Below the pieces are notes generated by a model. The model made no database searches. It was given only the letters and a program-made list of their open reading frames with translations, and was not told the DNA's origin. A stretch of DNA of 64,000 nt from Dicyema japonicum (lineage: Eukaryota; Dicyemida; Rhombozoa; Dicyemidae): contig RDEW01000013.1 of the NCBI GenBank assembly GCA_011109175.1, forward strand, positions 783,221-847,220, given 5' to 3'. Each line of letters opens with the position of its first letter. Position 1 is the first letter of the stretch. Shown here piece by piece: positions 1 through 64,000 of the stretch. The translations under genes were made by a program, and so were the position numbers.

Positions 1-2144
1 TGCCACGGCCACCCTCAATCTACGAACAATACAGCACACACCAAGCTTACAAAACCCAAAGCAGCCTTATAACAGGGAGAGACCGACAGATCCGCAGCCT
101 TGACCTCCCACACAACGCCAGGCTCGAACCACACATCAGGTTGTAAGTGAGGAGCCGAATCAAATGCATAGTAAGGCTTGGCCCGAACTATTTTGCTATC
201 CTGGAGAGTCTCAGTGTGACTCTTAAGGTCCTCGTCACTAAACCCGGTCCCAATCAACATAAAAGAGCAGATTACCTTACAAATAGTCTCATATTGGTCG
301 TCCTCAGGGTTGTAACAAGCCAGCAAGAATCCTCCGTAATATCCAGTCCTTTTACCAGTTCCGTGGTAAGCCCCTATCACAACCAAATCCAGAGTGTCCC
401 CCATCCCTTCCAAATAATCCTTCTTCAGCTAGAAGTTAACCACAGGACCACCTTTAGCCATTTATGGGACCGTTTCGACAGTTCATAGCTTGCATCCACG
501 TCCAACGTCTTCAGCATCAAACCTTCACAACCAGCTAACAAGAATTAACCCAATAACCACATTTCAGAGCCTTGGAAAGGAAACCATCGATCTGATCCCC
601 TTCAAAAGAGTCTGAGTACTCGGCGAAACAGAATTTGCCTTCCACGGGAGAGAATGATTCTAACAAAATTTCCCTCCTTTTTCTAAGCGAGCTTTTCAGT
701 AGAGATTTCCCATTTATAAAGAGAATGTCGAACACAAACAGACACACAGTCACTGTAACGTCCTCCACGTGTACGTCTTTTCGTTTCCTGGTGGACAACT
801 GCTGGAAAGGTAACGTTTTTCCCGCTTTTAAATCCCAAGCGACCGTCTCTGCATCCAAGATGAAAGAGTCCACCCCAGGTCTCACAGCAGCGTCCACATA
901 TTCCGCAATCTCAGGGAACCTCTCACACGTGGGGTCCAGATTTCTGCTGAAGATCTGCACCTTTCCTCCCATTTTGTGGATCTGAGCTCGTTCTCCGTCA
1001 TATTTGAACTCGCATGTGAAGGAATGGTCTCCAAAGGTCGCCAGCGCTGCACCGATCGAGCGGGACGGTTGTGCCAACATCGGCTTGGCTGGGATCCCAG
1101 GCTGAATAACCACGTGCTCGAGTTCTTGAAAGTCACCGGTTAGGAGAATCCCAATAATCCTCTCAAAGTTAGGGCATTGACTAGATTTAGGCAATAGACA
1201 ACCAATAAGCTGATTTTAGTAGATTTAAGTAGACCCCATTAGAAACGGCAGAATTTTGGTTGTTCAATTTGAACTTTAAAAAGGCTTGGGTGAGGGCGGG
1301 CAAAATCGTCTGTTCTGCCAATCCAATCCTAAGTTTGCCGCCTAAAGACCGCACCAAGTACTTAGTCTCCGATCCGTGCCTACAAGCGACCAATAAAGCC
1401 TGTATTCTATCACATTTGGCGCCCATAGCCTTTGATAAGCCAAATCTTACATTTTTTCCCGTTAGACTGGAGATCTCTTTCAAAGTCTCATAGACACGCG
1501 CCACTGTTAGGGGTTTAGGTTTAAATAGGGTGTTCTTGGTCCGAGAGGTCTCAGCCACGTTTCCCAAGTCGCCCAAAGAGGCAAGCATTAGTTTTTACTT
1601 GGGTCGTCTTCTTTCCCGTTGCCATGAAATGGCCTTAATAATAAGAGAGTCCCCTAAGCCCAATTTGGCAGGTTCATATTGTGGTGAGAGGCGGTTGAGG
1701 GAGAGGTAGACACAAGAGATCAAGTCCTCGCTGCTGTGAGAGATCACAGAGGCTAGGAGGTTGGCCAACGTTGAGGTGATCTTAAGTCTGAATATTGACC
1801 TCAGACAACCTGCTTGAGATACCCTCGATAAGCTCGAAGGTTCGGCTTAGGGCAATGTAAGGCGTTCTAAGCGTGTACATCGGGCACAGTTACCTCGTCT
1901 CTGCTGTCCAAAAGGCGTCCTTTACTGGGTCGTAGTCCTCTCTTGATGGATCGAAGTCAGTGGGATCAAATTCACTAAACAACTAAATTTACCATCCACT
2001 TTAAATATTCATTCAAATTTTCCCGTTCTTTTCCTAAAATAAGAATAATGCTTGCCGAGAGCAGTCGGCTTTATTTCAGTGCTGACCGCTTTAATTTTCG
2101 ACTATTTTTAGGAATAAAATTACTTTCGGTGAGTTATCCGCCAT
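1..2144 (-). CDS. LIG1: ATP-dependent DNA ligase I (3' end cut by window edge)
   Basis: Seals nicks in the nucleus, joining Okazaki fragments. Read from right to left, the pieces give the DNA-binding domain (motifs [33 protein letters not shown]), the adenylation domain with motif [14 protein letters not shown] (nucleotidyl lysine codon at 1003-1005) and [11 protein letters not shown], then the OB domain ([29 protein letters not shown]). GT-AG introns that restore the human-like order: 20-50, 429-451, 535-557, 1181-1202, 1788-1809, 1867-1893 (22-31 nt). The C-terminus runs off the left edge. Two oddities: a 21-nt in-frame insertion at 255-275 that looks like an intron without an AG acceptor, and an in-frame TAA at 1595-1597. 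The start is tentative: the first ATG upstream that fits is at 2144, followed by a 22-nt intron, but the N-terminal stretch before 1982 is poorly conserved and probably has a frame break. Confidence 0.9.
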
Positions 2145-2761
2145 GGTGAGCTTTCGCTTGCTAGAATAAAAAAATAACTAACCATTTTGTTACTAAGTTT
2201 TTATCTTCCTGATTAGAGGAGAAGAACGATCTTGAATGATGTGGAAATTTACTTTAAGGATTTTTGCGGCATTCTTACTATATTTTTGTGATGACCGATT
2301 AATCTACACAAAGATAACAATTTTAAAATTTTAATTAATGGGGAATTTAAAATTTAAATTTTTTTATTTTGTTTTTTTACATTAAAATAAATCAAATCGG
2401 TCAAAAAAGTCCAGAGTGTCTCCCATTCTCTTCAAATCAGCCTGAGAATTATCAACGATCTCATTCAAGCTACCCACGGTAATAATTCTCCTTGATTATC
2501 GCTAAGTTCGCTAACAACTACGGATTTCATCATTAAGGATACTACTAATGAGTACGCTCCCCCTTTATTTTTTGTAACCCCATCTAAAACTCCATCAAAA
2601 TTCTGAATATTTCACCGCATGTATCTACGAGTTTAAAGCAACTTTCCTTTACTCCCCACGTTGTTAAAAAGGTACTCATTATTGAACATTCCTTTCTTCA
2701 TGCATTGCACGAACTTAACGTTGCGACCCACGTGCCTAAAAATTTCCAATTATTGAATAGG
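2145..2761. other. Intergenic, AT-rich; no gene seen
   Basis: No supported gene. On the minus strand at about 2405-2440 a short stretch reads LKRMGDTLDF, resembling the ligase OB-domain start [10 protein letters not shown] found at about 385-420. Confidence 0.4.
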
Positions 2762-2774
2762 ATTCAAATTAAGA

Positions 2775-3016
2775 CGGGTTCGAATCTCGCTGCTGTTCAC
2801 CTGGTGAAATGTTCCACGCATCTACGATGCAGAAAGGGTTTGACGAGTGACGCCGTCATCAGTGGATACTCACTGCGGAACTGGATTGTCTAGAAAGGAC
2901 ACACACACAAGAAAAAAGAAAAAATTAAAATTAACTATTCTTTACTTAAATAAAGTGTGTGTCCTGCCTATGCGGAGCTATAAATACTATGGCTCTCGTG
3001 AAAAGGCTTTATTATT
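2775..3016 (+). repeat. SINE family 1, 5'-truncated copy with 13-bp target duplication
   Basis: Starts inside the tRNA-like head at a B-box (GGGTTCGAATCTC) and ends in a short (ATT)n tail. It is flanked by a perfect 13-bp direct repeat, ATTCAAATTAAGA, at 2762-2774 and 3017-3029. Near identity with 50327-50440 plus 52231-52400 defines the family. This copy lacks the transposon present in that one, so it shows the empty site: GTCTAGAAAGG. Confidence 0.88.
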
Positions 3017-3269
3017 ATTCAAATTAAGAATACCATGAATCCAAGAAAAGTTACCCTCTAGGTCCCAGGTGGTTAAAAAGCGACCTCCTTCTTTCATGTG
3101 TTTTTTATTTGTCTCTTTCGATAACGTAACAATCGAGAGAAGGCTTCGGTTGTTAGGGAACATTGTGGAAGAGCTATAGGACTTCGATATTGTTAGGGAG
3201 GCAGTTAATCGTCTAATCACCTTGAAGTTTGTCCTCCACCCTTCTTAATAGCCTTTCTAAAAAAAAACG

Positions 3270-3790
3270 TACAAATAATTAGGTGATTTCAGCTTCTAGT
3301 AAGTTCCAGATTCTCCTCCAATGGTCCGGCAGCGATCTCGCTGTCTTCCGTAATTGTTTACTTGAATTTTTAGGAGTATCAGGATATCGTCCCCAACATG
3401 TTAAACAGAAAAAATCACCTACGGGGAAAATTGCGACCGTAGATCAGAGAAATCCGCAGCATCCAAAAAGACGTGGACAAAAAATGTAGACACGGAATGG
3501 AATATAGTGCTAATCCCAAAAAGGGGAATTTCTGGAGATAACCGAAAACTGATGTGCCCAAAAACAGAAGCGGAGCTGATCGTACTTCAAAAACCCGATG
3601 GCAAGTAGTCAATCCGAGGGGAAGTTGTCGTGATCTTTAAAGACAGCTATAGCAAATGCAAGGAGCTGATACAAAAAACGCAGATCCGACTAATACCTTG
3701 CCAGTACCCCCACAATAACGTTAAAAAACTAATTAAGTGATCTCAATTTCCACCAATTCCTGGACCCTCCATGTGTGATCTTCCAACGTC
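3270..3790 (-). repeat. LINE 3'-end repeats (two short copies)
   Basis: At 3270-3340 and 3725-3790 the minus strand ends in a recurring tail that translates roughly as W-R-R-I-W-N-L-L-E-A-E-I-T-stop, followed by CTAATTA. The same tail recurs at 34110-34170 (-) and 39935-39990 (+), which suggests the C-terminus and 3' end of one retroposon family. Nothing else between these two copies is recognised. Confidence 0.45.
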
Positions 3791-4249
3791 CCGACTGTAA
3801 AACGATAGAGCCGCCGCGAATGCCTACAAAAGAATAGGACAACGTTCCTCTGCTCGATCATCGCCCAGTGGCTTCCTAGTTTTTTCAGACAGACAGGAAT
3901 TGCAGCCATGGTTCCTCGTGGACTGCTTCGTAAGGAGAGTGAGAAGAGGGGGTTTTAATACTGTGAGATGTAAATGTGTACTTCTGATTGAATTTCGTTG
4001 ATTGAGTTTGGAAGAAGATATCGCAGACCTCCATCGAGAGAGGCACATTCAGTTGTCGGAACAATGACCTGGCTATTCAATCTGTATATGCAGTCCATTC
4101 GAAGAAAGGAGCACTTAATTGCCTTCGATACATTCTACTTCCAGAGTCAGTTATTTTTTTACCACTTCCATGGGAGTCATAATAATTATATTCTCGCATG
4201 CGTAGCAAAAGTAGCAATTTTGATCTGAATCTCTTCCACGCACCCCCTG

Positions 4250-4600
4250 TTATTAGCTAGAACTGTTTGAGTCCAGGTTATCGCCTGAGTTCAGTTGTAT
4301 TTTAGCGTTTTGCAGGTCCATCGAAAGACTGGTGATGTTACCATGAAAAGGCCCTCTTTACAAACATAGTAGTCTTCCATAGCTCTGTTCGACGGGAATA
4401 CCGATTCCATCCTCAAGATGTGCCTAAGCGGCCTCCATCGAGACTCCACTACCTCCATGCTTATCGGATTACACTCGCATTTTTTGTAGATTCCTTTACC
4501 TGAAAATCTGGTCGGCCAGCCCGTTCCTGTAATTATCCTCAGATAGTTCCTGTGGTACGAGTCAAGCCTCTCTTTCAGGATTCCCTTATCTATTTAGCAT
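4250..4600 (-). pseudogene. Non-LTR retrotransposon family B, RT C-terminal fragment
   Basis: The minus strand reads a continuous segment containing HRNYLRIITGTGWP, IYKKCECNPIS, ESRWRPLRHILRM and SNRAMEDYY. This matches the C-terminal region of the better copy at 39190-39566 (KWPKKISNNDLYSKCKSG, RSRWSLFGHILRL, ANIAMENYL). No RT core is attached. From 4610 to about 4900 a further degenerate tail follows, similar to 56240-56360. Confidence 0.6.
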
Positions 4601-4996
4601 CCCAAGACTACGGTAAAAACAAACTAATTAGCACGTGATCCTGATTCGTGACTTCATATTTGCCCGTTGTTCCACCCTCTTGCTTGCGCATGATCGTACG
4701 GCTGACTAAATTTATGGGCCGCATTCCTGCATTCTGGAGTCTAATCTCATAAGGGCCTTCAGAGGCGTCGGTCCGGTTAGGTATTCTCTACAAGTCCAAC
4801 GCTCCGTGACTCTGAAAGCCCTCCTTTGCTCGATTTTCCTCATATTTGTCCGAGATATGGACGATCTCCACAAGTGCTTATGAGAAACATGACTCGATGT
4901 ACTGTCAGGGCCGGTTTAGTACCGGAGTCCTTGAGAGTCCTTATATAAATAAAATAATATTATGTGTAAAATAATTTTATATTTTGGTTTAAAAAA

Positions 4997-6630
4997 TTAA
5001 TCAATTTTTTCTTCACAAGACCACGTAAGGACAGCAATCGTCTTTTCAACATTTTCTAACCTCATTATCATGACAAAACCAATAATCATTCTGAACTGTT
5101 CATTATTCAGGACATTCTTGACAAAAAGGTAAACAGGAATGGCAGAAACAGCAACCAGTAGACCAACCCCCACAATATGAGATAATAAAACCTGCCTCTT
5201 TCGGGAATCTCGTTATGGTAACGATAACGAGTGTCCCCACGAACAAAATAAAAGCTATTGGAATAAAGAGGTTGACCTTAAGTATAAGGGACCATTATTA
5301 CTTTCACAGGTCGGTGACAATCGGGCCACTTCTTCCTGAAGTAAATAAGAGTGGAGACTGAGACAATCACAGAGACCCAATTCACAATATTGGCCAATGT
5401 TAGCAAAAAAGTAAAGTCACTGAAGAGTGTGTAGCATATGGATAGGAGTCCCTGATATTTTAGAGTCATATTTACAGTAAAACAGATTGCCACAGTAGGA
5501 GTATTGAATCTCATATTGATCGTGTTTAGAACATAAGGCATGTGGTTATGCCGAGCAGCAATGAAGACCAGTCTAGTCATGAATTCAGATGGAACCTGGA
5601 AGTCGTAAAAATGAGTCCGTTGACCGAACTGAAAATTGAGCAGACAATTCCGACGGTCAAAAAGTATCCATAGCCCACATAGAGAGATTGTCCAAAGTCC
5701 TATAATGGAGCCTCTAAATTACGATAGCGATATCATCCGAGTTTATTATTTCAGTCTTTGTTAAGGCCAAGTAGAACGAAATTGCCGTGAACACATAAAC
5801 GACCGTGATTGTGATTATGGAGAAACTCAGGCTGATTGGGAGATCCCTAAATAGCTCACATAACCTACCTCTGCACGTTTTTCATTTCATCGGAAACATT
5901 AGTGAGAGACTGCCTTCATATTATTACATTGAGAAACCATCCAGAGTAGGCTATGAGTCCTTTGTAGTGGGCCATAGCAAAGAATGTGAATTTGTGAGTC
6001 GAATCGGAGAAGTTCAATCTAACCATGTTAAGGTGTCCTATAATCATTACCCACTCAACCGGTGGACAAATAATAGACTCCAGTAAAAATGATAGAAAGT
6101 AAAACCATGATCTTGACTCCTGTGGATAAATCCTGTATTACCGTGGATATAGTCACACTCAAACAGTTTACGGCAGTCAGGAATACTAGCATCATTAAGA
6201 ATTGCTTACATATGCACAGAATGCTCAGCAAAATTATGGCTGAGTTCATTGGAGTACACACGGAGTAGATTCCTTTAAGGAAGTAGTCGGCAAAAATAAT
6301 TGAATTGACTGCTATGAAAGAAGGTTTTATTATGATCACTTCGACCCACATTTTTAGAAAGGCAACGAAGGGACCGAACGCCTTCATAATGTAAATGTAG
6401 TCCCCACCTGATACAGGTATCATCGTCCCCAATTCGGCGTAGCACAGGGAACCGAAAATTGAGACAAGGCCGCAGTTTATCCAAACCACTAAGGAAAGAC
6501 CTTGACTTCCACTTAATCTCAATATTTCGGATGAACTCAAAAGGATCCCAGATCCAATAACTGAGCCAAGAATCAAGGTTATTGAGTTGAAAAGTGTCAG
6601 TTTTTTCTTTAATTGGTTGCTTTCATTCAT
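4997..6630 (-). CDS. LAT-type amino-acid transporter (SLC7 light chain)
   Basis: A 12-helix APC-superfamily permease. In animals these light chains pair with an SLC3 heavy chain at the plasma membrane and exchange neutral or cationic amino acids. Starts MNESNQLKKKLTLFNSI; helix 1 has the family signature GSVIGSGILLSS, then VVWINCGLVSIFGSLCYAEL and SGGDYIYIMKAFG. Later exons give KNVQRDLPISL, SSVNGLIFTTSRLVFIAAR, HRPVKVNLFIPIAF and a short C-terminal tail. Nine GT-AG introns restore the frame: 6186-6209, 6038-6059, 5910-5927 (18 nt), 5847-5868, 5700-5722, 5573-5595, 5452-5475, 5277-5301, 5192-5222. With these removed I see no frame break, so the gene is probably functional. The residue order and spacing follow LAT1/LAT2/y+LAT closely; the exact paralogue cannot be assigned. 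Confidence 0.9.
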
Positions 6631-6730
6631 TCGGTCATTTTATGCAAATTAAATTAAATTAAACAAATATTTTAATTATTAAAAATATTATTAAATATTA
6701 TTTAATTTTTATAATTAGTGTTGGTTCCTT

Positions 6731-6880
6731 TGCGCCTCCGACGCTGGAATTCTTGAGTCGTCTAGGGAATCGGATCGCTACACGAAAAGGAAACCCTCGT
6801 GAGCGCTGCTGGTTATTTGACCGAATCTCGCTCGCTATCCTGAGAGGGAATAGCCACGAAGTCAGGGCAGCCTCTATATA
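6731..6880 (+). mobile_element. Family A retroelement, C-terminal domain only
   Basis: An open frame of about 45 codons reads LEFLSRLGNRIATRKG, WLFDRISLAILRGN, then RAAS and a stop. It is one of about 15 pieces in this window that share the pattern ETSG..FLxxLGxxLAxRxxDxRExxWLxQRIsxAIvRGNA. It lies 100 bp upstream of the transporter start. Probably a 5'-truncated insertion. Confidence 0.6.
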
Positions 6881-7379
6881 ACCGTTACTCTACTTTTTTT
6901 CTTTAATAAAATTTAATTAAAAAAAATTAGTGATCTCCAACATGAACAAAATCTATAATTTATTCCCCTTGGTATTAATTAGTTAAATGTCATATGGTCC
7001 ACGTGTTTCATGTGACTTCAGTGCCAGGGTGACTGAAAAGACTATTTGGTCAAGCTACTGACATTTCCTTTTTTCGACCCTGAATCTAGATGGAATATCA
7101 TTGTCGACTGTGAGTCGTGGAAAGTTATTGTTGGTCGAATCGTCACGTGTTTATTTTATAACCGATTGATATCACAGTCAAGGTTCATGAATTAGTTAGG
7201 GTCCTTGAGTAAGGCAAAGAAAGTTTGAATCTGATGAATCAAAAAGTTAACTTCCACTTGTCACTATCCCCTGTCTACATATACTTTTGGTGAGAAATGC
7301 CAACCTCTATGACTCCCTCCAAGAACATGTCCTAACGCACAATATATGGCTTAGTGTGCTGTAAATCGACTGAGACTGA

Positions 7380-7500
7380 TTACTAGGGCGGAAATTGTCC
7401 TATTTAGGACAAAAAAGTAGGACATTGTTGTATTTCAAAGATAAAATTGTCCTAAAATAGAACACTGTCCTATTTCAAAGATAAAATTGTTCTAAAATGG
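7380..7500. repeat. Short tandem repeat, about 42-bp unit
   Basis: Two near-identical units around the core TATTTCAAAGATAAAATTGT (at about 7432 and 7474) with TGTCCTA motifs. TGTCCTATTTT recurs at 9037-9050 after the hAT-like fragments, so these could be ends of one decayed element. That link is only a guess. Confidence 0.4.
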
Positions 7501-7599
7501 ACATATTTTTTAATTTTGTTAGTATTTGTCCATTTCTTTTTAAATTACACGTTTAAATTGTTTTTTGTGTATTAGCAATCTTCATTTAATGACTGCTGA

Positions 7600-8590
7600 G
7601 AACTAAGAGAAAAAAATAAGGAACGAATTTCCAAAGCTATGATCTTCAATATTGAATTACAAAAAACGTTTTTAAACAAAAAATTCTATTTAATTATTGA
7701 TGAAAGTAACATTAACGGAAAATGTAATTTTCTGGACAATTTGTAATCGAGGCAACGAATTGGGATTGCAGTTGTCCGCGGAAACGCTTACTCCTAATGT
7801 CAGCAGCCGCTCTTCCCCATAGTTAATAAATAAAATTACTTAATTAAATTTTTTTTAAACAATAACAATTTATTGAAGAATAAAACCAAATAGTTAAAGG
7901 CTACTGGCTGCTCTCAGGATTGAGAGCGCATTTCCCCTTACGATCTGTAAGGAGATGCGCTCAATGAGCCAGCCCTTCTCTCTGACATCTCTCCTCCTTT
8001 TAGCGACTAACGATCCAATTTTGTTGAGCAGGGCTAACGACCTGATTCCTATGACTCCCGAAGTTTCGACTGCGACTGGTTCAAATGTGTACTTCTTTGC
8101 TTTAAGTATTTCTGCTTTCTCTGCAGCTGAGCCTGGATTTGTCGCACTCATTGTAATATTGGAAGGGGAGGAGCTATCTACGCAGGTGGCATCCCAGGCC
8201 AGGTACTTCCCAGCATCCCACGGGAACAGAGTCGCTCCATCCGGCCTTCTGTTGATAAATTATTATTAAAAATTTCAAATTTATATTATTTATTAGCGAT
8301 GTGGCTCCTTATATGATATTTCTCAAGATGGGGGAGGTTCTTGGAAGCGGCATTTTATTATTCCGAAAATCTCGTTGCGATAAAAGACATCGTTAATAAT
8401 TTTGAAGACGATGGGATTATTGTTGCCAATGTGAAGCAATCAATAATGAAAATTTGTTTCATGAACTCTGGAATTACCAAATATCAATGGCTATAATCTA
8501 ATTTGGAAAAATTGCAAAACTCACGGTATTTAATCAAAGAAAGTTATGCAGATTTTGAAAAGATCCAGGATTTACAGAACGAAGATAAGT
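7600..8590 (+). mobile_element. hAT-like transposase fragments split by family A insertions
   Basis: At 7620-7745 the plus strand reads LNKKFYLIIDESN. At 8340-8580 it reads AIKDIVNNFEDDGIIVANV and LEKLQNSRYLIKESYADF, which resembles hAT-superfamily transposase C-terminal regions. Two family A pieces sit between them: 7750-7840 (+), with QRIGIAVVRGNAYS, and 7885-8265 (-). All frames are broken. The assignment rests on pattern similarity only. Confidence 0.4.
7885..8265 (-). mobile_element. Family A retroelement, endonuclease-like C-terminus
   Basis: The minus strand reads PDGATLFPWDAGKYLAWDAT, then CVDS, SAAEKAEILKAKKY, VAVETSGVIG and WLIERISLQIVRGNALS before a stop at about 7894. The PDG..(F/W)..WDATCxD pattern is the C-terminal nuclease-like module that follows the reverse transcriptase in this retroelement type. 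The frame is open over about 120 codons, the best preserved copy of this module in the window. Confidence 0.65.
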
Positions 8591-8879
8591 AAGCCCAGCA
8601 CAAACAGTCATAACTAATCCAAGGAAGGAACCAAAGGGAGAACATCTACTTGTGCCGACCAAATCCATCTTCCAATACTTCATTACAGGCTTCCGTTTCC
8701 GAAGAGAGGTGGGGAAGTAGGTCCGCCCTCTTCCATTTTTGTCCCACGTCATACCGTCGCGGACATCACTTCATTCTTTAGCGGAATCGTTTTCATAATG
8801 CAATCTTCATCAGAGGATCTGGTCAGGGAGAAAAGTAGGAAGATCTCTTTTAACAACTGTGCCAGAAGGACTCGTCGCC

Positions 8880-8990
8880 TCACGGGTGGGATCTGTTTGA
8901 CAAGATTTGACTTCGCTGAAAACTCCATCTTTCGGATTCGAACCCACGACCTTCAGACCCATCAGATGTTAACGTTCAGACAGAAAGTTT
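8880..8990 (-). repeat. tRNA-like sequence, probably a SINE head
   Basis: Minus strand has TCTGAAGGTCGTGGGTTCGA, a good anticodon-arm/variable-loop/T-loop B-box run. The T-stem 3' side and acceptor do not pair, so this is not a working tRNA gene. Confidence 0.35.
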
Positions 8991-9079
8991 ACGGTTAAAC
9001 GCGAAAATTACAAAATAATTTGAAAAATAATAAAATTGTCCTATTTTTTTCTTAGGATGTCCTGAGCATACTTTCAGAC

Positions 9080-9560
9080 TACATCAACGTGTGGGTTCTT
9101 ATGGTCGTCAAAGAGGTCTTTTTAATTAATGTATCACTTTGGAGTTCGACCCACTCCTTCAAATTAAGACTTTCGGTAGTTTGACCCACGTGTGAGCGCT
9201 TTTGTGTCATCAATGAATGATTTGTCTCTTACCATGCATCCTTACAGTTAACACTCAGTTGGTGATGGTTACTTAAGTAGTCTGCTCTACTGTTTGGGGA
9301 CAGAACAAAGAGTAGTGGCGACATACTATCTCCACGAAAGATCCCCCTCACAAATTTGAACTCCCCAATGCTCTTTTTGTTATCGGATTTTCAGCTTGCC
9401 AAACAGGCATTTAAGCTTTACCATTCACTTTTAAGATAATTAAGGTCAACTGAGTCAGGCCTTTTACAACCACTCACAGTGTCTTCAACCCATTAGCACA
9501 TTGGTAGCTTAGACACTGTTAAATATGTGCTTGCTCGCGACTTTATTCGCCACCCTCTAG
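9080..9560 (-). pseudogene. Reverse transcriptase fragment (non-LTR)
   Basis: The minus strand reads RGIFRGDSMSPLLFVLSPN, an RT motif B (GxxQGDSLSPLLF) with a replaced glutamine. Upstream are frame-broken pieces of finger/palm (TQLTLIILKVNG-like). Downstream the catalytic YxDD is not recognisable. This differs from families A and B, which use GVPQGDSLSP or other motifs. Confidence 0.5.
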
Positions 9561-10922
9561 GCTTTGGCATACATGCAATTGGTGTCACTAGGCGATTTCG
9601 GGTTGTCTATCTTAGGAATCAGGCACGTAATACCAGTTCATGGAGAATAATAAGATTATAAACATACTCCCTCAGAATATTACACTAAGTTTTTGATAAA
9701 AAATTAAACAATTTATCAACTTCCGGGGTTAACAAGCTAAAAAATTTTAATCTCCAATCGGATTTCTCTACAAGGATGAGAGAAGGTACTTATTCGTATC
9801 CGGATTTCATTGATTTAAAAACATTTAGTAAAACTAAGCCTAATTCTCAAATTGGGGTTGGAATGAACATTCTGATCAATAACATAAAGAAAATATGAGA
9901 GACGTTATGTCTTCATCATAGTATTTTACAATAGCAAGTACCACTGTATGATGAACATTTTCATAGTTTTTGGCATCTGGATTCGATCCATGAACATTGG
10001 TGCAATAAACACTTCTATAGTTTATAAAATATCGTGAATCCGATGTCTACGCTGTTATTTTGTTTATACACTAGAACGGATAAAGGGTTAAGTTGAGAAG
10101 ATGAAGGCTTATGTAGAATAGGGTTACGACGCCAGTGTCCACCTTCACCGCCATGAAAACTTTGGTGCAGCTCTAAAATGCGGTTGATAATTTTTTGAAT
10201 CTTTAAAAATAGTGTTCTTTTTCAGTAAAAGATTATTTATTGTTTTTCGAAACATGTTTGAGAATCTATCAGCTAACCCCTGACACGAAATAGCATCACT
10301 TTTTTCTTTATAAGTAACAATTTGAGTTTTTATTAAAAGTATGCCGATTGTACAGTTTACGAGAAAAATTGGAAGACATGCATTAATTAAATTTTTATGA
10401 TAACTAAAATTAGAATTTGTCTCCAAAGTCCTTGGATTGCATGTAGCGTTGTAGAAATTTTTTCGACTACTAATTATGATTTTGTTTAATTTTATGACTG
10501 ATTAATGTTTATTATTTTAGATTAAATTACTCAGACGCACTGAAATAAACACAATATTAGAGAGATTGCCATTTTATGACTCCCATGTCTAGGTCTTGGA
10601 AGATGTGACCTCCAAATGCTGTAAACTGGGGGCTTAATCAATTATGCGACAATAATGAATTTGTTGTGTTGAAAAACGCTATAACCAAAAGCATTTGTCT
10701 CTAAATTAAGCCATGTGTTGTGACTGACGACTCAGTTTGGTAAGGACATTGAGAGAAACTGAAAAGGGGAGAATAAAGGAGATACGTCAGCAACTCTTTT
10801 TCCAAGAAGGGTTTTTGTGAATATGTCGACTCAGTTAATATTGTTAATTAATTTTTAGTTTATAATTTATTTTAAAATTATTTAAAATTATTTTTATATT
10901 ATTAAAATCCATTAAATATTAA
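9561..10922. other. No supported gene
   Basis: AT-rich. One 93-codon minus-strand ORF at 10145-10426 (lysine/asparagine-rich) matches nothing I recognise and is not supported by splicing or similarity. Confidence 0.35.
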
Positions 10923-11375
10923 ATGATTTTGCCTAAGATTGTCCCATTTATCAGATTTTCTAGACGAGTTCACATTGACACTAACAATTTCACTTCTGTC
11001 ATAAAAGACATGGAAGTATTAAAGTCCACTCCATCTGAGAGAATCTGTCGACTTTTGGTTGATGAAAGTCATGTGGACGAGACTGGAAATCTCCACCCAG
11101 GATGTAGCATAACCCTACTGGACGTCCTTACTACATTTTGGCACTTTGAACAGCACGGAAAGATGACTTTGACTGTAAACATTCATTCAGTGTTAGATTA
11201 ATGCTAATAAATTAGTTTATACAATTCATCCCACGTGGGTGATTCCTTATTAATCACGTGCAAAAATATGCTAATCAAAGACAAGATTGCGACTGCAGAA
11301 TGTCACATTCGGAGGGAGAAGGATGCGGCAGACGTTCTGTTTGGGACTCACACAATGTTCAGATTGGTAGAATAA
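10923..11375 (+). CDS. Hotdog-fold acyl-CoA thioesterase, ACOT13/THEM2-like
   Basis: Hydrolyses acyl-CoA; the animal homologue is a small tetrameric mitochondrial/cytosolic enzyme. Removing one 24-nt GT-AG intron (11192-11215) gives a protein of about 142 residues, the usual family length. Segments align in order with ACOT13: RICRLLVDESHVDETGNLHP (dimer strand and active-site turn), GCSITLLDVLTTFW (central helix with the conserved Asp), LTVNIHSVLYNSSHVGDSLL, and a C-terminal KDAADVLFGTHTMFRLVE. The N-terminus MILPKIVPFIRFSRRVHI is basic and could be a mitochondrial presequence. Two usually conserved positions differ: the Asn before the turn is Asp here, and the HGG motif reads HPG. Frame is intact. 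Confidence 0.82.
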
Positions 11376-11599
11376 TTAATATCTAACCAATAATGTGGCT
11401 AACCATATTTTGTAATTCATTATTATTAATTGTGGTCATAAGTCAAGGAATATGATTAAAGGGGTAGAATACGATATTTTCAAGAGTAATGTTTAGACCC
11501 AAAATATGAAAAGTGATTTCACGCCGTTAAAGTAAAAGTTCCTCCTTTCTTGCAATTTTAGTTACATGTTTTGCATCCTGTTTTTTATGAGGATCCTAC
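11376..11599. other. Short intergenic stretch
   Basis: No gene or clear repeat seen between the thioesterase stop and the SINE. Confidence 0.4.
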
Positions 11600-11895
11600 G
11601 TGACCGGGATGGGCAGTGTCATAAGTGGTGGACAAAATCCAGATGGTTCCGAGTTCCAATCTGACTGCTATCCACTCCGGTTGAAGGTTCCACGCATCTA
11701 CGATGCTTCCAGGATTGACGAATGGAGGTTCTCAGTGCATCCAAAAGAAAAGAAGTTAAGAGTACTCTCAGCCTCATTCCTCGATTAACTAGCATAAGTG
11801 TCGTTCTACCTATGCGGGGGTCTAAGTAATACTACTCCTCGGGAAAAAGGCTGATCAAGAGACTGCTGAGCGAAGCTATCAATACTGTTTATTAT
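11600..11895 (+). repeat. SINE family 1, diverged copy
   Basis: Contains the shared core GGTTCCACGCATCTACGATG and CCTATGCGG, and a TTTATTATTATA tail. The tRNA-like head is recognisable (GAGTTCCAATCTGACTGCTA in place of the B-box) but decayed. Older than the copies at 2775 and 50279. Confidence 0.65.
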
Positions 11896-14820
11896 TATAA
11901 ACACGATTTTTGATAATCAGTTGGTTTGCGTACTGTTTTTTAGATAAAAAAGCAGGCGCCTCCAAAACTCACCAAACGACTTCGTTTAATGCTTTCGGCA
12001 TAGGGAATTGCCAGCACTCCCGCAAGTAAGTCGCTGTAGTCCAAAACCATTAATCCGCTTAACGTATATTCACTGGTATGGTACACAGATCTCCAGTCGC
12101 AGTGAGACTTGGACTGAATCAAATCGTCGTCAAGAGAAGTCCCAAATACTGAGCCAGAATTAAGCCAGTGTCCACTTTCAGGGGAAACCCTTGACAACAG
12201 ACAAGCTTGACAATGTTGGAGGACTCCGAATCTTTTCACAATTATTTTTGCAAAAAACATCGTACAATCTCCGTTGCAGGTTTGGTGCGAATAAGAAATC
12301 AGATCTCTCGTGTGACCGAATTCCTGATCTGGGTAGAAGTGTAGAATCTGTTGACCAGGGATTGCAGACTATCGGGTGAAGTTTATGGAGGCAGAAAAAC
12401 ATCAAGAGAGGATCGAATCATGAGCATACTAAATATGAAAAGCAGTGTAGCCTGTTTCCAAAATACTTCGCTTAAGGGACGTCACAAATGTGCTCGGCCG
12501 CCTCACGGAATCGAATATTTATACAGAAGAGTCGGGTCCGGAGAGAAAAATAAGTGGCCTTCCTGAGGTTATAAGAAATTCTCTGGAGTTTTGGGTACCT
12601 TTTTGGATGATGAATGTGATCGTACTAAGATCTCACTACGACTAACATTAAAAGTCCACATCCGTGCCTATGCGGAGACCAGATGGACTATTTTTTCCTA
12701 CACTCTCTCTCCTGCAGGAAGAGAGAAAGAGATTAAGCTGAAGAGAGCCAAATTATTCCAAACTATGTTCAGACGTATCGACCCTCCATTGACTTTACAT
12801 ACAGACAAAAAAATGAATTCTGTAATGGATATATCGAGAAGTTATGCTAAAAATTTGGTAGAACAATTAAAGGTCGTCGACGATGAAATCCTGGAATGGG
12901 AGGATGCGAGAAATGATGCATCAGAAATATTTTGCTAAAAGCAGAGAGGACGGAAAAAAGCGTAAATGGAAATACGTTGAAGATGCGTTTAAAACTGGCG
13001 GCATGGTTATATTAAGGTACAACATCTTATAGTTATTATGATCAACTGGATTAGCCATTAGCTTATCATTCCTGTTGTCATGACAGCAATCGTGCGGAAA
13101 GCATATCGAAATATAAATTTTTCGTTGTGGTGAATAATTGTTTTCAGGAAGGTGAGTAACATAGCCAAATTACCTATTTACGAATAATGATTAACGTGAA
13201 ACTTTTAACTACGTAAACGCAGGACACCTGACTTCTCCTACACAAGGAATTACGACCAATCATCAGTGACCATTCATCTAAGGCCCTATTTCCACGGACA
13301 ACTCTGTTAAAAACAACAGTAATGCTCAATGGAGTGCTCAAGTGATGACTCTGTCAAAGTCAGATATATGAGAATGGCTTGGGGAGGATAGCCGCTAATT
13401 ATGAAGGACTTCAATGTCCGTTTCGGCTACAAATTCTGTAGGCAATATAAAAACACAGTCAATAATACTCAAGAAGAGTACATCTGGAAGTTATCAACAA
13501 AAATCGAGCAGAAAGCAATTAACGTAGAAATTACAAATTTTGGAAAATGCAATTTTTAGAATTCGAATCTCCGAATTGAGATCGTCTATCCCACAAAATT
13601 AAAAAGACCTAGAAAAATCCTTACCAATCCTTGAAAAAAATGAAATTTTAATTGTAATAGAGAATAAATAGAGGAGTATCTACCTATATCAACAACAAGC
13701 CCCCAATTAACATGAACAATATTGCCGACATACGCCTACAATGCTTCCTTCACAACTCCTGTTCACATGAATAGTGACTGGCTACAGTCTATGAACTACA
13801 AAGTAATCATACTTAAAACACGTGACAAGACCAAGTTACTAATCGGGCATCTGAAATAATACGAGAAATTCTGCGCGATTTAAAAATTCCAGGAGAGGTA
13901 AAATCGAAAAATTAGCAACTTCAATCACTGAGGAAATTTAATAAAAGACAAAAAATTCAAAAATCAAAAAAAAATTCATAAAAAACGACATGTGTTAAAA
14001 CCTACACGTTTCTATAGAAATTTAATAGAAGAGTATGGCAATCCTGTTTTTCGATTTCTACTTTTTTAAGGAAATAGAAAAAAACACATTTACTATAAAT
14101 AAAAGTGTAACTAAATGAGAGGGAACTAGGATAAAAGATTTCAGGAGATCAAAAATCCAGGAAAAATACATAAAACTAGGAGAAACATTTTGAGAAAGAT
14201 AACTCCGAACTTTTTGGTTTATAAATTGTTTTTTCGGGTGGAAAGTTATGGATATTTCTAAAAAATAAGGAGTTTGAAAGCAATTCAGCAGGAGACGAAA
14301 TTACACGGAGTACAAAACTTCATTAATAATTATGGCGATTTTTGTCAATAGAGTCAAAAATTGATATGTTTTTTAAAATTGTTTAAAAATTATAAAAATG
14401 TAGTTTTTAATCAGAAATATTATGTTAATCAAAAGTTATAAAGTCAAAATTATTGGATAATGTCAAAAAAGGTCAATATTTAAGGACAGTCAGGACGATT
14501 CCGATCAGGATCCCAAGACCCGTCCGGATCATGCGGTTACATGACTGGCCTCTGCAATTGACGATGCGCTCACTTCCGACGACTAAAAAGCCTGGCTAAA
14601 ACTCCAAAGTTAAGCCCCACTTGGAATTCTATTTATTGACTCAATAGAAGATCAACGGAACACAGGAAAAAGTACGACACTTGGGAACTCCCTTTCCTCA
14701 AAAATGAAGAACATCAGGTTTTCCACATGTATTCTCTCACCAAAACGGAAGTCCTAAAACCAAAACATCTTGATGCCACTCCTACGGTTTCTTCGAATGA
14801 CCCATACAAACTTGGAGAGA
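11896..14820. other. No identified gene; several unrecognised ORFs
   Basis: Minus-strand ORFs at 11940-12260 (106 aa) and 12178-12405 (75 aa) and a plus-strand ORF at 12591-12938 (115 aa) overlap on opposite strands and match no family I know. At 12640-12690 a CCTATGCGGAG run recalls the SINE 1 body. The 25-mer GATGAATGTGATCGTACTAA plus GATCT at about 12607 recurs at about 17889. From 13000 to 14800 the sequence is strongly AT-rich with no coding signal. Confidence 0.35.
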
Positions 14821-14824
14821 GAGT

Positions 14825-16329
14825 AAATCGTTAACTATTTGAAGGCGACGTCCGAGCGGCGTTGCTCGTCATTGCCACGACCCCTGAGGTACTTGAACTA
14901 CTGAGACGAAAACATCCATGTCCCCCGGCAGACTACCGCCCATTCGTGCTTCCGGAAAATGTGCCAAGGACGGCCGTCATCGAAGGCGAAGTGCGACGTG
15001 GCATTTTGTCGTTTGTGGCGAGTAGCAGTAAGGTCTCGATGGCTTGCGGCAGGTCACATCAAGGATCTTACGGCAGGGGATGCTGCAGAAGCTGGCTGCA
15101 ACCTTGTCAAATCAATTATAAAACTGGTTATGCGTATTTTGAACGGACATATTCTTCCTTACGCAAGGGAGCTTCTATTCAGTGCACATCTACGGCCTTC
15201 GGGGTCCGCCACATCGCGATCGGCAACTGTTTCAGAAGACTGACAGCGAAAATCGCATGTCTATCCGAGAATATCTGAAAAATTTTCCCCCTCCAACTGG
15301 GGGTCGGTGTAAGGAACGAATGCGAGGCGCCAGTGCATGATGCGAGGTGTTTTTTTGGAAAGAAAAACGATCAAATCCACACATTGGGGTCAAGCTAGAC
15401 ATCTGCAACGCCGAAAAAGAACTGCGGAGCCATCTACTAACAAAGGAAGATGAACTCTCTAGAGTTACGAAGAAACTCTCCTTACTCGATGCTCATACAG
15501 CGTTTTTCCTTTTGAAGAATAGAATCGGCAACTCTTATGCTCTCTCCGTTATTCTTTGAGAAGCTCGTCGCTAATGGTGTGAAACTGGTTTGGATACGCC
15601 GAACGATCCTTCGCGGCAACGAGAATGAGATGAGATCTACTCCAAGAATATCTTCGACGTGCTAAAGTCTGAAACCAATCAGCATCATCTTGCACGCCTC
15701 GTGTCCGCCCCCAACCATGAAAGCAGAGCATGGCTAAATCCAGTCCTTTGTTACTCTCATGGAGACCCTTTTGGACGATAATTGTTTCGGATTGGGATCG
15801 CACAGCGCCCGGGAGTTGATGTATGTTTCGAACAACAAATGTCGTTATGGAGGGATCGTCGATGTCAAAGGGCTGCATCCGCTATCATGCAAAAGGAGTG
15901 CGGGCAGTGCACCCCATCACGCTGCTGAACAACATTGTGATTTGTGCTCTTAAAGCTGCAGGCTTCCCGGCAGTATTGAAGGTAGCAGGAATAGACCGCG
16001 GAGACGGGAAGAGTGGGTTAACAATCTTTCCGTTCACTGAGGAAAAATCGGCGCAGTCTGCTGGATCGGGACCCGATCAGGCCGAGAAAATTAAGATTAA
16101 AAAATATGGCGAAATTGGAATTAACTTTTGTTTTGTACAGGTTGCAATCGAGACGTCAGGAGCTGCGGGAAGTATCACAGCCTCTTTCCTGAAAGAAATC
16201 GGGGGGAAATTGGCCCATCGTAAGAAAGACGCCCGGGAAACGGTCTGGCTAAAGCAACGAATTAGGATTGCAGTTGTCCGCAGAAAAGCTTACCTCGTAG
16301 TTTCAGCAGCCGGCCCTCCGAATAAATAA
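14825..16329 (+). pseudogene. Family A retroelement, long degenerate copy (RT plus nuclease-like C-terminus)
   Basis: In order, with several frame changes: the N-terminal helix-rich segment (GDVRAALLVIATTPEV, LLRRKHPCPPADYRPF), RT fingers (EGEVRRGILSF, AAGHIKDLTAG, VRHIAIGNCFRRLTAKIA), a spacer (SLLDAHTAFFLLKNRIGNSY), a Cys/His segment (CRYGGIVDVKGLHPLSCK), the nuclease-like block (DRGDGK..LTIFPF), and the C-terminal block (VAIETSGAAGS, KEIGGKLAHRKKDARE, WLKQRIRIAVVRRKA). The same architecture occurs in RT-bearing mobile elements of sponges, cnidarians and molluscs. The catalytic YxDD is missing, so the copy is dead. Confidence 0.75.
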
Positions 16330-19300
16330 TATTTTATAGTCAAATGAAACGTGTTTTTTAAATCAATAAAGTCAATAATTTTATTGATTTTTAATTTTCG
16401 AGTTTTTGAATTAAACAATAGCGTTGGAACAATTATCATCGTCGACGCAGTTAGGACGGCAACTAACAAAGTTATATCTTGACCATAATAGAATGATTTA
16501 TGTGGAACATTAGAATATGCAAAGAAATTTTCTCGTCTCATCTGCCGAACATGGGTCGATAAATGCTTTTGTCGAATGCTATATCTGTTTAAGAGTTGAA
16601 CAGTAAAAGCACACGAGACTTGTTTGAGAGTATTGGTATATCCTGAATCACTTCAAACAAAAAATATTCACTCAGACCTTGGCGTTTCTGAAGGTTTTGT
16701 TGGTAACCACCCTTAGTAATTCAAAAATAAGTCTTGCCCTCCAATCAAATTAATCATCATCCGCTCCGTCTGCACATAGTCTAGCTCTGAACAGAGCTAT
16801 AAATAGACTTTAGACAAAACTAAAGGAAATGGAAAACAGAATTGTTGTAAACGTCCGGTGATTTCTACTTGTCTTCTGACTTGATTAACGTAGAATATGT
16901 CATTGATGTTCATAATAATTCTCTGAAAAACTCCAAAATATGAAATTAAATTGGTAAAAATACAATAAATTTGACAATTAGATAATTTCTTCATGATTAA
17001 AAGCTACACAATGAATTGATTAGTCAAGGATTTATTTGATAAAACTTTGATCAATCTTGCACGTTCAATAATGAAGAAATAACAATGTGAATAAATAAAT
17101 ATACACGACCACAAGAGGCAATGAGAACGTGTTTATTAAAATTTATTCTGCTGAGGTTAGCCATATAAAAATATAAATTTTAGCTAATATAATTAAATAA
17201 CTTATTTTTATTTGACTTCTTTTAACTTTATATTCATCGTGTTATTGGTTAAAAGTTTATTTATGGTCCAAGGTTTTTCCTCAGTTTAGCTACTTAATAA
17301 AAGATTTCCTGTCTTTTTTATCTTTTCTTTTATCTTTTCTCGTTCCACAAGACTACCGTCATGTTATTCATTTTCGTCAGTGTATATTAACAGTATTTGT
17401 AGAATTTGGTATATCTTCAAAGTCATACATGTCTTAGACGATTTGAATGTATAATTGAACAAGCTTATTATAGTTTATGTAAGTTTTAGAATCAAATAAG
17501 TAGTGTTTACTGTTGGTTGAGTTATTATTGCTTACCTAACAGTTTCGGTACTTTAGAACCTATAACGATAACTAACCAAAGATTTGTTTATTGTCTTTCG
17601 ATTTTTAGTATTGATTTTTAAACGATAGAACTGAAAAGATTCTATTAAGATGTAAAATAAGGTAGTCGGCCTATCCGATATGATGACGTCATTTTTAGCT
17701 ATAATGTCCTCATATATCTAAATTGAGAATACTCCACCCCGCATCAAAATATCCACGATGGGGTATCAACGAACGCGATTTGAACCCTTGGATTAACAGG
17801 TTTCTGAATAGTTCTTCACCGAACATCCATGCTAGTGAAAATTCGGATGAAATAGCGCGCCTTTGCATGGTAATAAATGGGTCTCTGTGATGAATGTGAT
17901 CGTACTAAGATCTGTGATGAATGTGATCATGCTTATATAAGACCTGGCAGGCAGTCATCACTTTCCCCTCTATGACCGCCTATTGACCGCTGGACAAATC
18001 AATTGGTTAACTGATCCGAATGTTGAGGTGGTGAATTAATTATGGTCTACTGTATCATAGTAATACTACACTAAATGGCTTCATTTAAAGGTGAGTTCGA
18101 CTTCTACTCACTTTTAACAGAACCGGGAGACATCAGAAAACAGGATTTCGAAATACTTAATGGTATTGTTGGGGGGTTTTATTGATACTGTTAATTGAAC
18201 CCTAACGGTTATTAACTTTAGAATTCGTCCAAACCGTTCATAAAACACGGAGTAATACCTGGTGACTAGTGATAACGGAAAACCGACAGTTTGTGCATTA
18301 AAAGAAGAGGTGGAGTTATCCATAGGGGAATTCGACCGCCGTGATGGAGGAGTAATCCTAACCACATTAAGAGCGTCTATGAAGGAAGAGGAATAAACCT
18401 TCCTTGCGTTATTCACCTTTTTTTGAAAGGATGGTAAACGAGATACTAAAGTCATTTAGGAGAGAACACTTTTTAGAAAAAATCTGCACACCTCCCATGT
18501 AGCTAATATGGGTATTTGTCGGAAATTACTTCCACTGATTATGTCCTAAAATTACTCCAAGACATGTCTGCACCAAGAGTTGTCCCCATCAAATGGATGT
18601 CGGTGATATGAATTATTGTTAAACAGCTGCCCATGTGACTAGATGATTTTCACTTTGAAGACATCACCCAGGAAACAGACGCTGTCAAACGTCTTCAACA
18701 GTGTTAGACACTACTGCCTTCTAGAGACATGTGCGAGTCGAAGTCATTTATAGATAAGGGGGAGGATGTGGGAATTTATATTCTTAGAGAGAGTACATAA
18801 CGACAAATCCGTTAAGTGGACTCCTGATATGGGTATCGAGATAGAGAATGATCATATCGTCCAGGGTGGATAAAATAACTCTACAAAAATTTTTCATTCA
18901 TATTCCTTGCTTAATCTTGACAGACTAGGAACGTATGAGGTCGACCACGACCATTTTTGAGGAATGTAGATATAAACAGATATAAATATAACCGAAAATG
19001 TTAACCCCCTTTATGACCAACAGGGGTGACATCAAAAACTGTCTCTTCCCACAATCAAAAGTCATATACCCATCACATGGTCCTTACGAACTAGGCAATA
19101 CCTGGGAAACGAGAGATGAGGTGAGTCAAAAAGTTCATGAATGAAACCAATGTTCACGTTTAGGCTTACCATAAGGGAACACAGTAACATAATTCGTTGC
19201 CAATCACACAAGTGAAGAGAAAAAAGTAAAATCCGTGAATCAAAAAGCCACATCATCTAGGTAGTAGGAGGGTTAGGAAGATGAACTGTTCTTTCATGAA

Positions 19301-19628
19301 ACTGAACCCTATCGCAACTGATTAAGAGTTTGGTGAACGACATATTGCTTCCAAAGGTATAGATTCGAAGTTGAAGCCGATGACTCCTTTGATAACATCC
19401 TGGATTTTGGATAACTTTTTTAAGAAGACCATGAATAGGTCATTGAACACAATACACTTGCATAAAGTCATGGAGGATTCCGTTGAGGAAACTTCAAGCC
19501 GTAGTCTACAGAATCCTGGAATCAGAGTCTAGCATCTTTTTTATAGGTTTGGAGAGACGTAATAAAATTAATATATTAAATTAACAATAATAATTTTAGT
19601 AATAAAAAATAAAAAATTTTGAATTTTG
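16330..19628. other. Long gene-poor stretch
   Basis: Mostly AT-rich. At about 17755-17820 the minus strand has GGGTTCAAATCGCG, a B-box-like run, with no matching tRNA structure. A minus-strand ORF at 18114-18455 (113 aa) and a smaller one at 19062-19256 are unrecognised. No splice-consistent gene seen. Confidence 0.35.
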
Positions 19629-22600
19629 ATGGATGTGGATTATTTTGCTTCTGGTTGATTTATTTATTTTTATTTTAAGGAGTCGATTTTGCGGATAATA
19701 GGGAAGATTATGATGAAATAACATCAGAAATTTGGCAGGAAGCTTGCTGGATTGTTATTAGCGCCTATTTCGAAGAGAAAGGGCTTGTTCGCCAGCAGCT
19801 CGACTCCTTTGATGAATTCATCCAAATGTCCGTTCAGCGAATCGTTGAGGAAACCCCACCAATCGAACTAAAAGCAGAATCAAAGCATAATCCCGACCAG
19901 GATGAGACACAAGTACTAATAGTGAATAACTAAGATTAAATACATTATAAAATTCGGCCAAATTTACCTTTCACGGCCAACACATTGGGAAAAGGAGGGA
20001 AATGCTGTCCAAATGTTGCCAAACGAGGCCCGACTGCGTAATCTGACCTATTCAGCCCCCATCTACGTGGACATCATCAAAACGTGCTTTCAGGACGACG
20101 TGGAGATAAGCAGTAGCACCCACACAAAAGTCTTCATCGGCCGTGTCCCTATAATGTTACGAAGTGCTTATTGTCTGCTTAACAACCTCTCTGCACGTGA
20201 TTTGATTGAGCTGAAGGAGTGTCCCCTGGACCCTGGGGGCTATTTCATTGTGAATGGTTCGAGAAGGTGATCATAGCCCAGGAAAAGATGGCTTCCAATA
20301 ACGGTGAGAGTCTTTTTTACTAAAGTTTACGTTTTCCACAGAAGGATTCAAAGTACAGCTACAAGGCTGAGGTGCGGTGTGCTATGGAGAACTCAAGTCG
20401 ACCTACGTCAACTCTGTGGGTTAATATGCTGGCACGTGGCGGACAGGGGACCAAGAAGAGTGTCATTGGACAGAGGATCGTCGCTACATTGCCCTACATT
20501 AAGCAGGAGATCCCAATATGGTGGTTTCCGTGCTCTAGGATTTGTCTCTGATCGTGACATCCTCGAACACATCATCTACGATTTTGATGATCCCGAAATG
20601 ATGGAGATGGTAATTCTGTTATTTACCACAGCTCAAACCATCTTTGGACGAAGCATTTGTTATCCAACATCAAAGTGTAGCTCTCAACTTTATTGGACAC
20701 GTGGGGCCCATCCAGGGGTCACTAAGGAGAAGAGGATCAAATACGCACGTGAGATATTACAGAAGGAAGTGCTTCCACACGCGGGGATCTCTGATTTTTG
20801 TGAAACAAAAAAGGCTTACTTTTTGGGGTTTTCATGATTCCGTAATTTTAGATATATTGTCCACAGACTGTTGATGTGTGCCTGGGGAGACGATTGTGTG
20901 ATGACAGGGACCACATGGCTACAAAGACTAGACATGGCCGGTCCCCTCCTGGCTTTTCTATTTCGCGATTATTCCGTAATCTTGTCAAGGAAGTGAGAAT
21001 GTACGCCCAGAAGATCATTGACGGTGGAAAGGACTTTAACGTTGAATTGTCTGTCAGAACACGTGTCATCACTGACGGATTGCGCTATTCTCTGGCCACA
21101 GGCAATTGGGGGGATCAGAAGAAGGCCCACATGTCTAGAGCTGGAGTATCACAGGTCACGTGTCATATGTAATATCCTCAGGTTCTGAACAGACTGACAT
21201 ACGTTTCGACTCTCTCCCATTTACGAAGACTGAACTCTCCTATTGGGAGAGATGGCAAACTGGCCGACCACGACAACTCCATAACACGCAGTGGGGATAT
21301 CTCTGTCCAGCGGAGACTCCAGAGGGACCGCCGTTGGATTGGTGAAGAACCTGGCTTTAATGGCTTACATTTCTGTGGATCTCAGCCGTATCCCATTTTG
21401 GAGTTCCTGGAGGAATGGGGAATGGAGAACTTGGAGGAAGTTTCCTCACCAACTATTGTGGGAAGGTTGATAATGTTATTTAGGCAGTACCACTAAAATA
21501 TTTGTGAATGGATGCTGGGTAGGTATTCACCGTGATCCTGAACAGTTAATGGTGATTTTGCGGAAACTTAGGAGACAGACAGGAGACGTGGTTGTTTCTG
21601 AGGTAGAAGTTGTCTAATTCCAGGTTTCCATACTACGGGACATTGAGGATCGGGAGATCAAGATCTTTTGTGACGCTGGGAGAGCCTGTCGTCCTCTCTT
21701 GATTGTAGAGAACCAAAAACTGTTGTTGAAAATGCGTCACGTGGAAGGACTGAAACGTCAGTATGATCCCATCGGGTAGTTATATAATGTGACTTAGATG
21801 GCGGGATTTGGTCTCCGAGGGCGTGGTGGAGTACATAGACTCGATTGAGGAACAGATGACAATGATAGCCATGCATCCGATGATCTCTCTGAAGTAAGTT
21901 CTTACTGTTCGACCTACACTCACTGTGAGGTCCACCCGTCCATGATATTGGGAGTCTGTGCTTCATTGATCCCCTTCCCTGACCACAATCAATCTCCACG
22001 AAACACCTATCAGGCTGCCATGGGGAAACAGGCCATGGGGGTCTATGTCACCAACTTTCATGTTCGAATGGACTCACTGTCCTTCTGTCTATACTACCCA
22101 CAAAAACCGCTTACTACGACAAGGGCCATGGAATTCCTTAAATTCCGTGAACTCCCATCTGGTAAGCTTTTGGTTTACGTTAGGGATCAACACAATCGTG
22201 GCTATAGCCGCATATACTGGATATAATCAAGAGGACTCCATTATTATGAACCAATCAGCCGTGGATAGAGACTCTTTAGGTATTATCATGCTTTTTTACT
22301 TCAGAGCTGTGTTTTACCGTTGTTACAGAGATCAAGAGACTAAGAGACCTCCGTATGAGGAGGACTTTTTCGAAAAGCCCAACAGGAAGGAAGTGGTTGG
22401 GATGAGACATGCCTTGTATGATAAACTTGACGAGGATGGAGTCATTGCTCCCGGACACGTGTCTCTGGTGATGACGTCATCATTGGGAAGACCTGTCTCT
22501 CAATGAGAGTGAGGACGAGAAGGAAGGGGAAGTAAAAAAGTACACAAAGAGGGATGTGTCTACGTTTTTAAGGAAAACTGAGAATGGGATCGTTGACCAG

Positions 22601-23511
22601 GTAATACTGTACTTAGTTAGGTGATGATGACTGTGAGTCAGGAGGGCTACAAGTTCTGCAAAGTGAGGGTGAGACCTGCAAGATCCCGCAGATTGGTGAC
22701 AAGTTTGCTTCCCGTCACGGCAGAAAGGGACATGCGGAATTCTTTACCGACAGGAGGTTTTTGTGATTCCCGATTAAAGGATCTTCCATTTACTGGGGAG
22801 GAATAACTCCGGACCTGATAATAAATCCTCACGCTATTCCCAGTCGTATGACCATTGGACACCTGATTGAATGTCTTTTGGGCAAGTTGTCTGCATGCAA
22901 GGGTGAGATTGGGGATGCCACTCCTTTCAACGACACAATCAACGTGCAGAAGATATCAAACATGTTGAAGGACTATGGGTACCATTTGCGTGGGAATGAG
23001 GTATTGGTTTTGTTGAGGGTAGGTTATGTACTGTGGGTTTACTGGGAGGAAGATTAACACTCAGATTTTCATAGGTCCCACATATTATCAGAGGTTGAAA
23101 CACATGGTGGATGATAAAATTCATGCCAGAGCACGTGGTCCTGTTCAAATATTGACGAGACAACCACTGGAGGGGCGATCACGGTGATTGGTTGTGATTA
23201 TGTAAGTGACGGTGGTCTCCGGTTTGGAGAGATGGAGAGGGACTGTCAGATCTCCCATGGAGCCTCCCAGTTTTTGCGTGAACGACTGTTTGAAGTGTCT
23301 GATCCCTACTATGTGGTTGTGTGTAACCACTGTGGGTTCATTGCCATATTCTCAAAGTCAAAGAAGTCATTGGAGTGCAAGGCCTGCAAGAATAAGACAC
23401 AGGTTGTGTGATTTGTTATGTTAGATGTCCCTTGTTGGGATTCCATATGCCTGTAAGTTGTTGTTTCAGGAGTTGATGTCAATGTCTATTGCCCCGAGGA
23501 TGTTTGTATAA
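19629..23511 (+). CDS. POLR2B: RNA polymerase II second-largest subunit, RPB2
   Basis: Catalytic core subunit of nuclear RNA polymerase II. Starts [18 protein letters not shown]. Nearly every RPB2 block follows in order: [33 protein letters not shown], the lobe ([16 protein letters not shown]), fork ([12 protein letters not shown]), [38 protein letters not shown]-like, [17 protein letters not shown] (hybrid-binding/active-site region), [24 protein letters not shown], the clamp ([19 protein letters not shown]) and the C-terminal zinc site CNHC/CKAC ending [11 protein letters not shown]. Sixteen GT-AG introns of 20-27 nt, e.g. 19654-19679, 19913-19934, 20304-20325, 20610-20631, 21603-21623, 22162-22183, 22601-22620, 22757-22779, 23184-23206, 23403-23424. 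About a dozen single-base frame breaks remain after splicing (e.g. near 20258, 20340, 20517, 20697, 20928, 20975, 21262, 21890, 22455), so the copy is either miscalled in assembly or decaying. Confidence 0.93.
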
Positions 23512-23786
23512 TTATCGATTTTCTTTTAATGTGATTTTCTTGTGTATATCCTTAATGTTTATATTATATCTGCTATAAGTGTAGCTGTAAATTGTCAGTT
23601 GCCTTTATAACAATGTGACTGGTGATCATTGTTGGAACTTTTTCAACCATCACTATGACTTTTATACAGATTTGTTAATTTTACTTTTATTTGTATATTG
23701 GTGAGCTGAAATCATATCATACATAGGTCATTAAAAATCGCACATCTAAATAATGAAAACATTGATAAATAAATGAATCAAGTCGA

Positions 23787-24035
23787 TTGTTTTTACCGCA
23801 TGTTTATAATGCTTCACTCTTTAAGTTAAAAGGATATTATCGACTGAAGAAACTATCTACTCAACACATGAATAATATATCGTTTGGAGTTGTAAATGCA
23901 AATAATAATATTAAATCATTGCTTAGTCGTTTAGGAATCAATACTCCAGGGACGATGGCCTTATTTAATAAAGGGAAAAAAGTAAAAGAATATTATGGTG
24001 GACTTTATGTCAAGAAAAGGGTTACGAGATTTTAA
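23787..24035 (+). CDS. Possible thioredoxin-fold C-terminal fragment
   Basis: The frame opens at TTG with no in-frame ATG before HMNNIS, so this may be a last exon rather than a whole gene. It reads NNISFGVVNANNNIKSLLSR, then LGINTPGTMALFNKGKKVKE and YYGG. The order Asp/Asn-rich strand, helix, I-x-TPGT, LFNKGKKV, EYYG is that of the second half of a thioredoxin fold (the cis-Pro loop followed by the F.(N/D)GK hairpin). No CxxC is seen upstream. It lies 276 bp after the RPB2 stop on the same strand. The assignment is tentative. Confidence 0.3.
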   Translation: MFLPHVYNASLFKLKGYYRLKKLSTQHMNNISFGVVNANNNIKSLLSRLGINTPGTMALFNKGKKVKEYYGGLYVKKRVTRF

Positions 24036-24188
24036 AAACATGAAATCTTCCCTTGAAAACATAACAGGCAGTGTTTAGTTGGATAGATTCAACTATTAGG
24101 TTTTGGAGTTGGGTTACTGGTTTTTTGGTATTAAATTGGAGATTTAATTTCTTGCAAAAATGTGTCGATATAATTTTTTTAAGTCATA

Positions 24189-24500
24189 TTAAACGGAGAC
24201 TATCTTGTGATCACTGTCGATAGTTGCCCCTCTTTTAGACCTCGAGGCAAGTAGGAGTGATTTTTTTAACTCGATAATGTAATCAATATGGTTGCAAATG
24301 TTTGCGGGGTGTTGGAATCCATCATTACATAGGAACAGATTAAATGGTCGGTAAAATTCTGCCAAGATAGTTCCCAGAATTTTTCCGATTCCTCTTCTGT
24401 GCTGGCCTTTCATTTCCTTTACGAGTTTCCACTTTCGCATTTTTGTCCCGTCAATGAACAATAAGTATGAAATGAGGTCTGTTAATGTCCTTCCCAATTT
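24189..24500 (-). pseudogene. LINE endonuclease (APE) C-terminal fragment
   Basis: The minus-strand ORF ends SKRGATIDSDHKIVSV, which fits the final strand of the APE-type endonuclease of non-LTR elements (RGA..DSDHxLV). HIDYIIELKK before it fits the DYIL strand. Most of the rest of the domain is not readable in one frame. Confidence 0.5.
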
Positions 24501-25780
24501 CTTATAGAACAGGTCGAGTTCTCCCCGATTTTTTAGAATACGTCAACTGTGTGGTGCGTAAAAAGTGGTAATTGAGATTAGCCTCCTTGAGTTTTGCTTG
24601 ATCTTGTTCGTAATTGTAAGACACTGATTCTGTCATCGAGTAACCATCCAATAACGATATACTCCGGGAATATAGTCCTTGTGTATTACAACACCTTGTC
24701 CACAGTGCCTCGATTCCGAGGAAGCAGCATTAGCATCGAGTCCTTTTTTTTAGTCTAATGCAGGGAGCATACAGAACCCCGGTATTCGTTCACTAATTTT
24801 GAGAATTCTTATGGATTTTCCGTCCAGATCGTCTGGATCCATCAATCTGCTCCAGATCACGGCATAATCCTCCGCAAGTTTCCTGTGGATACGACCTCTT
24901 GAACGTCCTTTGAATGTAAAAAATTCAGTATGGTGAAAAATTCTTCAATCGTTTGTACTTCTGACATATTGCAATAATCAAGCGAAGATCCAGACGACAT
25001 CAGCCGTGGATCTTCCAACCACTCTATACGAAATCAAGAGGCGAACAAGACGACGAAAAGGATAGAGAAGTCTAATGGAAAAAATAGTCGAAAACATGGC
25101 ACAAGCAAACCATAAACACTGTTTACTGGCAACTAACTAACTTATAGATTTTTGGATAAATTCAAAAAAAAAGATTTAGAAAGCGCAAATTAAATACAGA
25201 AATGCGTACAGAAAAGACATGGGATATTAATGAATTTCTGAAAAATTCGTGTTGTGTAAAAGTACCTACGTCACTAAGCTGAAATAGTTTTAAAACTAAG
25301 ATATCAAAAATATCTTTTAAAAAGCATTGAAATGACTACAATGTAATGCTCATTACTCAATAAGAAGATTCGAAGGACATAAAAGTAAAAAAGAGGCAAT
25401 TGAGAAATTAATATTACTTTAGATAACCCACATTAATTCGATTTTTTGAGTCAGCAATATTTTACAAAGATTCCTTACTAACATGCTTCAATAAACAGAA
25501 ACTTCATTATCCGTAATCCGAAAGACATTTATTTAAAATTTCGGATTAATTAATTTTGTTTTTATTTTAAATTCAAATTAATTTAAATTTAAATTTAAAA
25601 TCTAACAGTACCACATGGTTAAAAAGAGGACCGAAATTTATATGCACAGAAAAGATTTGTGAAATAAAAAATACATCAAAAATGACTCTCAGAGAATTAT
25701 CTCATATCTGTGGAATTAAAATGATCCTTTATTTGGGAATCTTGACACTTTCAGAAATTCTATAAAATCGTGAAAATTGG
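24501..25780. other. No supported gene
   Basis: The minus strand from about 24870 to 25020 has an open stretch (EEFFTILNFLHSKDVQEVV) that may be upstream LINE sequence. The rest is AT-rich with nothing recognised. Confidence 0.3.
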
Positions 25781-25789
25781 AAGACTTTG

Positions 25790-26010
25790 AAACTATGATT
25801 ACAAGTCAACACAGCCTGGTGGTGAATGTCGCATGCCACAACGGTTATAGTGATTTTGTATTAATAATAAAGATCACTGACCTTGTTAAACAGATTCGGA
25901 TCTGTCACGACGAAGAAAATGATAGAAGAGAAAGGAGTTGGCTATTTGATTCACTCTCTCAAATCGTCTGGGGAAATGCGTCCTCGACTATTATAGCAGT
26001 CAGTATTATT
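25790..26010 (+). mobile_element. Family A C-terminal piece, diverged
   Basis: Reads RRERSWLFDSLSQIVWGNAS, matching the R-E-x-x-W-L...RGNA block. The upstream part is not clearly family A. Confidence 0.45.
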
Positions 26011-26089
26011 TTTTGTCTTTAATTGGCTCGGTAAAATAGAAAAGAGATAAATTACTGTAATTTTTATTTTAGCTAAACCGTAATGACAC

Positions 26090-26930
26090 GTGACAATAAA
26101 CATAATCAACTTGATAATTCACTTGTTGAATAGATTTCAAGGATGGATGCAATCACGGTTTTATTAATGAAGATCACTAAAAACCTTAAGTATTTGGTGA
26201 AAAGCTCGGAATCAGTGACCTTGCATTTAGTAAAGGGGGCTACAAAGATTTAAAGAAAGATTTAAGTTTAACGAAAAGTTCTTCATGGAGAAGCTACTAG
26301 CTTAACAAGATGAAATTAATTTGAATTGACGAGTAGGATTAAGTTAAAAGAGGTTGACCCTGACGTATTTCTAAAGACGGGTGAAACTGGACTCTTCTCG
26401 GTCTTTTTTTTGTTTCTTCCAAAAAACACAACTGCTCATCCTCAACCAATGGATGCAAGCATAATCAAGAACTTTAAGCATTTTTATAGAAAAAGGCTTA
26501 TTTTTGGATTATATGCCCTAGATTTGGAAAAAGAATTTTTGTGAATTTACGGAAGGCCATCATTATGGTATCTCACGCATGGAATGAAGTAGAAGACACA
26601 ATAAAAATTGTTCATAAAGACAGGACAACTAAATGTCTTGATTCATTTGCTAGTGAAGATATCATGCAAGATCCTGTTTTGGAGGTGCACTTGAAAGAAC
26701 TGGAAGACTTGCTAATGAGGATGAAATAACTCAAACAGAAATGCTCGACGAAGAAGTTAGTGATACTGAAAATGAAGGGACCGATGGAGAGTTTAAATGC
26801 AATCAACATTATAGAAGAAAGTAAAAAATTCAATGAATTTTCAAAAATAATAATGAATCTGGGACATAGAAAAAATTAATTACAAGAGGAGCTAAAAGTG
26901 TTAATTCAAAGGAATAGAAAACGATTTATG
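26090..26930 (+). pseudogene. Tigger/pogo-type DNA transposon, transposase C-terminal part
   Basis: Reads VFFLFLPKNTTAHPQPMD, IIKNFKHFYRKRL, then after a stop KAIIMVSHAWNEVED. This is the LPPNTTSxxQPMDxGVIxxxKxxYR...AW..V block at the end of pogo/Tigger DDE transposases. Upstream pieces are broken by stops, and the catalytic Asp motifs are not found. Confidence 0.7.
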
Positions 26931-27179
26931 ACTAAGTAAAACATAATTTTTTACTAAATTTTTTATTACATTTTTTATTCTGAAATATGAAACATAAACA
27001 TTAACAACAGTAAAATTATTATATTTATTCCCTTCACAATCCGAAAGGCACACAATTTTTTGTACGGATTAATGAGGGTGTACCTTAATTTAAATTTTAA
27101 CAGTTGTCTTAAAAAGAATTCAACATACATAGCACGCTACTCGTTGTGGTCGTTGTGGAAAAGAAAAAAACCAACACAA

Positions 27180-28324
27180 AGAGAGTATCATCTTTGGATC
27201 CACGTGTCTTTCTTCTTGCTCAAGAAATGTATTTCTATGTCTAAGATGATGTACATTTTGAGATGTTCACCATGTTTTGAACACCGGAGAGCACTATTGT
27301 CGGCTGATGGGATTTTGAGACGATTGGCGCAGTCAATACTGAATTTCAAATTTGATGATTTGGGCTGGACAATGTGCAAACTACCTGCGAGAAATGGGGG
27401 CATTGGGTTTGGATCCCCCTTGAGGCCGCCTTACCAGCCAACTTTTCATCCCTTGCGAGCTGCAGCCGCTTGGTCCAACCAGTTTTACGTAACGCAACCG
27501 GACATACCATGGACACGGAGCTTGATAGAGTTAGTAAGCTGTGGGAGACCTGGGCTTGGAATTCCCATCGAAATTTGCTTGCGAGAAGAGTTGGGACTCA
27601 ATTATATGTATGAGCACTCTGGAGGCCGCGAAGACAAGCGCCAACCAACACCGACTAGCATGCATTAAGTCGGTCGCACATCGCGGAAATGGAGTCTGGC
27701 TCGAGGTCCTACCGTGCCCACATCCGGGGACCCTTCTTGACGAAAACAGTCTGAGGATCGGGGTGGCACTGCGCCTAGGACTGGACATATGCCAGAGACA
27801 CAAATGCCGTTGATACGAAAGGCTTACATCTACTCTCTTGCCAACAAAGTGCTGGTCGAGCCCCACGTCACGCAACCCTCAATGACATCATTTTCGAGCT
27901 TTCAAAGCCACGGGATTTCTCGGCCAATTGGATCCTTTGGGCTTAGACAGAGGCGACGGGAAGAGGCCAGATGGCATGATGTTATTCTCATAGTCCCACG
28001 GAAAATCACTCGTATGGGACGCAACCTGTGTGGACAGCTTTCAGGGGCCGAATCGCTGACGGCGACGCACTCTCCTGGAAACGCAGCCGACCAGGCTGAG
28101 GCCAAGAAGATCCGCAAATACGAATCCCTTTGAGACCAATGCAATTTCACCCCCATTGCTGTGGAGACAACTGGAACCGTGTGAGCGAAGACGGACGCCT
28201 TTCTCTCCAGCATTGGAAGCAAACTCGCCTCAAAAGGTGTGAGCCACGGGAGAGGCTCTGGTTGAGGCAGAAACTCGAAATGGCGATTATCAGAGGAAAC
28301 GCCTTCGCCATTCTGTCGTCTTAG
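27180..28324 (+). pseudogene. Family A retroelement, second half (thumb, Cys/His, nuclease-like, C-terminus)
   Basis: With frame changes: HVSFFLLKKCISMSKMMYIL, ILRRLAQSILNFKFDDLGW, LPARNGGIGFGSPL, RLACIKSVAHRGNGVWLEVL, LRIGVALRLGLDICQRHKC (the Cys/His entry), a decayed nuclease-like block, SPGNAADQAEAKKIRKYE, and RERLWLRQKLEMAIIRGNAF ending at 28324. Together with the 14825 copy this covers almost the full protein. No other frame here is supported. Confidence 0.7.
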
Positions 28325-28469
28325 TTATTTTCGAATAATTGTTTAATTAATATAAAATCCTCTCTTCCCCATAGTTAATAAATAATATTTTATTGTTAAT
28401 AAATTAAAAAAAATAAAAAAAAAATATAAAATTAAAAAAATTGACTTAAATCTAAATAAAATTACTACC

Positions 28470-29400
28470 AAGTGAATACAGTCAACCCTCTCTATAGTGA
28501 ACAAAATGTCCACGTAAAAACACGATGTTCACTAATCTTCAATAGTGAACAAAAAAATAGAACATGGAATCAAAATAACAATATTGAAGTAATTACAAAG
28601 ATAAATTAGATACTTTTTTTCATGTAATCAGATTTGTTTGTGAATGATTAGTATGATAATTTCTAAAAATTTTTTGTATTTAGTAACTTTTTCTCTTCGT
28701 TCATGATCATTCTCAAGAAACCATAATTCGAGCGCCTTGGTATATTCATTAACTTAATATAGTGTCGGAAAATGAATTTTTTCATCTTTCCTCTTCCACT
28801 TAGTCATGCTGTTTTAGTTTTCTCGAAAAGTTATGTATGAAGTTTTCATCGACATTTGATTATTTTCATGAAATATTCATCATCTTTTTCTTCTATTTCT
28901 GTCAGGTTCTGTATTAAAAGCTTTCTTGAAACATTTGTAATTGTCAATTCTGATATTTCAACCCAAGCTTGATTTATGATTATCAGGCAATTCAATAAAG
29001 TGAATTTCTTCAACTTTTCCGTAACTTTTTTCGTGATCTACATTGGCATCAGTAGCACATACTCAAGTGTGCACATAGGAGTTAAAATTCTCAAGTCATC
29101 CATTTGATGCTTGAAATCCTTGAATATTACAAACTTTCGCCATTTTTATAAACATGGAGGTTAAAAGATATTCGTTGATTATAAATCCAAATGATCGTTT
29201 TTAACAAACCATTCAAATAGATTGAATGGTTGAGACTAGGGAAAGTACATTTCCTTTTTTTGATCATCTAGAATACTAAGTATTCCTTCAGAATTTTTGA
29301 AATTTTGTTTATGCAGCCAAAAGAAATATTGAATTAAAGAGATAAATCACGCTGTGTGTAATGTCCATGTTTATGAAAAAATTACAATCACATAAGTCAA
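28470..29400 (-). pseudogene. Tigger-like transposon remnant
   Basis: The minus strand reads KKFTLLNCLIIINQAWVEIS and YTKALELWFLENDHERREKV, fitting the pogo/Tigger C-terminal AW motif and the CENP-B-type DNA-binding region, but in an order that implies rearrangement or two copies. At 28477 a terminal-repeat-like CAGTCAACCCTCTCTATAGT begins. The opposite end was not found. Confidence 0.45.
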
Positions 29401-29744
29401 AAAATCATCTCCTAATACGACTTCCCGGACATTGCTGCTTAGAGTCACTCTAGTTCTTTTCATTCTATCCCTAGAATATTCCGAATTCTCCTCCGTCGTT
29501 TTTTTCCGTTGCTTCTCATTAGAATCGCTTCTTTTAGAAGATCGACCACATTTTTTAGTGGGCCTATCACGAGTCTCTACCTTTCCTAAGAGTCATCCCG
29601 ATTCTTAGACACAACCCTAATTTTACATTTACAGTGCTACGGGTGAACAAACTGTTCTTGCTTAATCTGAAAGTTGGAGTCACTTGGGATTATCGATCGT
29701 TTATAGTTGGAACTACGACGAGATCTAATCGACTTCGATAGTCC

Positions 29745-29790
<46 letters not shown>

Positions 29791-30380
29791 TGTAGTTCGT
29801 CCTGCACCGGTCTACGAATTTCACCTCTAGCAGTACAATACGAATGCCACTGTCTGTCTCTGTTAATCATTAATTTGCTACTGTTAACCAATAGAAAAGT
29901 CTTTTTCTATTATTCCATGCTAAGATATTCAAGCAGAATGTTTGCATATGCACTCTATTTTATTCAGGTAAAGCCATAGACTAACTACAGCGATGGCAGA
30001 CTTGCATGTATTACACACTAGCAACTACGAGCTTTTCAACTGTTAAATTAAAAATAATTTAAATTAAAAAATATTTAAATTAATTGGTAAGTTAATACAT
30101 TTAAGACCGAGGACCATTCCGTGACGGGGAGTTCGAAAAGTTTGGAGGACGCTTAAGAGAAGGCGAGGATCAGGATGGACTATGTGAGTTTACGTACGTC
30201 TTCCGGTCCTTGCATAAAAAAATTATCTCCTATAACTGGCAGGACTACAAACAATCAAACTTGATAATCTGCTAAAATTTAAATATCAAAAATCCGCTTT
30301 GGCTCACTGGCCGAAACGGGACTCGATCCTATCTAACAACTAGTGACCCTCAATTAGAAAAACTTGATATAATTTGGACG
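29401..30380. other. No supported gene
   Basis: Overlapping ORFs of 84 (-) and 90 (+) codons at 29637-29979. The minus one is rich in Arg/Ser/Lys. Neither is recognised. Confidence 0.3.
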
Positions 30381-30389
30381 CAAATAGGG

Positions 30390-30960
30390 ATATTACAGTT
30401 ATCGTCGATATCGTTCATTCATAATCTTCGTTTTGTGGTCAAAACGTTTAATGTATTCTTTGATTGAGCTTTCTTTGATAAATACCTTCAGAGGCTTCTG
30501 GATCTTTCTGTTAACATTGGAAACTGCAGTATCGAGTGAATTGAAATTTGCTAAGTTTGTCCACATATTGAGCAAAATATTTCCAATTAAAGTTTCTGTA
30601 GTCTAGGAAAGTGTTTCGTCTCCTTTCAGATATTTAATCAGAATGAAAAGGTCGTTCCGGAAGTCATAAATCACAGACCAGTTGAAAAGAGATGCAATGT
30701 TAGGGGCAACTCGATCCATTTATGTTGAGTTGAATGACGGAAAAAAACTTCGAAAGTCCCGAATTAGGTTTGATGTCTCCAGAGATGATTATAAGCGTTC
30801 TTAATAGGTCAGATTAGTATTACAAAGAGAGACGTCCAAGAATGACAATCTTCTTGGATTTGGGTGAGCAAAATGATCCTTTTTACTGTGTGACTAATTC
30901 CACAGTTGGCGCCACCAGAAACGGCGAACTACATGACGCGCGCTAAAATCATTAAAAATT
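30390..30960 (-). pseudogene. LINE 5' end with 2A-like start
   Basis: Reading leftward from 30955, GCGCGTCATGTAGTTCGC and TGGCGCCAAC resemble the start of the LINE at 44800. The next frame reads IIISGDIKPNSGLSK followed by FFSVIQLNING, the usual beginning of an APE-type LINE ORF. Further left (30400-30690) a stop-interrupted frame (NVNRKIQKPLKVFIKES) is unrecognised. Confidence 0.45.
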
Positions 30961-32750
30961 CCAACTCGAGGTATTCTTACAAACCACCGACTTTCACTAA
31001 ACGTGTCCTTTTTTTTAAATTTTTTAAAACAAATTAATAATTTATTTTAAAATTTTCTAGTCAATCTCGTTGTGTGCATTCATGGTTCCGGGATAGGGAG
31101 TTTTTGACTTTTTCCCAACACTTCAAGTGAGCGATGCCACCATGTGAATGCAAGTTCACCGACAACCCTGTGAGTCAATCTGGTACAAGTTTTTTGATAA
31201 ATATGGTTAGGAGTTGGTTACTTAGATTTGCATGCGAATTAAGACATATAACGATCAAAATGAGATAAGTGCAACTCGAAATAAAGGAGACATTCATAGG
31301 TCGAAATGAACTACATAGATAGAGGAGAGGTATATACCAATCAAAATGAGATACAGATTTTGAAATGAGAATTAAAGAGACATGAACATATGAGGTACAT
31401 CGATTTAAAGTGATCGAAATGAAACGTAAAAATATTGGAATTGATGTGAGTCAATGAGAAAAATATTAAATGTAAAATAATCATCTCGGCCTTACAGACA
31501 GACGAAGATACTAAGGATACGAGCGGAAACCTTGTTTAATGAGGGGGATAAATTGGACGACCGTCGCCGCTGGATTCGAGAACTTCATTATCGGTCTGGG
31601 ATCTCTTAGTTAGTTAGAAACTCTCCGTTTCCTTTAACCCAGTTATCCTGGTGCAATAAATAAGTTTCTGCCTTAGAGAGGATTCTGTTCTTAATCAGCA
31701 CGGTTCTTAAGGATTTGATCTTTGTAGGATTAGGAAGTTTGCTCTCAAATGAGGTCCGACACAAAATTAAACGAGGTCCAGGAGAAATTATTAAGACCAC
31801 TAAGGATGATGTGTCTAAAGGAATAACAGCTGTGATCTTCCTTTGCTGATTTACTAGTTAAAGAGAGATCCAGTGAAGAGCCTAGGCCCTTTGAGGTAAG
31901 ACTCATGCTATGTAAACTGTGCTTATAAATTTCCATAATAAAAATTAAATAATTTGAGTTTATTAACATATGAACACCAAAAATCAGCTTATTCCATGAT
32001 TAAACGTTCCATATTATATAGGAACTCATTCTCTGTGGTTACTATGGTGACGTGCATAGTCGACCTTATTTTTGTATTAAATAACTATCAATTTAGATTA
32101 TAGATTAATGTCGCTGTGCTAATGATTGGCTTGTAACTACATCCCCTTTATCCGTCTACCGACATTAGATCTTATTTACCTTAGATATCTCCCTCGGCTA
32201 GCATTAGATGTCTGCCTACCTTAGATATCTTCGTTGACTAACATTGGATCTTATCTATCTTTGATAAGGGCTTAAATCAATAATGATAACCCGCACAATC
32301 AATACAAGCAAGCGTAATAAACACGTGCATTAATGTGGTATTCTAATCAAATTTCGAAAGTCTACGATAGACCTTGCTCAATTGTAGACATTAAGTCGAA
32401 GAAAATCTTATCCAAGGATGGATTCTTTCATTGACAGCCCATCAGAGACACTCTCATTGCCATAGAGACACACAACAAGAAAAATGGGTCACAAACTTGA
32501 TGAAAGATCCCTATTTTCATATATCTCACACACCCCTTGCTACCTCCCAACCAACCACTTATCTCTAAATTATCTTCACTTAAATATCTATATTAAATCA
32601 ATTGAGGATCTTCTCTGAACAAAAATATTCTTCTCTTCCTAGCAAAAATTGCCACTCCGATTGAGGTTGGTAAGAGTAGATTCATGATGCAACTCCACAA
32701 TTGAATAGAATTTGATCGATAAACATAAAAGTTAAAGACAATCGTAAGAG
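30961..32750. other. Gene-poor stretch
   Basis: From 31240 to 31440 there are loose repeats of a GATC(G)AAATGA motif. No gene is supported; the two minus-strand ORFs at 31606-31969 overlap each other and are not recognised. Confidence 0.35.
32150..32275. repeat. Degenerate tandem repeat, about 43-bp unit
   Basis: Three units share CTAxCATTAGATxT and CTACCTTAGATATCT. No coding potential. Confidence 0.5.
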
Positions 32751-33919
32751 TTAAAAATCACTATAAATTAATTTTACATTTATTCCGTCTTTCAAATTTA
32801 CTAAAAATATCGTAATTCCCCTCTGACTTGGGTTCATAAAAGGCATATAATCCAGCGGAGATGGTAATAACAAAAAATGCAATAATATGCAAGTAATGAA
32901 ACTACCAATACTTATAACGACTACTTTATAGTGGAGGTGAAAATAGCTGTACAAATGTGTAAAAATATCCGAGGACAGCAGTGAAATATTGAGGATCATA
33001 GCAGTGGTATATCTTAGCACAGCAGGAATGACCATGTAAATGACCAGCATGCATGTTGAATAAGCGACTAACACGCCAACTAGACAGATTATTTAAAAAA
33101 TAACTGATTTTTGGTGTGAATTCTACTAGGGAGAGTGTCTTGTGCTCCAGTATTGCTCTATGAGTAATTTGTTGTACAAAAACAGTTGCAGGGATGTTAG
33201 TAGAAACCAAATGTCCCGAAGAATGCAAGAAAGTCGATTGGGTTGATCGTCTTGACAAGGTACTCCTGAAGTACGTTGGAGAAACCGTAACTGATGAATC
33301 CAAAAAACCCGTAAACGAGTCCATTAATTGATTTAAATCCTGAAATATTAATTTTAAATTAATTTTAATTTTTAGTCTGGTTAACCACCTGAATATCCAT
33401 ACAATAAAATATCCCCACCGACAATGCAACTGGATCCTCCAATTATCAATATCACACATATAAAGTGAACAGGCCTATAGCGGACTTTTATCATGGCAAT
33501 AGAAACCACAAAGACAGTTACAATTATAAGGGAATCCATCAACTAACTTTACAAATTCACATTTACCTGGATATTTGTGATATTAGCGGTTTGATATGAT
33601 TTGACCACCAGAAAGTTCCCCTCCACGTCAGTAAGTGAGGCGGCAACCAAAACTAACCAATAATTTCTCAAATAAATAAAAAGAGACTTTAAAATATCCA
33701 CGAGGTTCGACAAACGATTTTTGAACAGGCAATATGAACAAGTAGAAACAGATGATAAAGTAAAAGAACACATTTTGTGCTGTAACATAAATATTAGGGA
33801 ATACTCAGTGGGACTACGAATGAATTTTCTAAGTACTGACTTGTAATGGAGGTACCGAATAAGGCCAAGGACACGAATTGACCTAAAAACAGACCTATTA
33901 ACGTTTTTTTCGTTATCAT
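32751..33919 (-). CDS. SLC35F1/F2-type solute transporter
   Basis: A ten-helix DMT-superfamily membrane protein; substrate of this subfamily is not well established. Starts MITKKTLIGLFLGQFVSLAL, then GTSITSQYL, the same opening as SLC35F1. Later exons give NYWLVLVAASLTDVEGNFLV, VKSYQTANITNIQ, VRYRPVHFICVILIIGGSSC, GGDILLYGYS, GLVYGFFGFISYGFSNVLQE, YLVKTINPIDFLAFFG, VGVLVAYSTCMLVIYMVIPA and ILNISLLSSDIFTHLYSYF. GT-AG introns: 33780-33817 (38 nt), 33543-33566 (24), 33340-33388 (49), 33080-33104 (25). One frame break is needed near 33210. The two longest introns placed in this window are here. The C-terminal tail is short, lysine-containing and not conserved. Confidence 0.85.
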
Positions 33920-34069
33920 ATAAATATTTTATTACATTTATTAATTTTTTGTAATAAAATTTAAATAAAATAAAATTATATTTTAATTTTAATATTCGTT
34001 GATCATAGTGTGATTTTGGTTCAATAAAATAAACAAATAATGTGATAATTTTTAATTTAATTTATTCAA

Positions 34070-34401
34070 CTCCAAGACCACCAAGAAAGATAGGTCAAAA
34101 CTAACTAATTAGGTGATCCCAGCCTCTAACAACATCCGAACTCTCTTCGCTGGTCTTCTGATGACTCAACTGCATTCCGGAAGCACTTTCTCTTCCTTCT
34201 GCATAGGAATTCAATCGGCGTGCACTTTTTTATAATCGACCGAAATTCCTCTGCATGGGCCATTTTTTCCTTGAATGGGTTTCCCAGTTCCTTGCAAAAA
34301 TGTAGGAAGCCCTGGCCATTCTTCAACGTTGCCTCCTTAGAAACGAGGCCGTCAATGGAGATGTCAGTGTGGTGCATAATTTTCCGCCTGAGAAAGTTCA
34401 A
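34070..34401 (-). repeat. LINE 3'-end repeat with a 91-codon ORF
   Basis: The minus ORF 34126-34401 ends EDQRREFGCC, followed by GAGGCTGGGATCACCTAATT, the same 3' tail as at 3270-3340 and 39935-39990. It is probably the C-terminus of the same retroposon family. No RT motif is in it. Confidence 0.4.
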
Positions 34402-34453
34402 ACGATCAATTCTTGAAGAGGGAATGGCAAATCTCCAGGCGAAGCAGGCATAT

Positions 34454-34492
34454 TCTTCGTTGGTCCAGTGGTTAGGATGTCAGTCTCTCACG
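34454..34492 (+). pseudogene. tRNA-Glu (CTC) 5' half
   Basis: TCTTCGTTGGTCCAGTGGTT followed by AGGATGTCAGTCTCTCAC matches the acceptor, D-arm and anticodon loop of animal tRNA-Glu. After the anticodon loop the sequence diverges; there is no T-arm or matching acceptor strand. Either a tRNA fragment or the head of a SINE. Confidence 0.5.
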
Positions 34493-34549
34493 TAATAACA
34501 ATAAAGATTACAAGAATATTTTCACAAGATTCAAATTTGGCTAAATTAT

Positions 34550-34902
34550 AACCGGCTTGATATATTTACTAAAAAATCGTTGTCCTTTTTACCTCAGACA
34601 AACGACTTGGACAAATGACAGTGGATATATTTATCAACCAGTCAAAAATACCTTCTACGAAGAAACTGAAAATCTTGGAGATCACCTTCGACACACACAT
34701 GTCCTTCTCATCTCATGTCGACGACATCTCTTGAAGCTGTTTAAGAAAACTAGGAATAATCCAATCTATTTTTGGTGGCATTAAAACCCCTTTCCAGCTT
34801 TGAAATTATTGTACAAAAAATTCATTGAGCCATCTGTCAGCTATGCCTTCATGTGGAATCAATCTGTCCTGGAGAACAAACAAAGAATCCGCGACATTCA
34901 GT
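34550..34902 (+). pseudogene. LINE reverse transcriptase C-terminal fragment
   Basis: Reads KKLKILEITFDTHMSFSSHV, LGIIQSIFGGIKTPFQ and a frame-shifted KLLYKKFIEPSVSYAF, the thumb region that follows the RT core in Jockey/CR1-type LINEs. Truncated on the right by the hAT element. Confidence 0.6.
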
Positions 34903-34910
34903 CCTTAACG

Positions 34911-35723
34911 CAGAGCTTTTCAAAAAATAATTCTCGCGGCACACTAATCGTAAAAAAATAATCCACGGCACATATTAAAAAATAAAAAAATTAAATTTTT
35001 AAGATGTGTAAACTAAGTACAAAAATTGGTAATTTAATGCCCAAATTTTTATTAATAAAAAATGAATTCTTAATTATTATTGTTTATCTTCATTATTTTT
35101 TGTTCATATTTATGACTAAACATAGTCCGAGCAATAATACGACAAGCAGGGATTATCTAGTTTTCGCCAATAATGTGAGGTTTTAGTTGTTTTGCTATCA
35201 CTTCTGAGATCAGGTATGAACATTTCAATGATTCCTTTGTGTTTAAAAAAGTTTCACTGAACATCAGATCTACGATTCATAGTAAAAACTAAATAATACT
35301 TAAGTTGTTTTTTTCAAATGGATAAAATAATCCACAGATTTTTCGGAATAGTCCGAATGCTTGGAAGTAAAATGTCTCTTTAGTTTGCTAGAACCATAGC
35401 ATCACTTGCCAAAACTTCCATGCAAATTAGACATTGAGGTAGTTTATTTTTATCTTTGCATATAAATCCAAATGACAAATAAGAATCTTTATAAGAACGA
35501 CGAACTGATTTACCCATAAGCACGTTGATGCGCACGTTATTAAAAAATTAATAAATAATGGTTAACCAATGTAAATGTCATTTAATGTATAATAAAAAAA
35601 TAATTATTTTAATTTTAGTAATTATTTTAATTCGTTTATCTTTTTAAATTAATTAGGTCAAAAATGTATATAAAATTATTCAAATTTGTATTTGGCAGGC
35701 GGCACACCGTTTGACAACCTCTG
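34911..35723 (-). mobile_element. hAT element, 813 bp, non-autonomous, perfect 8-bp target duplication
   Basis: Flanked by CCTTAACG at 34903-34910 and 35724-35731. Ends are imperfect inverted repeats (CAGAGCTTTTCAAA left; CAGAGGTTGTCAAAC read inward from the right) with GCGGCACAC just inside. The minus strand has a BED-finger-like piece: LSFGFICKDKNKLPQCLICM followed by EVLASDAM, typical of ZBED-type hAT transposases. The DDE domain is absent. It is inserted into the LINE fragment ending at 34902. Confidence 0.85.
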
Positions 35724-35929
35724 CCTTAACGTGATCTTGAATCATGTGGTAAAAATGGGATTTTAGTTCATATAACATTCTTTGGTACTGTGAACACGTG
35801 TTTAATAATAATAGACCACACCTTAGTGTAATCATTACAATAAATCATTAATTCAAATTAGCCGCCTAGTTCCAACGTCATCCTGGTAAATGTGGCTACT
35901 TGATTAAGATTTTGTTGTTGTTATGTCCC

Positions 35930-36160
35930 TTCCCTTATCGATTAGAGCTGTGTCATGTAGACGACCTTTCTTAAGTGCCAAGGTGTAAATGGGTCAGTTT
36001 ATCTCTTACACTCTACTAGGAAGGTTCCCACAACTACAAAGAATGAACGTTTCCCCCATTTATTCTGGTTATGGAAGAGCATATATGACTTTGGAAGTAC
36101 TTTCTGTCATAATGTTAATTGGATACACTTAGTTAGCTGTTAATTGTTAACTTCTTTCTA
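35930..36160 (+). repeat. Dispersed repeat family 2, copy 1
   Basis: GTGTCATGTAGACGACC, CCAAGGTG, ACTAGGAAGGTTCCCACAAC. Aligns with 45790-46050 and 52715-52930 (same strand) and with the reverse complement of 44870-45060. Confidence 0.55.
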
Positions 36161-36279
36161 GATGTATCCAGAGTTAATAGTTATCGTGTAGTATATCACA
36201 TCCGGGCTGATGAGTCAAACTTATAATTCCAAAACAAATGGTCCCCTATTTTCGGAGGATAAACTAAATTTTTAATTTT

Positions 36280-36720
36280 GTCTAAAAACACGTTCGACGA
36301 GTATGGGACAAAATGTCCTGGAATGGGTTAGGGTGAATTAGAGAATGGAATGGGGCAAAGATATGATTCTTTTGTGGAGGACCACAAAGTTCCTCGGAGT
36401 GCCCAAACAATATAAGATCTTGTATCAACTGTGGGTCTGATGATCACGAAATGGGTTATGATGGCTGTCTAATAGCCAGGGAAGTCGTGACCTCTATAGG
36501 AAGAGAAACTGGAGAAGAGGAGAAAATCCTCCTTCACCACGTTACCATGATACAAAGTCTAATGAAAACCAGCAGGACGTAATAATAAAAAATCGACCTC
36601 TAAACTATGATATTATGAACCCAACACAGAAAAAGCCTGAGGAGGCATCACGAGCTAGCTTCCCTGGCGAAGGCGAGGAAGCAGACATAATAAATGTCAA
36701 CGAAACGAAGATGTAGTCAG
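36280..36720 (+). pseudogene. LINE ORF1-like fragment with a zinc knuckle
   Basis: Reads ECPNNIRSCINCGSDDHEMG then YDGC, a Cys-x2-Cys-x4-His-x6-Cys knuckle as in the nucleic-acid-binding ORF1 of non-LTR elements. Surrounding frames are broken. Confidence 0.35.
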
Positions 36721-37539
36721 ATGAGAATACGGTACTTCCGGGTTTCGAATCTATATTTTTATACTGGGATGAAGTGGCTGGGAGATCAATTTTCAATACT
36801 CTCATATATCTCACACAGATTTCCAATCTCCCAACAGATAACATAAGGAGAACAAATGCATTATATGTAGCTGTCTTGATAATACATTCGGTTCCTAAAC
36901 CATTTCTTCAATGCAATCATCCCCTGGAGTTCCTTCTTTGTACATAGTCTCTAGGCTTTTTGACTTTCCGCCAGCTTTCCTCATTTGGTTGAGCCATCTT
37001 TTTACTGTTGCATGGTCTATATTCCCCCATGTTCATTTTCATTGACCATTCGTTAAATATCTCAGACGCCGAGTCAGAGTTGTTGGATGCATTAATGTTC
37101 TAAGATCAGCATGTATCAGTGGCTCTACGTGTCAAAGCCTTGATCTAAGATCACCTAATGAAGGGAGGATTAGAGATAGGGAGTAACCTTTGAGTACCCC
37201 AACATTAGTCTCGAACTTCTGGGATCGTTCATGACCTGCACTAACCTCCACTTCAATAAGCATGACTAGTGTTTGAGTCAACCTGAGGCAGTTTTTTGTC
37301 CAAAAAAGTCTCGAGAGTATTTATTAGTATTCGTTTATTTAAGTGTTGAATGCACGGGAAAGGGTATTCTTGTATTTTTATGTTGTAGCTCAGCAAGCTC
37401 AAGGATGATCTCGGAAGCTCATAGACAGTTGGATTCCTGTATCTGGTTTGATGCTCTAACATTTTGTATATTTTTAAGCTCAAAGTAAAATCGGACGTTG
37501 ATTTTCTACAAATTTGCCTGGTTTCTCACAGTAATTAAT
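36721..37539. other. No supported gene
   Basis: Open stretches exist on both strands (a 79-codon minus ORF at 36605-36844 and plus-strand frame LIYLTQISNLPTDNIRRTNA) but match nothing recognised. Confidence 0.3.
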
Positions 37540-37880
37540 ATTTTTTAACCAAAGGCGAATTTGTCTCAGTTTTAATGCTTAAAAGTCTGCCATTAACAAA
37601 CTCCACAGAAATCAGCTTCGGTCGCTGATAAAAATCATGATCCCAAAAAAGATTAGTAACAAAGAGCTGTAAGGAATATTCAATTCACAGACGCTCAAAC
37701 TAATGCCCAAAAGGGAGTGGGAGCTATTTGGAGATATTCTAAAAATGGATCAAGCAGTTCTGGCAAACAATGCTATCAAAGCTTACTCGAGAGCAGTTGT
37801 GGATACCACGGACGTCCTCGCTACTCTCTCCCTAGACGTCAATGAAAAATCGCTTTCTCAAGAAAAGCGTGGAAGAATCT
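37540..37880 (+). pseudogene. Family B retrotransposon C-terminal fragment
   Basis: Reads IPKKISNKEL, LKLMPKREWELFGDILKMDQ and NNAIKAYSRAVVDTTDVLAT, paralleling KKISNNDLYSKC, RSRWSLFGHILRL and NIAMENYL of the copy just downstream. Confidence 0.6.
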
Positions 37881-37929
37881 GACTTAGAAAATTGTCCACG
37901 GTGTTGCAGAAGTGACGAGGAGATAACTT

Positions 37930-38200
37930 TCAGCTAGTTTTCCTTAGAGCCATCGGGGCCGTAAGGATGGGAAGAGAGCGGACGAGATAACCATTTTCGG
38001 ATGGGAGATCTTTGACGTGACGTCAACACATTCACTACTTTTAAAAAATATTTCTGACCATTCTGACCGGCCGAATATCGACTTCGCTGAACAATGGAAA
38101 TTGAAAAGGTACTCAGCCCTCGGGATCACTTCCAGTTTGTTCCACTCGCTTTCGAAACTAGTGGAGAGTTAGAAAATTGGTAATAGAGTCATCAATGGAA
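37930..38200 (+). pseudogene. Family A nuclease-like fragment
   Basis: Reads GRKDGKRADEITIFGWEIFD then VTST, i.e. the SDGKRPDG...WD(A/V)T block. After a frame change come LKRYSALG and FVPLAFETSGE. Lies between two family B pieces. Confidence 0.55.
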
Positions 38201-38262
38201 TTTAGAATGCAATTGCTCGTGATTCAGAGACCTTCATGAAATGAAATGGTTCTTTTAGCCAC

Positions 38263-39612
38263 TTGAATTGCCATGGTCACTTTCTCTTGGTAGCTGGAGT
38301 ATTTGAGGACAATTTTATTATTATTATTGCCGCTAGGGATAAGTTATCCCTCATTGCTTTAAACCGAATAAAGGAGAGGGTGAACATATTTCTTTCGGAC
38401 GGCCAAAGTGGATTCCGGACGGGCAGGTCCACGGCTGACGTGGTATGGGGGCACAGGTGGTATTGTGCCCTGTGCCAAAAATACAAAAAATCTATTGAGA
38501 TACTTGGTATCGACATGTCCCGTGCGTTCGACTCGGTGGACCGTGGAAAACTTATGGAAGTGTTGGAGAGTTTTCTACTGCCTGACGATGTCAAAATAAT
38601 ACACTTACTCATGCGGAACACTCAACTTGCCGTCAAAATTGGTGACTCTACCTCTAACTTTTTTTCGACCTCACGTGGAGTTCCACAGGGGGACTCACTA
38701 TCCCCGGTCCTCTTTATTGTCTACCTTGAGGCCGCACTAAGAGAGTTCAGACCCCTGGTTGGCAACAATTATAACGAGATAATCTACGCGGACGACCTGG
38801 ACTTTGTTTCTGAGGATATTCAAGTACTTCAACACATGCTTAACGTTCTTCCACACGTATTCTCGAAATGGTTCTTAACCGTTAACACCGATAAAACAGA
38901 GTTCACAACACTTACACGCAATGATCGAAGATCGGACGAGTCTTGGAGAAAGCAAAAGAAGGTGGGTTCGCTTCTCGGGGACTCAGAAGATGTTTCTCGG
39001 AGGAAAATCCTCGCAATGTGTGCACTAAAGAAAGTATCGAATATGTGGGGTCATAAGAAGAGGATGGGATTAAACACCAAACTCAGAATATATAAGGCTT
39101 TTGTCATCCCCGTCCTGACCTACAATTCAGGCACTTGGGGAATCTCTAAACAAGAGATGGACCGTCTTGACGCTTTCCAAGGACACAATTGAAATCAGTA
39201 ATCAAGATCAAGTGGCCTAAGAAGATCTCAAACAATGACCTCTACTCGAAGTGCAAATCTGGTATACTATCCGAGGAGATCTTCAGATCAAGATGGAGTC
39301 TCTTTGGACATATCTTACGTCTAAATGCTCAAGTACCCGCGAATATCGCCATGGAAAACTACCTAATGCATACGGGAGCCGGTTTCCGTGGAAGACCAAG
39401 AGTCACACTCCCAACTATTTTGAATGGAGACCTGTCGGCTGTGGGACTGAAGCTCACTTCCGCAGACGACCTAGATACCTTAAGGGAACTGGCACGAAGT
39501 AGAGGGTCCTGGAAAAGGCTGATAGAGAGGATGGCTAGAAATACGGCACAAGGGAGGCTTGATTAATTTTATGACTTCTCGGGAGTGCTTTAAATAATAA
39601 TAATAATATAAT
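38263..39612 (+). mobile_element. Family B non-LTR retrotransposon, 5'-truncated, RT nearly open
   Basis: Carries out target-primed reverse transcription in intact elements. From about 38340 the frame reads the RT in order: QSGFRTGRSTADVVW (fingers), ILGIDMSRAFDSVDRGKL (motif A, catalytic Asp), TSRGVPQGDSLSPVLFIVYL (B), IIYADDLDFVSE (C, the catalytic YADD), WFLTVNTDKTEF (D), then a C-terminal region with RIYKAFVIPVLTYNSGTW. A single frame break at about 39190 precedes KKISNNDLYSKC, RSRWSLFGHILRL and FRGRPRVTLPTILNGDL, ending at 39566. The element ends in an (AAT)n microsatellite tail. No endonuclease is present, consistent with 5' truncation. Clade not assigned. Codon use is less decayed than in the other copies, so this is the youngest family B insertion here. 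Confidence 0.85.
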
Positions 39613-39799
39613 AGGGATAAGTTTCCTTAAGTGGTGGTTTATTCACACTTCACGCTGTCTTTCATCCACGTGTTATTTGTATGCATTTAAATTCCAGTTC
39701 ACTCTGTTTACTACAGATATGAGGTAAAGGGGTGAACGTTAGTTATTTCTTTGAGATAAACACTTTTGACATCATGCGTCTTCTCCCATCAAAAGAAAA

Positions 39800-39995
39800 A
39801 GGATCAATTGACACTCCCCTTTCAGAGGAGTCGACCAGAAGAAATAGCCAAGGTTACCGGCGTTCCTGGAATCCGAATCAATTTTAAAGATTTGTTCTCA
39901 AGAAATTCGAGGAGACACTGGGATCGTTGAGAGACCACTCAAGGAGGCTGTGGGAATTACTAGAATCTGAAAATTTTAATTAGTTGGCTTCGAAA
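39800..39995 (+). repeat. LINE 3'-end repeat
   Basis: Reads RDHSRRLWELLESENFN then stop, and LV. The DNA GGAATTACTAGAATCTGAAA aligns with the minus-strand tail at 3270-3340. Confidence 0.45.
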
Positions 39996-40622
39996 GTTAG
40001 TGAGATGATTACTGTCTATAATGACATCCTCTGAGTAGTCAGATTACGAACCTACGAGTTGATTCATTGAAACTTACGTCCTCTAGATGCAATCAAACAC
40101 TCTCAGCAAAACTTACTTGTCGGTGTCTCCAGCAAATGTGGTATTCTTATCGCTGACATGTCTAAACAATCAAACGGGCACATAACTGAATAGTTTATCA
40201 CCGCCCATTAGGATTTAACCGTTTCCTGTAAGAGTTAATAGCCATTATTAAATTTCTTGACAATAGAGAGTCTTAAGAATTTTTTGTCTCATTGACAAAT
40301 CACAAAATTAGTACTCATCTTGGGGAGTTAACTGGTAATTAATTTTTATCACTTCTCTCCATGTCATAATCAATCTTTTACTATCACTTCCAATGTGATA
40401 TCTTCACAAAAAACGTATTTACACAAATTGGCTGGAGGCTTTATCAGACGCTCTTATTCCATCACTGGTTTTCTCCGATGTAACTTATTGGATGTCCTTT
40501 CTTGCTTCCTTAGATTAAATTAAATTAATTTATTTTTTAATTATATTTAATTTTAAAATTTAATATTTTTAGAAAGTCAACCCAAACTGTTAATAAATTC
40601 TGTCAAATTTGAAACATCGAAA
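39996..40622. other. Upstream region of the phosphatase; no gene seen
   Basis: AT-rich, nothing recognised. An AATATTTTTAG at 40561-40571, 52 bp before the ATG, would fit a splice acceptor, in cis or for a spliced leader. Confidence 0.3.
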
Positions 40623-41899
40623 ATGATTCTATTTTTCATCTTTTTATTCCATGAATCTGTCAAATGTAAGAAATCCGAAACTTTGAGATATCTTAACACT
40701 GTAACCAATGAATATAATTTGTAGATATACAGACATGGAGCTCGAAGTCCTGTAATCGGTTGGGACTTGTTTCCCTCGAATAAAAACATAGGTCACTGGA
40801 AAGAAGGATTTGGACAGCTCACAAACGTTTGTGAACGTATAATCGATAGAATGGAATGGCAATGCACTACGAACTGGGACAGTACATCAGGGAAACATAC
40901 CCTTTTTTGATTCCCTATAATTTATCTGACATAAAAATCGTATCCTCCGACAAGGAGCGAACCATCATGAGTGCACTGGCTAACCTGGCTGGTTTATACC
41001 CCCCAACCGGGGACGAGGTGTGGAACCCTGCTCTCAACTGGAGGCCCGTCCCTGTTCATACTATCCCCAAACACAAGGATAAGGTTCGGTTGTTGCATTG
41101 TGATGGCAGACCATCAATATGGACTATCCATGCCCCGCCTATGAAAAACTCTTAGAAAAATTTCAACCAATAGTAGATTTGGTGGACCAAGAGAATAGAG
41201 TAAGGCTATAGTCACGTGCAGGATTTTATATCGATGGTCTCCAAATTAGCTGGATATTCATACCTCCCATTTCCTGACTTTATAAACATTTTGAGCAACA
41301 TTGAATGTGATGTTTATTTTTTCCGTAATTTTGAAGAAAGCGGAAAATCTTACAATGCCCGCGTGGCTTGACGACTCAATTCTGGGGAAATTGACGGAAC
41401 TGGCTTCTCTGAAGCATGTGATGTTTGAGAATAACATCGATCTGAAGCGATTCCGTGGAGGTTTGGGGTTTATACTACGGAAGGGCTTCTGTTGAAGGAA
41501 ATCATTGACTCCATGAAGGATAAGCGAGCCAACAAACCAGGGATTTACCAGAAGGCCATTATTTATTCAGCAGTTTGACTAATGTTGGCAATTTAGCACG
41601 ATTGGACCATCATGTCTCTTTTGGGAGCAATGGGAGTATTTAACGGAACTCTGCCCGAGTTTGCTTCATGTGTTTTCTTTGAACTCCACGAAATTCAGAG
41701 CACGTGGTATGTACGAATTGTCTACAGAAGGACAAGGGAAAACATCAGTGTTCTACAAATTCCAGGTATCCTCCCAATGATATATCAAGGCTGTGGAAAA
41801 CTTTGTCAACTCGACAGATTCGAGGCACTTCTTTACGACGCATTCCCCGATGATCTCGAAAATGAATGCAATTTCGGGCTGTCTACAGTCAATAATTGA
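40623..41899 (+). CDS. Histidine acid phosphatase (lysosomal/prostatic type)
   Basis: Hydrolyses phosphomonoesters through a phosphohistidine intermediate, in lysosomes or secreted. Starts with a signal peptide, MILFFIFLFHESVKC. Catalytic RHG motif IYRHGARSPV lies just after intron 1. Then GHWKEGFGQLT, GMAMHYELGQYI, SSDKERTIMSALANLAGLYP (second active-site Arg) and WRPVPVHTIP. The distal catalytic His-Asp is rebuilt as IIYSAHDWTIMSLLGAMGVF across intron 6. Ends with GCGKLCQLDRFEALL, a disulfide-bearing tail as in ACP2/ACP3, with no membrane anchor. GT-AG introns: 40701-40724, 40827-40849, 41200-41221, 41312-41336, 41461-41483, 41573-41596, 41766-41789 (22-25 nt). One apparent single-base frame break lies near 41115. 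Length is close to the family norm. Confidence 0.9.
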
Positions 41900-42477
41900 T
41901 TTACTAATATTTGGCCTTTGAGTTAAAGATTCCTTTATTCGTTAATGGAAAGGTGGGTCAAATAAAAAAATGATAAGAAATCAATGTGGTCGTAAAAATT
42001 ACTGAATTTGATAAAACAACATTTTTGTAATTCCTACGCCATGTGGTGCTATGTGGCAAGTTGGTGATGAATTCTTTTCTTTTTTCCGATGGCGTCATTG
42101 GATCCACCTTACTGAGAAGACGCCCAATGCCTGGGCTGCATCAAGGCGATCCAATTATTTTTCCAATGTCGCTACCTGGAAACAAGTTCTGGAATTGCTG
42201 GAACGATAAGGATCATGGAGTTTGTTAAGTTATCACAAAATTTCAAAAATCACAAATTACCGCAATTATTTAAATTTAACTCAAGCTATTTAAGATTTCT
42301 ATTTTTTGTGAATAAATAATATTATGGGACTGCACTTGTGTGGATTCTTTCTTGAAAACGATGGTTTTCAGCTCGGCGCAGTCTGCTGAATCGGCAGATT
42401 AAAAATATGGTAAAATTGGAGATCGCTTTCGTTTTGTACCATGGCAATCGAAAATTAAATAGCTCCTTCCAGACAAG
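41900..42477. other. No supported gene
   Basis: At 42370-42430 a family A-like scrap is possible (SAQSAESAD, IEN) but is too short to call. Confidence 0.3.
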
Positions 42478-42615
42478 GCACACACTTTATTTATGTAAAG
42501 AACAGTCATAAGTACGGTTTATATGTAAGAACGGTCTCCCTCGTCAAGCCAAAGCATCGTAGATGAATGGAGTCTTCAGTCGGAATGTACAGCAGCGAGA
42601 TTCCAACTAGGAGGC
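42478..42615 (-). repeat. SINE family 1, decayed copy
   Basis: Minus strand has TTCTTTACATAAATAAAGTG, CATCTACGATGC and the complement of CAGCAGCGAGATTCCAACT (B-box region). Confidence 0.65.
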
Positions 42616-42639
42616 CTTTCGGCCCTCGTTACACTGAAT

Positions 42640-44800
42640 AAATTATTTTTTTAAATAACTAAAGAAGGCAAAGAAATTTTTGAAATAATTAAAAATATAA
42701 TTAAATTATTCCAAAGACCAATGGTAAAACCAAAATAATTCCTTTATCCTGTCGCGTACCAACAGAACCTTCACACAAGAACAGTGATCCAAAGGATGTT
42801 GTCTGGGGAACTTGGGTCGATTCCAGAACTCGTAGCCAGGAAACGAAATTGTCTCCCAGTGGAATGAATAGATGGATTATTATGAATGCCGTCCAGGCAT
42901 TGGCCATCTCCTGAGTAAGCTTCTCTGTCCGTTGAGGAAGTTTTGAAGCTAAATTTTCAAATTGTTTGGAATTTTAGATCCATAAATCTTCCTAGTGAGA
43001 ATCGGGTCAAATGTTTTCTGTATGTCAATGGAACACATAAGGATCTTTTTATGCCGAGGTTTGCATTGTAGGCCCTCTTTAATGAATTTCGTCAATCAAG
43101 TAAGGTGAGTAGTTGTGAGCCTTCTTAAAAACACGTTGAAAGGATACGTCCGGGAAGTAAGGTTTAATTTATCGAGAATGAGTTTTTCCATAATTTTTTG
43201 AAGAGGCAAACAGAGAAGAAGCGGATAAGTCCTTCGGCCGTCCAGGTTTTAAGATTGGTCATATATCGGATAATTTCCATAGGGTAGGGATGGAGTTTCC
43301 TGCTGATGGAGAAAGATCGAAAAATCGGGTTAGGACATATAGCGTAAAGGCACATCTTCTTCAATTCTATTGTAGAGATACCATCTGGATCGCTTAAGTA
43401 GGACGATTTTTGGATTTGAATCGCCTTACGCACGACATGCATAGAAAGATTATTTATGGTTACGTCAAGTTTTGGTTGGATGAAAGAAATAAAAGTCCAA
43501 TTTTCTGGTGAAAGATAAAGCTCAAGGAAGAATAAACCTTTATTAAACAAGTTCATTTCTCTTGTCTTTGCAAAAAAGCGGTCTCATAGAGCTGATGAAG
43601 CCTCGAAGAGCATTCCATATCCTTCTGCGGGAGGAATGATAGTTTAGGGTGAAATGAAGGTCATACCAAACCCTCCCCTGTTTCATCTTGGCCTTGTTTC
43701 TGGTCTCTCTCAAGACTCGAATACTCACCCTGGTTTCCCAAGATTGAATCTGTGGCTTTTATAGCAATTTCTTCCTTCGTAAATGAATCAAATGGCGGAA
43801 AGGTATCTTCGTTAAATGGATCGGCTTTTTTTGATAAAAGTCCTCATACCCTCTCGCACTACACCATTGAAGTAGTGCAATGGTTGCCGAAGAAGTTGAA
43901 GTTGTTAGGGTCAAACCATACAATTAGGAGTCGACGAAGTATGAAAACAATCTCCAGTCGACGTTTTGTAGTCTGACAGTATCACTTTCGCAACTTTGAA
44001 ATAATGAATATGGGCTTATGGTGACTGGCACACTTACCAATAGTTAAAGAGGTAATTTTTGGGGAAGCAAGCTGTCATTTGCTCTGTAAGGAGAGGTTGT
44101 ATTGAATATAGGGTTATTTAATATCACAAGATTATTCAACTTCGGTAGTAAGTGGATCTGGAATCTTCTGGCTGGTTTATGAACCTCATCGGATGCTACG
44201 CGTTCAGGTTTCATAGCAAAATGTTATTGGTATAGTCGATATCTGGTAGTGAGGAACTGAATCCTTTGGGGCAGGAACTGGGAGAGGGTACATACATGTT
44301 CAATACAGTGAGGTATCAAATGTTTGTTGAAATTGTGGTGTATTCAACTGGAAAGGGTAGAGGGTGTGTACTCTATCCGTATAATGGATTTCCTTGATAA
44401 GTGTAATGACTCCACCACCGCAGCCAGAAGGGCGGTCATGTCGAATAATGTCGTAGCCTGGGAATGCTGGGGTGGGTGTGGAAGAAGACAGTCCTGTTTC
44501 TTGAAGTAAGTGAATGTCTGTGTCCTGTTTTTGGAAGGTCCCTGAGCTCAAGGACCTTCCTTCTTATTCCGTTTATGTTGTAAAAAAAGGACAAGGGCTT
44601 TTGAAAGCCTGAGATTTGGATTTACATCGCCGGAGAGCATTAGTCGGGCGTCGATCAAGTTGGATGAGGTAAACAAGTAAGGCGGCCGTTTAGAAAAGAC
44701 AATCTTCTTGCATTGGAAAGAATAAAGGGCTCTTTTTGTTTGTGAAGTAGATTTCAAAACTTGCGCCAACAGAAGCAGCGAACCAAATGACGCGTGCTCT
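42640..44800 (-). pseudogene. APE-type LINE, long degenerate copy
   Basis: Reading leftward: 5' sequence GCGTCATTTGGTTCGC at 44800; a 2A-like ORF start LMLSGDVNPN (about 44620); SFFYNINGIRRKVLELRD after a frame change; the APE endonuclease (HLLQETGLSSSTPTPAFPGY, IIRHDRPSGCGGGVITLIKE) at 44380-44500; then the RT (SYLSDPDGISTIELKKM, SISRKLHPYP, FNVFLRRLTTTHLT, MCSIDIQKTFDPI for fingers and motif A) at 43020-43420. Many stops and frame changes. The catalytic YADD was not found. Jockey/CR1-like by motif style. Confidence 0.75.
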
Positions 44801-44869
44801 CTATTTATTTATATCCCCGGATACACCGAGAAAGATGTTAAAGTAAACAACTAATTAAATGTATACAGT

Positions 44870-45060
44870 CTCCACTTCTACAAAAACAGAGTCCATCCGG
44901 AATCAACATAACGGGTAAATACGTCCATAGTTTCAGTTGTGGAAACCCCTCCAGTGGAGTGGGGGAGAGCAAATGATCCTATTTCGTGGCGGCCTGGCAC
45001 TGGGCGCCACTCTAGTAGGAAGAGAGAGGAGGAACAGACGAACAAAAACTCTCTGTTTGT
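44870..45060 (-). repeat. Dispersed repeat family 2, inverted copy
   Basis: The reverse complement shares GGATCATTTGCTCTCCCCCA and CTCCACTGGAGGGGTTTCCA with 45845-45960. Sits just upstream of the LINE start at 44800. Confidence 0.65.
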
Positions 45061-45789
45061 AACTACTATATCCGTAAAATGATTAAAAAATAAAGGTTTT
45101 GTTTAGTTGATGACCACACTTTCATGCAACAAAATCAATATGTGATAATTTTTAGTTAAAAATTAAATTTAATATTTAATAAATATTTGAATTTTTAATT
45201 TACGAATATACTTTGTTGTGAGTACTATTCATGCGGAAAACAATTAATCTTTTTATTTTAGTCACGCGCAAATTAAATTAGGAATAATATACCCTTCATT
45301 GACGTTAGTTGACGGACCTCAGAACTTTTGGACTCAGACGATACCATGGTGCGGATGACCATCAAAATGGAGCTGTACTCGTCTTTTTGGATCAACTTGA
45401 TTAATCTATATATTCCACCACAAGACCAATAATTTCCTTCCCCAATCGGCTCTCTGCAAGGATCAAAGAAGGCATTTCCATTCGACAGTGAGAACAATGG
45501 AGACGCACAGGCTTATGCGAGAACTAGGATCACCTATCTAGTTGACTTTACTTTTGTCTTTCTTTCTCAGTGATCCCGGGGTTAATAAATAAATTAATTT
45601 TTTAGTTTAGAGAATTCTCTTGTTATAATTTTTCCTTACATACTTCATATTGAGTTCACGAGGAGTATGGATATCATCTGACAGCCGCCGGATTTGCATT
45701 TACTATAAAGGTTTTCATATCTTCACAGGCCAGTTGGTCCTGATTACCGATCTGAGCTAATTAGTTGGATATTTCTGCTTGTTTTGTCT
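45061..45789. other. No supported gene
   Basis: Spacer between two oppositely oriented family 2 repeats. A 74-codon minus ORF at 45273-45497 is unrecognised. Confidence 0.3.
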
Positions 45790-46050
45790 GCTTCTGCTTT
45801 TCCCTTTTTCTAATAGAGTTGTGTCATGTGATCCATTTGTCTCAGGTGGAGCCTAGTTCCAGGCTGCCACGAAAAAGGATCATTTGCTCTCCCCCACTCC
45901 ACTTGAGGGGTTTCCACACCTGCAAGGAATGTACGTCTTTTACCTTTATGTTGGTTCCAGATGGACTCGTGTGACGTTGAGGGACTCTTTCTGTAACAGT
46001 GGAAACTCGATACACTGTTACTTCTTTCTCGGTGGGGGTTAATAATAATA
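45790..46050 (+). repeat. Dispersed repeat family 2, best-preserved copy
   Basis: AGTTGTGTCATGTGATCC, CAGGTGGAGCC, GGATCATTTGCTCTCCCCCA, GTTTCCACACCTGCAAGGAA. Forms an inverted pair with 44870-45060. Confidence 0.65.
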
Positions 46051-46990
46051 ATGTCGCATGAGTGGCCAGACTATTTCCTTGCTTAGAAACATGGCTTGGG
46101 TCCGAGGATGATGTGGCCGACTTTTTCTGAGAGTTAGTGTCACACACGTGGCAACCTAAACCAAGTTTCGATTATTATCGAGCGGGAAAGTAGTCATTTG
46201 ACATCCCTACGGGGGAGACCAGTAAAAAGAGTAGTATCCAGCTGATGGAAGTGCATTTTTGGAAAATGAGACAAGCATGCTGAAGGGAGACGGCCCGCAC
46301 TCAACTTGAACGAAGATGATGACCATAAGGATCAATCCGACATTTTCTTTCTGCTCACTTTAAGGTCAAGAGGTAGTGATCATCAAGCGGGTTACCAATT
46401 CAGTACATGGATAAGGAACTGGTCGTTTTGAATCAAAAAGTTTTCTTTCATCCACCGTGCTCATCAAGAACACATCTTAAATGCGATTTCTGATTAGTGT
46501 GCCCTCATAAAGAGATAATTCCTTCCATAGCTCCCGATGGTAAGAGATACGTTTAGTCCCGAATAAGAATTAAGGAGTATCCACCAAATTCTTCACTGAA
46601 CTGAAAACGGACGAATATGCACTCAATACGGTGTCTGAAGGTATGGTGAGACCCATCCACCAAAACCTGAAGCTATCCTCAATCCTTGAAATGTTTATTT
46701 AAAATCACTACAGAGATTGACATTATTTAACCGCCAAGAGATATATAAGATCTTCTTCATAACAAGGGGAACTTTTGAAGTTGAAATGGAATTTTGGAGC
46801 AAAAAACAGTTTTGTTCATAAAACTTCAACATGGCTGTCAAGATATTTCAAGGATACACAAATCACGCATATCCACTTCAAACGTTGGGTTACATCCTGT
46901 TTTGGAAAGTTCAAGCACAATACTTCGATGAGTTACCAATGATGAAGGAAACATTATTTTGGAGGTTCAAATCTAAAATCGGAAAGGGGG
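46051..46990. other. No supported gene
   Basis: A 66-codon plus ORF at 46831-47031 runs into the family A piece but its start (MAVKIFQGYTNHAYPLQ) is unrecognised. Confidence 0.3.
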
Positions 46991-46999
46991 TACTTACGT

Positions 47000-47335
47000 C
47001 CCATTTTGGTAATAAAATTGTCACTAAATAGTAGACACACTGTACTCCGCGGAAAAACAATGATGGCAGGAAAGAAATACGAAGCGCTACGCGACCGATT
47101 CGCGTTTTATCCGATAGTGGTCGAGACAACTGGAGGAATAAGTGGAAAATCGCTTCGCTTCCTAAAGAAACTTGGACGCTTAGCTACACTAAAAAGCCAC
47201 GACGCACGTGAGACCCGGTGGCTACTCCAGTTGATCTCTGTTGCAATAGTGAGAGGCAACGCAACGTCGATAATGTCGGCGGGTCCACTTTGGATGGATG
47301 GCAGTTTTAAATATGATTTACTGGGGATAAATTAA
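47000..47335 (+). mobile_element. Family A C-terminal domain, well-preserved copy
   Basis: After VDTLYSAEK and one frame change, about 85 codons are open: KKYEALRDRFAFYPIVVETT, SLRFLKKLGRLATL, DARETRWLLQLISVAIVRGN, ATSIMSAG. Nearly the same protein as the decayed minus copy at 62040-62470, so the two are sister insertions. Followed by an A-rich run at 47369. Confidence 0.65.
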
Positions 47336-47799
47336 CTGATTTTTTATTTTAAATTTTATTGGTTTAATAAAAAAAAAAAAAAAACTAAATAGATTATGGT
47401 TATTTACCATAAAGAAATCTAACGACAAGAGAAGAGGACACTGTGAGTGGTGTACTTTGATGACTAGTCTTGTGGTGGTATAAAGGAACCAATTGTCAGA
47501 TTGTATTTATATTATCTTGTAAAGCCGTATGGTGATCAGAATGGAAGCGTCCCAATTGGACACGAAAAGGAAGCTTTACTTCCATCAATGTCGGCAGTAA
47601 ACGTCTCTGGAGTTTGTTAATACCAAGGTTTTGATGATGTTGGAAGAAACCCAGTATATTTGAGGATTTAATGAGTGACTTTAGTTTTATAAAATCTGAA
47701 ATGTGATTTTTGTAGACTTATGATCCTCCTTGTCTTTTTAATGACGATTTTGAGTTTCTATGATCCGTTTAATGAAGATTTTGAAATGGGATATCACTC

Positions 47800-48110
47800 C
47801 GTCTCGAGATTGACTTGTGCCAGCCTCATCCATGCCGTTGTGGACTGCAAAGGACTTCACCCGCTCTCTTACCGTCTCAGGCAGACCGTCATCTACGACC
47901 GGTCCACGAGGCATACCGTCATCTACGGGTTGTGAAGCGCTCTCTTGAAACGGCTAGATTCCCGTCATCTCTATAACCGACGAGTCTGGATCGTAGAGAT
48001 GGAGGGGGAAACTGTCTTCCCCATCTCTCGGGAAATGCTTGATTTGGGATGGGGTCTGTATCGACACCTTTTCCCAGTCGAGATGCGAACAATTTATTAC
48101 GGAAAAAAGT
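47800..48110 (+). pseudogene. Family A Cys/His plus nuclease-like fragment
   Basis: Reads VVDCKGLHPLSYR, then in another frame LGKCLIWDGVCIDTFSQSR, the (G)KxLxWDxxCxDTF block. Closely related to the copy at 56390 (KCLIWDG analog, TDTFSLSR). Confidence 0.5.
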
Positions 48111-49498
48111 GAGCAAAAGAGGCCGCCCTGACTGCGTGGCTATTCCCTCTCAGGATATCGAGAGATTTGCTTAATCAAATTAATTTATACTCTTTTTGTG
48201 AAAGTTGCCTTGCTCTTTGGAATAATTTAAAGTTAATTTATGACCTCTTCCAATAGAGATCACCCCCACATCTAGCTATAGATAACGGTTCAGGATGCCA
48301 GTCCCCGTCTGTTCCGACCTCACCCTTGTCGGCCTGGGATCAATTAGTTAACTGGGACATTATTTCTCTTCCAATCCAGTGGTCCTGAAAACATTTTTAT
48401 TGTTAAATAAAGTTATGACAGATCTCAATTATGGCCAGCAGGCATTAAGCACTAAATGGTTGATACCTTTCATAATCGCGAGCCCAGTGTTCTGGAAAAG
48501 CCATCGCTTCATTCTAGGTTTGTCCTTCCGCTTCCTATTAAGGCGTCCGAGATAAAGATAAAAATTGTCTAGCAAAAAGTAAATGGTAACACAAATTTAT
48601 TTTTTTTGTATTAAATTTTGATTGAAATATATTATTTTATTAAATAAATAAATTTCGTTTTTGTGGAGAACATATCTACAAATAGATCTTTTCAGGAGAT
48701 CAACAAGGACAACAATTTGCGATTGAAGCTCACATCACAGTATACTGAGTAAGTCTTTTGGAGAGGACATACCTGCAGATAATGCTTACTCCCATATATT
48801 ACACTTCCATCAACAGGACTCTCATCTACTCTACATCAACATCGTATATGACAGGAATTCCCCACACTTACTAAATCACCCACGTGGGCTATTATTTTTA
48901 GAGCCTCTATAATTCCAAATAACCAAACCCGTTACAAATAATCACATTTTCCTCGATTATGTTGCAGTTACCGATCACAGCCATTATTTTTCTGCGAGGG
49001 TGGGTTTCACGATGTCACGTGGCCAGACACCCTAGCCTCTTGAGAAAGACAAAGACTTTTTTCTTATCGGTTCATTTATCTTGACCGAAATCACGTTAAA
49101 CATGAACAAGTCAAAGAGCTCTTGGTACCTCTTCCTTATCCGCCCTTACGGCACTTCCGATGATGTTGGTAGGAGATAATGATTCGATATAAATGACGAG
49201 GGAATTAAATTTGAAAATTAAATTAACAATTATTATGACAATGTCTCCATTAAGTGCGCATTATTAAATTAACTACCTTTAATTAAATTTCTCCATCCAA
49301 TGGACTACCAGGTACTCCACTAGAAGTTACATGATGCTAGTAGAGAGGAAGTCCTTTCAATTTTTAGACACGACTTCGTAAATTTATAGGAATGAATCGA
49401 GACAGAGCACCAACTCAACCAAAATTTAAATTAAATACATAATTAAATTAAAAAATAAATAATTAAATACAATTATTAAAAAATCACCAAAATAAGAT
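48111..49498. other. No supported gene
   Basis: AT-rich with scattered motifs; nothing recognised on either strand. Confidence 0.35.
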
Positions 49499-50031
49499 TT
49501 ACTCAAATGACAGCACAACATCCTTAAACTCGGGTGTTTTCACAAACTTACTAAACATAAAATAAATAAAGACTGAAATGGCACATTAGCCATCGAAAGC
49601 AGTTTAATGGAGGCTACGAATGACTCCTCAGACCTCATTTTAAGGTAAATGACCTCAGATATCCCACTCTGAATGATCAATTTGGCGCATTCATTGCATG
49701 GGAACATTGTCGTGTACAGTGTAAGGTGAGAATTGTCCATGGAGTTTCTGTTTAAAATAGCGTTCATTTCCGCGTGGCAAACTATCTGTGAGTACTTTTA
49801 ACCACCATATGGATATTTAGAGTTTATCCAGTCATTGGAGTTGCTATTCCAAGGTAGAAGGTCGTCAGAGCACCCAGTCGGCATTCCGTTGTACCCAATT
49901 CCTACAATTTTATTATTTTTGTTGACAATGCAAGCCCCAACCTTGAAAAATAATTTATTATTTACCTGAGTTTTGGGGTCTTTACTTCTTTTGGAAGAGA
50001 GGAGCGCCACAGACATAAAATACTGATCCAT
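49499..50031 (-). CDS. DCTD: Deoxycytidylate (dCMP) deaminase
   Basis: Converts dCMP to dUMP for thymidylate synthesis. Removing three GT-AG introns (49942-49965, 49782-49805, 49551-49573; 23-24 nt) gives about 153 residues. Order: [70 protein letters not shown] (zinc His and catalytic Glu), [20 protein letters not shown] (the two zinc Cys), FKDVVLSFE then stop. Somewhat shorter at the C-terminus than the human enzyme. The frame is intact and all zinc and catalytic residues are present, so it should be functional. It lies 236 bp from the SINE at 50279. Confidence 0.93.
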
Positions 50032-50459
50032 GATAAATAATTCTCACGCTTTTCGCTTTTCATTTGTAGTTTTAACAATTTAAAATATTATTTATATTAT
50101 TATTATAATATTTAATAAATATTATATTTAATAAATTTTAATATGGTTTTTCCGATTTTTGATTAACATTTTTTTTAAATTGCAAGTCTTCGCTCAACAA
50201 TGTGAGATCAACATTCCTGAATAGGATTCTCATTTTTTCGTTCCGACAAAATTTTATTTGCACATTTATGGTGATTAAGCCGGGTGGCTTAGTGGTTAGG
50301 TGTCGGGCTTAAGTGGCTTAGGCTACGGGTTCGAATCTCGCTGCTGTTCACCTGGTGGAAGGTTCCACGCATCTACGATGCAGAAATGGTTTGACGAGTG
50401 ACGCCGTCATCAGTGAATACTCACTGCGGAACTGGATTTGTCTATACCATTTCAGGTTT

Positions 50460-50653
50460 AAAGTGGGTCTTACCAAAAGCAAAGTGGGTCTTACCAAAAG
50501 CAAAGTGGGTCTTACCAAAAGCAAAGTGGTACTTACCAAAAGTGGTACTTACCAAAAGCAAAGTGGGTCTTACCAAAAGCAAAGTGGTTCTTACCAAAAG
50601 CAAAGTGGGTCTTACCAAAAGCAAAGTGGAACTTACCAAAATCAAAGTGGAAC
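50460..50653 (+). repeat. Left subterminal 21-bp repeat array
   Basis: Units of the type TTACCAAAAGCAAAGTGGGT with two variable bases after GTGG. Nine CTTACC occurrences, one unit shortened near 50545. The right end carries the same unit inverted. Confidence 0.92.
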
Positions 50654-50691
50654 AAAAATTATTTTTTTGTTATAGGATGAAGATTAATTTC

Positions 50692-50959
50692 AATTGCAAA
50701 AGTTTCGAGATCAATTGCAAAAGTGACGAGATCATTCGCAAAAGTGACCAAAGCAACATGCAAAAGTGTACGAGATCATTTGCAAAAGTGACAAAGCAAC
50801 ATGCAAAAGTGTCGAGATCAATTGCAAAAGTGACGAGATCATTTGCAAAAGTGACAAAGCAACATGCAAAAGTGTCGAGATCAATTGCAAAAGTGACGAG
50901 ATCATTTGCAAAAGTGACAAAGCAACATGCAAAAGTGTCGAGATCAATTGCAAAAGTGA
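50692..50959 (+). repeat. Internal 63-bp higher-order repeat of three 21-bp units
   Basis: Subunits CGAGATCAATTGCAAAAGTG, CGAGATCATTTGCAAAAGTG and CAAAGCAACATGCAAAAGTG (each 21 bp with one more base) alternate for about four rounds. All share TGCAAAAGTG, close to GCAAAGTGG in the terminal units. Ends 57 bp before the transposase ATG. Confidence 0.9.
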
Positions 50960-51016
50960 CTAAGCAAAAACCTATATATTTGCATGTCTGCGCAAATATT
51001 TCATTTTTTTATTCAT

Positions 51017-52069
51017 ATGCCTGCTCAAATAAAAAAGTCTGAAGCTGAAATTAAGAAAAATCTTATTATCGGGGCTTATGAGGGAGATGGTGACTGGAGG
51101 GAACTTGCAAAATCTCTCGATGTTCCGAAAACTACTACTTATCGTTGGTTGAAAAACAAAAACAAACCTGATCAGCGAGGGGGATCAAAAGCAAAAAAAT
51201 TTCTTGATAAACATAAAGATTATTGTGTTGAACAGCTCGAAATTAACCCTAGGATTACTCTTGAGACCTTGAGAATTCTTTTAAATTCTAATTTCAGCTT
51301 AAATGTTTCAAAAGAAACCATTCGAGTCCACTTGGACGGTGCCTGTTATTCTTTGAAAGATATCAGGTATGAACCAGAGAAAGGCAATAGTGAATTAAAT
51401 AAAGAAAAAAGAAAAAAATTTATAACTTCATTATTGGAATATCAATCGGAGGAAATTCCAATATTATTTATGGATGAAACAAATATAAACATGCACATAT
51501 CCCGTAAAAAGGGTCGATCAAAAAAAGGAACAAGGGCTAATGTCGTTGCAACAAGTTCGCGAGGTGCCAATGTACATTTCATTGGTTGCATCGGGTCCCT
51601 TGGATTGTTGCATTATGAATTCAAACGTGGATCCTTTAATAAAGAATCCGCCCATGAATGGGTGAGAATTTGTCTACGAAAAGCCAGGGAAGTTTACAAT
51701 TTTCCAGTAGTGCTAGTAGTAGACAATGCTCCATGCCATTCAGGAATTGAAGAAATTGTCAGAGATAATGAATTCATCGGAAATAAAATTTTAAGATTGG
51801 GTCCCTATAGCCCTATGCTCAACCCAATTGAGAATATTTGGTCAGTTTTCAAAGCTGATGTAAAAAGACACATTGCTACAGATATGAAAAATATTTTGAA
51901 TGGTGTGAGACAAGAAGCTTTGTCAACTACGGAGTTTCGACTTCAAAAGTTAGAAGAAAGTATGATTAATTCATTATGTATAATCACTCCATCTTTATGC
52001 AACACCGTAATTGCTAGAATTCAGAGGTTGGCCCCATCGGTGTTAAATAATGATGACATGGTTTATTAA
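51017..52069 (+). CDS. IS630/Tc1/mariner-type transposase, D,D35E
   Basis: Cuts and joins the element ends. I take the ATG at 51017 (MPAQIKKSEAEI, about 350 residues); the frame is open 33 bases further up. N-terminal helix-turn-helix: DWRELAKSLDVPKTTTYRWL; second DNA-binding part: NPRITLETLRILLNSNFSLN and KETIRVHLDGACYSLKDIRY. Catalytic domain: first Asp in ILFMDETNINMH, a GRSKKGTRA linker, second Asp in VVLVVDNAPCHSG, and Glu in GPYSPMLNPIENIWSVFKAD. I count 35 residues between the second Asp and the Glu. No stops or frame breaks. The right repeat array begins 10 bp after the stop. Confidence 0.92.
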   Translation: MPAQIKKSEAEIKKNLIIGAYEGDGDWRELAKSLDVPKTTTYRWLKNKNKPDQRGGSKAKKFLDKHKDYCVEQLEINPRITLETLRILLNSNFSLNVSKETIRVHLDGACYSLKDIRYEPEKGNSELNKEKRKKFITSLLEYQSEEIPILFMDETNINMHISRKKGRSKKGTRANVVATSSRGANVHFIGCIGSLGLLHYEFKRGSFNKESAHEWVRICLRKAREVYNFPVVLVVDNAPCHSGIEEIVRDNEFIGNKILRLGPYSPMLNPIENIWSVFKADVKRHIATDMKNILNGVRQEALSTTEFRLQKLEESMINSLCIITPSLCNTVIARIQRLAPSVLNNDDMVY

Positions 52070-52078
52070 ATAATTTTT

Positions 52079-52213
52079 GTTCCACTTTGCTTTTGGTAAG
52101 TTCCACTTTGCTTTTGGTAAGTTCCACTTTGCTTTTGGTAAGTTCCACTTTGCTTTTGGTAAGTACCACTTTGCTTTTGGTAAGACCACTTTGCTTTTGG
52201 TAAGACCCACTTT
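52079..52213 (-). repeat. Right subterminal 21-bp repeat array
   Basis: Six GGTAAG units (inverted relative to the left array), e.g. CCACTTTGCTTTTGGTAAGT. Outer unit joins the terminal TTTAAACCTGAAATGGTA. Confidence 0.92.
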
Positions 52214-52415
52214 AAACCTGAAATGGTATAGAAAGGACACTCACACAAGAAAAAGAAAAAAAGAAGTGAAGATCATTCCTTGGTTCTACGATTAGTTAAA
52301 ATTAACTGTTCTTTACTTAAATAAAGTGTGTGTCCTGCCTATGCGGAGCTATAAAAATACTATGGCTCTCGTGAAAAGGCTTTATTATTATTATTATTAT
52401 TATTATGGTGATTAA

Positions 52416-52714
52416 TCTATATTGGGTGAGTCATATCTGAATCAATAGTTTATGACAACTCCTATTCATACAAAAAGTATCACAAATTTATCCAAATAAA
52501 GATGCGGTAAAGACGTCTCATTTAGAACCCAATAGTCTCCCATCCGAATCCTCTATAATAAGAATAGTTCGTTCCAACTAACGGATTCAAAATAGTGGAG
52601 ATCGGAAATACACTTAATTGACTGCTAATTCTCTACTTTGTGTACTTAAGATTAATAAAATAAAAATAAAAAAATTAAAAGGATTAAAACCGGGTTGGAA
52701 TATTTGAAAGCGTA
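52416..52714. other. No supported gene
   Basis: AT-rich spacer between the SINE and a family 2 repeat. Confidence 0.35.
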
Positions 52715-52930
52715 TGTAGTCACTCATGTCGTGATTAGTTATGGGTTCGAATCCTCACACCGTTACCTACCTTGTCGAAGGATTTCTTACTGTTTCGTAC
52801 TCTCCTTAAATTCTAAGAGGCTTCATATGATCCACCTATCTCAGAAGATGGCATTCAAAAAGCATCTCTCTTTTCTACTGCACTGGGAGGATTTCCATGA
52901 CTGAGAATTTGGATTGGTTTGTTGCATGGA
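52715..52930 (+). repeat. Dispersed repeat family 2, copy with tRNA-like head
   Basis: GGGTTCGAATCCTCAC at about 52742 is a B-box. The body (TCATATGATCCACCTATCTC, ACTGCACTGGGAGGATTTCC) aligns with 45820-45920. This supports family 2 being a tRNA-headed SINE. Confidence 0.5.
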
Positions 52931-53265
52931 AAGAACGCCTCTAATTCGGACATCATTTTTAATTATCTTAAATTATTTACGAAACCGGGTTTCTCATTTG
53001 TCAATGTCCCGAAATACGGAAGTAGATTGACCCAATTGATTCAAGTACGATAGGACGCCTTTATCGATGAGCCGATTAAGCATCACAGGCGTAGGATGAT
53101 GCTGTTAATTGAGGGAACTGGAATTACTAAACTGTTCGACTATAATAATAATTTCCTTCTCAGTGACGCCGAGGGTTTAAAAAATAGAGTATAATCTAAC
53201 ATTTCACATAGTCTATCCACCATTATTTCATTTTTTAAATAAAAACAGTTTAATGCTACAACTAC
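52931..53265. other. No supported gene
   Basis: Nothing recognised. Confidence 0.35.
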
Positions 53266-53525
53266 TGAATGCTCTCACAATTGAGAACGCATTTCCCCCG
53301 ACGATTATTTATTCTGAGATCAATAAAATCAATATTGACCATTAATTAACATATCTGAATTTTTAAAAATTCAAGACTTTTTTTACGAAAATGTATACAA
53401 TTCAACTGGAATCGACATCACATAAATCTGTGAAGAAAACGTTGTATGAAATCTTTTGGTTGAGAGGGAGGCTCGAAGTGGCGGTGATCTGAGAGAGCGT
53501 TTACGCAATCTTGGCCTCTTTATAA
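53265..53525. mobile_element. Two small family A C-terminal scraps
   Basis: 53265-53310 (-) reads IVGGNAFSIVRAFSSC. 53435-53525 (+) reads FWLRGRLEVAVI, stop, ESVYAILAS. Both fit the final W-L..RL..A(I/V)..RGNA block. Confidence 0.45.
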
Positions 53526-53565
53526 GAATTTAGTTGATTTCTCATAAATAAAACCTTTATACAGT

Positions 53566-55890
53566 ATGACCTCCATTTGGGGCAGACCTCTGGCTTGGAA
53601 AACCTCTATTTTTGAGGAAACCTCTGTTTTTGGGGTAGTTTGAAAATGGCATAATTTTTATGCGGTATTTTCCAAATTTGGAAATTATCGGAACTTCTAT
53701 GTGGGGCACTTGATTTTTAATTTATATACATATTTGCTTTTAATATTAAAATTGATTATATAAAATTTTATTTTGAAACCTCGTGTAATTTTTGCATACT
53801 TGTGGTTATGAGTAAGCTTAGTCTTGAGTTAAGGATTAAAGTTGCTAAGGAAATAAGTGAAAATGAACATCGGACTGAACGAGATAATGTAAATAAATAC
53901 AAAATTAGTAGGTTGTTTTGTAATTTCAGTTTTTAGGCGCTGTGTCACGTATAAAAATTTATCTCAATTTTTTAATACTGGAACTGTTCAAACAGATTTT
54001 CTCAGAAAAAATCAACGCTCTCCTAGTGCTTTATCTAAAAAATTGGATAAAATCGTTTATGAGACTTTCACTAAGACAAGGGAGGAATTCATTCCTGTGT
54101 CCGATCCTCTCTTTTTTAATGTAGCAAGGATGTTCAATTATTAGCCGTTAAAAGGGTCCAATGGCTGGTTGGGAAATTTTAAGAAAAGACATCAGTTGTC
54201 GACAATTATTAAGACAATTAGTGGAGAGAAAAACTCTTCCGATGTTTCGTTGCTTGGTATGTTTTTTGCCAAGTATGATGAATACGTAAAAGAATATGGT
54301 CTTCCAAAATATTTTTAGTTGCGACGAAGCTGATTTATTAAAAGGATACCGTCAAAATCCGAGTGAAGACTGTTTCGGTATTAAAAGAAGCAAGGAAAAG
54401 GTCACGATACTTTTCTCAATCAATGCTCGTGGAGAAACATTGAATCCATTATTAGTGGGGAAATTTAAATCTCCATACTATATGAAAAACTTGAACCCTG
54501 AAGAATATGGAGTTTCTATTCAAAATTCTTGGATGACGTCAGAAATATTTATTACTTGGCTCACCATTACAAATGATTAAGCAAAAGATAAAAATTGGTT
54601 TGTTACTTGATAACGCAAGTTGTCACAGGAATATCCATCTTTCCAACATTGAATTGACTTTTTTTCTTCCAAAAATGCAACCTCAATAATTCAATCGTTA
54701 GACATGGGTGTTATTAAATCCTTTAAGTCTAATTATCTTAACGCTTTAATGGATTTTACTCTTTCTTTTGGAAACGTTGAGCTACAAATGTTTAATTAAA
54801 AAAATAAATCTGTCATAATAATTGTTGGGAAAAAATCCTGAAACGAATTGTTGGGAAACAATTAATAACTGTCGGCAACTGATTCCTAATTCAAATTTTT
54901 AGTTAATAATGAAAAAGAAAATTTTGACACCGTAATTGCAGGTGTAATTACTGAAAATAAAGAAGAAAATGATGATGAGTCAAAATATGATCAAACTGTA
55001 TGCAACTGTTCACACTTGGACACAATAACAGGAATGAATAACCTTGATGAGAATATTCACCGTTTGTTTCCCGGCGCGTTAAAAAACTATCACAATTTCA
55101 TAAAAATATTGGGCATACATATGAAGAAATCTGCAACAGGACACAAAATAACAGATTATTTTCGTGTAATTTTTTTTAAACAAAATAATTTTTTAACAAT
55201 TAAACAAATGTCAGTTACGGAAGCCTGCTGCGTGGATTGCGAACGAATTCCCTCGTGTATGGCCAATCTTCTGTCTTAGCCATAACCCTTCTCGTTGATC
55301 CCTTTTCTTTCTGGCAAGCAATCCTCTGAGTTCTCGCAAAAACTCAGCCGTGATTGGACCAACGGCTCCGATGATTCGGTCGCAATAGGAGTAAATCGGT
55401 AGCGATCTCCGAGGCAAAAATATTTCTTGATTTTTATGTTCTCCGCAGTCGAAGCAGCTGCTACAGGTGTCTGAACCGATTTGAAAATATTCGTGCTTGA
55501 GAACGTGTCTACACAAGTTGAGTCCCGGACCAAAGATCTTCCAGACGTGAAGGGGAAAAATGGTCATCCCGTCAGGTCTCTTTCCATCCTATTTTCCATT
55601 TTCGTGTAATAGAATAAAAATGTCAGTTAAGGAAGCCAGCTGCGTGGATTGCGAACGAATTCCCTCTGAGTATGGCCATTCTAATCTTTTGTCTTAGCCA
55701 TAACCTTTCTCGTTGATCCCTTTTGTTTTCGGCAAGCATTCCTCCGAGTTTTTCTGTTTAAAAAATACATTAGTTATCAATAAAATTAATGGAAAATATG
55801 CTAAAGTATTTATAAAAATGAAGAAAATGTCGGACCGTTATTTTTATGGAAACCTCTGTTTTTGGAGCAATTTTTCAAAATGGATGCCCC
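53566..55890 (+). pseudogene. Tigger/pogo element, degenerate
   Basis: Starts CAGTATGACCTCCATTTGGG after TA. An HTH-like start MSKLSLELRIKVAKEISENE lies at 53808. The DDE core reads FSCDEADLLKGYRQNPSED, KEKVTILFSINARGETLNPL, SWMTSEIFITW and IGLLLDNASCH. Stops and frame changes throughout. Both ends carry CCTCTGTTTTTGG (53621 and 55852, same orientation). Family A pieces are inserted at 55211-55750. The right end abuts a SINE at 55889. Confidence 0.75.
55211..55750 (-). mobile_element. Two tandem family A C-terminal copies inside the Tigger element
   Basis: The first (55211-55567) reads FTPIATESSE, FLRELRGLLARKKRDQRE, LWLRQKIG, RGNSFAIHAAGF. The second (55619-55750) reads RDQRERLWLRQKIRMAILRG then NSFAIHAAGF. 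The two share a direct repeat of about 125 bp (55207-55335 and 55619-55750), i.e. a partial tandem duplication. Confidence 0.6.
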
Positions 55891-56105
55891 TCTACGATGC
55901 TTTGACTTGACGATTGACGCCGTCATCAGTCAACATTTCAGCGCGGAATCGGATCCTCTAAAAAGGAATCACACCCAACTAAAAAAAGAAGTGAAGATCA
56001 TTTCTTGGTTCTCCCTGTACGATTAGTTATGATAACTGTTCTTTACTTAAAATAAAGTGTGTGTCATGAGCTATAGGTAATATGGTTTTTGTAAAAGTGC
56101 AGTAT
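55889..56105 (+). repeat. SINE family 1, 5'-truncated copy
   Basis: TCTACGATGC, GACGCCGTCATCAGT, CGCGGAATCGGATC, AACTGTTCTTTACTTAAAAT and AAGTGTGTGTC follow in the family order. The head is missing, replaced by the Tigger right end. Confidence 0.75.
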
Positions 56106-56239
56106 TAAAATATCAGCGTTTCTCGACGGGGTTCCTGGGGACCCCTATGGCTCCTCAATGCATGTGTCGCAATTCTGTAGTGGGAAACGATTCCTCAAAC
56201 CTTCCAAATTGATGAGATCAGACATTACAATCCCAGAAC

Positions 56240-56360
56240 ATGGTAAAACCAAACTAATTATTACGTCATCCCGATGTGTTCCATTAGAGACCTAATCTTG
56301 GCTTGGTGTTCTTCCCTCGTGTCCGCGCATGACCATATTTGGTGGCCAACTGAATTTAAT
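56240..56360 (-). repeat. LINE 3'-tail repeat
   Basis: The minus strand reads VMRGHEGRT and a tail TAATTAGTTTGGTTTTACC. The same tail occurs at about 4610-4640 and 60520-60545. Confidence 0.4.
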
Positions 56361-56389
56361 TTTTAGTTACAAATTTAATATTTTCTTCT

Positions 56390-56706
56390 TCTCTCGGGGG
56401 AAATGTTTGATTTAGGATGGAACCCGTACCGACACCTTTTCACTGTCGAGACTTGCTGGTTCCACATTGAAAGCTGGAGAGGCTGCTCGGACATTCAATA
56501 ATTTCAAGATAAAAAAATACGACAACCACAAGATTCCACGTACAGCCCATTGTTGTCGAGATGAGTGGAGTCTTTGGACCCAAGACGGTATCTTTTCTAA
56601 GATCGCTTGGGTCAATGATTTCGAAAGTTTAGTAATGAGCGCCGGGAAACCGAATGGTTGTTCCAAAGGATTACTGATGATTACCCTTGTAACTCCACCA
56701 AAATAA
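56390..56706 (+). pseudogene. Family A nuclease-like fragment
   Basis: Reads GTRTDTFSLSRLAGSTLKAG, EAARTFNNFKIKKYDNHK; the (W)DxTxxDT...AA..A...K.KKY arrangement marks the family. Followed by an open but unrecognised tail to 56706. Confidence 0.5.
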
Positions 56707-57995
<1,289 letters not shown>

Positions 57996-59276
57996 TTTAT
58001 TAATTATTGCTTTCTTATATTATTAATTCAGACTATTACATCCCTCATTTCTTATGCTCTTCTCCCTTGAAAGCCCCCTTCTCACGATTTGCAAGGAAAT
58101 ACACCGAATAACTCATCCCTCTTCCAAACAATCCAATACATTAGCCATTTTAGAAATTGTGAATTGAAGCTTCTGAATCATCATGAATATGTTAATGTGA
58201 TAGGAGAAATAGGATTTATTAAACTATTGAAATATAACAATAAATTTAAACACTTATGGACTGTTTGAGTGAGCACTTGTGAATTTGAATCAACAAGAAA
58301 CTACTGATGTAGGAAAAATCAATTTATAAATATAATCAGTAAGACATGTCTGTGAATATTATTCTCATGATGTTTTAGTAATTATCAATTTTCTAATTTA
58401 AGAAAAATTTAAATCAATATTAATAATTAATGGTTTATTCTCGGGGTTTATTTGTTTTCTGTCAATTCGTTTCCATTCGTCTTAAACAGTTTTGGAGGCA
58501 GTCTGAGTCAACAGAAGGGAGGGGGCTCTTCTCTATAATTGCTTTAAGCACATTCCACTTCCGGAGCCACAAGATTTCTTCATCGTGATGAGAGAAGGTT
58601 GAATATCGTTGTATTTAATAGTTGTTTTAATTTTTCGAACAAAAAGGAGGTCAAAAACAAACCACCAAATTTCCCCTAACAATTACCATACAATACGTTC
58701 GCGGGAACAACGCTGCCCCAAGGATCCCCCAACCTGGACGAGATTGAATATGATTTAAATCAAGCATGTTAAACTCAGTTTTTCGTATATCTGAAATGTA
58801 TTAGCAGTTCGACTTTGATCAGGGATGACAGTCGTGTTCTCTAAGAAGATTTTGTTGACTTCATAAAGAAAGCAACTATTCGCACATAGGTGGAACCGAA
58901 CATTGCCATAATCCTCGTTGAAAACTATCTGAAGTTTGTAATCCTTTCATGAAGGTATGGATAGAAGCCAGGTATCCCCACATCGAAGTATTTGCTCTTA
59001 GTCTTGAATCAGACTACATTTCTATTATTCCATCTGCAAGTTTTCAGGTTTCCTTTTTTTCTTAGATGAAGATGGAATTCTAAATGGGGTCAGTTTTCCC
59101 AGTCCTTTAAAAAACAATGTAACAACGATTTCACAAGATAATTTATTGTTGTTTTCAAATTTGCTAAAATTACCCCCACTTTGAGAGGCCCGTTTGACAG
59201 ATGATTTAAATTATTCGAATTTTTTAAAGCACATCCGCGTTACCAATAATCACTGTTTATGGTTTCGCTTGTACAG
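57996..59276. other. No supported gene
   Basis: AT-rich. At about 58710-58740 GCTGCCCCAAGGATCCCCC recalls an RT motif B (LPQGSP), but no neighbouring RT motifs are readable. Confidence 0.3.
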
Positions 59277-59436
59277 AACACACACTTTATTTTAAGCAAA
59301 GAAAAGTTAACATAGCTAATCGATGAGGGGGAACCAAGAAATGCTCTTCACTTTGTTTTTTTTCTTGCGTGTATGTCCTTTATAGACGATCCGGTTCCGC
59401 AGTGAAGTGTTCACTGATGACGGCGTCACTCGTTAT
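59277..59436 (-). repeat. SINE family 1 copy
   Basis: Minus strand carries ACGAGTGACGCCGTCATCAG, CGGAACCGGATCGTC, AAAGGACATACACGCAAG and AAATAAAGTGTGTG in family order. 5'-truncated before the B-box. Confidence 0.8.
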
Positions 59437-59679
59437 TTAAATAGTTATTAATTAAATTAAAAAAACAAATTTTAAATGTATTAATTAATTTAATTTATTA
59501 AGCCAGAAATTTAAACTATCATAGGTGTTCAGAGTGTGTTCTGACACATTTAGGATGAGGACGGGGTTCATGCACACAAATTTTCCGCCAGAAAATTACC
59601 TCAGTCATACTAACTATAGTTTCAAAGCTTCTCAGGAGGATTTCTTTGTAAGAAGACTACTTAAGTGGCCTCACTTTGA

Positions 59680-60200
59680 TTACTTAAGTGGCCTCATTTG
59701 ATCAAGTTCGTTGATGCAAGGTTTGTTTTCCGAGGAACGCCATTCTCGATGCTGAAATCGTACTCGCCTTGGCGACCATGACCGCTGATGGTCCCAAACC
59801 ATAACTTCAGATTTGCGTTTAAGTTCTACGAATAAATTTTGTGTGATCTTTAATCCTTCTGGGTGTCGATTGAGCATACAATAGACTCATCCTCTCCGGG
59901 ACTGTTGTCTAGGCCATCTGTCATGAATTCCTTTAATGTATTTAGGTGAGAGACAGTCAACCCCCCTCTTTGAAGCCATGCTGAGATCTTGCGTCTGAGG
60001 TAAGGGAGCTTTGTAGGAGCTGGGTCCTTCTTTAGTTTCCCAGGTTTCAGGATTGGATGAAAACTAGATTTTTTCCATATAGCGGGGATTGATTTGAAAT
60101 TGATCGAATGGTTGAAGATGCTTGTTAGTGCAGAAACAGCAACAGTGCCCAATTTTTTACAGGATCGCTGGGATCTCGTTTGGTCCACAAGAATGTGTGT
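59680..60200 (-). pseudogene. LINE reverse transcriptase fragment
   Basis: The minus strand reads LTSIFNHSINFKSIPAIWKK, SSFHPILKPGK and KDPA, the RT fingers block (L..IFN.S...G..P..WK...V.PI.KPGK). Downstream frames are mixed and the palm motifs are lost. Confidence 0.65.
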
Positions 60201-60519
60201 TTTTTAACGAAAATCTCCGATGCTACATCTCTCGGCAGAAAATACAATGATGGATGCCCCCTTTTCGGTTTCAATTTAATGTGTTATGGAATGTCGACTC
60301 TTGTAGAGTTTGTGACTTATTCTCACAAAATTTGTTTAGCCATCTTGTAAGCAAATAAAGATTTATTATTTTTTAATTACAAAAAATTTGATTTCCCACA
60401 TACATAAACACTTCAGACTCTTCAAACGTGATATTATTTGAGAGGGATCCTATACCTCTCTTAAAAAAGTGATATAGACCATATTCCGGAAATAATAAAA
60501 AACAAAATTGTTTTAGTGA

Positions 60520-60650
60520 CCAAGGGTAAAACCAAACTAACTAATGCCTTGATTCTGACACGTTCCAGAAGAACTTTGAGCCAAGAGCTGTGATTCAGAG
60601 TACTTGTCCGGGAGTTCAATGAAATTGAAGCATTTTTTTGAATAATATGC
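60520..60650 (-). repeat. LINE 3'-tail repeat
   Basis: The minus strand ends in GTTAGTTTGGTTTTACC, like 56240-56360. A short open stretch LKVLLERVRIKALVSL precedes it. Confidence 0.35.
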
Positions 60651-61900
60651 CTCTTTTAAAAATAATTCCATGTACCGCTGATGACGCTGCTTCAATGGTT
60701 GGTAAATATAAAGGATTTACCAAAATCTCGCGTACCATCTATTTTCACCATTCACTGTGTCATTCACCGACAACATTTACCAGGGTTTTCCGAAAAAACA
60801 ATGCCAAAAAATAATCGAATACAAAAAACTTTTAAGAATTTACTAAATCAATATTTTCAATATCATCAATAATTATTTTCATTTCATCGAAAAATATCTT
60901 CAAATTCATTTTTTAATTCAACATATTGCCCTTTCCAGATTTTTATGCTAAAACTGACTGAACCTTCGAATGCAAAAATTAAGAGGAACTTCTGGAGTTG
61001 TTTTCGCAGGTATAAACACTACTTCAGTATTCATTTTTTAGTTCGTTAATTATGGATTCCTTTTTATGACTTCCAAAAGTATTCATATATAATAAAAACT
61101 TTTTATTCGAAAAAATTCATCTTTTCGAAAAACAATGGTTTACCCAGTATTTCATTAGAAATTCGTTCATAGAACCTTCGTAGTTAGTGAATAGACAAAA
61201 CCTCCTTCAGACCCAACAGCACTAATATTTTTTGGAATTTTACATTTAGGAACTTTTTGGGACCTTTCAAAAATAATAAGACTCTGAACAATTTTTCCTG
61301 CTGCAGATATGCAGAATACCACACTGAATCAGGTTTTTTTCGTGTCCTGTTCCACATGCTTCAACATTTTCTACCGATAAAAGAAATTGTTGACGATCCA
61401 AGTTTCTGGTCCATAGTCTTCAGTTGCTATCTTTGATGCGAGCAAATAATCAGCAATTCCTTTTTTTCTTCGATTGGCCTATTATCTTGTTGGCCTTCAT
61501 GTGTTATTCGTATACTTGTCAGGTGATGTCTTTTACAGAAGTTGAAAATCCAAATATCAGAATATTTAAACTAGCAAAGCTTAAATCTCCTTTCAATGAG
61601 CATACGATTTCTCTTAAACGCCAGCTCACAATTGTTTGTGGATGTCTTTCAGATCTAAAAACGCTTTTCTCCCAAAAGTTCCCAATTTAGGTGAAATGGC
61701 TTGTTTTGATGAATTTGACAGATTTGCATTATTTTTGTGCCAGCTTCGTAGACACTTCTATACCTAGTTGTCTAGATGCTTCTGCAATGTTTCCATTGTA
61801 CTCTGACAATTTTTTTAATGCAGAAAGTTTTTCTTTGACTGTATTCTTCTTTGCCAAGTTTGTAAGTTAAAGGTTTGTTTACTTGATATGCTCATGTCAA
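60650..61900 (-). pseudogene. Tigger/pogo-like remnant
   Basis: At 61790-61870 the minus strand reads KEKLSALKKLSEYNGNIAEA then SRQLGI, a CENP-B/pogo helix-turn-helix. Leftward pieces are broken by stops and only loosely resemble a transposase. Confidence 0.4.
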
Positions 61901-62039
61901 AGATAATGTGCGTATTTGAAATAAATAAATTAAATAACTTAATTAAATTAATTAATAAAATTTAATTCAAAAAATCCGGTAATTGTTAAAAATTATGTGA
62001 GGTCGCTTTCCGTGGTTATAACACTAAAATCTATCAAAA

Positions 62040-62470
62040 CTGATCCCCGCCTACATAATCGACGTTGAGTTGCCTCTCGCGATAGCTAAGAGATCAATTG
62101 GAGAAGGCACCGAGTCTCACGTACGTCGTGGCTTTTTAGTGAAGCTAGGCGTCCAAGTTTCTTTAGGAAACGAAGCGATTTCCCGCTTATTCCTCCTGTT
62201 GTCTAAACAACAATAGGATAAAATGTAAATCGATCGTGTACGCTTCGTACTTTTTTTCCTTTGCCTTCATTTTTTTTCGGCGGCATACAATGTGTCTACC
62301 GTGCTCTCGACAACGTTGGATGGGCAAAGGGGGTCGACGCAAGTAGCATCATACACCAAAAATTTCCCCTCCTCGAATGGAAAATTTTGATTCCATCTCC
62401 TCTGTTCAAGCCAACAGGTTCGAGTATGGAGAGGTATCTAGAAGACTCCAGGGCTCGCTTAGCAATATAA
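62040..62470 (-). pseudogene. Family A nuclease-like and C-terminal copy
   Basis: Reads SRYLSILEPVGLNRGDG, YDATCVDPLCPSN, VDTLYAAEK, then (with stops) FYPIVV, TTGGISGKSLRFLKKLGRLA and SHDVRETRCLLQLIS. Sister copy of 47000-47335 but with more stops. Confidence 0.6.
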
Positions 62471-63236
62471 ATAAAAAATACATAATAAAAAAATATTAAT
62501 AAAATACATTACAAACTAATCGTTAGCATTTTAGATAATTTTGTAGAAGGACTTGAAACCTCATAAATTATCTGAATTGGTCGCGAACAGACTGTTCCCA
62601 TACTATTTGAGAGTCAATGATTGTTCCATCACTGAAATTGATATTATCGGATGTTGTGAGTCTTATCTGAAATCATAAAAATTCCACTCAGAAATGATTC
62701 ATCCGTCGAAGAATAGCCCAATAGGAATAAATTTTGAGTTGGGGTTTTCAAAACTTAATTAGGTCAGTAGAAATTTAATGTTACAAGGAGATCATGTAAC
62801 AATAATAGATGCTAAAAATAACAAAATCTTTTATGGATAAAATCACCCTATTTTATTATTTCCAAGAAAATGAAATTTGCCACTTTTTTGAATTTAAAAA
62901 GTTGCAGAGTATGAATTCACACTTATCATCACTCCAACTGAACTTCTTTTCGTTTTCAGGAATAATTTTAATTTTCCTCAGTGGATGAATGATCCATTCA
63001 ATCTTCAAAAATAATTCATCTTATGAAATTAACTTTCAGAATTCCTCAATTTCTCAATTTTGGCAGAATTTCAAGATTAAAAAGCAGTTTCCAAATTTTT
63101 TAATTCGATCTCTCATCATCTTGTACTTACATTTCATATCTTGTCGAGAGAAGATTCAATAATCTTAATTATTAATTGAGAACTGAAGGAAATAAATTGA
63201 AAGTTCTTGAGGTGATATTTGACTTTAGTTTTGACA
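62471..63236. other. No supported gene
   Basis: AT-rich, nothing recognised. Confidence 0.35.
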
Positions 63237-64000
63237 GCAAGTTTCAAACTGAAAGACAACAAGAGTCTCGACCCAGATGGCTTAAATGGTGAATTTTCTT
63301 AACCAACACATTGCGGAAGATACTAGTCAATATTACGCTTCAAAGAATGGAGGGACGCCTAGACTCGTAACTGTCAGCTTATCAAAGTGGCTTCCGCAAA
63401 GGGAGATCAACGTCAGATGCTATATGGAGCTTCAAATGGAGGAGTGCGATTGTTCAAAAATTTAAAATAACGACAACCATTCTGGGGATTGATATGTCAA
63501 AGGCCTTTGATTCCGTCAACAGGAACAAGCTGCTGCAAATTCTAGAGCACTTCTTGGAGGCTCAACGATTAGGATGGTCAGGACACACCTGACGGACACA
63601 AGTTTGATTGTTAGGACTGGGAAAGCTTTATCGAGGACATTTGAAACGACAATTGGAACCCCTCAAGGAGATCTCTATCCCCGATTTTGTTTATTTATCT
63701 GGAGGCAGCTCTACGAGACTTGAAGCCTCATATCGGAGATAATAGCAGCGTGAGGTGGACTTTATTTCGAATAACAAAGAAGAGTTAATTGCACTTTTGG
63801 AGAAAAATACCTGATAAAATAGCTGAATGGTCATTAAAAGTAAACAAAAACAAAACCGAAATCACGGAGCTAAAAAGAACTGAGTAAAGAACCGAGTAGC
63901 ACTGGTGTAGATAAAAAAACTAAAGTCCCTTCTCGGTAACACCGAAGATTTAACACGAAGGAAGACACTAACTAATGTCGCTTTCATCAAAATGAAGAAG
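63237..64000 (+). pseudogene. Family B retrotransposon, RT pseudogene cut by right edge
   Basis: With frame changes: FKLKDNKSLDPDGLNGEF, YQSGFRKGRSTSDAIW, TTILGIDMSKAFDSVNRNKL (motif A), TFETTIGTPQGDLYP (B), KVNKNKTEITELKRTE (D). Parallel to 38340-39000. The YADD region is deleted. Continues past the window. Confidence 0.8.

Follow-up and report, generated by a model that had tools for sequence, protein, structure and literature searches.

The window analysed here, a stretch of 64,000 nucleotides of the Dicyema japonicum genome (GenBank assembly GCA_011109175.1, contig RDEW01000013.1, positions 783,221 to 847,220), carries a transposon at positions 50445-52228. Its flanks and tips read C-TA, TACCATTTCAGG...CCTGAAATGGTA and TA-G, and the boundaries proposed by the first-pass annotation of this DNA are confirmed, a TA dinucleotide standing directly outside them on the left (50443-50444) and on the right (52229-52230). 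From left to right, the element is composed of the left tip of the terminal inverted repeat (TACCATTTCAGGTTT, 50445-50459, plus strand), a left terminal array of 21-bp units (AAAGTGGnnCTTACCAAAAGC, 50460-50650, plus), an internal array on the promoter side of the gene (50690-50960, plus), a TATA-like box (TATATATT, 50973-50980, plus), the transposase ORF (51017-52069, plus), a right terminal array in which the unit of the left array is inverted (52079-52213, minus) and the right tip of the terminal inverted repeat (52214-52228, minus). The TATA-like box lies 44 bp before the ATG at 51017, and its letters are identical in four genomic copies (L001-L004). A dCMP deaminase gene adjoins the element (49500-50031, minus strand). 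Judged by eye against known protein, it contains three introns of about 23-24 nt, close to the published values for Dicyema, which are 26.2 nt on average (PMC2222250) and a mean of 24.93 in the table of a second study (PMC2483917). Among the best 120 deaminase matches listed, identities are 54-65%, without a near relative, and the named sources are mostly animals. No COX1 was found in the assembly, possibly just because a mitochondrial contig is missing from it. The element is surrounded by a repeat (50278-52406) that ends in a TTA run and that we call SINE-like; this label is interpretive, and no tRNA was called by ARAGORN in the window. A second copy of this repeat is found in another locus (L083, about 1471-1790), inside a transposon of the F3 family described below.

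The transposase ORF is intact and encodes 350 amino acids from the ATG at 51017, or 361 from an alternative in-frame start at 50984; the open frame measures 369 codons from stop to stop and is closed just before 50984. A profile search identifies a DDE_3 domain (E 4.5e-21). Sequence alignment of the window protein with 19 relatives, picked among the best 120 of 207 hits, shows that D153, D236 and E272 are invariant in all 20 sequences, corresponding to a DD35E triad. In a predicted model (mean pLDDT 82), the DDE domain is preceded by two three-helix bundles (helices 7-22, 27-33, 38-47 and 64-76, 82-93, 99-106), as expected for a predicted bipartite helix-turn-helix DNA-binding domain, and the Pfam HTH models matching the protein all stay below their cut-offs. 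The best Foldseek match of the model is the Mos1 paired-end complex (E 1.2e-11, with a TM-score of only 0.35 over the whole chain), followed by the catalytic domain of Sleeping Beauty (E 6.7e-8); the catalytic domain of Metnase is also matched.

With its DDE domain, its predicted HTH region and its TA duplication, the element belongs to the IS630/Tc1/mariner superfamily, with a DD35E signature. The first-pass annotation had called it mariner-like. This is right at the level of the superfamily, but the element is not a mariner proper, since the third catalytic residue is a glutamate (E272), 35 residues after D236, and not the aspartate of the DD34D signature. The transposase also passes the NCBIfam IS630 profile NF033545 (113.7 bits for a cut-off of 100), and the 20 members of the alignment all match this profile at E values up to 0.1. 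This profile match and the preference for CTAG described below are features shared with the IS630 family, the bacterial branch of the Tc1/mariner superfamily. Among the 120 of 207 hits listed, relatives at 44-62% identity come mainly from short unnamed contigs; the named ones include Harmonia axyridis, Cucumispora dikerogammari and Octopus sinensis. None of six candidate stretches in viral contigs was confirmed as a relative, and one of 15 in bacterial and archaeal genomes was, a distant locus in a Desulfovibrio MAG. Octopuses are hosts of dicyemids. The 44% identical transposase filed under Octopus sinensis (P0057) could reflect either the presence of dicyemid DNA in the octopus assembly or a transfer.

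The arrays are the most conspicuous repeats of the window. Their TRF scores (422, 350 and 235) are its three highest, the next place scoring 81, and five Markov-shuffled windows did not exceed 59, which rules out chance repeats. At the left end, 10 AAAGTGG cores are found between 50460 and 50644, with one step of 16 instead of 21 bp; at the right end, seven CCACTTT cores occupy 52082-52207, with one step of 20 bp. A longer pattern counts nine and six units, respectively, in agreement with the nine left and six inverted right units initially reported. The internal array contains 12 exact GCAAAAGTG cores, or 13 if one mismatch is allowed, and its best TRF period is 63, that is 3 x 21 bp. This bears out the higher-order repeat, ending 57 bp before the ATG, that the annotation had described.

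The integration site could be deduced by comparing the window with the second copy of the SINE-like repeat, which supplies one empty site, GTCTAGAAAGG. The occupied site in the window reads GTCTA[TACC...GGTA]TAGAAAGG. Thus, the target is CTAG, the duplication is TA and the element runs from TACC to GGTA. A search with a 22-base tip pattern gave 84 genome sites at up to three mismatches, against two for the reversed control. At 71 such ends in 49 loci (L001-L028, L059-L078, L081), CTA precedes 65 and TA 69, and 70 have A or T at position -4; as a background, C precedes 732 of the 4528 TA dinucleotides of the window. The family thus targets CTAG.

The copies of this family, hereafter F1, were analysed in the 64.67-Mb eukaryote assembly (191 contigs). 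Both ends are present in 27 of the 48 scanned loci, 17 with an F1 interior and 10 consisting of ends only. With a strict pattern, at least two terminal units are found at both ends in 21 of the 27 two-ended copies, and at one end or more in 26. The arrays are therefore not private to the insertion in the window, so that the outcome named by the annotation as refuting its proposal did not occur. The six remaining copies (L010, L014, L017, L019, L026, L075) have a single unit at one or both ends and may have decayed since they inserted. Each of the 17 copies with an F1 interior contains one or more exact internal cores. Spacings are exactly 21 bp in 247 of 277 cases for terminal units and in 79 of 91 for internal ones, the remainder including distant chance hits. 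As for the specificity of the internal unit, all 65 genome sites at up to two mismatches fall within F1 copies, which leads us to reject a dispersed satellite; at three mismatches, nine of 15 sites lie outside F1 copies, against four control matches. The longest internal array seen (15 units) belongs to a deleted copy (L020), and one end of L074 has 21 terminal cores, far above the other copies.

The ORF of the window element is matched base for base by three further copies, so that L001-L004 agree over all 1053 bp, and the transposase protein is 100% identical in five copies (in one of them over residues 3-350 only). From these identities, the element looks recently active, in line with the suggestion, made from the intact ORF, that it may be active. 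One of the copies with an identical ORF (L004) is devoid of the left tip. Unit counts were compared between copies, as had been recommended. Despite their identical ORFs, L001, L002 and L003 have 9, 11 and 6 left units, 13, 14 and 11 internal units, and 6, 8 and 9 right units, respectively.

Nine of the ten ends-only copies have at least three terminal units at both ends. With a looser pattern, none has an internal array; L065 has one exact core, within a terminal array. The terminal arrays thus suffice in cis, and the internal array is dispensable in cis for transposition and goes with the gene. All ten share one interior (e.g., L073, 250-760) and an inner inverted repeat some 30 bp long, and therefore form a single non-autonomous family. 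This interior has the appearance of a LINE fragment and looks like a captured piece mobilised by F1 ends.

The terminal units were compared in 13 young elements, picked by hand (187 units, found with a pattern that leaves positions 9-10 free and tolerates up to four mismatches elsewhere). Every position has one base in at least 95% of the units, except positions 1, 9, 10 and 21. From the tip inward, the letters at positions 9-10 are ordered GT, TA, AA, with 406 concordant and 58 discordant pairs, a result reached by none of 2000 permutations. The order is stricter in the four copies of autonomous type (150 pairs against 7) than in the nine ends-only copies (256 against 51), in which the innermost unit is often TA instead of AA. 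Because the pattern left these positions free and the elements are kin, this ordering is a description, not an independent test.

A spacing of 20-21 bp was found in five of the six lineages examined (F1, F2, F3, F4 and F6), F5 being the exception. The lineages were chosen by convenience, and F4, F5 and F6 were read in the stretch before the gene only. In F2 (L055, L082; 33% identity), the units measure 41 bp and are made of a 20-bp and a 21-bp half. In L055, arrays are present at both ends; the one on the promoter side runs from the tip in the direction of the ATG, and a retroelement insertion interrupts the other, left array. This insertion (689-1272) has an A-rich tail and, by eye, an apparent AAATTGACAAGT duplication. 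F3 (L079/L080, L083, L084; 34-39%) has 21-bp units, with 6.7 copies at the promoter-side end and about two at the other end in the C154 copy; L084 has one unit at the end opposite the promoter side. F4 (C2, L096; 38% over part of the length) was met in a locus fetched as a control, the content of which was not known beforehand. Before its gene, a 21-bp unit is repeated 9.4 times in an array whose end lies 57 bp from the ATG, and this unit has 269 genome sites at up to two mismatches, against none for the reversed control. Among the 99 exact sites analysed, adjacent pairs within 1.5 kb face inward in 20 cases and outward in none, and 29 of 35 same-strand steps measure 21 bp.

F6 (C109, L098; 29%) has two kinds of unit, an outer one that recurs in steps of 20 or 21 bp on either side of the gene and an inner one of 21 bp that is unrelated to it. 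The outer and inner units have 178 and 67 genome sites, with one and two matches for the controls. The array of inner units is found only ahead of the gene. At 11 ORFs with inner units within 1.2 kb, all 22 inner units are upstream and on the ORF strand (41 of 121 ORF match rows entered this position test, which placed 22 of the 67 inner units). Outer units are also found at no fewer than seven of these 11 ORFs. At two places (C45:906509-907518 and C23:975984-976837), inward-facing outer units occur with no inner unit listed; these may be ends-only elements of F6, parallel to those of F1. In F5 (C190, L097; 26%), no 21-bp array was detected within the 541 bp read. Repeats of 15-17 bp are found upstream of a transposase-like ORF, in two blocks in L097 (157-297), and may be a different kind of array. 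These counts do not represent independent events, since the F1 ends-only copies make up a single family and there is kinship among the F6 copies as well as among the young elements.

The position of the arrays relative to the gene is similar in the different families. In one copy per family (two for F2), with start codons chosen by eye, the nearest array edge lies before the ATG by 40 bp in F1, 78 and 38 bp in F2, 59 bp in F3, 44 bp in F4 and 41 bp in F6. A TATA[AT]A match precedes the ATG by 44 bp in F1, 42 bp in both F2 copies, 42-46 bp in F4 and 33 bp in F6, thus in four of five families, and is absent in the F3 copy. Such a match alone is weak because the genome is AT-rich; its constant place is the point.

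What the units share in sequence is less clear. The terminal units of F1 and F3 are alike (15 of 21 positions; p 5e-5 with the register set at the CAAA core near the tip, p 0.004 register-free). Those of F1 and F2 (12 of 21 and 11 of 20) resemble each other only in the chosen CAAA register (p 0.008 and 0.018; register-free 0.63 and 0.51). For F4 and F6, nothing survives correction against the units of other families (lowest p 0.04; p 0.08-0.73 against F1). The annotation had argued from a common GCAAA(A)GTG core. Its letters are literally present, but the internal units of F1 are not closer to the terminal ones than shuffled units are (p 0.12-0.22 and 0.07-0.32 in two comparisons); in the register-set test, the lowest of 12 unit comparisons gave p 0.017, uncorrected, against F2b. 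Likewise, inner and outer units of F6 show no likeness beyond chance (p 0.52-0.74). Consequently, one protein need not bind both kinds of array. This lack of significant likeness weakens the shared-core argument and speaks more strongly than any other observation against a single binder of all arrays.

We favor, at a rough probability of 55%, the view that the window holds an autonomous, recently active cut-and-paste element whose terminal arrays are multivalent transposase sites and whose promoter-side array serves self-repression. The annotation had put forward a similar scheme. What stands of it is that the arrays occur across the family, that the element looks recently active and that the internal array accompanies the gene, being missing from all ends-only copies and having an upstream-only counterpart in F6; as to the rest, we infer that the transposase binds the arrays, takes part in end pairing and represses its gene. 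Taken separately, the terminal arrays are quite probably multivalent sites. An effect of the promoter-side arrays on the transposase gene is also likely, if a little less so; action through the transposase itself would be the foremost route, though we hold it at somewhat under even odds. A direct precedent in the superfamily is the Tc1 element Bari3, whose left TIR is the promoter and whose transposase lowers expression of a reporter driven by that TIR (PMC4120734). The spacing of two helical turns would place the terminal units on one face of the helix. Several transposase molecules could then assemble on each terminal array and contribute to end pairing. At high dose, an oligomer would spread from the terminal arrays and the tip to the promoter-side array, and transposase bound just upstream of the TATA-like box would repress its own gene. 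A more speculative extension, which we consider doubtful, is that of a face-aligned oligomer on arrays of 20.5-21 bp that nucleates on the terminal units, pairs the ends at low dose and, at high dose, spreads via graded sites into the promoter-side array and silences the gene. Such a dose meter would be common to several of the IS630-like families in this lineage and would have evolved anew with other sequences.

Alternatively, the arrays may be mutational by-products. One site per end would be enough, and slippage or post-excision gap repair would duplicate 21-bp units. Tandem duplication would preserve unit length, and local duplications the order of variants. The different unit numbers of L001-L003 indicate that arrays change fast, and some copies with single-unit ends retain CTA or TA flanks, as this explanation would have it. 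However, the units at either side point inward in F1, F2 (L055), F4 and F6, the units of F4 and F6 have the same period of 20-21 bp without clear kinship to those of F1, and the restriction of the second F6 array to the promoter side is not predicted by slippage alone. We regard this explanation as unlikely. Slightly less improbable, but still rather unlikely, is that a host transcription factor, activator or silencer, binds the promoter-side array while only the terminal arrays bind transposase. The array lies directly upstream of the TATA-like box, and internal units differ from terminal ones within F1 and within F6. Yet a common host factor predicts a common unit sequence and the internal units of F1 and F6 differ (p 0.67); moreover, F2 and F4 extend the terminal-type units themselves to the promoter. 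Finally, the internal array might be an unrelated satellite landed in the element, or code for a repeated peptide, 21 being a multiple of three so that frames stay open through the arrays. This is very improbable, given the near confinement of the unit to F1 and the stop that closes the transposase frame; coding in frame with the transposase is rejected on this latter ground.

Several known systems offer parallels. The subterminal TnpA motifs of the maize CACTA element En/Spm, which belongs to another superfamily, overlap the promoter and TnpA controls this promoter; these motifs are short and are not known to show regular 21-bp tandem phasing. IS630 inserts at the TA inside CTAG (title of Tenzen and Ohtsubo 1991, cited in PMC2170065), a target that it shares with F1; F1 differs by its eukaryotic host and by having 21-bp arrays, both terminal and upstream of the gene. 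In elements of the Tc1 IR/DR group, such as Sleeping Beauty, Minos and Bari, each end has several direct repeats that serve as transposase sites. Bari1 has three per end, bound by the transposase with different efficiency (PMC4120734), so that the one or two repeats per end given as usual by the annotation were an understatement. F1 may work like this group without belonging to it, having phased units in tandem, 5 to 11 at each end (L001, L002, L003, L006), instead of two or three direct repeats, a separate promoter-side array and a DD35E instead of a DD34E triad. Traveler shares the DD35E spacing and the TA duplication; its TIRs of 13-68 bp and its CAGTC/CAGCC tips, as described in PMC7093834, set F1 apart, with its TACCATTTC (TACC) tip and its arrays.

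In other superfamilies, Galileo (P superfamily) has long TIRs with tandem repeats whose number varies between copies, but these repeats measure about 210 bp and not 21 bp; its authors suggest that multiple binding sites are a convergent trait (PMC3573991). Merlin copies with conserved coding sequence have divergent 5' and 3' regions holding tandem repeats, and no regular 21-bp inverted terminal arrays are described in the available text (PMC8101967). Among the open-licence texts searched, no Tc1/mariner element with such arrays was found, which is no proof of absence. To our knowledge, studies of how transposons limit themselves (overproduction inhibition, pairing before cutting) usually rely on ends with one to three sites. 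The elements described here form a natural series. Some families share a spacing but differ in unit sequence, some copies have the same gene but unequal numbers of units, the non-autonomous relatives lack the promoter-side array, and F6 has its additional array only before the gene. It is thus possible to test directly what site number, phasing and promoter binding contribute, and these families supply candidate CTAG-specific transposon systems.
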